64,000 nucleotides of DNA, from positions 37,089,125-37,153,124 of the forward strand of contig OZ024935.1 in NCBI GenBank assembly GCA_964017235.1. The letters run 5' to 3'. The DNA comes from Sabellastarte sp. h YS-2021 (Eukaryota; Annelida; Polychaeta; Sabellida; Sabellidae). The notes beneath the pieces were generated by a model. The model searched no databases, had not been told where the DNA came from, and worked only from the letters and a program-made list of their open reading frames with translations. This document shows, piece by piece, positions 1 through 64,000 of this stretch. The position numbers and the translations under genes were made by a program. How positions within the stretch are numbered: position 1 is the stretch's first letter; each line of letters begins with the position of its first letter.

Positions 1-499
1 TTACTGATCGATTCTGTTGGTACCTGTATTCACACATTTGCAATACATGTTGCCTGGTTCATCAATGCTAAATTGAATATTTTGCACAAGGATTGGCGTG
101 CAGTTTATTAATAGTGATCTATTCCAGACAATTACTTCCTTCTTTCATTTTGAAACCCATTGCGTTCATGAAAACACCGATAAAACCATTGACATATCCA
201 TTAGAGAGGAGTTAATATACTATAAATATCCGCTGCAAAAGCATAAGTGATCATTGGAAGAGTGATTTATTTACACTTAAGGATTAATACAAAAGGTTGC
301 ACTATGGAATTACACTAGTTTATTATTAGTCCAAGGTGCATTATATGATACACATCTACTTGAGATATGCATATTAATGTCGGCTTTACATTAGATATTG
401 AACTGTTCAGTACTTAGATTACACAAAAGAGTTTTCAGGATAACTTTCATGCATGCAGCATATCTTTCTGGTAAGGGACACTGATTTTCTGCTTGTTAT

Positions 500-735
500 G
501 TTTATTTATTTATTTGGGGTTTTATGTCGCTTTCAACACTGTACAGGTCATATCACCACGGGTAGTTGGAAGGGCAGAGGAAACCAGTACCTTCAGTTCG
601 TTAGGTTTCTGTACTGTAAACTGTCGACCAACGGCAAGCAACTACCAGCTTTCCCACTTGAGACCGTGCCGGGAATCGAACCCCGGCCTCAGAGGTGGGA
701 GGCGAGAGTGTTACCACTCTGCCACCGTGGCCCCC
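500..735 (-). mobile_element. tRNA-derived SINE with 13-bp target-site duplication
   Basis: Read on the minus strand, the 5' end is tRNA-like: A box GGTGGCAGAGTGGTAACAC and B box GGTTCGATTCC. This is followed by 'caagtgggaaagctggtag' and a tail ending gcgacataaaacccc plus a TAAA-type repeat. The direct repeat TTCTGCTTGTTAT occurs at 487-499 and again at 736-748, flanking the insert. Intact boxes and a perfect duplication indicate a fairly recent insertion. Open frames across it are not genes. Confidence 0.9.
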
Positions 736-1004
736 TTCTGCTTGTTATAGGATATTGCAGTGTATATATTACATGTTACTGAATCATGAGCACGAGAATA
801 TCAACATGGTGCACAAGCTAATCTCATTGGTAATCTTGTGCGCACTGTTTAATTATCTTGTGATAAGGAGATGATCTTCAGGATAATTCACTTGTGTCCA
901 CGCCTTAGTTAAATGGCGAGCACCAGAAAATATCACACACACGAGTTAGTACATAATATACATTCTGTAATGCCCTAATACAGGTTCTTTACATTTAACA
1001 TAAT

Positions 1005-2290
1005 CAATTTTACCCCACAGCCTTTAAAGGCATGGTGTTCAGCCTTTAAAGGCTGTGTGTCTTTGTTTTCACCCATGGTGTTTGACTGGTTAGCGGGCCT
1101 TGAGAAAATCTTCCCCAGGTTCTATCTCAGAAACCTTAATGTGTACGATGTTGATAATTGTTATTGGTATTGGCAGGAGGTGTCTGTATGTAACTTTACG
1201 GTGCGATTTTAATTTGACCTGTGACCTTGATGCAATGACCTGGACCCTTAAAATCTTGTCCAGGCTATATTTTGGAAAATGTAGCATGCGGGAAGTTCAT
1301 ATTGACAGTGACATTGGTTGAGGGATGTAGGTGTACTGTGTCATGGTGGACCCTTGATTTGACCTTTGACCATCCCTGGTGACCTTGACCTTTAAATTTT
1401 TTTCTGGAATATCTCGGAAATTGTATGGTGTTCTTGGTAGGGGCATCAGTTGGGGGTGCCGTTGTGCAGCATCATCGTATGACCTTAATTTGACCTTCGA
1501 CCATTACATTGTGACCTTGATATTTACAAGTTTTTTTTTGGCTATATCCCAGAAACTGTAAGGTGCAGGAAGTTAATATTTGGCAGGGACATTGGTTGGG
1601 AATGTTGTTCTATGTTATGATGAGAGCTTATGTTAACTTTTGACCTTGCCAAAGTGACCTTGACCTCTGAAGATTTTGTCCAGGCTATATCGTAGATATA
1701 GGAAGCTGTAGGAAGTTGATATTTGGTAGAGTCATTAATTGCTTGGAGGATGTAAGTGTGCAGCGTCATGGTGTGAACTTGAGTTGACCTTTAACCTTGC
1801 CATAGTCACCTTGACCTTTTAAATCTTTTTTGGGGATATATTTTGGGAATTGTAAAGTGTGGGAAGTATAAACCTGGCAGGGGAAATGGTTGAGGGTGCA
1901 GGTGTGCACTTTTGACCTTGGCTGTCAGAATGTTTTCTACTGTCATATTTGAGACATATTTATCCCATCACAAACATATATATGTATTGCTGAAAACTGA
2001 TGATATTTACTTTTGCCTATTGGTGTTATTTTCGTTGACAGCGATGCTTCAATTATTAAATTTTATAGCTTCATAAATTAGTTTACTAATTAATGCTGTG
2101 ATCTTGCTATTAAATTTCCATCTTTTGATGCTTTGTCTTATATTTTCTCTTGCTTAAGTGTTATATTCTTTTGCACTTTTGCATAAGTTGCACTGTGCTT
2201 TTGTACCGATCTTTGTACTGTTTCAACTCCTATATATCTCATGGTGTCTAAAGTTATTTTCCCAGGCTGTGGGCATCTCTGATGCTATTT
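1005..2290 (+). repeat. composite repeat with ~145-bp internal units rich in TGACCT
   Basis: The segment starts with the palindrome GCCTTTAAAGGC (twice). It then carries about five diverged units marked by 'gacattggttg...gtgcagc' near 1309, 1441, 1589, 1730 and 1884. About fifteen TGACCT words occur, often as TGACCTTTGACC or TGACCTTGACCTTT. The right part ('ttttctactg...' through 'taatgctgtgatcttgctatt') matches a second copy at 7431-7620. Non-coding repeat. Confidence 0.75.
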
Positions 2291-2344
2291 TTGTTTTCAG
2301 GGATTTAAATTTTTCAGGGAATAAACTGAAAACCATCGAGCACT

Positions 2345-2432
2345 AATGTAAAACCACCAACCTTCCCATCTCATGCCAGGATTCAAACTGGTTAATTGAG
2401 AGATTGAGTGTGCTACCCACTGCACAACCTTT
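2345..2432 (-). mobile_element. tRNA-like SINE head, minus strand
   Basis: On the minus strand: GTGCAGTGGGTAGCACACTC (A box) and GGTTTGAATCCTGG-like B box ('cagtttgaatcctgg'). It ends at an (ATA)n microsatellite at 2433-2453. No cloverleaf can be completed, so it is a SINE fragment and not a tRNA gene. Confidence 0.55.
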
Positions 2433-2659
2433 TTAAAATAATAATAATAATAACACAAAAGGCACACCCATATGTTGATATCCATGATACTGGGTCTAAA
2501 CTATAAGGAAACAGAAATAGAAGAGTTTATTACATTTTCAAACTTATGAGCTAAAATTAGCTACTAATAACAATTTTTAATACTGGCATGACAATCTAGA
2601 TTGGTGTTTTATATACATATTGTATTGTGAAGTGAGAAGCATGCGTATTAATTTTACAG

Positions 2660-2748
2660 GAGAATTTATTGATCCACAGTTATGGGCAGTGGGGCCACAA
2701 GACAAAGAGTCATTTCTCCGGATGAGCCGCCGGAACCAGTTGTGCAAG
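2660..2748 (+). CDS. PHD-gene exon a (first seen)
   Basis: Acceptor ttttacag precedes 2660 and donor AAG|gtgata follows 2748. The 89-nt exon is open only when its first two bases finish a codon begun upstream; both other frames hit stops. It encodes a segment with LWAVGPQDKESFLRMSRRNQ and ends at phase 0 in Cys-Lys. No domain recognised. Confidence 0.65.
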
Positions 2749-5700
2749 GTGATAGAACTGTATGTAGCTATGTGATTATGTTCTACAAATGGTTGTGTGA
2801 CATGACTGTGTGACAAATACGTTTTATGTCACAATCAAGCTATAGGCAGTATTTCTGGCAGTTATAGATAAGTTGAATGCTACTGCCTGTCAAACCCAGC
2901 TCCAAATCCCGAGCAATGGTTTTGCTACAAATGGTGATTGGTATCTGTAAGGACTACTGGTTTTACCTAAAAAGATCAGAAAAGATATTGTACAATAATA
3001 TTAAGACAAACATTTAATTTCACTGGATATACAAAAAGAGACAATAAAACATAGAAAGTGTAGAAAATGCAAGCAGAACAGCAACAAAAATAACGCAACA
3101 CTCTGTATAGTTACAGGTAACCATATGTATATTGTGATTCCAAGGAGAACATTTTTAATATTTATAAAATTAATGCAAATGCATATACAGTTTCTTGACA
3201 GAAAGTTGGCACTAAAATGTATAAAAATGTAGGCAATAACGTCTGTAGTGTGATTGAGGCATTAACAAGATTAAATTAGTATTTTGTAAACCCAGGGAAC
3301 AAAAGCTAAATGGTAACTAACCCCTCCTACCTCCTCTGGTCTGAAACCAGTCTCAAATTTTTTACTTAAGCCGATTTATCAATCCAACCCTTGATGGTGA
3401 GGAAAGGCTTAGTAGCATTTACGTGTGAAGCTCTACTTGTCATTGTATTTTGTCAAAGCTTTTAAACTAATGCAAGAAATGTTTACAGTCAATAAGGAGA
3501 GGGACATGAGTTGTATTCTAAATGAGAATCTAGAAACTTTGACAAATTCTATGGCATTCTGCATAGCTATTTTGATTAATGAATATTTAGTTAAATGTAG
3601 ACTTATAATCATAATATTGTATTGTCCCATGGTTGTTAGAAAAACTTTTGTTTGTTGAAACACCAAAAAAAAAAAAAAAAATTATATGTTATTTCATGAC
3701 TTTTAATTATTTTTTTTAAGAACTAGTTCTATCTTTTACACTGAAAGCTGTGTGTACATAATGTACTAGAATTATGAAACTTTCAAGTTAAAATATAGAA
3801 CTTTGTTATAGTAATAGGAAAACATATTCATATTATTAATCATCTTTATTGCATTCAGACTTCCCTGCTATTGTATGTTATAGTTTTGTTATATAATTTA
3901 TTATGATACAAAAGAGGCAATAAAATATTGAGGAAATTCATAGAGGGACATCTATCATCACCCCATAATCTCAAATGGACATAATGTGACAACAGTGTAA
4001 CACATCCAACCTCCCAGATCCAAATCAAATGTTGGAAATACGAGAGTTTGCTTACTGGTGCCCAATGGTCTTTTCTTTGTAAGTGTTCACCCACTATTAT
4101 CCAATGATTTTCTGCATTCTCTCAACTACTCTCTGTGATAACTTTTTTTTTCCTAGACCATCTCTCATTATCACTTTTGACAATTGTTTTGTCAGCCTTT
4201 GCACTGAGGGTCCTGTTGTGGGAAGATATTCCACCATCTAAGCATTAGATTGTGTTTAATAGGACCTGTATTGCCTGTATTATTTGTTCAAAACCAAATC
4301 AGTTAATCAATTCATCCCATTTTGTTGCACCTTCTTCATCTCAGTGTATTATCCCTTCATATTGTGTCATTTCAGAACAAAACATGGGAAGATTTGTTTT
4401 GAAGGAAGTAAGTTTTGTTGTTTTCACAAAAAATGCACATACAATTCAAGTCAGGATGGGTCATGTTGATACCCTCATACAGATAATATATAATCTTACA
4501 CAATCTTCATCTTTCTATTTACAGATTCTGAGGTAAAAATTAAGCATTTGGTAAAAGGCAAATTGACATTCTTGGTTATTTATTTTGTTTTACCGTGTTC
4601 ATACGACAAACATCTATGACCATTTATTGATAGAGGAATATTTTATCAGTATAACTGAATATTTTATCATGTTTCACCTTCATGAAAACATAATATCTGA
4701 AGTAATAGGGTTTTTGTTCCACATTGGTGATTGGATCATAAGCCTTGTCCTTATTTGGAAAAATTGGGATTGATCAAGATCCATTGAAGAAAAAGTAGAT
4801 TTTATGGTTAAAAATGATAGCTTTTTGAGAGGCATCACAATTGCTTTTCAAAATCTTCCAATTGGTCCTGAAAATGTTCTAATTAGTTCCGATATCCTCA
4901 GATGGCTTTCCAAAACATTCCTAATATGTAATTAGCCTTATGAAGGTCTATACAATTACTATTACCAACTTAACCAAAAGATTGCTTTATGAACATTAAG
5001 ATAACTACAGGATTGAGTTCCAGAAAACTAGAACTGATAATGGGCATAGAAGATCATAGAAGCTTGCGAAAAATTGAACAGTTTGAATTCATCAGCGATT
5101 CAATCCTGAACACTTCCAAAGTCTAACTGCTAGACCCAACCCCTTTCCAAATACAAAGATTGTTGTTTATGAACCTCCCGAATGAAAATATATATGGTTC
5201 TCCTAAATGCTCCTAAATCATAAATTTTCAGGATTGTAACCGGATCAGGGATGTGCCAATGTGTAACAACCATATTAGAATAGCCAATGAAGTTAAGAAA
5301 ATATCCAATGAAGGAATTAACAGAGGAGGTGTGGTTTTAGGTAATGTCTTGGATCAATGACTACATCTTGTGATTTGAAAATTTAGGAGAGTTTATTTCT
5401 GTCAATTTAGGCATGTTTTGAGATCATCTCGACTACTGCAACTCTCTTTTCAGAAGTCTGTCCCAGTTTCAACATGCGCAATTTGCAGTGTATTCAAAAC
5501 ACACTTGGTAGGATTGTTACGAATTGCAATAGATACTCATGGGCTACTCCTATTCTCAAAAAACTTCAATGGTTGCCAGTTGAATTTCAGTGCATTTTCA
5601 AAACTGCCACTTTGGTCTAAATGTTTCTTCACAGTGGTCACCCAAGCTGTTTCAGCCCTCATCTGTCTATTCGTTGTGGAAGATATAGCACAAAATACAA

Positions 5701-8700
5701 CCGCCCAAATAAAAGGTTCCTGGAGGTTATTTAATGCTACCCATTTAATCTGCCTGATGTCCGTTCTGCTCCAAATCTTGCCTGCCTTAGGAAAAAGGTA
5801 AAATCATATCTCTTTGATAAGGCTTTCCCACCTTAACATGTAAACTTCCTGGCATCAGCGTGGTGTTCAACTGGCTATGTATATGGAATGATGATTATTG
5901 ATTATGTACCTGGTGTTGCGCCTTAGAGTCTGCCTTTGCAGAGATTAAGCACTATAAAAGTTCAGAATAGAATAGAATAAAATAAAATGAGAAGATGGGA
6001 GAGTGAACTCAATTCACTGTAGACATGTTTTAAGGTGGTTTCTACGACTAATGACAGTATTTAGTATCATGTGAAATGTGATGTGAAGATGTGATATGAT
6101 GATGTGATGATTGATAATCATACAAATGTGTTGTTCTAGAAAAGAAAGATTGTAATAATAATGAAGAAATCAAGAATGAAAAGGTAGCAGAACAATCAAC
6201 AGCACCAGATGGGGGTACTGAACCAACTGCTATAGTATCTGTGGGAAACGATCTTCTGTCTACAAACAAATCACCAGGTTACCATAGTTAAATAATTAAT
6301 TAAAAACTATTTTAAATGATATAAGTTTAAAATTATTGTGTATTATATCCTTCAAAATATTCAATATTTGATATTTTTAAATAGAAAAGCTAAGTATTAC
6401 CTATTGTACACCACTGATTACAGCCAGGCAGTAGTCAAGAAACAAAAGACTGTTTATAATACTGTTTATAAACCAATGTGTCAAATGATACTTGTGATTG
6501 TGAAGTATACCATTATAACCTTCTCGACATAAATCTATTAACCATGTGGAAGTTTTAATAATGTTCGTCTTGATGGCAAGACTTCACCCAATGTTGACTC
6601 TACTCCAAGCCCTCAACATTTCTCTGTATCAACACTTATTCCAATATCATGATCAAAGATGTTAGAAACAAGTTGGCATTCTGTCAAATCTGACAACCAC
6701 TGAGGAACTGAGACCCTCTGTAAATTTGACTGACATAACTGATTTTTTTTTGGATATCATATACTTATTTATTTACTTTTCAAATATGATTTGACTGACA
6801 ATCTATGTTATCATCAACAGAGAACTTGGCAAGTGAAGGCAACAGACATGCCAATAGTGACAAAGATATTACATTGGATGACAAAGCATGTGTGATATCA
6901 TGGGCAGAACCAAATGTTAAAGAAGGTATTTGGTTTTAAAGATACTCATAGAGGGCAGACCTCTACCAGGGTGTATTTCCAAAAATTTGTAATTTTTACC
7001 TCACAGCTTGTAAAGGCTATGCGGGTATTGTTTCACTCATGGTGACTGGTGAGTGGGCCTGGGGGAAGGGATTGGGGGGAGGGGGGGTGTATGGATGGGC
7101 AGCTGGAACATTAATCTTGTCTAGGCTGTAACTCTGCAACATCATGGTGTAACCTTGATTTGATCTTTGACCTTGCCATAGTGAAATTGAATGGATGTTG
7201 ATACTTGGCAGGGACATTAGTTAGGAGGTGCAATGTGATGGTATGACTTTGATTTGTCCTTTGACCTTGCCCTAGTTACCATGACCTTTATCATCTTGTT
7301 TAGGCTATATCTCTGAAATTGTATGGTGTAGAAAGTTGATACTTTGTAGGGACATTGATTGGGGCATGTATGTGTGCAACTGTATGGTGTTACCTTGCCT
7401 TGGTGTAGCGTTTCACTTTTGCCTTGCCAAAATATTTTCTACTGCTATATTTGAGAAAATTCCTTCACAAAGATATATGGATTGCTGCAACTGATTATTA
7501 TATGTATTTATACCTAATTGTACAATCTCCTTTGACAGCTGTATTTCAATTAAAAAATTGTACAGCTTCATAGCTTTTTTTAGTTTGCTAATTAATGCTG
7601 TGATCTTGCTATTGAAATGACTTGTTTTGATACTTTGTCTTTACATACATATTTGCTCTCTTACCTCTTATTGTCTCCTGCACCTTTTTTCCAAATTTAC
7701 GTTGTCTCTTCTGGAAGTCTCCTGATCATTATACTATTTCTCCTTTTCCATATGTCATTGTGTTAAATGCTATTTCCCAGACCTTTTTTATCCAGAGTAT
7801 TTGACTGGATAATTCTCAAAATTTAACTACTTCTTCCTTTGGTCAGGCCCTAACCACATAAAAAGTCCAGAAATATCTGTTTATTTATGTTGGAGTTATT
7901 GTGAACACACAGACAACCAAATACACCCAAGAACCAAATCTTATGGATTTTGAAGATTTCCTGATGTAAAAACTGTGCTATATATTGTACCACTCAGAAT
8001 CATTAGTTTTCTACTGTAACAGTTGTTTTTCAGCAAAATTTTATTTATTTGAGAAAGAAAAATATTTTTGTTTTTATTTTATTTTTCAAATTTGTGGTTG
8101 AATCTACGAGCATTACTTTTATTACACAATGTTAAATATTTTGAATCCATTGGAATCCCTGATAGAATATACAAATATATGTGCTATTAATTGTTTTTGT
8201 GTGTTTCTTAAACAGATATTGAAGACAAAAAATCAGAAGTTGGAAATGGAAGTTCACTGACAAACACAAATATAAATAGTCGAGCGGGGACTTCGAAACA
8301 AAATGTTAAGACTCCAACAAGAGGTATAAAAACTACTTTTTCATACACCTGACATTTGTAATTGTAACATTCTGATTTTAGGTGTCCACTAAAAACATGT
8401 ATTTTACTTCTCATTAATAATTACATTATTGTACCTCAGAACGGTTATTTTTAGTTCCATGACAAAAAAATCCTATTAAATGTCACTCTTGGCATATATT
8501 TATAGGTGTATTGAATGTTTACATTGTTTACATGAATTATCTGGCACTTGACATGTTCATGGTGATTAGTTTAGCATTACATTTGACAGAGGAATGAGTG
8601 TCACTTTACACTCTATGATTTTTCTACTTTTGATTTCAAATTACTCATCTACAACAAATGTAATTGTTTTGTGTGATTGGAGATGCTGGTTTATCACCCA

Positions 8701-10858
8701 TAACCATTGGCTATGTCAACTCTGTATCTCAGTTTGTTAAAGTTAACTAAATGTGGTGATATTTTATGAATATCTGCAGGGTGGGCCAAGTAAGGTATAT
8801 AATTGATATGGTCATTAAAAATACTGATTAAATTTCATAAGTTTACCCTCAGGGAAATTAATTTTACTGGAAAACCTGATAGTTACTTGACCACAGAGAC
8901 TCAGTCTTTTATAATTGCATATTGATCCCACATTTTGCTATGAACTGGATTTGAACCCAAAATCACAGATATGTAAAACAAATAATTTTACCAAATTTGA
9001 TAACCATCAGGCCACTTCCCTATGTTTCTTATAGCATGATGGTAACACTTCCCTTTCAGTAGAGTCAGGACCACATGTTGCCATAAAAAGGACTCTAGAG
9101 AAGAGGGGCAAGTGATGACTTGCCAGAGTTGATCACCCCTGGACTACTGAGTTGAATCTCCATAGTCGGAAATAACTGGATATATTTTTATCTTTATATA
9201 GCATTTAGAAATGTAGTTTCCTGGAGTGATGATGAAGATGACTCTTGGCAAAAGCCCTCTGAGACAGAAGTCAGACAGAAATCTGAGCCCTTGACCAGAA
9301 AACCAAGCATAATAAGACCAAAAAATAACATCTCAGGGAAAACTGGTAAATCCAAAGGTAGCCAAATTATTCTCATATTTTTTTGTTTTTTAATTATTTG
9401 CCTTTTTTCACCAGCTTATAAATTGAATTTATTATCAGCACTTCTCTGTCACACTGCAATACTTTGAATTATTATTTTTTAAATCACAATCTTTGTATTT
9501 TAGTTTTAAAAAACATACAGTTTTTATTAATTTAAAAAGAATTTTACTTTTTTATCAGGCTGACAATAATACACCAGTTCCACTTTTGTTGGTTGTCATA
9601 TAGGCTTGCTCCGAAGGTTACTAGTGCTACTGAAAAGTTGTATAAAACCCCATAAACCACATGACTTTTCCTTTGTGAAATGATAAGCGACTGAAGTGAC
9701 TGAAAAGACTGGCCTGCAACCTACTCCTGACTGCAATAACTCTTAAGATAACTTGCAAAAAACAAGATCTAATAACTCTTGTGCAATACTTTGGAGTCAC
9801 CTATTACATATGTTTTCTTTGAACATGATCACTGAGATCTATGATTACAGCAGAGTGAAAACAATTAGTTGTAACACTGGAAAAGTATTCAGAAGAAGTT
9901 TAAATATAAGTCATAAGAAATGCAAGACCTAAAGGTTGGTCATAGCCCACTAGGGACAGAAATGCTCAAGTTTAATAAATGAGAAAATTGACCACAATCT
10001 CTATATTTGTGCTCCCAACCTCAACAACTGAAAAGATACATTGTGCAACCAATAGAATTTTAAACATATCTAAAATTTAAAATAGCAACTGTGACCTCGA
10101 TAATTATGATCCAGACACTCTTTGACTGAAAAGATAACTGTTTTCAAGTAGAATCTTGCTCGGGACTACATCATTAGGAGGCCAACTCATGACAGTGTAA
10201 CCCCATATTAAAATGGGCAAAAAATGCTTCAAGAAGTGAAGTGTTTTACTGATTCCATTAACACCCATATACTGACTTTTCAGATATTTCAGTATTAATA
10301 TAATCAATATAAAATGACTCTATATCCAGTGATTTGCAGACAAAGCTATCCTTTAGTTTAAATCTGAAAATTCCTCTGTTAACAATTTTTGTTCATTTGT
10401 TTTCCTTTACAGGTAAATGTGTTATCAAACTCAATCAAAAAAGAACACAAAATAACACCATGGTAAGACAGCAGACAAACTCTAAAATTGGTATAAAGAA
10501 AGTGTGCTTCCAGTGTAAACTTCAAAGTCACCCTGAAGAGGACAAATTACTTGGTGTGACTTGGCGCCATTGTTCTATATGTCTGCGATGGTGGCATGAT
10601 CACTGTTTACCTTATGGCATCAAGGAACATACTAAACCTTCCCCCAGGAGGACTGTGCCAAAGTTCAGATGTCCGGGATGTCCAGTAAAACCAGTCTGTA
10701 GTGTTTGTATGTTGTGTATTGACTCAGTTCAGATGACAGCCACATGTGATGTGTGTCTCATCCAGTTCCATATACAATGTCTACCCAGTAATTATCAGTC
10801 TGACTACAAAGTTTTTAAAAAGCAGAAAAAGACCTGGCAATGTGGAAAATGTTTATAG
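2660..10858 (+). CDS. PHD-type zinc-finger protein, seven-exon gene model, 5' end missing
   Basis: Seven exons join without a stop: 2660-2748, 5232-5340, 6140-6277, 6821-6925, 8216-8323, 9202-9357 and 10413-10858. Together they are 1151 nt, giving 382 whole sense codons plus a split first codon. Each boundary has AG at the acceptor and GT at the donor, and phases agree at every join (entry phases 1,0,1,1,1,1,1). The N-terminal third has no domain I recognise. The middle exons are Lys/Glu/Ser/Asn-rich and look disordered. The last exon encodes two Cys/His clusters of PHD type. PHD fingers commonly read histone tails, so a nuclear chromatin role is plausible but is inference. The first exon here needs one base from an upstream exon, so the true start lies before 2660 and was not located. 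Introns carry a LINE tail, SINE-like sequence and a composite repeat. A possible poly(A) signal AATAAA is at 11401. The exact family is unknown. Confidence 0.75.
5232..5340 (+). CDS. PHD-gene exon b
   Basis: Acceptor aaattttcag ends at 5231 and donor TTTTAG|gtaatg follows 5340. It is 109 nt long, entering at phase 0 and leaving at phase 1. That is exactly what is needed to connect the phase-0 end of the 2660-2748 exon to the phase-1 entry of the 6140 exon. The peptide begins DCNRIRDVPMCNNHIRIANE and is Asn/Lys-rich. It lies just upstream of an L2-like LINE fragment, but its frame does not match LINE protein. It was found by phase logic rather than homology, hence the moderate confidence. Confidence 0.55.
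5400..5989 (+). mobile_element. 3' fragment of an L2/CR1-like LINE in a PHD-gene intron
   Basis: The translation shows LDYCNSLF, then after a frameshift LQCIQNT and TPILKKLQWLPVEF, and later DVRSAPNLACLRKKVKSYLF. This order (LDYCNSL, LQ..QN, WLPV, RSAP/K..LF) is that of the C-terminal part of L2/CR1-clade LINE reverse transcriptases. At least one frameshift and two in-frame stops (near 5621 and 5731) break it. The 3' end 'gcgccttagagtctgcc...gcactataaaa' plus a GAATA-type tail is typical of such LINE 3' ends. It is a dead 5'-truncated insertion. Confidence 0.8.
6140..6277 (+). CDS. PHD-gene exon c
   Basis: Acceptor ttgttctag and donor CACCAG|gttacc. The 138-nt exon enters and leaves in phase 1 and is open only in that frame. 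The encoded peptide is acidic/Asn-rich (KKDCNNNEEIKNEKVAEQS) and has no recognisable fold, consistent with a disordered linker. Confidence 0.7.
6821..6925 (+). CDS. PHD-gene exon d
   Basis: Acceptor tcatcaacag and donor AAAGAAG|gtattt. It is 105 nt, phase 1 to phase 1. The peptide is acidic (SDKDITLDDKACVISWAEPN). The VISWAEPN segment resembles VVSWSDDED in exon f, possibly a repeated short linear motif. Confidence 0.7.
6942..7945 (+). mobile_element. second composite repeat copy (CACTC-type ends) in a PHD-gene intron
   Basis: It starts 'actcatagagggcagacctctacc' and ends in the 'aacacacagacaacca...acaccc' region seen at other copies' right ends. Inside are two to three ~140-bp units with TGACCTT words (for example near 7211 and 7350). 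The right part aligns by eye with 1931-2130. Copies with similar ends are at 13352, 22731 and 49440. Confidence 0.65.
8216..8323 (+). CDS. PHD-gene exon e
   Basis: Acceptor cttaaacag and donor ACAAGAG|gtataa. It is 108 nt, phase 1 to phase 1. The peptide is Ser/Thr/Asn-rich (EDKKSEVGNGSSLTNTN) and looks disordered. Confidence 0.7.
8935..9030 (-). mobile_element. tRNA-like SINE fragment
   Basis: On the minus strand, 'agtggcctgatggttatca' resembles an A box and GGGTTCAAATCC is a B box. The spacing and wording match the + strand fragment at 20068-20145, so both belong to one family. Confidence 0.5.
9202..9357 (+). CDS. PHD-gene exon f
   Basis: Acceptor tttatatag and donor TCCAAAG|gtagcc. It is 156 nt, phase 1 to phase 1. 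It encodes VVSWSDDEDDSWQKPSE followed by a Lys/Arg-rich stretch ending in GKTGKSK. An acidic patch followed by a basic patch is common in nuclear proteins; a localisation signal is possible but unproven. Confidence 0.75.
10413..10858 (+). CDS. PHD-gene terminal exon with two PHD-like fingers
   Basis: Acceptor ttcctttacag ends at 10412; the frame runs 148 codons to TAG at 10856-10858. After a basic lead (GKCVIKLNQKRTQ), finger 1 shows CFQC, CSIC, WWHDHC and CPGC (about 10504-10683). Finger 2 shows CSVC, CDVC, FHIQC and a final WQCGKC (about 10696-10852). The Cys4-His-Cys3 order and the aromatic residue before His are typical of PHD fingers. Finger 1 has a long 19-residue gap after its first Cys pair and is the less canonical of the two. 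This is the best-supported coding exon of the gene. Confidence 0.85.
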
Positions 10859-11400
10859 TATTTAGTGTACTAGTGCCATATTGGTTACTCTCAGGTGCTT
10901 ATGTCTGCAAATGGATAGACCAGATTCCATGAAAGAATGTTCGTATCAAATCAGCATCTTAACTGGGGAGTCAATACCTTCTGAGGGTTTTTAGATGACT
11001 GGATTGTGATCTGAGGAAGCTTCTTTCCGTCAACGGGCAATGTGAATGCAAAGAAGGGTCTTCCAATTAATAACAATGACATTCATTTTTTTTATATTCA
11101 TGAATAATAATTGTTTAACTATTTTTGTATTTTCATAACAGTATATTCCATGTGGAGCATGTTTTAAGAAAATGACTAGTTTGTCTATATGTTTATGTGG
11201 TAGTCTATATTCAATTATATCTTCACTTTTAAAGTTAAAGTGAATATAAGTGAATATATCCTGATCCGTGATTGTTACAATGTTTAAAATATATGTCGTG
11301 AGTTTTAATTGTATTCACTAATATCCGCATTTGCAAAATTGTTGCTATCGACAAGTCATTAGAGCTTGATGAATTAGTATTCCTATGTTTAATGTGTCCA

Positions 11401-11406
11401 AATAAA
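11401..11406 (+). promoter_or_regulatory. candidate poly(A) signal of the PHD gene
   Basis: AATAAA about 540 bp past the stop codon on the coding strand. Such hexamers are frequent by chance in AT-rich DNA, so this is only a candidate. Confidence 0.3.
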
Positions 11407-11479
11407 ATACAAAGAAATATTCGTATGGACTTATTTAGGTTTAAGTCCATCCTCAGCACATTGTCAATAATTCTTCTCA

Positions 11480-11650
11480 GCTGTAAAAAAACCATCAGAT
11501 ATATTGACAGGCTCACAACTTTCCCACTTAAGCTCCACCCAGATTCAAACCCATGAGCTGAGAAGGGGGTGGCATGTTCATTAACGGAATACAACCATTT
11601 CTCTCCATCTGTAACTTGAAAATCCTTGGATGTGAACCGGTACCAGGATA
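11480..11650 (-). mobile_element. diverged tRNA-derived SINE
   Basis: The minus strand contains a B-box-like GGTTTGAATCTGG followed by 'agcttaagtgggaaagttgtgag', which parallels the intact SINE at 500-735 ('caagtgggaaagctggtag'). The A box is decayed. The 143-codon minus frame across it is accidental. Confidence 0.5.
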
Positions 11651-13351
11651 TTCTGATCTGATACACAACTTTAGTTAGAATTCACTATATTAGGACATTA
11701 TGATTTTTTAAAAAAAGTTGAGCGACAATGTTTATCAGTTATAGGAAACTTTAATCAGTCGTCATGAAATGTTAATTTAAAAACATAAAAAGTTTGAATC
11801 CGGGAAGGTTTAGGGCAGGCAATGCAAAATAACATGGATGTTTTATCGTCAAACTTAAAAATTATAACTTGTTATTCAGTAATAAGTTGACACAAATAGT
11901 ATATCATATATCTAAAACGTTGCAGACAAGTTTTTGAATAAATACTGGTATGCTCAGTAACAGGTTTACACAAAATATGAATACATGTGGTCTTCTAAGT
12001 ATTAATATCAAATATTTTCATGCAGAAGTAAAAAAGAGATTTTTGCAAGACCAAAGCTTTTTATGAAACCAATACTTACATCATTTCAGTGCAGTGGCGC
12101 AGCACATTCTAAGTAAGATAATCTGAGGATCATCAATGAAAGTTAAAAGACTTCAGCAACTGTCTCACTTCTCTGTTTGGTTGCTGTGATATAACCCTGT
12201 TTTGGTAATAATCCCACTTACTCCAATCAAGTTTTCTTTATCATATCTGGGATCATATTCACTAATATTCACTGTGTTAAAACACTCATAATCCAAGATT
12301 TTTGTTTTAAAATAAGTTTTCTAAAAAAGAGGTGCAAACTTTTCTAGAAATAAGAATGTTTAACAAAATTGTCTCGAAAGAGTTTTTAAAAGAAATTTTT
12401 CAACAAGTCCTAAGAATTAAGAATGCTATTGTATAAGCTCCCAGAAAAATGTAGCACCACAATACGTTTTTTCACTTTGAGAGTATAGCTTAAATTTTCA
12501 AAATGTATCTTTTTTCTTTAGTGTGTTTTCATATGTCACCTTCGCCAGCGTTGGTTTTTGTCAGAAAGGTAAGTGTGATCTGACCATTACTCCCCTGAAA
12601 ATTTGCTGTCAGTCTTAGTACGGTGGGGGCATGAAACTAATAGCAAATTAGCATTGAGCATATAGTCATTAATAGGTCTATTTGGTCTTCAAAGAGGGAT
12701 TAAAGGCCACCTCAACCACCCAAACAATTCACACTCTGATTTCCTGTAATGACTTTATAGCCCATATCTTTTGGTGCACCAGTACACTCTAAATAAGATT
12801 CCTTTCAGCATAACCTTTTGATATTGTAAGCAGGACCAAAATGTTTGCCAATATGGTAAATGGCTATTGCACCTTATCCATAGCTGTTAAATTATATCTT
12901 TTAAACAATTTGATACAGTGAAACTTGCATATAAATACTGCCCTTAGGAAATAGAAAAAATGGTCTTTACAAGGTGTTAGTCTTTATATAAAGATAGGTC
13001 TTTATATACAGGCGACCTCCCAGACAGGTCAGACTGTATGTCCAAGTCATGTCAATGTAACTATAACAATTATATGTGAACACAGAATCCTTTTACTTAA
13101 AGGAATCGGCTATTTTGAACAGACCTACCTATTAATCCTTTATATGGTTGATAGTTCATCATAACAATAAAAAAATATAAATGCAATCAACTATATCATA
13201 GAATTATGTTATTTTCATGGTAAAAAAACTGGTATGTACAAAACTAAGAATATTTAGTGATGGTCAGTAATTTTTCAACCATACAATTGAGCAGACAGCA
13301 AAATACCAAAACAGGTTTTGAATATGTTTATTACATCATTGATAACTAAAA

Positions 13352-13654
13352 AGCACTCATAGAGTGCAGACCTTTGCCAAGGCAGCTGAGTATCCCTATA
13401 TTGCAATTTTACTTAAATACTATTTTTTCATTATTGTTTTAGTAGTTCTTGAATGAAAAACTCCTAAATCATTGATAATGGGACTTGAAAATTCATTTTT
13501 TGTATCTTTATTATGATTTGGATCTTTTCCAAAATTGAATCATTAATTCCTTTAGTCAGGCCTTACCAGTATAAAAAATCCATATGAATAATGTCTGCAA
13601 ACACGGAAACAGATGGACACACCCCAAAAACATAACCTCTTTGCCAGAGGTAAT
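13352..13654 (+). mobile_element. short element with CACTC/AGAGTG hairpin end
   Basis: The left end GCACTCATAGAGTGC is nearly palindromic and continues 'agacctttgccaagg'. The right end is 'cataacctctttgccagaggtaat', itself a small hairpin (CCTC-TTTGCCA-GAGG). Left and right ends are related in inverted orientation. Similar ends recur at 6942, 22731 and 49610 (reverse). No protein is encoded, so it is probably non-autonomous. Confidence 0.6.
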
Positions 13655-14513
13655 GATATGCATTTAGTACAAAAATATCTTTTACAGAAAACATGCGACA
13701 TCCAGGGGGTGAAATATAATACACATTTTCCTCACAACCAGACTATAACATTTTATGCAGAATTTGTTACACATGGAGTGAAAATTGAAGAAAATTATAC
13801 TTGACAAAAACATATATGTTTAAGAAGATGAAATTAAGGTAAACGTTTTCCTCACAATCAAAAAGGTATAGCGTAGATTACAAGAAAAAATGCAAAACTC
13901 GTTTCAAAAAAGATCTGCATTATAAAACCTTAATCTTGCCTCACTGGAGAAATATTGCAATGAAACCACTGAATTATTAAATATATTACCCTCACAAGAA
14001 TGCAGACAATCAACCATCTGTGTCTCACATTTGTAAAAAAATTCTATTAAAATATCACATATATGACAATGATGTGCTATTACACAGAGCGGTATAGATG
14101 CCATTAATGTATGATAATGCTTCTGTTTATTTAGTTAAATTGCAAACTAAACGGGTCAACAATGGTAATTAAGTATAGATTTTCAGTTTTCTCACTCTCT
14201 AGGCACTGACATAAAATGAAAAATATACATGTATAGAAGTTAAATTCTGGGACATTATATTTTCTTAAACATCTAATGCCACAGTTGCACTACAGACGGT
14301 ATTTCTGGCACACCTACACACCTCTAGCTGCAGTGTGCTACAAAAAAGAATTGAGGTAAATGGCCATGGTTTTGGCAATGGAATGTTGCAACAAGGATAC
14401 AGTAGCCTTATGTCACCCATTTAATGTCATTGGAGACACGGAAAGACACTGAATAGCACAGAATTGGAAGGAAATGTAGCAGAACAGCTACATAAATGAT
14501 AGGACACCCTGCA

Positions 14514-14519
14514 TTTATT
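14514..14519 (-). promoter_or_regulatory. candidate poly(A) signal of the GPCR gene
   Basis: TTTATT on the plus strand (AATAAA on the coding strand), about 500 bp after the GPCR stop. Weak evidence, since the motif is common in this AT-rich DNA. Confidence 0.25.
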
Positions 14520-15014
14520 CTACAGAACTTGATAGCCTGTGAATGGCCACAGAAAGGAATGCTACAGGATGCAAACTGTATTAACAGAAAATTGTCAGTA
14601 TATGGAGGAAAGGGCAGAAAACGACACAAGATATACTGGGGTATAAGGTCATATCATGATAAACCTTTAGTAAACCACACACGTTGTCATGAGTTGTGTT
14701 TAACCTTACCACCACAGATGTGAGAGTAATACTGTTAAAATACCAAACATGTTAACTCCAAGAGGTAAAAGCAAATTAGATTATCAGACTTGTCAACTCC
14801 TAGGCCACTGGGGACACTTGATTTTCAGATAAATCAACACAATTTGAAAAAAATACCAGAAAAATAGGAAAATAATTCTAGTTTTGTAAGAAATGGTAGA
14901 TTGAACAGTAAACCGTGACAATTTGATTTGTATATTTTTCCCTTTTTAAAAGGTCTAACCTCAGTGACCTAAGTCTAAGTAAAAACAAAGACACATATAA
15001 CATATCTACTCTTT

Positions 15015-16586
15015 TTAAACCATTTGGCCTGATTTTGTACTATCACACTTGGAAGGGAAGGAATCCATAGACGTCCTGAATGTTTGGGGTCCTTGACCTT
15101 TCCGGTCACACCTACACATGCAAACAACCTTCATCTCTCTCCGCAATGCCCGTATTCCATAGACATAAATAGCTGGGTTGATGGCAGACTTAAGTAACAA
15201 CATATCCATTGCAAAATGATGGACTAAAGTGGGCAAGTTGGAATGAGTTGGATCAACCAAGTTGACAAGGTAAATAGGAAGCCAACACAACACAAAGGTA
15301 ACAAAAAAGAGAATGGTGATCCTTTTAGCACGGTGATAATGTATGTCACATTTATTTGGACTTGCTGGCAGCTCACTTTGCTCACTTTTTTTCTTCGGTT
15401 TGACCTTTCTTTTAGGTCCCCAAATGTTACAGCCTAATTGGATGGCCCGCAGAACTTTACTAAAGCAGAGGGAAATAACGAGGAGCTCTACGATATGAAG
15501 AGACAGGGTCAATAGCGTGTAGGCCATCAAGACACGGTCATCGGCATCAACTACTGTCTTGGGAATGCAAATCACTGCGTTGGGGTAGAAATCCACATTA
15601 TTCAGGCCCAGGAAATTAGGCACAAACAGCAAGCCAAAATTGCTAATCCAGGCAAGCAAGATAAAGATGAATGTGTTTTTGTAGCTAAAGATGACATCCG
15701 TGACTTTTTTGGAATATGTTAAGATGTAGAGGTAAAGCGATATGAGGACTTTGATGGTAAGTGTGACGCTTGCGATTTCTATGAATATCAGGCGCAAGAC
15801 ATTGCAGAAACTCCAGAAGTTCACTTTATTGGCTTCACCGACGGACACTTGTGGTTGAGCTCCCTCTAAGAGAAAATATGTGTATGTGGGGATATAGATG
15901 AAGGAAACGAAGAAGTCAGCGGCTGCTAAAGTACAGATAAGGATATGCAACGGCTGCCTGAATCTTGTAGAAAATATTCCAGTGAAAACTATAGCCCCAT
16001 TTTGTACTGTTCCAAACAGTCCCACTGCCCACAGAAGGGTACCTTCAATTCCTGTTGAAGCATCAAGGGGCTTCTTCCTGTTTAGCTTTGATTTATCCAG
16101 AATCCAATCTGGCCCGTGTAATGGGCCCAGTAAGTGATTTGGTCTGGAGAGCATTGGACTGTGGAATGTAGCATACTGACTGACAGTTGTGAAGAGAAAT
16201 GGGTCACCAGAGATATTACTGGTGGTTTGTGCATCTGAAGAAACTTCCCCTCCTTCAATAAACTTTCCAGATTTGCTATCAACAACCTCTGAACTCATCC
16301 AAGGTTGATGGATGTTGTCAGTTGTTTTCTCTGCTGCCTGAAACGGACTCCAGTCTGGTACAGAAAGTTCACTACTTCTATGATCACTCCATTGTTCTAA
16401 TGCAGTGGAAAGCCTTATTTTATCCCAGGTAAATTGGTTATTTCGCCAGTCACTTGTCTTTTTGGTGCTTTTAAAGGGGGCAGCTTTCTTCTTCGAAAGG
16501 ATTTCATTCTCTGTTTTCCTGTTGTCTGCTGCAATGATTACTGTTATCAGTATAATGGTTTGCACTAGTTGTAAAAGCAGAGCCAT
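15015..16586 (-). CDS. Class A rhodopsin-like GPCR, single coding exon, DRY motif lost
   Basis: An open frame of 523 codons encodes a seven-helix receptor at the plasma membrane. I chose the ATG at 16586 rather than the in-frame ATG at 16607, because the genomic sequence reads ttatattttcag directly before it, a good splice acceptor; the seven upstream codons are then intronic. Residues 1-20 are a hydrophobic signal peptide. Residues 21-180 form a polar, Ser/Thr-rich ectodomain with an NIS glycosylation site near 124. Helices: TM1 about 183-204 (Asn in QNG), TM2 211-233 (LAAAD, Asp about 224), TM3 after Cys261, TM4 with Trp313, TM5 352-379, TM6 with CWLP 434-437, TM7 with NPAIY 470-474. ECL2 has Cys340 to pair with Cys261. 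At the end of TM3, where DRY is expected, the protein reads LYLYIL. The tail has CMCRC, a possible palmitoylation site. It looks like an orphan receptor; ligand unknown. Confidence 0.9.
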   Translation of the reverse strand: MALLLQLVQTIILITVIIAADNRKTENEILSKKKAAPFKSTKKTSDWRNNQFTWDKIRLSTALEQWSDHRSSELSVPDWSPFQAAEKTTDNIHQPWMSSEVVDSKSGKFIEGGEVSSDAQTTSNISGDPFLFTTVSQYATFHSPMLSRPNHLLGPLHGPDWILDKSKLNRKKPLDASTGIEGTLLWAVGLFGTVQNGAIVFTGIFSTRFRQPLHILICTLAAADFFVSFIYIPTYTYFLLEGAQPQVSVGEANKVNFWSFCNVLRLIFIEIASVTLTIKVLISLYLYILTYSKKVTDVIFSYKNTFIFILLAWISNFGLLFVPNFLGLNNVDFYPNAVICIPKTVVDADDRVLMAYTLLTLSLHIVELLVISLCFSKVLRAIQLGCNIWGPKRKVKPKKKSEQSELPASPNKCDIHYHRAKRITILFFVTFVLCWLPIYLVNLVDPTHSNLPTLVHHFAMDMLLLKSAINPAIYVYGIRALRREMKVVCMCRCDRKGQGPQTFRTSMDSFPSKCDSTKSGQMV

Positions 16587-16598
16587 CTGAAAATATAA
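16587..16598 (-). promoter_or_regulatory. splice acceptor immediately before the GPCR start codon
   Basis: On the minus strand the sequence is tattatattttcag|ATG, a T-rich tract and AG touching the start codon. It implies a 5'UTR exon further upstream (higher coordinates). I could not place that exon or the promoter. Confidence 0.6.
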
Positions 16599-16607
16599 TA
16601 GAATCAC

Positions 16608-18314
16608 TCAATTACACCCTTATGACTGAAAATAATACATAATAAGCCACAACCCCCACAAAATGGGCAATAACATCACTGCATGCATTATCTGCTGATC
16701 AAATTGAATTTCCTACAACTTGCAACAGAAAACCATTTTGCAGACTCGTGCTAGCTAACAAATTTCTTTGCCCCACTCAATTGGATCTTATTGACTTTTG
16801 TTCACGACTTGCAGGCATTAGAACTGAACTCGTTTCACACACAAGTGGCTTTTCTCTAAGATCAGAGATTGTAAAATAAAGTGAATATTATTTGTTCCCG
16901 GAAACCCTTTGCTTAAGAAACAGAATAGGATTTATATATCATAGACTTTCTAGGTTATGTGAAATAAAATGGAATGACGATATATAATGGACGCAATGCT
17001 TTCATGCCATATTTCTTCCATTCATATTTATTACTCAACCATTTGAATGTATGATTCTTTACAAGGGTAATTAAGAAATAGTGGCCAATTCTAATATCTG
17101 TCCAACTGATACTACCATGTATAAAAATTCCAAGAATCTTTTATTCAATGTAACTCTTTTTAACTCAAGGGGGGAGGTTACATCAAAGTTACATTACTTT
17201 CCATCAAACACAATGATTACACAATAGTCTATTATAACAAAACCTGATATCAAAGAGAAAGTGATACTTTTTCTGCGACAAGGTAAAACATTAATTTGTT
17301 AAAGCAATTATAAAAATAGAATTTCAACTACTTATCTAGTGTTATTCTAGGATGCTCAGTTCTGTTAAAATAAACTAAGTTTAAAACTTCAACTTAAATA
17401 CGTTATTTGTGTTAAATCAAGAATTGCACTTTACCTTTATTTTATCCACACAAACTAAATACCATTTAACAGGAAAATTAAACTTAGACTAAGTAGAATC
17501 TTTTCACATTTATCCTATTTTATATGATAAGATTATGTGACATCAAGTCACATGTCTAAGTGACAGACACTCCAACTGCCAATCCCTATGTTTTTTGTGG
17601 TATCAGAGACAAGTCACGTGTTAATATCACGCGCAGTAGTTTTGCAATTTGAAATCTCTCTAATTAACACTGTCATCTCCTGGTTATAACAATATAATCC
17701 CAGGCTTTTACTCAGCCCGCCCAATCCCATATTAAATTAGGCTTTCAGCCTTTAATATAAGGCTGTTCCAATTCATCATCAGGCAATCAACGGTGTAATA
17801 AGCCACACTCATTTCTGTGTTTAATGAAAGTCTTATTCCTGTTTTATCCTTGTTCTAGGACATTCCTAGCAAAGCATTAGCCCGATCTACATCTGCTGTA
17901 ATGCGTCTGTTCTACTATCGTAGGTTTTTCTCTGTAATACCCTAACCAGTGCAATCTCTAGCACCGTCTTGTTGGTCATTCGATTTATTCTTTTCAGTCC
18001 TAAAGGTTGTTTTCTGTTTCATTTTATTATTGTTTATTGATTAATATTCGCATGTTACTATAACGATAAATATTCTTTTCAATAATCACAGTTATAGTAA
18101 ATGGCTATGCCTTTTTGAAAAACGTGTCTAAAAACCATTGATAATTTCTTTTGTCATGAATGGTCTTTTTGGCCATTGGTCACCTAAGGTTAATCCTTAG
18201 GTTGTCATGATTTATCCATAGGGTGTTGTTGCTAATCGTGTACATTGTTTTGTAAAAATAGAGCCGAGTAACCTCATCCCAAGTTTTTAGTCATACCAGT
18301 CTGCCTATGAAACA
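16608..18314. other. 5' flank of the GPCR gene
   Basis: No open frame of note. It should hold the 5'UTR intron, upstream exon and promoter of the minus-strand GPCR, but I cannot place them. CACGTG at about 17616 and a small GC-box-like CCCGCCC near 17718 lie in the least AT-rich part (17560-17780), which is a place to look for a promoter. Confidence 0.35.
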
Positions 18315-18643
18315 TCTGCCACTGTGGGATAGTGAATAACACACTCGCCTAGGCACACAGAGGACATGGGTTCCAATCCAGGTACAGGCAGATACATAGT
18401 GGCTTGGATGACCACTTAAAGTGGCGGTCCTCTTTCATTCGGTCCTATCCTCAGTGGCAGGTTAAAGAACCTCAAGGATGTTGATAAATTGTCATCCTTG
18501 AGCCCCTGTCTTTCAGTTAGGGGAATGTCAGTAATTTGAGAACTACGGCTGTACTTGTAAAAGTCGGATGGGTCATAGAGTGCTTTGAGTCCTGTAGTAC
18601 ATGGAGATATTGTGCTGAGTATAAATATACAATACAATACAAT
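18315..18643 (+). mobile_element. tRNA-derived SINE, family B (copy 1)
   Basis: The 5' tRNA-like part has 'ccactgtgggatagtgaa' (A-box region) and GGGTTCCAATCCAGG (B box). A central domain follows ('gatgaccacttaaagtggcggtcc', 'ggttaaagaacctcaaggat', 'tcatccttgagc'), then the 3' end 'atggagatattgtgctgagt' and a CAATA-repeat tail. Near-full copies lie at 36769-37059 and 60556-60893. Confidence 0.85.
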
Positions 18644-19568
18644 CTTTGATTCCTACAAGTAGTGATTGTTCGGTGCTTGTACTTATATGTATGAATTGTA
18701 ACAGTCGGGAGATGTTGTGTTAGACTTATATTTTTCTTTCAGGGCAAATCACCTCATATTTATATGATATATTATAGCATAGGCAGTATTGTAATTGGAA
18801 CTATGGTGTTAGAAGCATGCCAAAGGATCAATTTGGAGAAGGAAAATTTGAAGATTAGCTGTCCCACAATACTGACAACACCCAATAGAAATGTATACAT
18901 AGGAATGATTAATATAATGTTACACACCTTTAGTCATATTTTCCCCTCTTATTTTCACCAGTAATTGACATGTCTAGCACTGTTACATTTTGTTGTTTTT
19001 CATATATATTCTTTCAAAATCCAAGTTGTTTTGTTCCCCTTTACAGTGAGGGCCATATAACATGTAACATTTGTTCTAATGAGTTGAGCTCGAAAAGATG
19101 CAAGAGAAAATGAAGAAAAAAACCCAAGGTATTTTCATTGAATACATCATAGTGTGACAGGCAAATCCACATTTTAAAATTTTATTTTCGCTTACCAAAG
19201 GTGTCAGTTTGCAGCTGACCTTGGAATTAAAGAGGTCATGAAAGGTGATGTCAGCAGAGGTCCGTAATAAAACATGGGTTTGAGAGAGGAGTTGAGTAAA
19301 ATATCTGAAACTTAAGCGGATCTATAGAGTGTAAAAAATAAGATACTGAAATAAAGTTGAATCAAATACTTTCAATTCAGATACTTAAATAGATAATTTG
19401 AATCACTACACACAATAACATTGGTGTAGTATTAACATACCCGCCTTCCACATATGAGATTGGTTTGAAGCAAAGCTACAGTTGTAAGTGCAAAATTGGG
19501 AAGCAGCTTGCTGATGTCTGGTCGCTCACCATAATAACTTTTGATTGACCAGTATCACCTACGGTCCT

Positions 19569-19953
19569 CCATCCCAAAAGCTGTATGTGGTAATAAGACC
19601 CATCCCATAAACTGCATGTGGTAATATGACCCATCCCATAAGCTGTATGTGATAATATAACCCATCCCATAAGCTGTGTGTGGTAATATAACCCATCCCA
19701 TAAACTGCATGTGGTAATATGACCCATCCCATAAGCTGTATGTGGTAATATAACCCATCCCATAAACTGCATGTGGTAATATGACCCATCCCATAAGCTG
19801 TAAACTGTATGTGGTAATAGGACCCATCCCATAAACTGTCTGTGGTAATATGACCCATCCCATAAAGTGTATATGGTAATATGACCCATCCCATAAACTG
19901 TATATGGTAATATGACCCATCCTATAAACTGTATAAGGTAATATGACCCATAC
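19569..19953. repeat. 31-bp minisatellite, about 12 copies
   Basis: The unit is 'ccatcccataaactgcatgt' plus 'ggtaatatgac' (31 bp). Copies start at 19611, 19642 and so on, with C/T and A/G variants and one extra 8 bp near 19797. Since 31 is not a multiple of three and the unit lacks minus-strand stops, all three minus frames stay open. The 171-, 121- and 111-codon frames there are artefacts. Confidence 0.9.
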
Positions 19954-20067
19954 AATGTGATAAGAGTGAGAAAACCTACCTTTATCACCACTCGACTAAA
20001 GCATAAAATACGTAGTTCAAGCAGTTGGTGGTCCTATTATCATTGGTCATAAGATCTTCTAATTGGG

Positions 20068-20145
20068 GAGGCTTCAGTGGTAGAGTGGTTAGCAAAATTG
20101 TTGTTTTATCATCTGTGATATTGGGTTCAAATCCAGCTCATTGTG
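20068..20145 (+). mobile_element. tRNA-like SINE fragment
   Basis: 'cagtggtagagtggttagca' serves as A box and GGGTTCAAATCCAGC as B box. The segment between them is too long and AT-rich for a functional tRNA. Same family as 8935-9030. Confidence 0.55.
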
Positions 20146-22730
20146 GCATGTGGTAAAAAACTAAGAACATCTGCTAATATGAACCTGACTATTGAAAGTG
20201 ATGTAACCGCCCATGTTTGATTTTTAATAAATAGACGAGACTTGCTATTGCAATATTTAGCTTGTTTCAGTACGGAAACATTAGGGTTAATTGACACAAA
20301 AAAAACTTTTTGAAGAGACGCTTTGACCAGAAGAATGATGCAGGGAAGAATGATGTTAAATAGGCCAAATCTCAACAAATTCAATGTAATTAGTTTAAGA
20401 CAAGAATAAGACCAAGCAAAGGTGGCTATATGTTAGGAATTATCCCCTCTCTGTTCGTTAAGTTGCATCACTGTGGAAATTTCTATGTTCAATCAAAATG
20501 ATGAAGAATAGGAACACTTAATTTAACTATGTGATCATGTTATAAGAACTTGATATTCCAAATTCAAATATCAAGAATACAGGATAAAAGAGTAAAGAGA
20601 TGCATAAAAATGCAAATGTTGATATTGATATTTTATGGCAAGATAACAGTAAAAGGAAACCCATTAGCTACACTGTATTTTATACCAGCTTATTCTCTAA
20701 CAAACCAGTTTTTTCCCAGTTATCGTATTTCCCCTTATTTTATTGACAAGATAAACCAGGCATGAAGACATGTTTTCAGCCTGAAAGTATGGGTGCTCTG
20801 AGCTATCATCTTGTTCTTTTTACATACTTTCGTCACTAGCTTGAACATATAGCCTGTAACAAGGTCCTCAAATATTCACATTACTAACTTATTCAAAATG
20901 GCTACTAGGAGACCAAACTACTTTATAATTATGAATAACAAATAGTAATGCTAACGGTGCAATTACAAGATAATACTGAGGGTCTGTCCCCATTATAACT
21001 CTGACTGTTGAACAGGACATAAAACTATAACTTGACTTTCACTTCAACAACTAGAACATATTTGTACCAAAGGACTGTTGTAGGTTCTCGTAGTAGGTCC
21101 ATTAGAAATAAAAAAACTATAAAGACAGCTTTTGTGAGAACCAAACCAGTAAAGAAGCCACAAAAAATAGCATTGTAAAGGGAGTTCTCAGTGGCGGATT
21201 AGAAAGGTTCTTGGGGTGGTATAACCAGTGGAGACAAGTGTCAGACTAATGGACTTGTGCCATCCTAAAGTGACACAGTGTGATTGATGTCACACTCCAA
21301 GAATTACAAATTCCCACAAACAAAAGACTTTTCACAAATTGCCATGCACAGTGGTTCTCTGGAGTCATTTTGTTACTGCCAGGCTGGGTAATGTGGCACA
21401 CACCCCAAATTAGCGCAAAAAAATGAACAGCCACTTTGGTTCACTGATTCAAAAATAAGGCATTGTAAGTTGTATGCTGATTGGTTCTTTGGCAAATTAA
21501 GCAAGTTAATTTCTTGTAGAAAATTAAATTGTCACCCCATTTAAATACTGTATAGAAAGGTCTTTAGCTAGTACTTTTTGTGACGTTATGAGTATCTTAA
21601 TTCTTCTGCTGTCCTATCATTACTACCGAAAGTTGCATTTGGTGATTTGAAATGTTTTTAAAAATTTTAGATGTTGCTTTCAAGACTACATATGCTCCCA
21701 TATTGTAATGGACAGGGCTATGACAAAGGGCAAGTTTATTGACTTATCAACTCTACACGATATATTCCTTTTAAATCAACTGCCTTCTGTGAAATTGTGA
21801 ACCCAACCAAAGATTTAAGCCTGCATACAAAGGTAGAGGTCGAGTTTATTAATAGAAATAATTGAATTTAAAATTACATAAATTTTTATGAATTTCATTT
21901 TTGCATTGCCTAAATGTTTAACCCGTATTTTTTATGGTTCTTTTCATTATATTATACACGAGAATAGAGAATTACATTTCTGTAAGAAATAAATAATAAC
22001 TAAAATGACGTACGAACATCGTACTTCAACTATTATTGAAAATTCTTGTTCAGTTAAAGAGGCTATCTCACACACCTAACAGTGCAGTCAAAATCAGACC
22101 AAAATCATATGTTTAGCAAGTTCCATGAAAGTACTTTTTTTCCACAAGAACACATTACTAAAATATAATCTGAATCAGTTCTGTGATTCTCTGCTAATGA
22201 AGTAGTACATTTAATGAAGTAATGTTTGAACTTGGATTATGTATCCAGCCTTCACTTTCTACTGGTGAAATGTAAACATCTCTCGAAATAAGCTGATTTG
22301 TCAGTCTAAGCTTACTGAAATATCATTATTTTTTCAAAGAGAATGAAAAACTGTGAAACATTCTGCAATGCAATGCACACACTGGAATTAGTTTTGTAAT
22401 CTTTATAAGCTCTCACACCATCCTCATCCATTGCATAACAAGTGAATTGCATTTATAAATTATTGAACAGCAAGTTGCAAATGCAGTCCCCAAGGTGAAA
22501 GAAATATTTTGAACTCAATAGTAACAACAGGTATGTGATCCCATCCTTAATTTACATCAGAGAAATATTATAATTGGCCTTCCTCATTTTTCTTATTTCT
22601 TTCTCTTTGAAATTATATCATAGCATATTTGAAGATTAAAAAATTCTGCAACATCTTCCCATTTCTTCATATCTTCGTCTAGGTGGACACAATTGCATGT
22701 GAAATAGAATTGTATATAGAAAACAAGAAA
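20146..22730. other. no gene seen
   Basis: AT-rich sequence without supported exons or domains. The phrase 'ctgttgaacaggacataaaac' near 21005 recurs in diverged form near 37236, so part of this is old repeat. Confidence 0.4.
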
Positions 22731-22866
22731 CAAGAGCACTCTGAGAGCGTATACCTCCACCAAAACGGCTGAATAATGAGTAAATGGGAAAATCCAGGTA
22801 TTTGATGTTTTGTATCATTAAAATTCCTTTAAAAATGAAATTTAAAACGTCCTTGGCGAAGGTTAT
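22731..22866 (+). mobile_element. very short element with CACTC-type end
   Basis: It begins 'caagagcactctgagagcg' and ends 'ccttggcgaaggttat' about 135 bp later, the same pair of ends as the longer copy at 13352-13654. An internally deleted member. Confidence 0.5.
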
Positions 22867-22897
22867 AATTCTAGAACAAACTCTGCTTGAAATTATA

Positions 22898-22970
22898 ACA
22901 AGACCTCAATGGCAGAGTTGTTAACATGCTAAATATGTGTGGTTCATTCAAGTCATAACCTGATTTGAGC
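22898..22970 (+). mobile_element. decayed tRNA-like fragment
   Basis: 'tcaatggcagagttgttaac' resembles an A box, and 'ggttcattcaagtc' occupies the B-box position. It sits directly left of the inverted-repeat element at 22975. Confidence 0.35.
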
Positions 22971-22974
22971 TTAT

Positions 22975-23563
22975 GCCCCTGTTCCACCACAAGACTAAGG
23001 CCCCCGATTAAGGGATCTTTGGGACCAGATTCAGAGTCTTGGACAGTCTGTTTGAGTCTGGTTGGATCTGTTGTAACGACTGTAACCAATCCACTTCCGC
23101 CCCTATCCACAAATTTCCCAGTCTCAGGCTTCCTGGGACCTCTTCTGACCCATATTTACACAATCCTATGTTGTCTGAGGCGTCCTGCGATTCTTAAGCC
23201 CATGACTCTTACTTCCAGGAGGCCTGGACTTAGTCCTAGACCTCAACCAAAATCGCCCATTGCTGTCTTATTAAATCTGTTGTTAGTCCCAGGGGGCCTG
23301 AGGAAGCTTCAGACCAGTCTGCAACCCAGTCCGCATTCCATGACAGAATTGGGGTTTCAACCAATAACAAACTTAGCTTAATCGCCTCATAGTCGGGGAA
23401 CAATTGCGACGTGTCTGAGGCTTCCTGAGGATGATCTGTGCTTGATCCCACACCTGGATCAAGATTCCATTTTCCCGCCCATATTTCAGACTTGTTTCAC
23501 AGACACTCAAGGATTAAGGGTTCTAAGACCAATCGGGTCTTAATGCTTTGGTGAAACAGGGGC
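22975..23563. mobile_element. 589-bp MITE-like element with terminal inverted repeats
   Basis: The left end GCCCCTGTTCCACCA matches the right end read in reverse, GCCCCTGTTTCACCA. Further in, both arms carry AAGACC/GGTCTT words. It is richer in GC than its surroundings and has no transposase. No clear target duplication is visible, so the superfamily is unassigned. The frames inside (138 codons + strand) lack domains. Confidence 0.7.
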
Positions 23564-24289
23564 AGTAGCTGTAAAATTGACATAAAACCAATTTTTTTAC
23601 TTGGGCTGAAACATGTCGAGTTCTTTGATAAACCTCACTGTAATTCAGTCATTTTGTTAAATGTATACAGTTTACCTTGAACATATGTAAGCTATTCCCT
23701 GAAAGTAACTCCTGTATAAGTGGGCACCACAATAAAACACCATGGTTCCAAGTTTACCTTGCGTGTCACCAAGGGTGAAACACATGGCCAAGTGTCTGTC
23801 GTATAAGAGAAGACTGCAATCTGGCTTCCCATTATTAGTATCGACCAACTGATTCAGTGAACCAACCACAGCAGTAGCTGTATACAAATATATAGAATAC
23901 AAAATGTTCATATCTGTGAAAATAAGAAAAATTTTGATGGAAAACAGGCAGCAGATAGATTTAAATATGTATCAGATTATTTGAGGATATGACAAATGTG
24001 TTCGTAGCCTGTTATTTTTAGTGTTAACTGTTACCTCATCACAACCTTTCTAATATGTGGCTTCACGTCTGCATTCTCACCCATTGATAATTTTAAGCAA
24101 AACACATCAACAGAAACATTGAATGAGTGTTAAATTTTATTAATAATACTGTTGAACTAATAAGTGGATGATGATTATTTCCATGCTTTCAATATGAAGA
24201 TGAAACCCCACAAATGCCATATATGGAATTAATTTGTGTACATGGAATGACATTATAACAAAAGTATGTCTTTGGCAAACTTTTAATTC

Positions 24290-26040
24290 ATGTCAGTCCG
24301 AATCATAAGCACCAACCAATATGGATCATATTTTCGTAAAAACTGAGACGTCACAAAACAGAAAGTGACAGAGACTTATGTTAACACAATTTGCTGATGA
24401 TACAACACTTTTTTGGATGGTTTTCCCAGCTCACTCTATGCAGCCCTAAATACTATAATATTTTTAGAACATTATCTGGTTTAAAAAAAAATATGAATAA
24501 GACTAAGACTGTTTGGATAGGGATAAAAAACAAACATTCTAGGGATAAGAGATGCGGTATGTATTAGAATGGGGAATCCAGCAATTTTCTATAAATCTGG
24601 AAGTAATGCCAATGTTTAACTTTTTGACAGCCCTCGAACAAAATCTCGTTCCATTTGGTAAAATTACAGTCATAAAGACTTTTATCTTGTCAATATTTAA
24701 TTATATTTTTAGCAGTATACTATCACCTCCAGCTACTTTTTTTTCAAAATCTTTACAAAAATGCCTTTGACTATATATGGGACAATAAACCAGATAAAGT
24801 CAAACGCATTCATATCTCAAAGGGTAACAAGAATGGTGGAGTCAGACTGGTCAATGGAGAAAATGTGGTTCACTCCTTGAATCTGACATAGGTAAATAGA
24901 TTACTTGTCAGCAAAAACTTTCTTTGGGTAAAGTAATGTTAAAATCAATCTCAGACGTAACTCCTTTGATTATTTTCAGATATGAGTGGTCTGGTGAAGT
25001 CATCAAAAATACTTGCATGAGCCAATATTTGGAAAGAGATAATACTATAGTGGGTTAATTTTAAAAAGAAGAGTGAAAATTCTAAGCAATTTGAACATCC
25101 TTGCTTGTCCACTATGGTTTAAACCAGATGTATCAAGTATTACTTCATTGTTTTTCCAAACTGGTTTGCTCATGGAATAAGTTATATTGCGGATCTTTTT
25201 AAAATTGATTTGTAGTATTTTTCAAGTCAATTTAGAATAGAAAATATTCATGATTTCAAACCAAATAAGTTCCAGAGTAGTTTTAATTAACAACACTACC
25301 TTCACCTTTGTGAAGAGATATAAGAGCAACAAGTCCTACAGATTGATAAAACCGTGCATGCCAATAACTATATATACCTTTTTTCAATAAGATGGGGCAA
25401 CATACTTTCTACAGTATATTACAATGAGAATACTTGTGACATGAAATTCAAAACTTAATGAAATAAAGATTTAGGCATTGAAACTGATAACTACAAATGG
25501 CAGCTAGTCTTGTCTATATGTTTGAAGACACGTCAGAAAAAAACTACTTAATATGGTTTCAATATAAGCTCATTCATAGAGTTTTAGGCACTCAAAGGTT
25601 ACTATATAAAATGGGAAAAAGTTTGGTCAGAGGCTTGTTTATTGGGTCAAGCTGATACTACATCTGTAAAACATCTTCTGTATTCTGTAGCTCTTGTCCA
25701 GTAGCTTTCCAGTTGTAGGACGATTTGAAAAACTGAATCTCAACGAAAACTGGCTTAAATGTAAAAATCTTAGCCCAGAAGAAATTCTGATAAGACATTT
25801 AAATAGAGCTAATGATTTCCTTCCAATCAGTACAATAATAATTGTAACCAAAAGGTATATTTATTCAAATTCCACACTACGAGAAGCCATTTCGTAATCT
25901 ATACCTTCAGAAAAACTAAAAATGTATATGAGGAGCAAAAGTTGTTTTCAATCTACAGTTATTCAGAGGAATAATTTAATAAAAGCTGGACTGTTCTGCA
26001 GAAGTTATTTGATTGAAAATGTATCCAATATGATACAAAT
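24290..26040 (+). mobile_element. decayed non-LTR retrotransposon (RT and C-terminal part)
   Basis: Translation in shifting frames shows LTQFADDTTLF near 24379 (the RT catalytic ADD block), a Lys-rich MNKTKTVWIG stretch, FGKITVIKTFILSIFNYIFS near 24654, IWDNKPDKVKR near 24777 with NGGVRLVNGE, and a Cys/His-region remnant near 25620-25690. This order matches the RT palm, thumb and tail of L1/Tx1-like or related LINEs. Many stops and frameshifts make it a pseudogene; the endonuclease and most of the RT are missing (5' truncation). Confidence 0.8.
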
Positions 26041-29000
26041 GATTTTAGCTAAACATAAATTTAAATGCTGTTCTAACTGAATCACCTATTTCTGAGAGTT
26101 TTTGTAACCCCAGTTACATTGTAATGGGAAGTTATTAATGGTGGCATAAAAGGAATTATATTTAAAAAAATCCGTAAAAATTGAGACATCATAAAATCCA
26201 GTGGATTGACAAAAACAGAAAGTGAATAATTTACACACACCACTGCAGTGTGAATCCAGCTGGAAAATGTAGGTTCTGTTTCTGTTGTAAGTATTGATTC
26301 CAGCCACAAAAGATGAAAAAATATAGGACATGTGGGAAAATAGAAATATGCTTCTTTGTAAACCTTCACTGAAATGGAAATTCACAGAGCTATCTGCTTA
26401 ACCTGCTTCTGCAGTTTGATTTCAGAAATAAAAAAAATATATATATATTATTGACTTATTAATAACTTCTGAAAGATAGTTGTAGCTTATAGAGACCAGT
26501 TGCATAAGAAAATACATGATACTTCAGAGCTTCAGAAGTTTTGAAAGTCATTAAAATGTTTGTTTTTTCTACCAGGAACACCATATTCTTTTTGCCTAGT
26601 AGATAACTGAAGTATGGTCTGTTATAAATGACGCACTAGCACAATATATAAATTAGATCATTGTGAGATTTTGTTGTCAAAAAAAGCTAAATTGTACTTA
26701 ACGTGTTAAATATAAATTCTTAATTCATTATGTCACGTGAATGAGCTGTTTTGTCATTTTATACATCACAGAAAATAAGATATAAACAAATAAAATATAC
26801 TTAAGGGAGGGAAGACATTTACCAGTCATTTGCTTCGGCATTTTATCTTATGGAAATGAATATGGAAAATTAACTAATATAGAAATTTTAACCTCTTAAG
26901 ACAGACAGACTATCAATTAACATGAATTCTAGTTACTGGCTAAGAAGGAATTGTTTTGTAACAATTGGAAAAAAGTGTCAATAATGCCGTAAGTTTACAC
27001 AGTTCAATGAATTTAACACTATTTTTACTTCTTTTTTATATTACCTGCGAAGATTAACAAAATAATGTCACTTATTTTCCTGACAAAAGTGCTTTGTAAT
27101 TTCATATTTTATGTCCTAATGTTCATATAAACTATACTTCCTCAAGATCAAGTTATAAAACATTCCCTTGACATTTATCTGAGACAATATTGATCTGTTG
27201 TTGCTTTTTATATATTTTTTTATATCAGTTTTGTTTTACAAAAACCCCGTTTGCCATCCCTGCTTAAAGTTATTTGATATCTGAGACCTTGAGGGTGGTC
27301 TCAGCCATAGCCCCACGGAGACAGTGTCAAATGCCCTATTTCACATTAAGTCATATAAACTGTAAAGCATTGAACCCCCTCTCACTTCTGTGCTTTGACA
27401 CCCAGGTTTGGAAGTGTAGAATGATCTTGTTAGGAACTTGTAAACATTAGCCCTCGGTCTCACTTTTCCGCTCTGATGTCCAAACTTGACTTTGGTACAA
27501 TCTTGTGAAAAATACTTTACCCTTTTCACGGTTGTCAACATTATCAGTGTGACCTTATAGAGCCCACAAGAAAAAAGTTACTGGCCATTCATTTTAGGTT
27601 AAGTGCCAAATATTTCTTCCAATGGATTACAAGTGGTGTACCAAACACACATGTAATATATTTATATGTTTCTAATGCAAATATGTATTATTGTTATTAT
27701 TGCTCAAGTATAAATCTATGAAAAAATGAAAACACATCTTAAGGGCTATCTTTGATGTTGTTAGAGCCCCCTTTAACAGCTGTAATATATTGGGACAGAC
27801 AAGTAGTATGTTATTAATGTCATAACAAGCAAGCATATACCACATCAGATATCATGGTATTTTTATATCTTGGATCTACTGCTGTTTTATGATCACTAAT
27901 AATTGACTCCACAATCTCACCAAGAAGGAAATCATATTGAGAAGCATTTATAAATGTTTCTTCAGGCATCGCCTTATCATGTCATTGCGTAACATCAAGG
28001 TACAATCTAAATTATAACTTAAAACCAATTAAAAGCAATGTTCATGTCCATGTAATGTTATCAATTTTTTTGAAATACCAATACAAATTCAACAGCATAT
28101 TTACATAAATTTCAAAATGACTCAGTGTGATATCTTTACACACTGTACTGATAGGCTGCAATACCTTGAATTTCTTAACATTGTTTAGAAATTAATTCTA
28201 AATTGCTTTATCTCTACATTCTTTGTACAAAGAAAAATGTACAAAGCATAGGAAAAGAAGTATCTGCCTTGCATGGTTATCGGACCTTAAGACTAAATGA
28301 AGTAACAATAAATATATATCTGAGGGACAATGACGACTTAACCTTTAACACTTTCACTCCTTTGGTAATGCTGGGCAAATATTTTGATGTCTTCTTAATA
28401 CCAATTAATTATAATCCAAAGTGATAGAAAACCAATTAATTCCTAATTAATAACATCAAATCACTACAACAAGGCTCAGATCACAAAACTATGACTGGGT
28501 TTATAAAAATATTCTACAGAAAACACAAACAAGAACAATATATTCGAAATGAGAAACAAATTAGCTTATTAATCTGCCTTAATATAACACCTTATAAATA
28601 AGATAAACATTAATAGAATAAGTGAGCATACCTTTCTGAAAATAATGTAATATCCTGATATATTCTACAGCTATTGTGAATATGACAGTATTTTATAGCA
28701 CATGATTGTTAGGATTGAGCTCTAAAGAAGAAAAACATTTCATGTACATTGTGCTATCTGTTGTGTATTTTGCCAGGCATTTTAACTTATGGCTGTGGCC
28801 CCACAGATGTGAACTTTATCAGCATTGTCAACAATCACGATCCTCCATGGAATACATCATGAATAGAATCACATCAATGGGATTGTTCTGTTGCCATGAA
28901 ACATAGCTGTGAACTGTAATTTTTCATTCACATTTTCTCAATGATAATATGTAAGCACATTAAGGTAGAGAAATAAACTACATCCATTTTATAGGCTAAG

Positions 29001-29603
29001 GTCACATCAGGATTTATCCTCGAATTAATCTTTCAGGTGGTCATGAGTTGTATTTAAACCTACACAGAGATTAAAGTTATACCTGTTATACCACTCTTTA
29101 ACATATTGGATTATGACTCAGTTGATTTTAAACCCTTGTCTCTACTTTGACCAATGCTAGCAAAAAGAGACGAAAATGTGACCAATAAAACTTCATCTTA
29201 TCGAAAGATAAGTTGTATGATCAAGAAGATAAGTATTATGGCTAAAAAGTAAAGTCTTGTGAGCCCCACACAACCTGCACAATTCAAGAAGATAACTCAT
29301 AAAACAGGGTCCTGGTAAGATCTGGAATCAGAGAAGATTTATCAGGAAAATTGTTGAAACTTATTTTATCATGGGACAAAACATCTCACTTCAAACTTTA
29401 CAAGAGCATTAGTCATGTTATGTAATAGTGCAAAAATAGGTCGTAATACCAGAGCAATAAGTTGTTTTGTGGAAACATGGTTACAAATGAGAATATCAGT
29501 AAAAAGAAGTTGGGACAAAGAAGCTGACAACATGTCTGAAAAATTGGAAGAAGGTTTATGATAGTCCGAATTACATTCCTAATCTTTCTGACACATAGCT
29601 GCA

Positions 29604-29790
29604 GCTAGGGGTCACGGTTGTGCAGTGGTAACACACTCACCCCCTACCACAGAGACCAGGGTTTGAATCTCGGCCTGACTTCATGTGGGACAGCTGGTAG
29701 TTGCTTGCCATTGGTCAGCAGTTTACAATACAGAATATTGACCAACTGTACATATTGCTTTTACTTGCCCTTCCAACTACCAGCTATAAG
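29604..29790 (+). mobile_element. tRNA-derived SINE, plus strand
   Basis: A box 'ttgtgcagtggtaacacact', B box GGGTTTGAATCTCGG, then 'agctggtagttgcttgccat', shared with the SINE at 500-735 in reverse. Same family, more diverged, and the 3' tail is lost. Confidence 0.75.
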
Positions 29791-32700
29791 ATAACTGGCA
29801 AAAACATAGCTGCCATTGGAATGCTCACTTGTGACAGTTACACAGAGGAATTAACCACCCACTCCCTGAGGTCTAAGAAGTTAAATTAGAAGTATTGGAT
29901 GTTGTGAGGCAATTCACTATGCATGACAGCAAATGAAACAAATTAGAAATTTGAGTCACTATTTCCCAAGTTTAATGTACACAGGCTCTTGCTATTGCCA
30001 TTGCGTGTTAATTTGTATTCTGTGAAAGGTTCGATACTGGTTCAATCATACTTAACCTCCACGTTTATAGGCTGATGTGAAAGCCTTGCCTTTGACAATA
30101 ATTTCAATGTGCTAATTATTACCAGAGAAGCTAAAACTGTTAACAATATCACCTGCAGTATCAGCTGTGTCACTCATAATCATGTTGCATCAGAGACCTT
30201 TAGTGATAGCTGGCCGAATGACTCTCCCTTTGCGACAACCTGTCACTGAGAATCATATCTGGTGTGATTTTTTTGCTAATTTATAGTGGGAAATTCAAAT
30301 TCATGACCAACCTAAAACAGGTGAGGGCGCACTAGTGACATGTATTATGGTCATTCATTCTTAACTTGTGACTTTATAACTCAGAATAGTGAGTGACTGC
30401 AAGCTTTGGGCGACTAGACATACAAATGAAATGACAGACCATATGGATCATTACACAATCTGAGAAGGATAAATGACTGATCTTTTGAACCTTTTATTCT
30501 TAAACAGAAGGCCTATCACTGTCTGTAAAAGTATGATTGCCTAAAAAAGAAATCTCCTATTCAACAAAAATTTGTAAAAGATGGCAGTAAACGGGTATAT
30601 GGCCGGTTGCTTATGGAGGCCACAGCAATTTTCACCCACAGGACACAGGTTCCACACACAGGGCTATAATATGACTTAGTGGGCGATTAACAAAGAGAGT
30701 CTACAAATGGCAAGTCTTTGCCATTTTCAATCTTTATTGTGCAAGTGGGGTCACATGGTCTGCCCCGGTGATCTGTCACCATTCTCGGCATTTAATGATG
30801 TGGTTAAAGCTAAAATTTATTTGATTACATGACTATTTCAACACAGAAACAAGAAGTTAATCTGGTACAGTTGTAAAACTGTGACTGATGAAGACTGCAA
30901 AAATGCCATTGATGATCAATGAAGATCAGTAGTTATTCTGCCTGTAATGAAGATAGTACTTGGACTTCAATATTCGTTGTCAGCCACAGTCATACATGTC
31001 AGATCTTCAGTGATTGTTGAGACAGATCATGGTGACTGATACATAGTATATACTCACATCACTTCAGGTAAAGAACAGGCTTTATGGGTTTACTAAAAAG
31101 AGGGAGACAATACAAGAATGAAGGAAGACAGAAACCAAAGTGACAACCAACAGCACAATTTTCACAAAGTAAAAAGAATTTGCCACAATTTGAAGATAAG
31201 CAAAAGAGAATAGAGATGGCATGACAACTTTTATGCAGATTCTCTAAATCGCCAGCAATCAAATCCTTAAAGTCGATGAGGTGGGAACTGGCCATTTAGG
31301 GCTGAATTTTGAAGTGGCTGACTGTCAAGGTTTTCAAGCAGTTGCCAAGTGAGTGACCAAAAAAATCAAACATTTTGAAATTTCTGCAACTGAGCGAATG
31401 AGGTTGGAAATTGTATGTATATCCCCACACCCCTTAAAATTCTCAGCAACTGGCCATAAAAAGAGAGTTGTATGGAGTGTCGCCACTAAAAATTGCTAAT
31501 GGAACTCCCCTAGAAAAGTGACAAATGTAAAACTCGCCACATCATGTGAAATTCAGCAGAGAGGCAACTCACTTCTATTTCCTTAACATATGGGCATTTT
31601 TCTTTAAAAGTTTTGCCGTTCATTAGGCATCTGCTCTGCACTGATGAAGTATTTTAACCTTTTTGGATGTATTTTTTACTTTTAAAGGTACCCCAGTGGC
31701 AAAGGTTCTGTGTGGTGACAAAATTCCCATTTCTGACTTTACAGATAGAATTAATTTATTTTAATTCACAAATTTGACTAGATTTAGCTTTTCCAAGTTG
31801 AAGTTGTGGTTTACAGTCCTTAAACAGGTCATGTCGCTTTAGGATAGACCGCCATAATTAAAAAAAAGTAAAAAGTAAAATCCATTAAGAAGAGAGTCAA
31901 GTGCTCATCAGGGAAATATAATTTGATTTCAAGTTACATCAGATAACACAAAACATGCGTGGTTTGGGTTTGTTTGACAGATGATACAGGGGATAATTCA
32001 TAAATTATATATGGGTTATACAAATGGACCAAACCCCAACTTACCAAACTAAACCATTTAAATCCACCAAATATTATATATACATAAATATATTTATGCC
32101 AACTATATACACAGTTATATCACATGTATGTTTATGTATTTTTGCAGCAATTTATTGAATTTTACAAAAAATATTAACATCACAAAGTGTCAGAACATTT
32201 TACTGAATCAAAGCAAATAAAAAATAAACAAAATAAATAAATAAATAAAACCAAGCTAAAAGTTTAAAAAAGTGAAAGAGAACTATCGTCAAATAAACCT
32301 TTCCGGAAATGTGAGCCTAAAGCTTTGATTATTATTTCACTACAATTAGACTTTATCATCTCTTTGTAGAATGCTTTGCTTTATCATCTGTTTGTAGAAT
32401 ATTAACGTCAGTATAACATTACAAAAAGTTTGTTCATGTGGGGTTTCCTTGCTAATCTCATCACCATTTTAAGTCCAGCTGAGACACTCTTTGGTTCAAT
32501 TATGTGTTGCCAGTGTCACATAAACCTTGTCCAATATTGGGTAGAGAGTGTTAAGGTCTTATGGAAATAAATACAGAAGACACACAAGAAAGCTTAGTAC
32601 TCTATATCCGCAGTGGCTATTACTGCTACTAAATGACATCATTCTTAATGAAGAGGAATGTAGAATGCTTAACTGCAGATTAAATCTGCAAGAAGAATAA

Positions 32701-33098
32701 AGCCATCTGTCTCACTTCAGCAACACAACAGCATTTTGCATACAGTCCCAAGCACCTCAGGAATTCATAAAGACATATACATGACTACTACATACTGATT
32801 TAATTTTCTAGTTACATTAAGTTCAGACACAGCAATATGGCAAGAAGCTGATTTGGTTTCAGCTCAGCATAATTACATGATAACATATGTTAATGTAAAG
32901 TAAATACACAAAGAATTACAGGCATAATATAACATTACTTCAAGATGTTAAATTACTCGTATTTGAATTTGGTTGATACATGTAATGATAACTACTGGTT
33001 TAAGTCACCACAGACTGAAACCAGGTCACCAAATTATAGACTAGCACAAGTTCAGGTGACCTCAAACAAGAAAGCAAATTTGCTTGTGCAGATTAGAA

Positions 33099-33128
33099 CC
33101 CCCCCCCCAAAAAAAAAAAAAAAAAAAA
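33099..33128 (+). repeat. homopolymer junction C10-A20
   Basis: Ten C followed by twenty A, then an AAAAAG-type tail. Possibly the poly(A) tail of an old insertion. The Lys-rich frame across it is not a gene. Confidence 0.8.
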
Positions 33129-33639
33129 GAAAAAAAGTAAAGCATCATATGAGAGTCATTAGGCAAAAGAACTGGCAATATCTTCACTTGTTTTTATCTT
33201 TCTATACATGTCAATACACAGTTAGATACCCAAGGGGCCATTTTGCTTGACTTGTTGCATTGGAATATGAAAATTAAAAGCTAGCCTGGCTCCTGAGTAC
33301 CCATAAGGATGGAAGGTAAACTGGTAAGGGGAAAGGCCAAATATCATAAAGTCTCGAGATTAGTGGGACCGTAAAGATGGCTATGTTTCTTCAAAGCCTG
33401 ACAGGGACACAGCTTTGAACATGGAATTATGGGTAGGGTAAACACATTTACTCTATTTCTATTCTGGTCTTTGACTATTTTAAGGTCAATTTGATAAAAT
33501 TCAGTGTGGATCTATGTTTGATAACTTGGGGAAGCTGAAAAATAACAAAGCAGCTTTGTAGATTTTCTTTAGAACAGATTTTGAAATGGTTTTAATATAT
33601 ATTATGTTACTTGTTATGATAGCTAGGGGGGCGGTTGAT

Positions 33640-34110
33640 TCTTACTGAAGTACTTTATACTGGGCTGGTCTGGTCCCAGAGAGTGTGGTCCAGCTGCCTG
33701 ATAACAAAATTGGCCTTAGCAGCAGAGACATGGTTTGCCTATATGTTGACAGATACATTGACCTGAGAGATATTTCAAATAAGATATGACACAAGCATTA
33801 TTTTGCGCTTTAGAGCTTTGCAACTATTGAGAAAGCAAGAAAGGTTCTGGATAGCTGCCTGTAGTAACTTTGAAAATTCGGCCTTAGTGCAGAGTGTAGA
33901 TTTGACTTCTTTGGTCAAGGTTTTGACAGATTTAGGACCTAGGAACCAAAGTGCAGTACACCATTCTACAACAGTAGCTATATTTCTCTGTATAGAATAT
34001 GATGTTGCACTTTAACTTCTACCCATAATAGACCTTGTACTTGTTTTGTAAGTTTTCAAACTTTTGTGCTGTATTTGCAATCTGGATAAAAGATCAGCGA
34101 CCACATTTTT
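33640..34110 (-). pseudogene. possible retroelement RNase H remnant
   Basis: On the minus strand, 34110-34020 translates to AHVRGKNVVADLLSRLQIQ, which resembles the end of a retroelement RNase H (H-V-x-G-K-N-x-x-A-D-x-L-S-R). The downstream (lower-coordinate) sequence stays partly open to about 33700 with frame breaks and could be the following region of a DIRS-like or LTR element. Only one motif supports this, so the class is uncertain. Confidence 0.35.
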
Positions 34111-34335
34111 GCCCCTGACATGAGCACACACCAGGTACACCAATTTTAAAGATGCAGGCACTTACCAAATGTGAATGACACGTGCACTAAGAAAAGTTTC
34201 TCTTGTTTTGCTCTTTCAAAGTACTTGTACAACTGCTGCATTTTCACATTTGAACAGAATGCGACAGTTGGACTAATGTGCAGCACAAATTCTGACTTCA
34301 GCTGGGATGTTTACCGTTTCTAGCTGATCTATTCT

Positions 34336-34870
34336 ACTGGGCCTGGTTTTAGAAAAGGTCTCAGACTTAGTCTGGACTTAGACTTAGTCAGGGACTTCAA
34401 TCTGAGTCTTTTGTCTTTGCTAAGTCCTGGACTTAAATGGATTTGACAAAGGGTTACTTAGCTAAGTCAAAGCTTATCATATAACCACAGTGGCTTTCTA
34501 TGTCATGTAACCCTTGATATATAGTCCAACTGTTTTGGTGGTGATCATGACATATATTGTTTGCTTAACTCATTTTATCTTTGAAAAAAATGTTGTTTTT
34601 CCAGTGGAATGCCTTGTAACTAATTTAGGCAGGTGTCCTATATATTTATTCTTATTTTCAGGCATATCAAATTTTCAAGTGAGAAAATATATGACGGCCA
34701 TATTTCAGTCTTTGCTTACAGAAGTTACGCCCACTCTCTAGTAGACTTAGCCAAGGCTTATACTTAGCAGATTTGTGAAACCCTCTAGGTCTAAGACTAC
34801 AGACTTAGCATCAATTTAAGACCAAAGTTTTAACTTTAAGTCTAAGTCCTTTTGTAAAACTGACCCCACT
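34336..34870. mobile_element. MITE-like element, CTAAGTC family (copy 1, inverted)
   Basis: The left end ACTGGGCCTGGTTTTAGAAAAGG corresponds to the right end in reverse, AGTGGGGTCAGTTTTACAAAAGG (diverged). Both arms carry runs of ACTTAGTC/GACTTAG. The core ('gacggccatatttcag', 'aaccacagtgg') is the reverse of the core of the copies at 37567 and 43099. About 535 bp, with no transposase. Confidence 0.7.
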
Positions 34871-35242
34871 ATTTAAGGTGATTCGGAACTGGCGAAAGGT
34901 AGATAATAGTTTTGTCAAATGGCATTGCAGAATACACTTTTGTCACATGTATTCATTTTGGCACTCCCTCAACAGAGTATTGTAAGTGTAGCTGAAATTT
35001 ATCCCAATTTTGTCTACTCCCTGACCATATTCTCTTCATGTGCATACCTTATTCTCTCAATGTGCTCAGTATTGTGCAAGGCCAAGGTGCCCCTTTCCAT
35101 CTCACAAAGGAGCACAATCTGCGAAGCTTCATATGTCATAATTTTGTATCTTTGACATGAGTCTCCCAGTTTGTCTATGACCTTGAATTTGCCTCTCAAC
35201 ATTGTCTAGCCGAGAGTGTACTTTCTATATTATACTAAAATC

Positions 35243-35571
35243 AGCTGTACTACTGTTAGCAGTGGATGTGGCATCACTATTAGAGCTGTATTACTGTCAG
35301 CAGTGGATGTGGCATCACCATTAGAGCTGTACTACTGTCAGCAGTGGATGTGGCATCACTATTAGAGCTGTATTACTGTCAGCAGTGGATGTGGCATCAC
35401 TATTAGAGATGTACTACTGTCAGCAGTGGATGTGGCATCACTAATAGAGCTGTACTACTGTCAGCAGTGGATGTGGCATCACTAATAGAGATGTACTACT
35501 GTCAGCAGTGGATGTGGCATCACTAATAGAGCTGTACTACTGTCAGCAGTGGATGTGGCATCACTAATAGA
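35243..35571. repeat. 41-bp minisatellite, 8 copies
   Basis: The unit begins 'agctgtactactgtcagcag' and ends 'catcactattag' or 'catcactaatag'. Starts fall at 35243, 35284, 35325, 35366, 35407, 35448, 35489 and 35530, exactly 41 bp apart. The last copies share 'ctaatag', earlier ones 'ctattag', showing stepwise expansion. Confidence 0.95.
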
Positions 35572-36768
35572 GTAAAACTATAACTGTCTAGAGTATGATA
35601 TATATATAACAAAAAGGGAATTAAAATAATGTAAATATTTAGTTCATTTTCAACATCCAACATTTGATGTTATCCACATGTTTATCCAGTTTAACTTTGT
35701 TGCATAATCTGAGACTTCTATGGCTACCAAGAATTGAAAGCCACCACTAACCAATGACCAAAGTCTTTATAGGTCAGCTAGTAAACAAAAAGATTTCTAT
35801 ACACAAAGTTATATCTCATGCGCTAATTCGTGCATGTCAGAAGATTTTTTGTTATCACAAGGTAATTATAATGTAGGTCTGACACAATCCAGTCCTAACA
35901 AGATGTTCTTGTGCACATGAAAGGATCAAGAAATTTTTGTGATCACAAGATTATCATGTGCATACTACTAAGTAGTACGAATGGCTCAATTAATTAGTGA
36001 GAGTGAGTAGATCTTCTGCACATGACTTATCACATGGTATGTATTTTGCAATTCCCTAATACTGGCTCCATACATTCCATATGTTTTACAGGTTATATCA
36101 TGGTAGAGAGCTTGAGTCTTTATTTCGGTTTTAAACTAGATTTTTGTGAGGTTCTATGAAAAAACCTTCAAAATGCAACTTATCATGTACATCTATGTGA
36201 CTCCAAATATTCAGATTATGCCCTCCTCATGTCACGTTCCCAACAGCCAATGAAAACAGCAGTCTTTTACCTCAGTTCTGGGCAAGAAAGAGTACACCCA
36301 TGAGATATATTTACCAAATTTATAATTTTAAACATTATATTTCAAAACGTAATTTTTATCAGGAAATACCTTGTATTTAATTTTTTGAGAGATTTAAATG
36401 TGATACATTCTGCTTTATTTTATTTCAGCACTCTTCGTTAAACCCGAGATTTTCAAATTACACAGACATTTCTGTCTTGCAGGGTTAGCAGACTGTAGCA
36501 AATAATGTGTCTATAGGGGGTGGGGAAAGAAATACACAGCAGTAATGACTTTAGCTTTTGATCTCTAAACTCCCTTTGCAAACTGGAAACAATATATTAT
36601 TTCACTTGATGTCTGGGTGAAAATCAATGATGAAGGGCTTTCTTGTGTAATTTGCTGTTCTCTACATTGTGGATTTGACATAACTAGATATTTAACAAAA
36701 ACACCTATTTATGTTAGCACAATGACAGTGTAAATTCAAATGTTAAATTTATATGTGTCTATATTATA

Positions 36769-37059
36769 TCTGCCGCTGTGGCATAGTGGATAAAACACTC
36801 CCTTTTGTGGCTTCAAACCCAGATACAGGCACATACATAGTGGCCGGATGACCACTTAAAACGGTGGTCATATCCCTTGTGGGCTACAGATCCTCAAGGG
36901 CGTTGATAAATGGTCATCCTTGAGTCTCTTTCTTTCAGTAGGGGAATGCCAGTCACTTAAGAACTTAAATTGTACTTTTACAGCTGGATTAGTCAAATAG
37001 TGCATAGAGTCCAGAGGTGCATGGAGATATTGTGCTAAGTATAAATATACAATACAATA
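36769..37059 (+). mobile_element. tRNA-derived SINE, family B (copy 2)
   Basis: Same order as the 18315 copy: 'ccgctgtggcatagtgga', decayed B box 'ggcttcaaacccagat', 'gatgaccacttaaaacggtg', 'tcatccttgagtc', 'atggagatattgtgctaagt', CAATA tail. More diverged, with internal deletions. Confidence 0.8.
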
Positions 37060-37249
37060 TCTCCGGACATATTACGGAAGGCCATCACTATTTCTCAGAG
37101 GGTATTTAATATCAAACCTGTTCAAAAAGTAGAATATCTAGCTAGGGACATATTAGGACACACCATCAGTTATTCAGGCATATTTCCATTCAGCTGGATT
37201 TAGCAATCCTGGAGGGCTGTCTGAAATATGACCTTGGCTGTTGAACGGG

Positions 37250-37330
37250 ATGTAAAATCATAATGTCGAGCTTTGATTAAGCTGGATTGGAACCCACCAT
37301 CCAGAGGTAAGAGTCACTTCATTAAATGAT
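37250..37330 (-). mobile_element. tRNA-like fragment
   Basis: The minus strand has GGGTTCCAATCCAGC (B box); the A-box region is decayed. Likely an old SINE head. Confidence 0.35.
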
Positions 37331-37566
37331 ATGCTAATCAGTAGAACTAAATTGCACATGTAAAGGTTTTGTTGTGTGGCTTTTTAACAACTATGGTTTT
37401 ATTATTCATCATGAGTTGTATCTGGTCTAAATAGGGGAACATACAAACCAGGACATGTTTTGGCAATCCGTGGCCTCACTTATTCTGCAAAAATTAGCTT
37501 TACAAAATCGGTATAGAAAACAAAGGAATAATATCTAACCTATCTTATTGTACAAAAACATAAAGC

Positions 37567-38158
37567 CCAGGGCCCGTATTCACGAAAGGTCTTAGCCAGG
37601 GCTTAGGCTTAAACTTGAGACTTTTGTCTCAAGTTTCTGCCCAAAAACTACTAAGACTTTTGTCTTAGGCTTAGCGGTATTTACAAAGAAGTTAAGACTG
37701 GACTTAGGCTTAGCCAAGGGCTCAACTTTAAGACTGGTTGGTAGTGGGCTTAAATTTTGTAAAGAGGACTTAAATATGGCTGCCATAAACTTTTCTCCAC
37801 TTCAAAATTTGAAATGGCTGTAAATAAAGTATAATTATACAAAACACCTCACTAAAGCAGTCTTTGGGAAGTTTGTATGTGGTAACAAGGTTTTCCATTT
37901 CAAAACAGCACTTTTCCTTAGATAAAATGCATTAAATGAAGGATATATGTCACCAATAGTATAGTTTGAATAGAAAAGAAAGGTCACATGACACAGAAAA
38001 CCACTGTGGGTATTTGATAATCTTGGACTTAGCTAAGTCATCCTTTGTGAATACAGTTTTAAGACAAAACTTAGCTGAGACATAAGTCTCAACTTGAAGA
38101 CCACATTTAAGCCTAAGACCTGGCTAAGTCTAAGACCCTTCGTGAATACCAGCCCTGG
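37567..38158. mobile_element. MITE-like element, CTAAGTC family (copy 2)
   Basis: The left end CCAGGGCCCGTATTCACGAA and the right end in reverse, CCAGGGCTGGTATTCACGAA, match at 17 of 20 positions. Arms are filled with CTTAGCC/CTTAAG words. The core includes 'ttaaatatggctgccataaa' and 'cagaaaaccactgtgg', shared with 42715-43098 and 43099-43680. 592 bp; no protein, so it would need a transposase from elsewhere. Confidence 0.85.
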
Positions 38159-38159
38159 C

Positions 38160-41100
38160 GAATCTTTACATATGTATTAATCTAATAAGGTAATATATTA
38201 TATCCCATAAATGCTGAGTGGGAAATGTAACAAAGTGTAAAAATAGCACATACCTCCCCGCCTTACCAGCCAATTTAACTTCTGGCTGATACACATTATT
38301 GTCATTTCTGCCAATATCTTCATCTTTCTTAATTCTCAGTGGAGCACATTACAGATAGAATCACTACAGATGGAACACCACACCGCTGTTGATTCTCACT
38401 CTTATTTATAATTGAAAAAAAGCTGGAAAAAGGTTAAGATATGTGTCATTCACCAAAGTAGGTGAAATTCGATAATGATGAACCACTTTCTATGTCACTG
38501 ACATGTGGAAATCCTTACCAAATACATGGTATATTCTGTGACTACATTAGGCCTCTGATTTCCCCAATGTCTGTTGCTATTAGTTGTTAGAGTATTTGAC
38601 TACAATAATTTTTCCAGAAAATTGGTAAAAATGGGATAAATGCCCCTTCAACGAGAGGCATTGCGATATGAGAAGCTTCTAATTTGCTATATGTTCCATT
38701 GGTAATAAGTTGAACCCGTGACTAAAGAACAAACAGCAAAGTGAGACACTGTCAAAATTGAAAAACAAGACAACAAGAAAACAACATTGGTTATAACAGA
38801 CCAAAGCTGACCTGGGGAATGTTAGACAGTAGATACACAAGCAATTCAGGGATACTATGTTTTAATTTCTGTTACCTTAAAATGTTCCTATTAATATGTA
38901 ACAACTTCTCATTGTTTGCATCTCAGAATTAGTAGTAATTTATTACCGAGGAGGTGAACCATGGTCTGGCTTCAAGACTGCTTCACATGGTCTGGCTTCA
39001 AGACTGACCTAGCACAAATCTTATATTAAACATCAACTTATATTGCCAGGAAATCCCAAATACTGAAGATGCAAATATTTCTATTTGTAAATAAAACATG
39101 ACAGATATCCCTTTTGATCAAATGATCTGTGTTCAAGAAAGCTTGCAAAAATGAGTTGTTCTTTTTATAAAAACTTAATTCTTCAGTGAAATTACAACCA
39201 GCAGAATAAAAAGATTTGCCTGAAATAACAGCTGACTGGGTGGCTAAGTCCGGATTTTCCGTTATTGACATTCTCTAGATGGGAGAGTATGCAGGTGGTG
39301 AGGTTAGCTATCTATAAAACTCACCCCTCAGACAGATTTATTGCCACTGACACCAGAGTTTGGATGAGGGTAGTATGATGTTAAAACCAGAACTGTACTA
39401 TCATTGTTTAAATTTACTGAAACCTAAAATAAGTGTTCAAAAATACTGAAAAAGTTTGATTTGTCTGATATTGTTCAGTAAATGTAAAATCAATAGCATC
39501 ATAGAATTCATATTGTTTAGGAATACTTAAATTGGAATATGAAACACAGCACATATTAACATTTCCACAGACTTACACATTCAAAGAATGCTTTAGCCTG
39601 TCACATCAATCTGGCAAAAATATGAGGTATTGAAATCATTTTGGTTAAAATCACGACACTTTGTATTGAATATGGGAAAAAATATCTAATGTGCATCACT
39701 CCGGCCCAAATGCTGTGCAGTCATAGTCTCCTAAGCCTCGTCTCCTAAATAATTGCAGCATGATTAAATGCTTATTTGGTCGTTTCTGTTGTAATTGTCT
39801 TGCTTACTAGAGTATTACTGGTTGTTATAGAACACATTATAAGCAGTTAATGTAATCATTATGCATCCTGTGTATGCTCAGTAAAACAAAGTTGAGAAAA
39901 TGAAGATATTATTACCAAATCATTTGACTTTAGCAAGATATCATTTTATTGATTGATAGCTTCAAATTATCGTTAATTTAGAATATGATATTGACTGTAA
40001 ATGTTAGTTTATATAAAACCTTAGTTTGATTATGTTATTTGTGAATTTTTGATACTTATAGCCTTAAGGTTGAATTCAACATATCATATGGGCCATATGG
40101 CTGATACACAATCCCAATCCAATACATTTGTGCACTTTAACCAAATACTGAGAAAGTAAGCCAATGTAAGTCTTCTGCAAATATTCCCTCGTGCAAGTCA
40201 CAGACAGAAATCTACATTGCCAGCAGAAGTGGCAGGCGAGCTGAATAACAAACACACAATTTTTTAAAGTTTTATTTTGTGGGGGAATCACCCCCAGAAA
40301 CCACTTCGGTAATTAACTCCAAATAAAAGTAAGAGTTTTGGAAAGAAACTGTACATTCCACTACTGACTCGCCTATTTACTCATTAGGTGTCAATCTAAC
40401 TGTGAGTGTAAGTGTCCCCAAACCTGTTATCACACCACCAGTTGGGGTCTGCATCTCATACAGTGGATGGGCAGGATACAAGTCCAAATGCTTCCACCAG
40501 GCAGTTCATGCCAGGAATTACAGTAAATTTGTCCATTTCAAACTCCATATTAGGGTATTATTTTATTTTTATTAACTTAATACTGTGACACAGTACAGGC
40601 TCTAGATATATTACCTAATTAAAATATTAATATGACAATATACCTTGTCCTTCAGGACTCGTTAGATATTACGATTTTGATCTTAAGTGACAACTAAACA
40701 GTCAATAAATTGAACATTTAAATATGTATGCATAACTGTTGGCTTCTTTGCTCCACATATCCATTTACCAAATTGGTAGATATTTTGTTTTGCTGATTAT
40801 AAATTGCTTCAGCAAACTGATCAATATAATTATTACAACTGGAGTAAAGCCTGGAGCCTTAATGGAAATGTATGAATGAGACATCGGGATATAGAGTACT
40901 AAGCCTTGTGTCTCGTGTGTTTGGTGTAGTAAGATCTTAACACTCTCTATCAAATATTGGACAAGTTTTATGTGACAACATTCAGCGCATAATTCAACCA
41001 CAATGTTTGTCAGTTTAAGTCAAAATGGTGATCTGATTAGTCATAAAGGACAACACAAACAAGGATAAAATAGGACAATTGACCTTGGAGCAAGGAAGGA

Positions 41101-41680
41101 ACATGAAAGCTTTATCAAAGCTTCTTTTGGGTGTGAATGAAAACACACCTAGTATAGACAATATATGCGATATAGCTAACCTATTTAAATTCTTACAATT
41201 GGTATATTTTTCTAAACCGAACGGAAGAAACAGTCATGAAAAATTAATCTTCCCAAACATTGACTTGGGATTTTGTTCAAACAAAAATTGATACTATTAG
41301 ATATTTTCTGCAAAGAGAATGTAATTATGATATTCACACAGATGAGAAATCAAGAATATCTTTAATTAAAGCTGGTTTATTGGCGACAAAATATCAAGTC
41401 GCAAATATAAGAAAAATATCAATAAATGAGGCATTAATTCTCCATGAAATTTGGATTTTCTGATAAACATGTATTTTTTCTTGTGTGACAATATTCAAAT
41501 GTTAAATGCCTTTTGCATTAATCGGGGTAACCGTAATCAAAGTAACCTTTCTGGGAAACAACATGGACCAATCAAATTAACATTTTACATGTCTTGTGAT
41601 GTCATACTGGTTTGTGATATTACGAGTTAATTATTTAAAGCAGTCTTATTACTTTTTGATTCCACAGAACACTATATTTT
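38160..41680. other. no gene confirmed
   Basis: AT-rich interval. Overlapping open frames at 41079-41291 (70 codons) and 41260-41463 (67 codons) are longer than their surroundings and may be one frame-shifted relic, but I recognise no domain. Confidence 0.4.
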
Positions 41681-41685
41681 TATCT

Positions 41686-42107
41686 CGTTACCACAAGATA
41701 GTAAGTCATTCCCACAAGATAGGAAGTCGTTCCCACAAGTTAGTAAGTCGTTACCACAAGATACTAAGTTGTTCCCACAAGTTAGCAAGTCATTACCACA
41801 AGATAAAAAGTCGTTCCCACAAGTTAGGAAGTTGTTACCACAAGTTAGCAAAGTTGTTCTCACAAGATACTAACTCATTCTCACAAGTTAGCAAAGTCAT
41901 TACCACAAGATAGAAAGTCATTCCCACAAGATAGGAAGTCGTTCCCACAAGTTAGTAAGTCGTTACCACAAGATACTAAGTCGTTGCCACAAGTTAGCAA
42001 GTCGTTCCCGCAAGTTAGTAAGTCATTTCCAGAAGATACTAAGTCGTTCCCACAAGTTAGCAAAGTCGTTACCACAAGATACTAACTCGTTCTCAAAAAA
42101 TGCAAGG
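41686..42107. repeat. 21-bp minisatellite with 10-unit higher-order repeat
   Basis: About 20 units of the type 'cgttcccacaagttagtaag' plus t (21 bp; three or so are 22 bp). Units 1-10 (from 41686) and 11-20 (from 41898) correspond in order at an offset of exactly 212 bp: units 2-4 are identical to 12-14, and the 22-bp units 8 and 18 share 'gcaaagt'. The array arose by duplicating a 10-unit block. Frames on both strands are open because 21 is divisible by three. Confidence 0.9.
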
Positions 42108-42714
42108 AAAACAGTTCTATGTCCCTTCCAGGGCTCCGTAATATTGTGAGTTAGTTAAATTTTGTATTTGCACAGTTTCACAAGAGAGGCTCACCAAACG
42201 GAGTTTAATTATTTCAGTATTCATTAATTTTTTTGTATGTAAAACTACCACTACTTAATTTTAGTAGAATAAAATAGTAAGCACACTATATGGTGTAATG
42301 ACTATACTGGTGGGTATGACAATCTTAACAGGTATGTCTTTAATTGGCTTGAGTTGAAACTGGAGATGGTCTGTTGGGATCTAACAATTAGTTAAAGCCC
42401 GTTCCATTCAACTGATTTTTTGGGGGTCGGATTGAGGAAACTAATAACCTCTTTTCAGGATTTAGATTGTTAAATTTGATTAAAGATGACAAATAGGGAG
42501 GTTGGGAGAAACGGATGACCTTAAGGGAGGTCATATTTTAAAATAAATATCTAATATCTGTCAAGGATGGGCACCATATTGGTAATGGATCCCTAAATAA
42601 TCAAGAAATAATATGACCTTCAAGCAAGGTTTGTGTTTGAGGTTTGTGTCATAGTAGCTTTGCACAATTTTAAATATCTATGTCGAATTTTGCTATGACA
42701 GCAAAATCGACCTA

Positions 42715-43098
42715 CGGAAAGGTTTAAACAAAGACTTAAATATGGCCGCCATATTTTTTTTTCTGCAAATGCAGTATAAATATTATAGAACACCTCCATA
42801 AAGTAGTCTTTGGCATTCTAATGTGGTTACAAGGAGTTTAATTGCAAAATAGCAGTTTTTGTCTAAGACAGATGTGTCAAACAAAGATAATATGCCACAA
42901 GTAGTATATTTTGTGCAGAAATACAAGTTAACATAACACAGAAAACCACTGTAGCTATTTGATTTTAACATGTTAAGTATGGATTTAGCTTCAAGTCCCC
43001 TTTAACGAAATCTATCTAAGCCCAAAACTGGGCCAAGTCAAAAGTCTAAGGTTTAAGTCTCAGACTAAGCCAAGAATGGAAGTCTGTAAAATTATCTC
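42715..43098. mobile_element. MITE-like element, CTAAGTC family (copy 3, left-truncated)
   Basis: It contains the family core ('gacttaaatatggccgccat', 'cagaaaaccactgtagc') and a right arm with CTAAG words. The left inverted end is not visible. It abuts copy 4 directly. Confidence 0.6.
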
Positions 43099-43680
43099 CA
43101 GGGGCCGATTTCACAAAGGGACTTAAGTCCAGATTTAGGCTTAAATCTAAGACTTTGGTCTTAAATTTTGTCAAAAAACTGCTAAGTCTGTGGTCTTAGA
43201 CTTAACGGATTTCACAAAGCAGCTAAGTCCATGAAATTGCTAAGTCAGTGGACTTAACTTCTAAGTCTGGGAGGTAGTGGTCTTAAATTTTGTAAAGAGG
43301 ACTTAAATATGGCCGCCATAAACTTTTCTCCACTTCAAAATTTGAAATGGCTGTAAATAAATTATAATTATGCAGAACACCTAACTAAAGTAGTGTTTGG
43401 AAAGTTTATATGTGCTAACAAGGTTTTCCATTTCAAAACAGCACTTATCCTTAGATAAAATACATTAAAAGAAGAATATGTGGCATCAATATTATATTTT
43501 GAATAGATACAAAAGGTCACATGACACAGAAAACCACTGTGGTTATATGATAAGCCTGGACTTAGCCAAGTCACCTTTGTGAAATCCAGTTTTCTAGCTA
43601 AGACCAAAGTCTTAGATTTAAGTCCAAGACTTAGCCACAAAAGGGACTTAGTTTAAGTCCTTTAGTGAAATCGGCCCCTG
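43099..43680. mobile_element. MITE-like element, CTAAGTC family (copy 4)
   Basis: The left end is CAGGGGCCGATTTCACAAAG and the right end in reverse is CAGGGGCCGATTTCACTAAA. The arms are long and self-complementary (GGACTTAAGTC-like words), and the core is shared with copy 2. 582 bp, with the best-preserved termini of the family. Confidence 0.85.
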
Positions 43681-46310
43681 AAGTCTTCGATTGAGGGCTC
43701 CATGCAGAAAATATGAGAATATGATTTTACACTCTTTGAGCCACAATAATCACAATTATTATAATAATTTGTAACGTGAGAAGGTGGTAGTAAAAAAAGC
43801 TTTTAATACTTTCATTTTCAAAACTTTTTTTGTGAAAATCTAACATGAAAAATAGAACAAAGTAACAGTTAGAAGCAACTAGTGGCTGAAGTAAATATGG
43901 GTTATTTATACGAACACCTGCGATTAAATAAGGCAAATAAACATATTGTATAAATGGTGTATGTTTGACTATGTAGGTTGTACATTACAAACCAACACAG
44001 TTAAATGTTATTAAAGTATGGTAATGGGATGTATGGCTAACTAGTAAATCAGGTATACGGTAGTAGTCACATTGTCATAAAGTATCAGGAAAATTATGGA
44101 AGGTTGCACTCGCTGGACAAAAATTTAACCAAAATATCCTGTTATATACACGCTCTCCTTTCGACAAGTGAACCTAATTCTTCATGTTTGTAGATTTATT
44201 CTATGTTTGATGACAGATTTACATTATTTTTGCTAAGTTTACTTATGTAGGACATTGAGGCACTAAAATAAAGAATGATGCAGTGCAAGGTTGACTTCTA
44301 AATTTACATTGGGTGTTCTAAGGAAAATACAAAAATTTTGAATTTAATTATAGTTTTTTTAAAACATTTACAAGTCTAGGTTTAAACTTTTTTACAACAA
44401 CTCATTATCAAAGGTTAGTAGCATCCAATCTGTTTCCACCATATCATTATCACTTGTTTTTTTAACCAGATGGATGCAATATTCCAAAATGTTATATATC
44501 ACATGGAAGTGTTTACCAAGATAACATTTGATAGCTTACTTATTAGAGCCTGGTTAAAATACAATGTATAACCTGCATATGTTTGAGTTCTCTACTGCTA
44601 ATTCAACTTTATAGCCAGATTTGTTAAACAACTTTGAAGCAAATATCTAACTGAACAATTAAAGAAAGATCGTGGTAAACTAATGACAAATGCGGTGAAA
44701 GTAGAAAAGTTCGCAATACTCATTTTCTGTTTAACAATGAACATTTTTGAAAACTTAGTATCAGATGTATTAGATGTATAATACGAAAACAGCTTTGATA
44801 ATTCAATTCTCAACTAGGTACATATTTTTACTTTTTGGCTTAATTATAAATTAAAAACGATGTATAACATATAGGACTACTTTGCCTAAATTTTTGTTTC
44901 GACTGATAGCCCAAAATTGGTTTCAAAAGTGCCTTATGTTGAGACACGTTTTAACAGTCCTTTCTGACTGTATAGCAACAAAGAAGTAAATGATGCGACA
45001 TGCAAAATAAAAAAAAATATTTGACATAATTTTCTATTTTATTTTTCATTTTAACAGATGTCATAATTTCTGTTATGAATTAGAATAACTTTTGATCATC
45101 AAAACTGTTGGATATATATGTATGTTTATGGTTTATTTACGCCTGAAACACTTGAGACTGGCCTCAGTTTGAGCTGGGCGGAGAACCTGTTTTGTTGAAT
45201 AAAAAGTTGAGACATTGTCTCAGCTGAGACCAAATCTCAAATCTGAGACTATTGTTTCACTGGGAGTGTGATCAGTGCAATAACAAATATCTTGAAAAAA
45301 TTACTTTTTTTTGTTTAAAGATTAATTGGTAGTAAGATTTAACCTGAAATTTTTTTTTTGAAATTCTTCTGATTAGGTCCATGAAATGTAATTTTAGTTA
45401 AACTTGTAAAGTTTGCAACTAGTTTCAGGTTACTTTAATTCTGTCCTACATTTTCAACAAAGCCTATTAAAGCTCTACAGATTAAAGAAAATCACTGATG
45501 ATTCCTCAAATCCTTTTTTTACCTAACCCAGAACCCACATCAGGCAGGAATACAAAACAGGATAACAAATGAGTCCACAAAATCCATGTGGTTGGTAGGT
45601 GTTGATTGGAGGGAAATCCCCACTAGAGGCACAGAATATTAAGATAGAATCTCACTCTTCAACGTATCTATCCCTGCCGTATTCCCTCTACTAAGTGATG
45701 GAAATTAAAATGCAGAGACAAGATATATATACTATATTTTCATATACCTTTTCAACAACCCTGTTTGTTTATCACAACCTAACAATGCTTTGGCTGTAGA
45801 TATCATAATGACCATCACATTTTAAGCACCACTCTTAGCTGTTGTTGCACTGTTTGCCCATGTTGACAGTTGGAATGCAGTAAAATGTTGTCAGTAATCA
45901 AAGGCAGGTTTCGTGCGCTGAATTTTCACTTTAGCACCCATGTAGTTTTTGGTGGAGGAGAGAAAAATCAGACTAGTAAACAAAAATGAGGCCTTTTTAG
46001 GCGTCACATACAAAAAAGTTGCCATTACAGCAGGTTTTAAAGAGGTTCAACTTTCAAAGCATTTATAATGGGTTGAATGTAATTAACACCGCCAAACATA
46101 AAGAAAAAGGGTTGTAAATTCTTTGAAACAGCTTTTTAACAGCTTATATTCTTATCAGATTGGTTTCATGTACATCACCTACTTGGGTTTTCTTATTTTC
46201 AGTCATCACACAGTTTCAATTTTTTTGTGCAGTAAACAGCAAAGTCAAATGGATATTTAATCTAATATAACTAAACATGTATAATATGCTATATATCTGA
46301 GGGATATACC
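43681..46310. other. no gene seen
   Basis: AT-rich. A small inverted-repeat patch lies at 45146-45268 (left TGAAACACTTGAGACT; right in reverse TGAAACAATAGTCTCAG), perhaps a miniature element. Otherwise nothing supported. Confidence 0.4.
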
Positions 46311-46890
46311 CTACGGTTCCATATATGGTAACTGATAGGGATGCACAAGGGATGGGGGTGGTCATGTAAAAGATTTACGGAACTGCCATGGATCTTCCAC
46401 GGATCTCCTACAGACCGCTACAGACAGGTTTACGGATGAAAAGATCCCCCCAGGATTGGTCTTATGACTGTTTTTTAATCTGCAAACCCTTTCTGTGTCA
46501 GTCCGTAGCAGATCCGTAGCAGACCCCCTTAGATCCGTCAATGTTTTTACAGATATTTTTTGCTACGGAAGATTCAAGGATGTAAGAGATGCCACAAGGG
46601 CATCCAGGATGGGTATACGTACAATAAAGTCACGGAAGAGCTACAAATGAGATATGCAAGAGCTACAGATATCAATTACAGATATGATCCACAAAGCATT
46701 TACGGAAAATTCAAGCAGTTTGATTTTTTTGTGGCATCCCCATGGACACATGGCATCCGTATTGGAAGCCACAAGGACATTACGGACGTTATAGATGGCC
46801 GTACGGGTGGAAAAGATGATCCGTAAATCACTCAACATTTTCCAAATAAGGAATCCTGCCGTGATCCGGCGGTACATCCGTCTATGTGTA
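46310..46890. repeat. TCCGTA/TACGGA-rich block
   Basis: The words ACGGA, TCCGT, CTACGG and CTACAGA recur on both strands through about 550 bp of sequence that is richer in GC than its flanks. Examples are near 46375, 46400, 46503 and 46788. No clear unit length. The 88-codon frame at 46560-46826 is open but has no recognised domain. Probably part of an unclassified repeat. Confidence 0.45.
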
Positions 46891-47787
46891 ACTGGGGTTT
46901 AAGGGATATGCATATATCCATATACATATCCTGATGATGGGTTTTAATACATACCTCCAGCAGAGCATTGTCTGAACCTGTGTTTCCCTCTTTCATTAAT
47001 GATCAAAAAACAAGATTTTTGTGTATCTTTACGAAATCGTAGCAAGCATTTTCATGCATATTTTAGTTTCATGATTAAAAATGGAAAATTATTTACCAGG
47101 ATTTTATATATCCAGAATAGAGATAAAATTGTAAGGAATATGATAAATTTGATAAAATTCAATATTTTAATAGCACCAATCGGATGCATGGAAACAGATC
47201 CTTATTTTGTTAAAAGAGTGATTTAACTGTTTAGATTTACATGGCCAATAATGGTACAATAGAGCAAAGAATCAAAGTCATCCATTTTGTGTGTGGATCC
47301 CCTGAGTTTCAGTGTGTGATGGGCTGGGTGAGGGGTGTGTGTACAGGGGTGTGAAGATAATGTGTCCAGCTTCCCCAAAGGAACCCAGCATTAACTAGAG
47401 CACAAACACTACTACTTTCACTTGCTGTATGTATATTGGGGTGAATTTTGTTTGGTTAAAATATGTATTCACGCCAGCAGAAGGTAAGTGTGCAGTTTTC
47501 TTACAGAAAAAATAACAAAATAACTGGCGTTTTAGGATCCTCATGCAGTTAAGTTTTCAGCAAAGCCTTCAACTGACTTTTAACCTGTTTTTGTTTATTG
47601 ATAGAATCAATTGTCTATGGGCGCTTGCAAATCACCAAGCATTGAATCAATAGTATTTTCTGCTCTAATCATGACATCATATTAGCATGAGTAATAAAAT
47701 TACATAGTCTATATTATTAAGTTATTGTATATATCATAATAGAAACTGTACAGATCCTGAACTTTAATATGTCTTCCACCATATGAA

Positions 47788-47855
47788 GAAGAACTGGATT
47801 CAAACACAAGCCCACATTAACCATTAAACCACTGACAACTAAACCATCAGGGAAC
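47788..47855 (-). mobile_element. tRNA-like SINE fragment
   Basis: Minus strand: 'tgatggtttagttgtcagtgg' region followed by 'gtgtttgaatccagttc' (B box). Short, decayed. Confidence 0.4.
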
Positions 47856-48946
47856 CAGGAGCACATAGGTTGTTACCGCAGTCACTCCAGTAACAGTATT
47901 TTCATGTTGGGAGTCTCCAATAAAAACTAAAATCAATGAGTAGACAGCATATCACATACATGCAATCTTTTATGGTTTCATAAATCGAAGGTTATTAATA
48001 GATATGTACAGTGGTATATAAATATATCTTAATAATAAACAAACTTATCACAAATATGTAATTAAGGAAGATGCCCTACTGTTGAATTCCGTTTTCTCCT
48101 CTACTATTACCATAGAGCTACAAGAGTTCAGATCTTCAAGTGTCCCTAATAGGCTTCATGTTATAGGAGGCAGGTCTAAAAGCCAAGAAAAGGGGGCATA
48201 TGACCTTTCAGATATGTACCTTGTAATAGGCTACTTGCTGCCACACAAACGTGTAAAACAGACATAAATAACAAGAAATTGCTTCACCTATGAGGCCACT
48301 TTAATACCACAAATAAATACCAACAGAAATATAATTTTCTTAATGATATATCCCATTGTATTTCCCACAGTGAATCGTGGACTAAACTTATATAAAACTA
48401 GAAAAGCATTTGATTTAACTATTTTGACTAAAGCACTTAGTATTTAATGACATTGTAACAGCATGTCAACTATCAATATCAACCGTTTCTCTAATAATTA
48501 GTGATAAATACCCCCGTCCCACGATCATGAGTTTGCCTTTTGGCTTCCCCATTACATTACGTACACCCTATCACTATAATTTAGGTAGCAAGGACTCAAC
48601 TGTCACCAGACTAATGCTAATGGTGGTACGACTTATTGTTGTGCTACTGTGACCTACCTTGTTGGATATGCTGGTAAATGGAGCTGGGCGATGTTTTACC
48701 GAGAGGAGGTTAATCAAACGAGTTCCGTGATTACCACAAAAGAGCAGTCAATATATATTGCTATGAGTGATCTCTCTGTGTATTACAGAAGGTATTTTCA
48801 GTCTTTAACGTAGGAAAAAAACATGTGGTTTCCCAGTGTTAGTCACCCTGTTCGATCAGGTCGGTCATAGAAACACAGTTTGAAAATCAGCTAGGTCTCA
48901 TAGAAAGTTTGCAAAAGTGGACCAGCGGTAAAAGATACACCCCCCA

Positions 48947-48994
48947 CAAAAAAAAAAAAAACAAACAAACAAACAAAAAAAAAAAAAAAAAAAA
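48947..48994 (+). repeat. A-rich / (CAAA)n simple repeat
   Basis: A13, then three to four CAAA units, then about 20 A. The Lys-rich frame over it is not a gene. Confidence 0.85.
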
Positions 48995-49439
48995 TCATTC
49001 ACACATTACTACTCATTCAATTTTAAAATGTTTAAAATGCATTTCTAAAAAGAATAAAACCCCAGAATTGAAAATACCCCAGACCATCAAAGAAATGCAT
49101 AGACAGCCAGTATAAGGGTACTGACCACAGTCTATGTAACAAACTGTAAGGACCAGCAGCACTTTCTGTTATCCAGTTACCAGGATAACATGGAGATAGA
49201 ATGACATAAAGTGTTAGCTTAGTGAACTCTAGGTTAATTCTAAGCAGATCAAGAACTCAAATTACACCTGTTTCAGGATCAACCTGGAAATTAATATTAC
49301 GTTATAACGTTATTATACCCATGTTACTGGCTGTGTCATTGGACTTTAGTCGGGTCTTAGAGTCTGTTAATAGCTGGAGATTAAACAATATGAAAGTACA
49401 CATTAGATTACTGGTATACACATGTTTTTGTGGGCATTT

Positions 49440-49612
49440 ATTTATTTATTTGTCTGTGGTCACGATTACTTCAAAAGTAATGAACAGATATGGTATTATA
49501 TGAGGGTAAGGTCTTGCCAAAGGAAGAAGAATGAAATTTTAGGGAATGATCAGGATCAAAAATTTTCGGAAACACTCTCTGGCGGAGGTCTGCACTCTAC
49601 GAGTGTCTTATA
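49440..49612 (-). mobile_element. CACTC-type element end, minus strand
   Basis: The sequence 'ggcggaggtctgcactctac' followed by 'gagtgtctta' is the reverse complement of the left end seen at 13352 and 6942. The left limit is uncertain. Confidence 0.5.
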
Positions 49613-52600
49613 GTTAGAAAAGTGCAGTGTTCCTACCTATATATAATAAGAACATTTGACTTTATTTAAGATTACTGTAGAAATAAAGTTCTCCTACCTT
49701 CAGTGCAGCATTTATTCCACTGAGTTTCTTCTGTACAATTGTTTTTCTTTGTTCATTTTTTTTCTCAATTCGAAATTCACTGATATATATTTATCTTTCA
49801 CTGATACTCAAAATATTCAAATGTAAGAATATGATAAAGTGAAAAATCTCATCTTTAATCTATCTTTGAATCATTTGATACGCCAGTAAAGATACAATCT
49901 AAAAATAATAGCAAATACATGCCCGGAAATTAAACAACACAAAAAAGTACATTTGACTCAGCCACACCCTGACAATGAGATTCTTTATTTTTCTATCCCA
50001 AACCAATTCCGATGGTTTATTGAAAGAGTCCACCTTCTGAAATTAACTTAGTTTTATCTAGTGATGGATTCCTTTGATATTATCTCCACTATCAAGACAC
50101 TCTGTCAGTCCACATCTGTCCCATAGCCAAATCTATTCACAAAAGTAAAAAATAAAAGCACACCCATCTCACAGAACAAGAAGGAAAAAATGGTAGGAGC
50201 AGAAATAAAGCTGCTGGGATTGGTTAGAGTTCACACATAAAGGGAACAAGTCCCGAAGAACAATGGATAAAACATTCTTATCCACTTAAACTCAGGTTTT
50301 AAAGGTTATTGCTTAATTTCAGCATTACTCTTATCATTAATTATTGTTTCTGAAAAAAATGCTTTGCCCTCTACTGATGGAATAGTCTTTTAACGTGAAC
50401 ATAGGGATCAGTAAATGATAGATGATAGATATTTAGTCAGCCTTCTAAGGAAAAACCTTAAATTGAATATCCCTCTGAAGATGAGACACTATCCAATAGT
50501 ATCGTCATATATCAATCAGTCTTATTCCCATCAAATCACACCTCAATGTGTCAGTTGCATCAGCTAATCTGGAAGACTTTTTCTTTCCAGTTATTTTTTT
50601 TTTCAAATAATTTTTTTATTACAAATACATAATCGTGATATTAACCACATCTAAAATCACCACAGATTTTTTTTTTTAATTACTAATAAATAGCAGTCTA
50701 TCTGGCCTAACTTTAAGTCACTGAACAGAGGTTTACAACTGTTTTTCTAGAAGCCATTTTCAAGTTGCTGGTGCTTGCGTCCAATGCAACTGTTTTCCAA
50801 TCGATTGTCATGATAAGGGTGGTAGGTTTTTTTGGTTGGGACATTCATCATACTCCAATCTAACCTCGCCTGGCTGAGGTAATTACCCCCAGCCATTAAT
50901 TAGTCCCATCCCCACACATGTTTTTCTTGTTGCTGTCCTCATTTTGTTTCTGATATAGCACTGTTCATAAGGGAAGGCACTGCATGCAATATTTGATTGG
51001 TAGGAAATGTGACAATTCAATCCCAAAGGAATATTTCGGTTCTAGAAATCCTGATGATTCTTCTGAGGTGATTCCCACATTATTTCTAAACACTGGTCTG
51101 TATGTTACTGAACCTAACTATACTTAGCAAAAGATATTTTTAAAATTTGTTCTTTATAAAACTTCTGTTTGTTTCTTTTTTGGTTATTTTTTATAAATAA
51201 TTCCACCCATTTTATCATCTTGTGCACAGACATGCTTTTATTCTTATCTCCTGAGATAATCATATAACATTGATATAACTTTCATCTTGCTCGTAAGGAT
51301 AAAAATATTTGGAGGGCGACCGACCTCTGATACTTTGAGCCCTAACCTTAACCCATCAGGCACATGGTATCACAATTACTTTTGGTCAAATTATGGTCTT
51401 GAGGACATTTGGATGTCTAAATGAAATCGGTCATATGACACTATCAGTTTTATATAATTTAGACAACAACCGATATTGTTCTACATCGGTTTACATCCTC
51501 ACTACTATGATATCACTTCTACTTCGTGTTGATTCATCAAACAATACCAAACAAAGGTGATCTCATACAATATAGCAATGAGCTGTAATAGGGGATCATG
51601 GGAAAATATCATCAGACATACAACACCAAACAGTTAGAATTAAATAGGCACATCATTTTAACACAACCATTTCACAACATTGGAGATACATATAATATTG
51701 TCACGGTGGGGAATCCAATAAAAAGGTAAAATTTATCCTCTGAGGACTGAAGAGCAATGCTAAATTAATGTTTACTTTAGACCCCTTCAACCATTTATAA
51801 ATGTCATTTAGATGTCCGGAAAATGGTGTCTAAATGGCATCATGAAGATGATGCCATTCAGATTTTCGTTTCTGATCAATGTTAGACGTTGATTTGACAT
51901 CATTGCCGACCTCATTTAGACATCCAAATGACGTCATTTACCAGCTGGGAAGTGAAAACAGCTGGTTGAAGATTGAATCCAACACCATCCAGATATATCC
52001 CTAGCTCTGTAGTATTCACTGTTTTTCTCTGTCACAAAAACATGATATTCCGTCCAAAATAGATCAAACTTGGTAAAAAAGAGAGACTTGTTCTGATGAC
52101 CTTACAATAAACAGTATGTGCAAATGAATTTCAGCTGCAGTAATTGCAATACTTTGCTAATTGAGGACTTGTCATTGAATATCTATCAAGCTGATCACCG
52201 AGCATTTGATTATGGGTGTGTCATTAATTGACACGCCATGTTAGCAACGTAATGCAAGTTCATTGCCTTTTTCTTTCTCAGTTTAAAGGACTTGAGGTGA
52301 TTTAGTAATTATTCTAATTTCAAACGTACTTGAGCCAACAAGGAAAACTGCAACATTGGACTTTTCATAATCGTATAAAGTAATTTATGTATCCTTCCTT
52401 TCACCTGAGCAAAAACCTGCAACAATAACTATTGGTATTTTGTTTGTGAGTAGTTTTAAGCCTATCTTATACATTAATCAATATTATATACTATTCACCA
52501 AGTCAATATTAGTTTTCCAATTCGTAAAACCATGAACTCAAATGGGCCCAAAACTTAACCATATTTCGAAAATAATTAACAACCTATACTTCTAGCTATC

Positions 52601-52654
52601 AAAGTCAAAATAAGGGCCTTACATCTCATTCAACATTCAGGGTCATGTGGGTAT

Positions 52655-52757
52655 AGGGCTTCCACATTGCCACTTGTGGGAGTCATACCCACACAGAGAT
52701 GACAGTCTATGATTAGATGCCACCCATGCTAACCCATTCCGCCACTAGTGATTTCCT
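52655..52757 (-). mobile_element. tRNA-like SINE fragment
   Basis: Minus strand: TGGCGGAATGGGTTAGCATG (A box) and GGGTATGACTCCC (B-box position). The spacing between them is tRNA-like but long; no cloverleaf found. Confidence 0.45.
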
Positions 52758-54991
52758 ACTAGATGTCAAAGTCAAATAACCTCATTTGTAGAAAATCATC
52801 AAATCTAGAAGCTGGCTTGATGAACCTGACCATCCCCTTGGCCACGCGTGGACCAAAAAAGCTGTTGCTTTATTGTTCTTTCTCCTGTTGAGTGGAATAA
52901 GCTCAAACAGCATCACATGAGATATCCATGGCTCCATGGCTTCAGACAAATGCTTTTCTTGATGATTGCCTTTTTCTTCTCAGTCATTTCTAGTATATCC
53001 TCAAAAGATACAGATAGGGTATTATTGACCAGTTCTTTATTTACTTCTTGGTGAAGCATTCCAACCATCCAATATTGTTGAATCATGTGGAATTACAGCT
53101 GACACAGTATTTTTTTATTTTTCTACCTAAACAAGACTGTAAGTCCTGCCATTATCACCTTTATGGTATTACGAAACCTAGAATATGACACTGATATGGT
53201 CATGCTTGGCAGTCTTGTGTGGTGACTACTGTATCAGTTGTTGTTTTCTACCTATCTGAGTTTTTTTAGGTTTACTCTCATATACATTCAAAGAAACTCC
53301 ATCTCTTCTGTTCAGTGCTCGGGCTTTGTTGTTTCCATATAATTTCTGCCAAGGTCACTTTCACTCTGTCCGAGTTATACTTTCACCACATTTTTTCGAT
53401 TATCCAGCTTCCCCATTCTTCATTATTTACAGCAACTGATACCATTATCTGCAGCTGGTGACATACATTTTAAATTGCATGTTTTGACATAATTCTACAA
53501 GAAATCTTAATGTGTCAATTGTGTGTCATAAGCCTGGTTATTAAAATAACTACACAATATTATTTAATGTATTTAAATATATAACATGCGGCACAATATA
53601 TCTATCTGTCTATAACTGGCACCTAGATTTTGTGGTTAACTTAAAACATAAGTAAATATATTTCATATTATAATGATACAGTACAAGTTATTGCCTATTT
53701 CTACAACCAAATGTTATGAAAATGGAGAGGTTTTTGAGGGTTTATTTAACACTTAATGAGTGTAATTCTGCTGATAGAAACAATACCATTCTACCATAGC
53801 ATACTGTCAAGCTTCACAAACCACACCCTTTACAATTTACTTAGACAATTACACCCGTGCCCTTGACACCAGATACTGTGTATGTATCTTACATTATAAA
53901 GAAAGTTATTGTTCCAGGAATCATAAAAACTAAAGTGATTTTAAAAGTCTATTTTCTCTTTTCTAAGCCAGTTTTAACATTTCCTCTTTTTAATATCTGG
54001 TGCATAATAATGTAGTAAGGGAAATCTGTACTGTGACCCGAACTATTTATTCAGCAGAATGCAATTCAATGAAGAATAATTCTCAAGGTTTGAGTTCTTA
54101 ACTTGGATAAATTGCTGGTGAAGAGTAAAGTGGTGTAGGTTTTAAGTGACAGGTTTGGTTTAGCTTTGTAAAACTTACAGAAAAGCCAATTCATACAAGC
54201 CGAGATCAAGCCAGAGCCACCAAGATTACCCAGAGTGTCATTTATCACCCAGAGTAAAGCTGTGTCTTTCATTAACTCCAAATCTCCATGAGAATGTTTC
54301 CAGAGAAAATATATTTTTCTTATCACTTGATACCAATGCACAAATTTCCGATAAGGTGTCCTGATAATGTCCGTCTTTAAATGTTATGCAAGATGTTTCA
54401 GAGCCACTATGGGGGAGCAATCCCAAAACATATTGGTTATTGGCGCAGTTGGGGTCAGACTGAATCACTCGCCAATACTTATGGCTGTTTTATGCAGTGT
54501 TTGGTATACTCCGTTCAAAATGTTACCTTTTCACCCAAAATGTTATGAATGCCTTGTTAGCTAATTGATGTATTTTGTGCAAAGATTTTCTTACATGAAT
54601 TTTAGTTGTCATACCTTAATACATACATCAAGAAAGCCAGGATAATCTGGATCACAACCACCAGTTCTGAGGTCTTTGGAAGTAATCACTCAAAAGTATG
54701 CAGACACTAGCTTTTTGTGGACTTTTTACGTTGAACCTAGTGATTGTAGGCCAGATTACTGTTACTTCATATCCATTCAGATTTGTACTTTATCTGTTTC
54801 AGACATGTACACATTTTTTTTTTGTTTTCATAAGGTACTTGTACAATTTTTTTGTCAAATTTATAATTTATTTACCCTTTTTGCACAATATATACATTGC
54901 TCAGTGGGAGGGCGAGAGTATCGCATCCTCCATCAGGGGCTTACAAAAATCATACACAGTATAACATATAGAGATTTAATGACAATAACAC

Positions 54992-55585
54992 AAAATTTTA
55001 TTCCATTGCTTATCTCTTTCTTTGTTTTTAAATGAAAAGCATATTTTAAAGCAACACTAAAATTGAACTATTTCAATTTTTTATACATTATACTTTTATA
55101 TCTCCTTCTGGATAAACACCATTTATAAAGACAACAAACAAAGCATACATTTATTTTGTACAAATAGTTACGCAGAGTAACTTAGTTAACCCTTCAGTTA
55201 AGGCTTCAGTTAGCTGCTGAAATATGGGCCAACCATCCCTACTATGCATCACTGCACATTATAAGTAACAGTCAAAGAAGTTAATTATACAAAATTAAAT
55301 TCCATTGTTTAGCTCTTTGTTGTTGTTTTTTTCACAGTAAAAGCATATTTGAAAGTAGCACTGAGATTGCACTGTTTCATTTTTAAAACACTTATTATAT
55401 TATCATTTTAGAACTATTCTTGGATGCACAACATTTATAAAAGACAAAAGCATACATTTGCAATAGTGAAGCAGAATAAGTAAGTTAACCCTTCATTTAA
55501 GCTTACAGCTGCTGAACTATGGGTCAACCATCAATGCTATACAACACTACACATTGTAAGTAAAAGTCAAAGATGTTAACATCAC
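54992..55585. repeat. diverged ~298-bp tandem duplication
   Basis: Copy 1 starts 'aaaattttattccattgctt' at 54992 and copy 2 'aaaattaaattccattgttt' at 55291. Order is kept throughout: 'aaaagcatatttt', 'ttaacccttcagtt', 'gctgctgaaatatgggccaa', 'gtaacagtcaaag'. Copies differ at many positions and by small indels, so it is an old two-copy duplication. Confidence 0.8.
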
Positions 55586-55699
55586 AAAAAAAGAAGAGTA
55601 GTTTGATAAAGAAAAGATGCTTATTGGTTATTACAAATGAAACAATATACACTTTATCATATATTTAAATATTTTTTATCTTTGATTAACATTTAACAA

Positions 55700-58095
55700 A
55701 ATAGAATGAAACCCCTGTCCATAAAATGATAATTGTTGTTTTATCATTTCTATAGAATTCATTGATCTGAAGTCTCCGTTATTCCATTATTATGAACCCT
55801 CTTTCTATGCAATTTTTATAATAAAGACATTTGCCTTTTTATTTGAATTTTCGTTTCCCAAGCAAGGACTGTGTAACAACTTTTGCATCCTTTAACTTGT
55901 TAATTGGTCTTCTTGTTATACATGAATTGTAAGATGTAATGATTTACTGATAAAATGGTGGTGCTTTTGTAAAAACCTCAAAATTTTTTACTTTTTGGAA
56001 TTGATTTTCATTAACAGATTTTTATCTATACCAATTGGTTCCACATACATGTCCATTGTCTATTGCACTATTTTCATTTAATAGTTTGGGAAGCCAAGAA
56101 GATTTTAGAGCTTGATGTTTAGACTCAATATCAATCATATTGAGACCTCCATTGCTATAGCAGTACACTTTTTTATTTTGTGAGTTTTACCCCATAAATT
56201 TTTAAGAGTATTGCATCTATTTTATGAAGTATATTATCGCATGTATAATATTGTCAAATTATATATCAGTTTTGGGACAATAAGGTTGTTGATCACAACT
56301 ATTTTACCATAATATGTTAATTTTCTATTACTCCAATTTAATAGAAGAGTTTCAATTTCACTAAGTTTCATTTCCCAGTTGTATTTTTTAAATATACTTT
56401 GATCTGTACCAATATAGATTTCCAAACATTTCACTGGACCCTTGGATAATCTAATTCCTTCATCAATATTAGAGTTGTGTTTTAAAGTACCAATTCAAAT
56501 GCCTTTGCACTTATCTACATTGAGTTCAAGCCCTGAAACATCCATAAATGTTTTACTATTCTCAAAGCATGGGTGATTGGTTATTTTCTAGGGTCAGAGT
56601 CGTGTCATCTGCATATTGTGTCAGTGTCGACCTTTTTTCAAAGAGCTTGATTGCTTTTATGTCTTCTGCATCTCTGATCTCAATAGCCAGGAATTCCCAG
56701 GCAAGTATAAATAACAGTGCTGATACAGCACATCCTTGTCTAATACCTCTACCCATTTGTGATTCCTTTGAGACCCATCCATTGTTCTTTACACTAAATG
56801 TTGGTTTATTATATAGAATTTTTATCCATCAAATGAACCGGTTACCATTGTGATCACAAGAAATGAGGTTTGGGATGGCTCTCTGAAGATGCTGAGCAAG
56901 GACAAAAGTTAAGATTTTATAATTGCAATTAGTTAAACTAATTGGTCTGTAATTTTTTAATAAAGCTTTATCACTTTTCTTGAAAATTATTATAATTATT
57001 GACTTTTGTGTACTATAAGGCAGAACACCCTTATGGAAAATTTCGTCACTCATTCTCATATAAATATGTTCAATTTATTTCCAGAACACTTCAGGAGTAA
57101 GACTCTCACTACCAGGTGACTTATTCTTTTTCAGATTATTGACAACTTTAATGTACTTCATCATTTGTTAATGGGCTTTCACATACTTTCACATATTTTT
57201 CATATAAAAAGTTTACTTTTGTGAAGTTATTCAGATATTCATTTACCCTTTCCATGGAGATATTTGTTTTTTATGTAAGTTGCTATAAAAATTCAGAGTT
57301 GCTTTTGGCATTTCCTGATCATTTTAAATCACTTGACCTTCAGAGTACATTTTTGTTATTACATTAGCAGCTTGTCACTGCTTTTAAAGATTTAAAAATA
57401 TCTTGAAGGAATGTTGCCTTCTTCAATCCATTTAATTCTTGCCTTTATACATGCGCCTTTTGCTTTTAGGCTGCAGGAGTTTCTTTGTTTACTTTCAAGT
57501 TCTGACTTGAGCAGTTTACTATATTCTAACCGCTCTTTCTCATTATGAGTTAAACTGCCTTTGATTTCCAAAGTCAATACATTTTTGTTGATACTGTCTA
57601 ATTGATGTTGAATATATTTGAGCATATCTTTTCTTTGTCTGGATTTTTCCTTACAATGTGATATAGAAAATTCTTTAATGTTTGTTTTAACAAGTTCACA
57701 GATTAGTTGATAATATTTAAGATCTTGATGTTCTTGCGAAGTTTTGGCAATGACCTCTTTGGTTTTAATCAAGATATTGCTTATCATTGAAGGCAGAATT
57801 ATTTAGTTTCCAGTAACCTAGACCCGTTTCGGTAGGTAAATTATGAAAGATATTTTTCAAGCTGAATGACCAATGACTCCTAGATTTTTAATTGGCTGTG
57901 TGATGGTGTTATTTTCTATTTCATAATTCATAGCTTGTGATACAAGGATATAGTCTATTCTACTGTAACTGTTGCACTTTTTATCATAATAGGTATAGCC
58001 AAGTATATTTGGATTAGTTAGCAGCCAACTATCATTTAATTTGCATTGAATTAATAGTTTTTCAAATGAAGCTGAAGCTGTTACAAACATTTAGA
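55700..58095 (-). mobile_element. decayed LINE ORF2 (endonuclease tail, RT, C-terminal region)
   Basis: Reading right to left on the minus strand: SRIDYILVS near 57940 (end of an APE-type endonuclease); a Lys/Glu-rich linker at 57392-57787 ending KARIKWIEEGNIPSRYF; then KNYRPISLTNCNYKIL in 56829-57059 and RQGCAVSALLF with QYADDTTL in 56562-56756 (RT blocks). A thumb-like segment with RKLTYYGKIVVINNLIVPKL lies at 56234-56434. The arrangement and wording fit L1/Tx1-like LINEs and resemble the remnant at 24290-26040. Stops and frameshifts occur throughout. Most of the endonuclease is absent. Confidence 0.85.
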
Positions 58096-58173
58096 ACATG
58101 TCTAGTATATGACATTAATGTTAGCTTACTCATCATTGTTCTTTTCATTGGTGCTTTCATTACAAGGTTTTCA

Positions 58174-59378
58174 GCAGCTTGCCATCTTGTTCTTTCCAGG
58201 CCATGCACTCTTTTTGAAAGTCAGACATTGCTCCTTGGTTGGACCAATGGACCAGAATAAGTCACCAGAAACTGCTTCTGCAATCACCCCTTCTGAGTTA
58301 ATGAGAGCCTCACAGAATTCTGGGCAGCAGTTTGCTTGGTATGAAGAACCTGTTCCATTGCTTTTTCTTTCTGATCTATCCAGTTTGGGTTGAAGGGGAG
58401 ATAACTGGTTTCTATCTTGGCTTGATAAGCACTTTTAGCTTCAAGAATTCACTCAGCCACTTTATCCTTTCCAGTCTGTATAGCTTTTGAGTATTGATAT
58501 GCATGCTCTGATGACCTATGCAATACCCCAAAGACCTTAACTTCACATGGATAGAAATTGCTGGGGTGGTCGGACTTTCCTACAAAAGTAATTACATACT
58601 TGAGTTGCTGTTTTGCAGAACCTGGATAAACTTTTTCCACTGGACTATGACTCTTCCCCTTGCAAATTATACAACAGGGTTCACTTGTACATCGCCTTTT
58701 GAAATGGACATAGTTCGTACAGTGCTTGTGGGTCATACTGGGTTGGTCCCTATAAAAATGCTGATACTTGTATCACCTATCCAGGTTTTCCTGGGCAAGG
58801 ACTCCTCAAATTTATCAACAAACACAATTTGGTCACCATTCATCCATTCTGTCAGTTCATTGCTTTCATTTCTGGCTTTAGCAAATTCCACCTTACCTAT
58901 GAGTTTTATTCCATGGTTAATCAACTATTGTTCTATGCATTTATTTCATTTTAAGAGGGGCATATCTTTAATTGTGACTTTCATAACACTGGTCTGTTTC
59001 CCCAGTGGCCAATCTGGCTCTCAGTGGATTGTTAGTGAACACATTGACACATTGATCTCTAATTTCCACTTTGTTGGAAAGGACAGTAACTCTAGTCTCT
59101 TTAATTTTGAGGTATATTTGCCACAACATGCCAATTCTCTGAACACACATCAAACTGTCTTTCTTAATCTGTTTGCACACCGCTTCACAAAGTTCATATT
59201 CTTTTAAAGTTTTAAAGGCTGGTATTTCTCCAGCTTTAACAAACACAGGGTCTACTTTGGGCAGTTTCATGATTCTGTTGTGTTGAAGAAAGACCACTTT
59301 GCTAATCGGTATTAATTGAAGCCTTTGTTGTGGAAGCTGTGTACAATGTGTACACAATGCACTAATTAACTTTTTCAA
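58174..59378 (-). pseudogene. LINE ORF1 remnant with CCHC-like knuckle and NADAR domain
   Basis: On the minus strand, 59378-58968 encodes the N-terminal ORF1 part (KTLKEYELCEAVCKQIKKD and IRDQCVNVFTNNPLRARL). A frameshift near 58985 leads into 58924-58733 (EFAKARNESNELTEWMNGDQ, ending PRKTWIGDTSISIF). A Cys/His cluster follows (C-TNYVHFKRR-C, CCIIC, H, about 58721-58640). From 58598 to about 58174 the protein reads as a NADAR/YbiA-like domain: SNFYP, SSEHAYQYSKA, then past a stop (58449) NPNW, and in another frame EALINSEGVIAEAV, FWSIG and WPGKNKM. NADAR domains are linked to ADP-ribose/NAD-related chemistry; a role in this element is unknown. ORF2 lies just downstream on the same strand, so the two are parts of one dead element. 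Confidence 0.75.
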
Positions 59379-59587
59379 TCTTTGTATATTTAGTTTAAAT
59401 ATTACACCACTTTCACATTATTTTAATCAAATTCATCACACTTTAAAGATAAATTCATTAACATCATATGCTCACTGAATCAATACAATCTTTTGCATAA
59501 TATTTTCCACTTTTTAATAGGGAGAAATAAGTTTTTCCTAGAGCTAAATAAAAAAAAACAAAACAAAAAAACTAGGCTAAGAACTAG

Positions 59588-62500
59588 TTAAATAATTTAT
59601 GTTCAGACATGTAAGGCTCCAAATGCACCTAAAATGCACTCCCAATACATGTATTTTGAGCTTGGTATGTATTTCTTAATGAATGCACTACTTAATTCTC
59701 TCTTAGTGGGGCCAACTTTCGCCCAAAATATAGTTTGCACCCATACATCTGCCTTATTGGTCAAAATATGAGCAAACCTTAAGGCAACCCCCAGAAGCCG
59801 AAGGACAGGCATGCTGGGGCCCATATACCACACCAGTAATCACTGCTAAAACCTATGGCTGAAACCTATGCAGTCAGATTTAGTACCTTACAGACTATTT
59901 TCTGGCCAAATTTCAGGATTATAGACCAACATTTACTACTCACTTGGGGTGATTTACATGTATTTTACACCATTTTAACAGCAATATTCGGATTAAATAA
60001 TTTCTGTTCAGACATGTAATGCTCCAATTTTGCCTAAAATGTCCTCATTTCTGATCAAAACATGTCTGAAATTAAATAAGTGCTGCAGATTGACCACAAT
60101 ATGATATACCTGAAATTACCCCTCATGAGGGGGGGCAGACCAGGCCCACACCCCGAAACTGAAATTCCAAATATGGCCCTCGAGTTTGTCAGACAAATGC
60201 AATTTAATTCTATGATGAAAACTGAGTTTCCTGTGAAAATTTGAGCCAGATCCAACCCATTTAAGGGGTGTTTTGAGCTGAATTTAAAGTTTGTGGTACC
60301 CTCGCTACATGCACTCCCAGTACATGTATTTTGAGCTGGGTATGTATTTCTTAATGAATACACTACTTATTTCTCTTTTAGTGGTGCCCACTCTCGCCAA
60401 AAATATGGTTTACAGCCTTACTTCTGCCTTATTGGTCAAAATATGAGCAAACCTTAAGGCACCCCCCAGAAGGCGAATTACAGGCCTGCTGGGGCCCATA
60501 TACCACACCAGTAATCACTGCTATACTGGATGTAATTCTAAAACCTATGCAGTCATCTGCCACTGTGGCCTAGCGGGTAACACACTTGTCTAGGAACTCA
60601 GAAGACGTGGGTTCAATCCCAGGTACAGGCAGATACATAGTGGCTCGGATGACCACTTAAAATGGCGGTCCTCTGTCATTGGGTCCTATCCCCAGTGGCA
60701 GGTTAAAGAACCTCAAGGACGTTGATAAATGGTCATCCTTGAGCCTCTATCTTCCAGTTAGGGGAATGTCAGTTACTTGTGAGTTGGGGCTGTACCTGTA
60801 CAGTCGGATTGGTTAAATAGCGCTTTGAGTCCTGTAGTATATGGAGATATTGCGCTGAGTATAAATACATAATAATAATAATAATAATAATAATTAGTAG
60901 GTTGCAGACTATTTTCTGGCCAAATATCAGGATTATAGACCAACATTTACTACTCATTTGGGCTGATTTACATGTATTTTACACCATTTTAACAGCAATA
61001 TTCGGATTAAATAATTTCTGTTCAGACATGTAATGCTCCAATTTTGCCTAAAATGTCCTCATTTCTGATCAAAACATGTCTAAAATTAAATAAGTGCTGC
61101 AGATTGACCACAATATGATATACCTGAAATTACCCCTCATGAGAGGGGGCAGACCAGGCCCACACCCCGAAACTGAAATTCCAAATATGGCCCTCGAGTT
61201 TGTCAGACAAATGCAATTTAATTCTATGATGAAAACTGAGTTTCCTGTGAAAATTTGAGCCAGATCCAACCCATTTAAGGGGTGTTTTGAGCTGAATTTA
61301 AAGTTTGTGGTACCCTCGCTACATGCACTCCCAGTACATGTATTTTGAGCTGGGTATGTATTTCTTAATGAATACACTACTTATTTCTCTTTTAGTGGTG
61401 CCCACTCTCGCCAAAAATATGGTTTACAGCCTTACTTCTGCCTTATTGGTCAAAATATGAGCAAACCTTAAGGCACCCCCCAGAAGGCGAATTACAGGCC
61501 TGCTGGGGCCCATATACCACACCAGTAATCACTGCTATACTGGATGTAATTCTAAAACCTATGCAGTCAGATTTAGTAGGTTGCAGACTATTTTCTGGCC
61601 AAATTTCAGGATTATAGACCAACATTTACTACTCATTTGGGCTGATTTACATGTATTTTACACCATTTTAACAGCAATATTCGGATTAAATAATTTCTGT
61701 TCAGACATGTAATGCTCCAATTTTGCCTAAAATGTCCTCATTTCTGATCAAAACATGTCTGAAATTAAATAAGTGCTGCAGATTGACCACAATATGATAT
61801 ACCTGAAATTACCCCTCATGAGGGGGGGCAGACCAGGCCCACACCCCGAAACTGAAATTCCAAATATGGCCCTCGAGTTTGTCAGCCAAATGCAATTTAA
61901 TTCTATGATGAAAACTGAGTTTCCTGTGAAAATTTGAGCCAGATCCAACCCATTTAAGGGGTGTTTTGAGCTGAATTTAAAGTTTGTGGTACCCTCGCTA
62001 CATGCACTCCCAGTACATGTATTTTGAGCTGGGTATGTATTTCTTAATGAATACACTACTTATTTCTCTTTTAGTGGTGCCCACTCTCGCCAGAAATATG
62101 GTTTACAGCCTTACTTCTGCCTTATTGGTCAAAATATGAGCAAACCTTAAGGCACCCCCCAGAAGGCGAATTACAGGCCTGCTGGGGCCCATATACCACA
62201 CCAGTAATCACTGCTATACTGGATGTAATTCTAAAACCTATGCAGTCAGATTTAGTAGGTTGCAGACTATTTTCTGGCCAAATTTCAGGATTATAGACCA
62301 ACATTTACTACTCATTTGGGCTGATTTACATGTATTTTACACCATTTTAACAGCAATATTCGGATTAAATAATTTCTGTTCAGACATGTAATGCTCCAAT
62401 TTTGCCTAAAATGTCCTCATTTCTGATCAAAACATGTCTGAAATTAAATAAGTGCTGCAGATTGACCACAATATGATATACCTGAAATTACCCCTCATGA

Positions 62501-64000
62501 GAGGGGGCAGACCAGGCCCACACCCCGAAACTGAAATTCCAAATATGGCCCTCGAGTTTGTCAGACAAATGCAATTTAATTCTATGATGAAAACTGAGTT
62601 TCCTGTGAAAATTTGAGCCAGATCCAACCCATTTAAGGGGTGTTTTGAGCTGAATTTAAAGTTTGTGGTACCCTCGCTACATGCACTCCCAGTACATGTA
62701 TTTTGAGCTGGGTATGTATTTCTTAATGAATACACTACTTATTTCTCTTTTAGTGGTGCCCACTCTCGCCAAAAATATGGTTTACAGCCTTACTTCTGCC
62801 TTATTGGTCAAAATATGAGCAAACCTTAAGGCACCCCCCAGAAGGCGAATTACAGGCCTGCTGGGGCCCATATACCACACCAGTAATCACTGCTATACTG
62901 GATGTAATTCTAAAACCTATGCAGTCAGATTTAGTAGGTTGCAGACTATTTTCTGGCCAAATTTCAGGATTATAGACCAACATTTACTACTCATTTGGGC
63001 TGATTTACATGTATTTTACACCATTTTAACAGCAATATTCGGATTAAATAATTTCTGTTCAGACATGTAATGCTCCAATTTTGCCTAAAATGTCCTCATT
63101 TCTGATCAAAACATGTCTGAAATTAAATAAGTGCTGCAGATTGACCACAATATGATATACCTGAAATTACCCCTCATGAGAGGGGGCAGACCAGGCCCAC
63201 ACCCCGAAACTGAAATTCCAAATATGGCCCTCGAGTTTGTCAGACAAATGCAATTTAATTCTATGATGAAAACTGAGTTTCCTGTGAAAATTTGAGCCAG
63301 ATCCAACCCATTTAAGGGGTGTTTTGAGCTGAATTTAAAGTTTGTGGTACCCTCGCTACATGCACTCCCAGTACATGTATTTTGAGCTGGGTATGTATTT
63401 CTTAATGAATACACTACTTATTTCTCTTTTAGTGGTGCCCACTCTCGCCAAAAATATGGTTTACAGCCTTACTTCTGCCTTATTGGTCAAAATATGAGCA
63501 AACCTTAAGGCACCCCCCAGAAGGCGAATTACAGGCCTGCTGGGGCCCATATACCACACCAGTAATCACTGCTATACTGGATGTAATTCTAAAACCTATG
63601 CAGTCAGATTTAGTAGGTTGCAGACTATTTTCTGGCCAAATTTCAGGATTATAGACCAACATTTACTACTCATTTGGGCTGATTTACATGTATTTTACAC
63701 CATTTTAACAGCAATATTCGGATTAAATAATTTCTGTTCAGACATGTAATGCTCCAATTTTGCCTAAAATGTCCTCATTTCTGATCAAAACATGTCTGAA
63801 ATTAAATAAGTGCTGCAGATTGACCACAATATGATATACCTGAAATTACCCCTCATGAGAGGGGGCAGACCAGGCCCACACCCCGAAACTGAAATTCCAA
63901 ATATGGCCCTCGAGTTTGTCAGACAAATGCAATTTAATTCTATGATGAAAACTGAGTTTCCTGTGAAAATTTGAGCCAGATCCAACCCATTTAAGGGGTG
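59588..64000. repeat. satellite array, exact 679-bp period
   Basis: The marker ttcagacatgtaatgctcc recurs at 60007, 61021, 61700, 62379, 63058 and 63737. Spacings are 679 bp except the first, which is 1014 bp because a SINE is inserted. A left-edge copy (marker at 59602) lacks 274 bp, with ATG on both sides of the deletion point. Copies from 61021 on differ at only a few positions (for example 'gagggggggcag' against 'gagagggggcag'). The array continues past the window. The repeated 102- and 60-codon minus frames are simply copied along with the monomer. Confidence 0.97.
60556..60893 (+). mobile_element. tRNA-derived SINE, family B (copy 3), inside the satellite
   Basis: The best-preserved copy: 'ccactgtggcctagcgggta' (A box), GGGTTCAATCCCAGG (B box), central domain with 'gatgaccacttaaaatggcg' and 'ggttaaagaacctcaaggac', 3' end 'atggagatattgcgctgagt', and a (TAA)n tail. 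It interrupts a satellite monomer between 'gcagtca' and 'ttagtaggttg'. Intact monomers have 'gattt' at this place, and no target duplication is visible. Confidence 0.9.

Follow-up and report, generated by a model that had tools for sequence, protein, structure and literature searches.

The closest described systems to the element reported here are retroelements that carry a NADAR (YbiA-like) domain. A 2025 study of Ectocarpus describes NADAR in Gypsy elements and adds that several Tx1 LINE ORF1s of the Pacific oyster Crassostrea gigas, taken from Repbase, appear to contain a YbiA-family NADAR too, for which a role in processing RNA intermediates is suggested (PMC12477816). The Ectocarpus elements are LTR elements with the domain in Pol, and their NADAR has almost only bacterial relatives, with possible horizontal transfer suggested, whereas the oyster elements likewise have the domain in a LINE ORF1; the oyster report, in the part of that paper available, consists of one sentence and is without counts or selection analysis (PMC12477816). 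Judged by description, the sequences not having been compared, the oyster elements are probably of the same kind as the one studied here. The ORF1-NADAR fusion as such is already in print, which answers in outline a question that an earlier sequence-only reading of this DNA had left open, and the open-licence papers searched gave no other report of it.

Several other systems share parts of this arrangement. In animal RNA viruses, including annelid and bivalve picornaviruses, NADAR also occurs in an RNA-based parasite and is proposed to undo host ADP-ribosylation, but there it shares a polyprotein with the viral polymerase instead of sitting in an ORF1 protein, and these are viruses, not retrotransposons (PMC9503650). 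The ORF1s of CR1/L2 elements carry an extra domain too, an esterase (type IV) or a PHD (type III), thought to have been passed between ORF2 lineages, but the domain and its biochemical role are other than those of NADAR (PMC4120745). The NADAR of Phytophthora nicotianae (structure 8bau) and YbiA of Escherichia coli (2b3w) share the fold, the active-site glutamates, and the lysine with the LINE NADARs but are without a LINE ORF1 fusion and show 25 to 35% identity in structural alignments. Human LINE-1 ORF1p (2yko/2ykp) has the RRM, the CTD, and the coiled-coil end in common with the L1-type ORF1s described below and, to our knowledge, lacks NADAR. The domain was reportedly named in a 2012 paper.

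The window, the whole 64,000-nucleotide stretch of Sabellastarte sp. DNA that was analyzed, contains a decayed LINE on its minus strand, from 59,270 to about 56,200. Its ORF1 (59,270 to 58,129) has NADAR as its last third and is followed by endonuclease and reverse transcriptase remnants. The features, all on the minus strand, are as follows.

58,989 to 59,270, minus: N-terminal part of ORF1 (tblastn to residues 1 to 94 of the intact L032 ORF1, 86% identity)
58,739 to 58,990, minus: middle part of ORF1, in another frame and with two stops (tblastn to L032 residues 95 to 178, 73% identity)
58,602 to 58,727, minus: CCHC zinc-knuckle region of ORF1, partly eroded (aligned to L032 residues 183 to 227)
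58,129 to 58,601, minus: NADAR domain, interrupted by an in-frame stop and a frameshift, with another stop close to its end
57,850 to 58,066, limits approximate, minus: APE-type endonuclease remnant of ORF2 (query gap 1342/1355 against subject gaps of about 444 to 462 b in the copies compared)
57,392 to 57,802, minus: ORF2 region between endonuclease and reverse transcriptase (136-aa open frame; similar DNA in related copies; no Pfam match over the cut-off)
56,829 to 57,074, minus: reverse transcriptase, first piece (RVT_1 E value of 0.00092, below the cut-off)
56,562 to 56,828, minus: reverse transcriptase, second piece (RVT_1 E value of 1.3e-06, 28.8 bits against a cut-off of 29.6)
56,234 to 56,494, minus: ORF2, presumably the part after the reverse transcriptase core (86-aa open frame; no Pfam match; placed by position only)

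The four motifs that the sequence-only reading had named, SNFYP, SSEHAYQYSKA, FWSIG, and WPGKNKM, were all found on the minus strand in the order of a full NADAR domain, interrupted by one in-frame TGA and one frameshift as it had described, and a further stop lies just after WPGKNKM, in the last helix of the domain. That reading had placed the fusion at 58,174 to 58,740; the motifs do lie there, but the domain proper runs from 58,601 to 58,129 and the start of the ORF1 at 59,270 falls outside. The intact 385-aa ORF1 of L032, a copy elsewhere in the genome, aligned over residues 1 to 385 with positions 59,270 to 58,129 in four pieces and three frames (tblastn, combined E value of 1.9e-157), and the endonuclease region is legible, with the RVT_1 pieces below their cut-off, in keeping with the earlier view of a LINE ORF1 upstream and an endonuclease/reverse transcriptase downstream on the same strand. 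The broken NADAR itself falls below the Pfam cut-off of 35.1 bits, with no match for 58,772 to 58,449 and 15.3 bits (E value of 0.025) for 58,434 to 58,171; on these halves, detection by eye outperformed the profile. The match is not a chance one, because L032 aligns with the window copy at full length and its own NADAR exceeds the Pfam cut-off (75 bits; E value of 1.1e-20). The window copy still shows the counterparts of the 8bau residues E43, K50, and E125, the first glutamate and the lysine in the frame of 58,772 to 58,449 and the second glutamate in that of 58,434 to 58,171. The nearest genomic copies are L030 (88% DNA identity) and L031 (85%), and the intact copies L032, L033, and L035 are about 75 to 76% identical to the window LINE; relative to the nearest relatives, about 0.45 kb is missing at the start of the endonuclease. 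L1-type ORF1 queries (5 of the 18 described below) gave no match in the window at an E value of 1e-3. Upstream of the LINE, positions 60,055 to 63,749 hold near-identical units in an array, with a spacing of 679 b between the last four, in which frames of 103 and 83 aa recur. Elsewhere in the window, tandem repeats lie at 19,569 to 19,951 (period of 31 b), 35,243 to 35,572 (41 b), and 41,685 to 42,095 (21 or 212 b).

Relatives of the window element carry ORF1 as a single open frame in L032, L033, and L035 and, in a second family, in L041 and L042. The layout consists of about 180 N-terminal residues, two CCHC knuckles at residues 183 to 227, and NADAR at residues 228 to 385, and the end of ORF1 is overlapped by an endonuclease-reverse transcriptase ORF2 (Exo_endo_phos E value of 7.1e-22 in the first 520 aa of the L032 ORF2). 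The same domain order was found in the more distant families L137, L138, and L136, the last with a single knuckle and a tail of more than 100 residues after NADAR. Two knuckles are legible in L032, L041, L137, and L138, the second with six rather than four residues before its last cysteine, and Pfam zinc-finger matches in these ORF1s are weak or absent. The Pfam check of NADAR that had been proposed gave strong matches in these intact relatives: PF08719 scored over the cut-off in 5 of 5 ORF1s at 72 to 90 bits, with E values of 7.3e-20 in L041, 1.2e-24 in L137, 1.3e-22 in L138, and 1.8e-25 in L136. Type I ORF1s of LINEs are defined by CCHC zinc knuckles that one or more RRMs immediately precede (PMC4120745). 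In the structure model of the window-type ORF1, the N-terminal 180 residues had a pLDDT under 50 and no assignable fold, and the RRM of type I was not seen there.

A second, distinct ORF1 architecture that ends in NADAR was found in the same genome. Twenty loci were taken from the 150 matches listed in a genome NADAR search, mostly for their long frames, and in 18 of them an ORF1 frame of 408 to 500 aa ends in NADAR; PF08719 exceeded the cut-off in all 16 of these L1-type ORF1s that were scanned. The AlphaFold model of the L011 ORF1 consists of a coiled coil (helix 53 to 149), an RRM, a CTD, and NADAR, its middle matching human LINE-1 ORF1p and its end matching the Phytophthora NADAR crystallized with ADP-ribose. 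A coiled coil followed by RRM and CTD is the hallmark of type II (L1 type) ORF1s (PMC4120745) and was found in L011, the only one modeled, to which the other L1-type ORF1s align.

An ORF2 frame lies 0.7 to 4.3 kb downstream in 17 of the 18 L1-type loci, some of these frames being broken or truncated where the locus stops; none was seen downstream of the L1-type ORF1 of L019. The spacing between the frames is the same, about 2.6 kb, in L015 and L016, near-identical copies on different chromosomes, and nearly so in L013 and L014, which indicates that ORF1 and ORF2 form one unit. These ORF2s belong to two distinct lineages. One comprises six loci (L010, L011, L013, L014, L020, and L024) whose ORF2s are 36 to 69% identical to that of L011; the other, which is L1-like, comprises eleven (L009, L012, L015 to L018, L021 to L023, L027, and L028), and the L011 ORF2 is only about 24 to 28% identical to it. 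For the L1-like ORF2 of L027 the best solved match was human L1 ORF2p (E value of 2.1e-89), and the non-L1-like lineage matched the same structures more weakly, mainly in the reverse transcriptase (best E value of 2.5e-20). The ORF2 of the window-type L032 (first 520 aa) is 29% identical to that of L027. LINEs of the Tx1/L1 group have an APE-type endonuclease and a reverse transcriptase closest to that of L1; the window-type LINEs may belong there, Tx1 being the name used for the oyster elements (PMC12477816). Among Jockey-group elements, LINE lineages are known to swap ORF1 (PMC4120745). In L016, a 148-b tandem repeat at positions 6777 to 7126, about 0.7 kb upstream of ORF1, is perhaps part of the 5' region. 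Frames of 1,370 aa (G000:C11:26054232-26054690) and 867 aa (G000:C11:82865905-82866882) that include an L1-type ORF1 region are possible in-frame fusions.

The sequence-only reading had asked whether intact ORF1s with knuckle and NADAR occur in many copies, and in this genome they do. The genome was searched separately with the N-terminal part and with the NADAR of the window type, and the places of 150 listed matches each were crossed. NADAR lies within 1.3 kb downstream on the same strand in 111 of the 150 listed N-terminal matches; among the matches listed, 49 of 56 frames of at least 380 aa are linked to NADAR, 47 of them in exactly one frame, and the 32 other unlinked matches lie in short frames. 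The seven exceptions are frames of 477 to 496 aa, and L136, the one that was read, contains NADAR. For the L1 type, 95 of 150 listed matches have NADAR within 0.6 kb in the same kind of comparison, and crossing linked 65 of the 88 long frames (at least 400 aa) among the matches listed, 58 in exactly one frame. A continuous RRM-CTD-NADAR query of L011, which favors copies with both parts, extended past the junction in 121 of 121 listed matches, several with internal stops, and showed that 20 of the remaining 23 long frames run into NADAR (two partly), so that 85 of the 88 L1-type long frames among the matches listed do; the other three (C3:174433214, C2:32581437, and C11:26054232) were absent from the L011 matches listed. 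No intact relative without NADAR appeared among the frames read, a scope from which six window-type and three L1-type long frames are excepted. Neither outcome that the sequence-only reading had named as refuting it, absence of a profile match or intact relatives lacking NADAR, was thus obtained within that scope. In the genome NADAR search all 150 listed matches exceed the Pfam cut-off, and 3 of 14 control genomes also gave matches. Unconfirmed first-pass candidates numbered 2,705 for NADAR, 2,525 for an L1-type search, 1,999 for the window-type NADAR, and 3,024 for the continuous L011 query. Since intact copies occur elsewhere in the genome, NADAR is probably part of how these elements survive.

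A Ka/Ks comparison of the NADAR part, which had also been suggested, pointed to constraint. Ratios of dN to dS were computed by the Nei-Gojobori method for the 14 most similar of 153 L1-type pairs. Three gave values, near saturation: 0.06 for L019/L020 (dS of 2.9), 0.08 for L016/L018 (dS of 2.4), and 0.10 for L011/L024 (dS of 3.2); L015/L018 duplicates L016/L018, as L015 and L016 are near copies, and the other pairs among the 14 are near copies or saturated at synonymous sites. For the same three pairs the RRM-CTD ratios are 0.04 and 0.12, with no value for the third pair, and those of the N-terminal coil are 0.31, 0.20, and 0.21. NADAR is also the most conserved part of the L1-type ORF1, with a median identity of 0.455 against 0.336 and 0.198 for the other parts (153 pairs, 18 ORF1s). 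Between two window-type families NADAR dN is 0.17 and 85 of 98 synonymous sites differ, which is saturation; whole-ORF1 ratios of 0.36 to 0.51 among L032, L033, and L035 come from very close pairs with few changes, and the ratio of 1.79 for L041/L042 rests on eight changes, too few to judge. On these codon comparisons the NADAR is evolving under purifying selection, and its presence in many copies of several families upholds part of the earlier reading: NADAR is a genuine, selected part of LINE ORF1s.

The active site has been retained as well. Positions were assigned by alignment to 8bau, in which the chain index equals the residue number plus two, and of the 25 NADARs compared, all have the equivalents of E43 and E125 and 24 have that of K50, where L138 has glutamine. 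E332, K339, and E412, which correspond to these three residues, are among the columns that do not vary in the L1-type ORF1s. A glutamate at the E125 position marks the YbiA subfamily, in place of the aspartate of the BC4488 subfamily and the histidine of phage NADARs (PMC11543638); all 25 have it, and the LINE NADARs adopt the NADAR fold of PF08719. In the NADAR of E. coli C7, K95 and D171, the counterparts of K50 and E125, are needed for activity, and at the E43 position alanine had a minor effect in vitro while glutamine abolished activity (PMC11543638). Among the ligand contacts, as judged by eye, L011 keeps K75, R79, W89, D130, and W133 and has leucine for D86 and serine for R93; the window type keeps K75, W89, W133, and, except in L138 (glutamate), D130, and R79 is absent.

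In trees, the window-type NADARs form one group, set apart from the L1-type NADARs across supported branches (97/93 and 100/97). Of 63 prokaryote loci, 27 entered these trees, including one archaeal MAG, and of 22 viral loci, first 13 and later 12 were included; the placement of viral NADARs beside the window type is weak because the viral rows came from a window-type query and sit on long branches. A single clade of L1-type and window-type NADARs was not rejected with 61 rows (p of 0.17) and was weakly rejected when three window-type rows were added and one long-branch viral row was dropped (p of 0.020); the L1-type clade by itself was not rejected (p of 0.277). The NADAR trees therefore make two separate captures likely but, with these two p values, not settled. 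The two remaining loci of the twenty, L025 and L026, carry a stand-alone NADAR that nests among prokaryote NADARs, and a clade uniting it with the L1 type was rejected (p of 0.006). This third NADAR-bearing repeat (L025 at 4733 to 5233 and 5578 to 7173; also L001 to L008 and L026) has a NADAR frame of 167 to 179 aa and, downstream, tandem repeats of about 165 b followed by frames of 490 and 165 aa without a Pfam match over the cut-off. Frames of stand-alone length make up the 38 best of the 150 listed NADAR matches, and all eight distinct loci that were fetched carry the frame.

For the role of the domain, the explanation that we propose, and to which we give an even chance, is that the LINE NADAR may erase guanine-linked ADP-ribose from element RNA or cDNA and thereby protect it from an ADP-ribosyltransferase of host or microbial origin. 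ORF1p would coat the element RNA through its RNA-binding part, the attached NADAR would remove ADP-ribose by hydrolysis from guanines in that RNA or in first-strand cDNA, and the template would stay readable for the reverse transcriptase of the element despite guanine ADP-ribosyltransferases of the host or its microbes. NADARs take ADP-ribose off guanine in DNA (PMC11543638), and they alone among the hydrolases tested did so for guanosine in RNA (PMC11833690). Protection of template or cDNA is the simplest reading because the NADAR is placed on a protein whose other domains bind element RNA. This analysis contributes the domain, its fold, its place in ORF1, the conserved active site, purifying selection, and the many copies; the activity of the LINE NADAR proteins, the nucleic-acid substrate, and the counter-defence role are what we infer, the step from enzyme to counter-defence being the least certain. 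Against an eraser count the partial loss of the ADP-ribose contacts of 8bau, the minor effect of alanine at the E43 position in C7, and the action of bacterial and plant NADARs on riboflavin-pathway intermediates as well (PMC11543638). In exon-by-exon genome searches for a candidate opposing enzyme, DarT (PF14487) gave no match, with 1 of 14 controls matching, and a Scabin-like enzyme (PF22596) gave no match, but no control matched either, so that search was uninformative.

Other explanations of the domain fit parts of the same evidence. The window copy alone, broken and below the Pfam cut-off, would suit a piece of host gene inserted by chance into one LINE copy and without a role, but this has virtually no chance of being right, since it is refuted by in-frame copies in many families, purifying selection, and retained active-site residues. 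Another explanation, in which NADAR serves ORF1p solely as a structural element or for oligomer contacts and has lost its enzyme activity, would agree with the incomplete set of 8bau ligand contacts and with an activity that is only predicted; we consider it improbable, as the conservation includes the active site. Retention of the E125 equivalent likewise makes it quite unlikely that NADAR is instead a reader of ADP-ribose that docks the RNP on ADP-ribosylated chromatin, such as PARP-marked nicks or replication forks, and aids target-primed integration: the counterparts of this residue and of K50 are needed for hydrolysis in C7 (PMC11543638), and K50 also binds the ligand, so the argument rests mainly on E125. 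A reader would nevertheless accord with a fold match to a structure with bound ADP-ribose, a partly kept binding pocket, and the established membership of ORF1p in an RNP that must reach DNA. The NADAR might also destroy small ADP-ribose- or NAD-derived signals of the cyclic ADP-ribose type, or riboflavin-pathway intermediates, and so blunt a NAD-dependent alarm. Soluble ADP-ribose derivatives have been proposed as targets of viral NADARs, most firmly those of phages, but for eukaryotic RNA viruses that study takes the NADAR targets to be macromolecules (PMC9503650), and fusion to an RNA-binding protein would bring the enzyme to RNA, which suits a nucleic-acid substrate; we regard this explanation as rather unlikely.

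A broader proposal, which is possible but doubtful, is that a LINE eraser of ADP-ribose on nucleic acid was acquired at least twice, once after a zinc-knuckle ORF1 and once after an L1-type ORF1, and later passed between ORF2 lineages. Its retention would then imply that guanine ADP-ribosylation of RNA or cDNA persistently threatens retrotransposition in this animal, either as an unrecognized defence or as a microbial by-product that acts like one, and that the transposon encodes a countermeasure. New here are the combination of NADAR with an L1-type ORF1, the pairing of that ORF1 with two ORF2 lineages, the co-occurrence in many copies, and the evidence from selection and the active site, none of which appeared in the open-licence papers searched. 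The roles of NADAR across eukaryotes, animals included, have been called unclear (PMC11125620). If many animal NADARs are retrotransposon proteins, their role becomes testable as the shielding of an RNA template against ADP-ribose on its bases, and the modification that NADAR undoes would then be a sign that the host or a microbe attacks retroelements. A specific place to seek that modification is offered by six edible clams, for which an activity that attaches ADP-ribose to guanine in DNA is reported (PMC11209040). Part of what is tallied as animal NADAR genes may be LINEs. Apart from the LINEs, a COX1 was noted at G000:C647:13793-15133; its frame contains a single TGA, a feature of many mitochondria.
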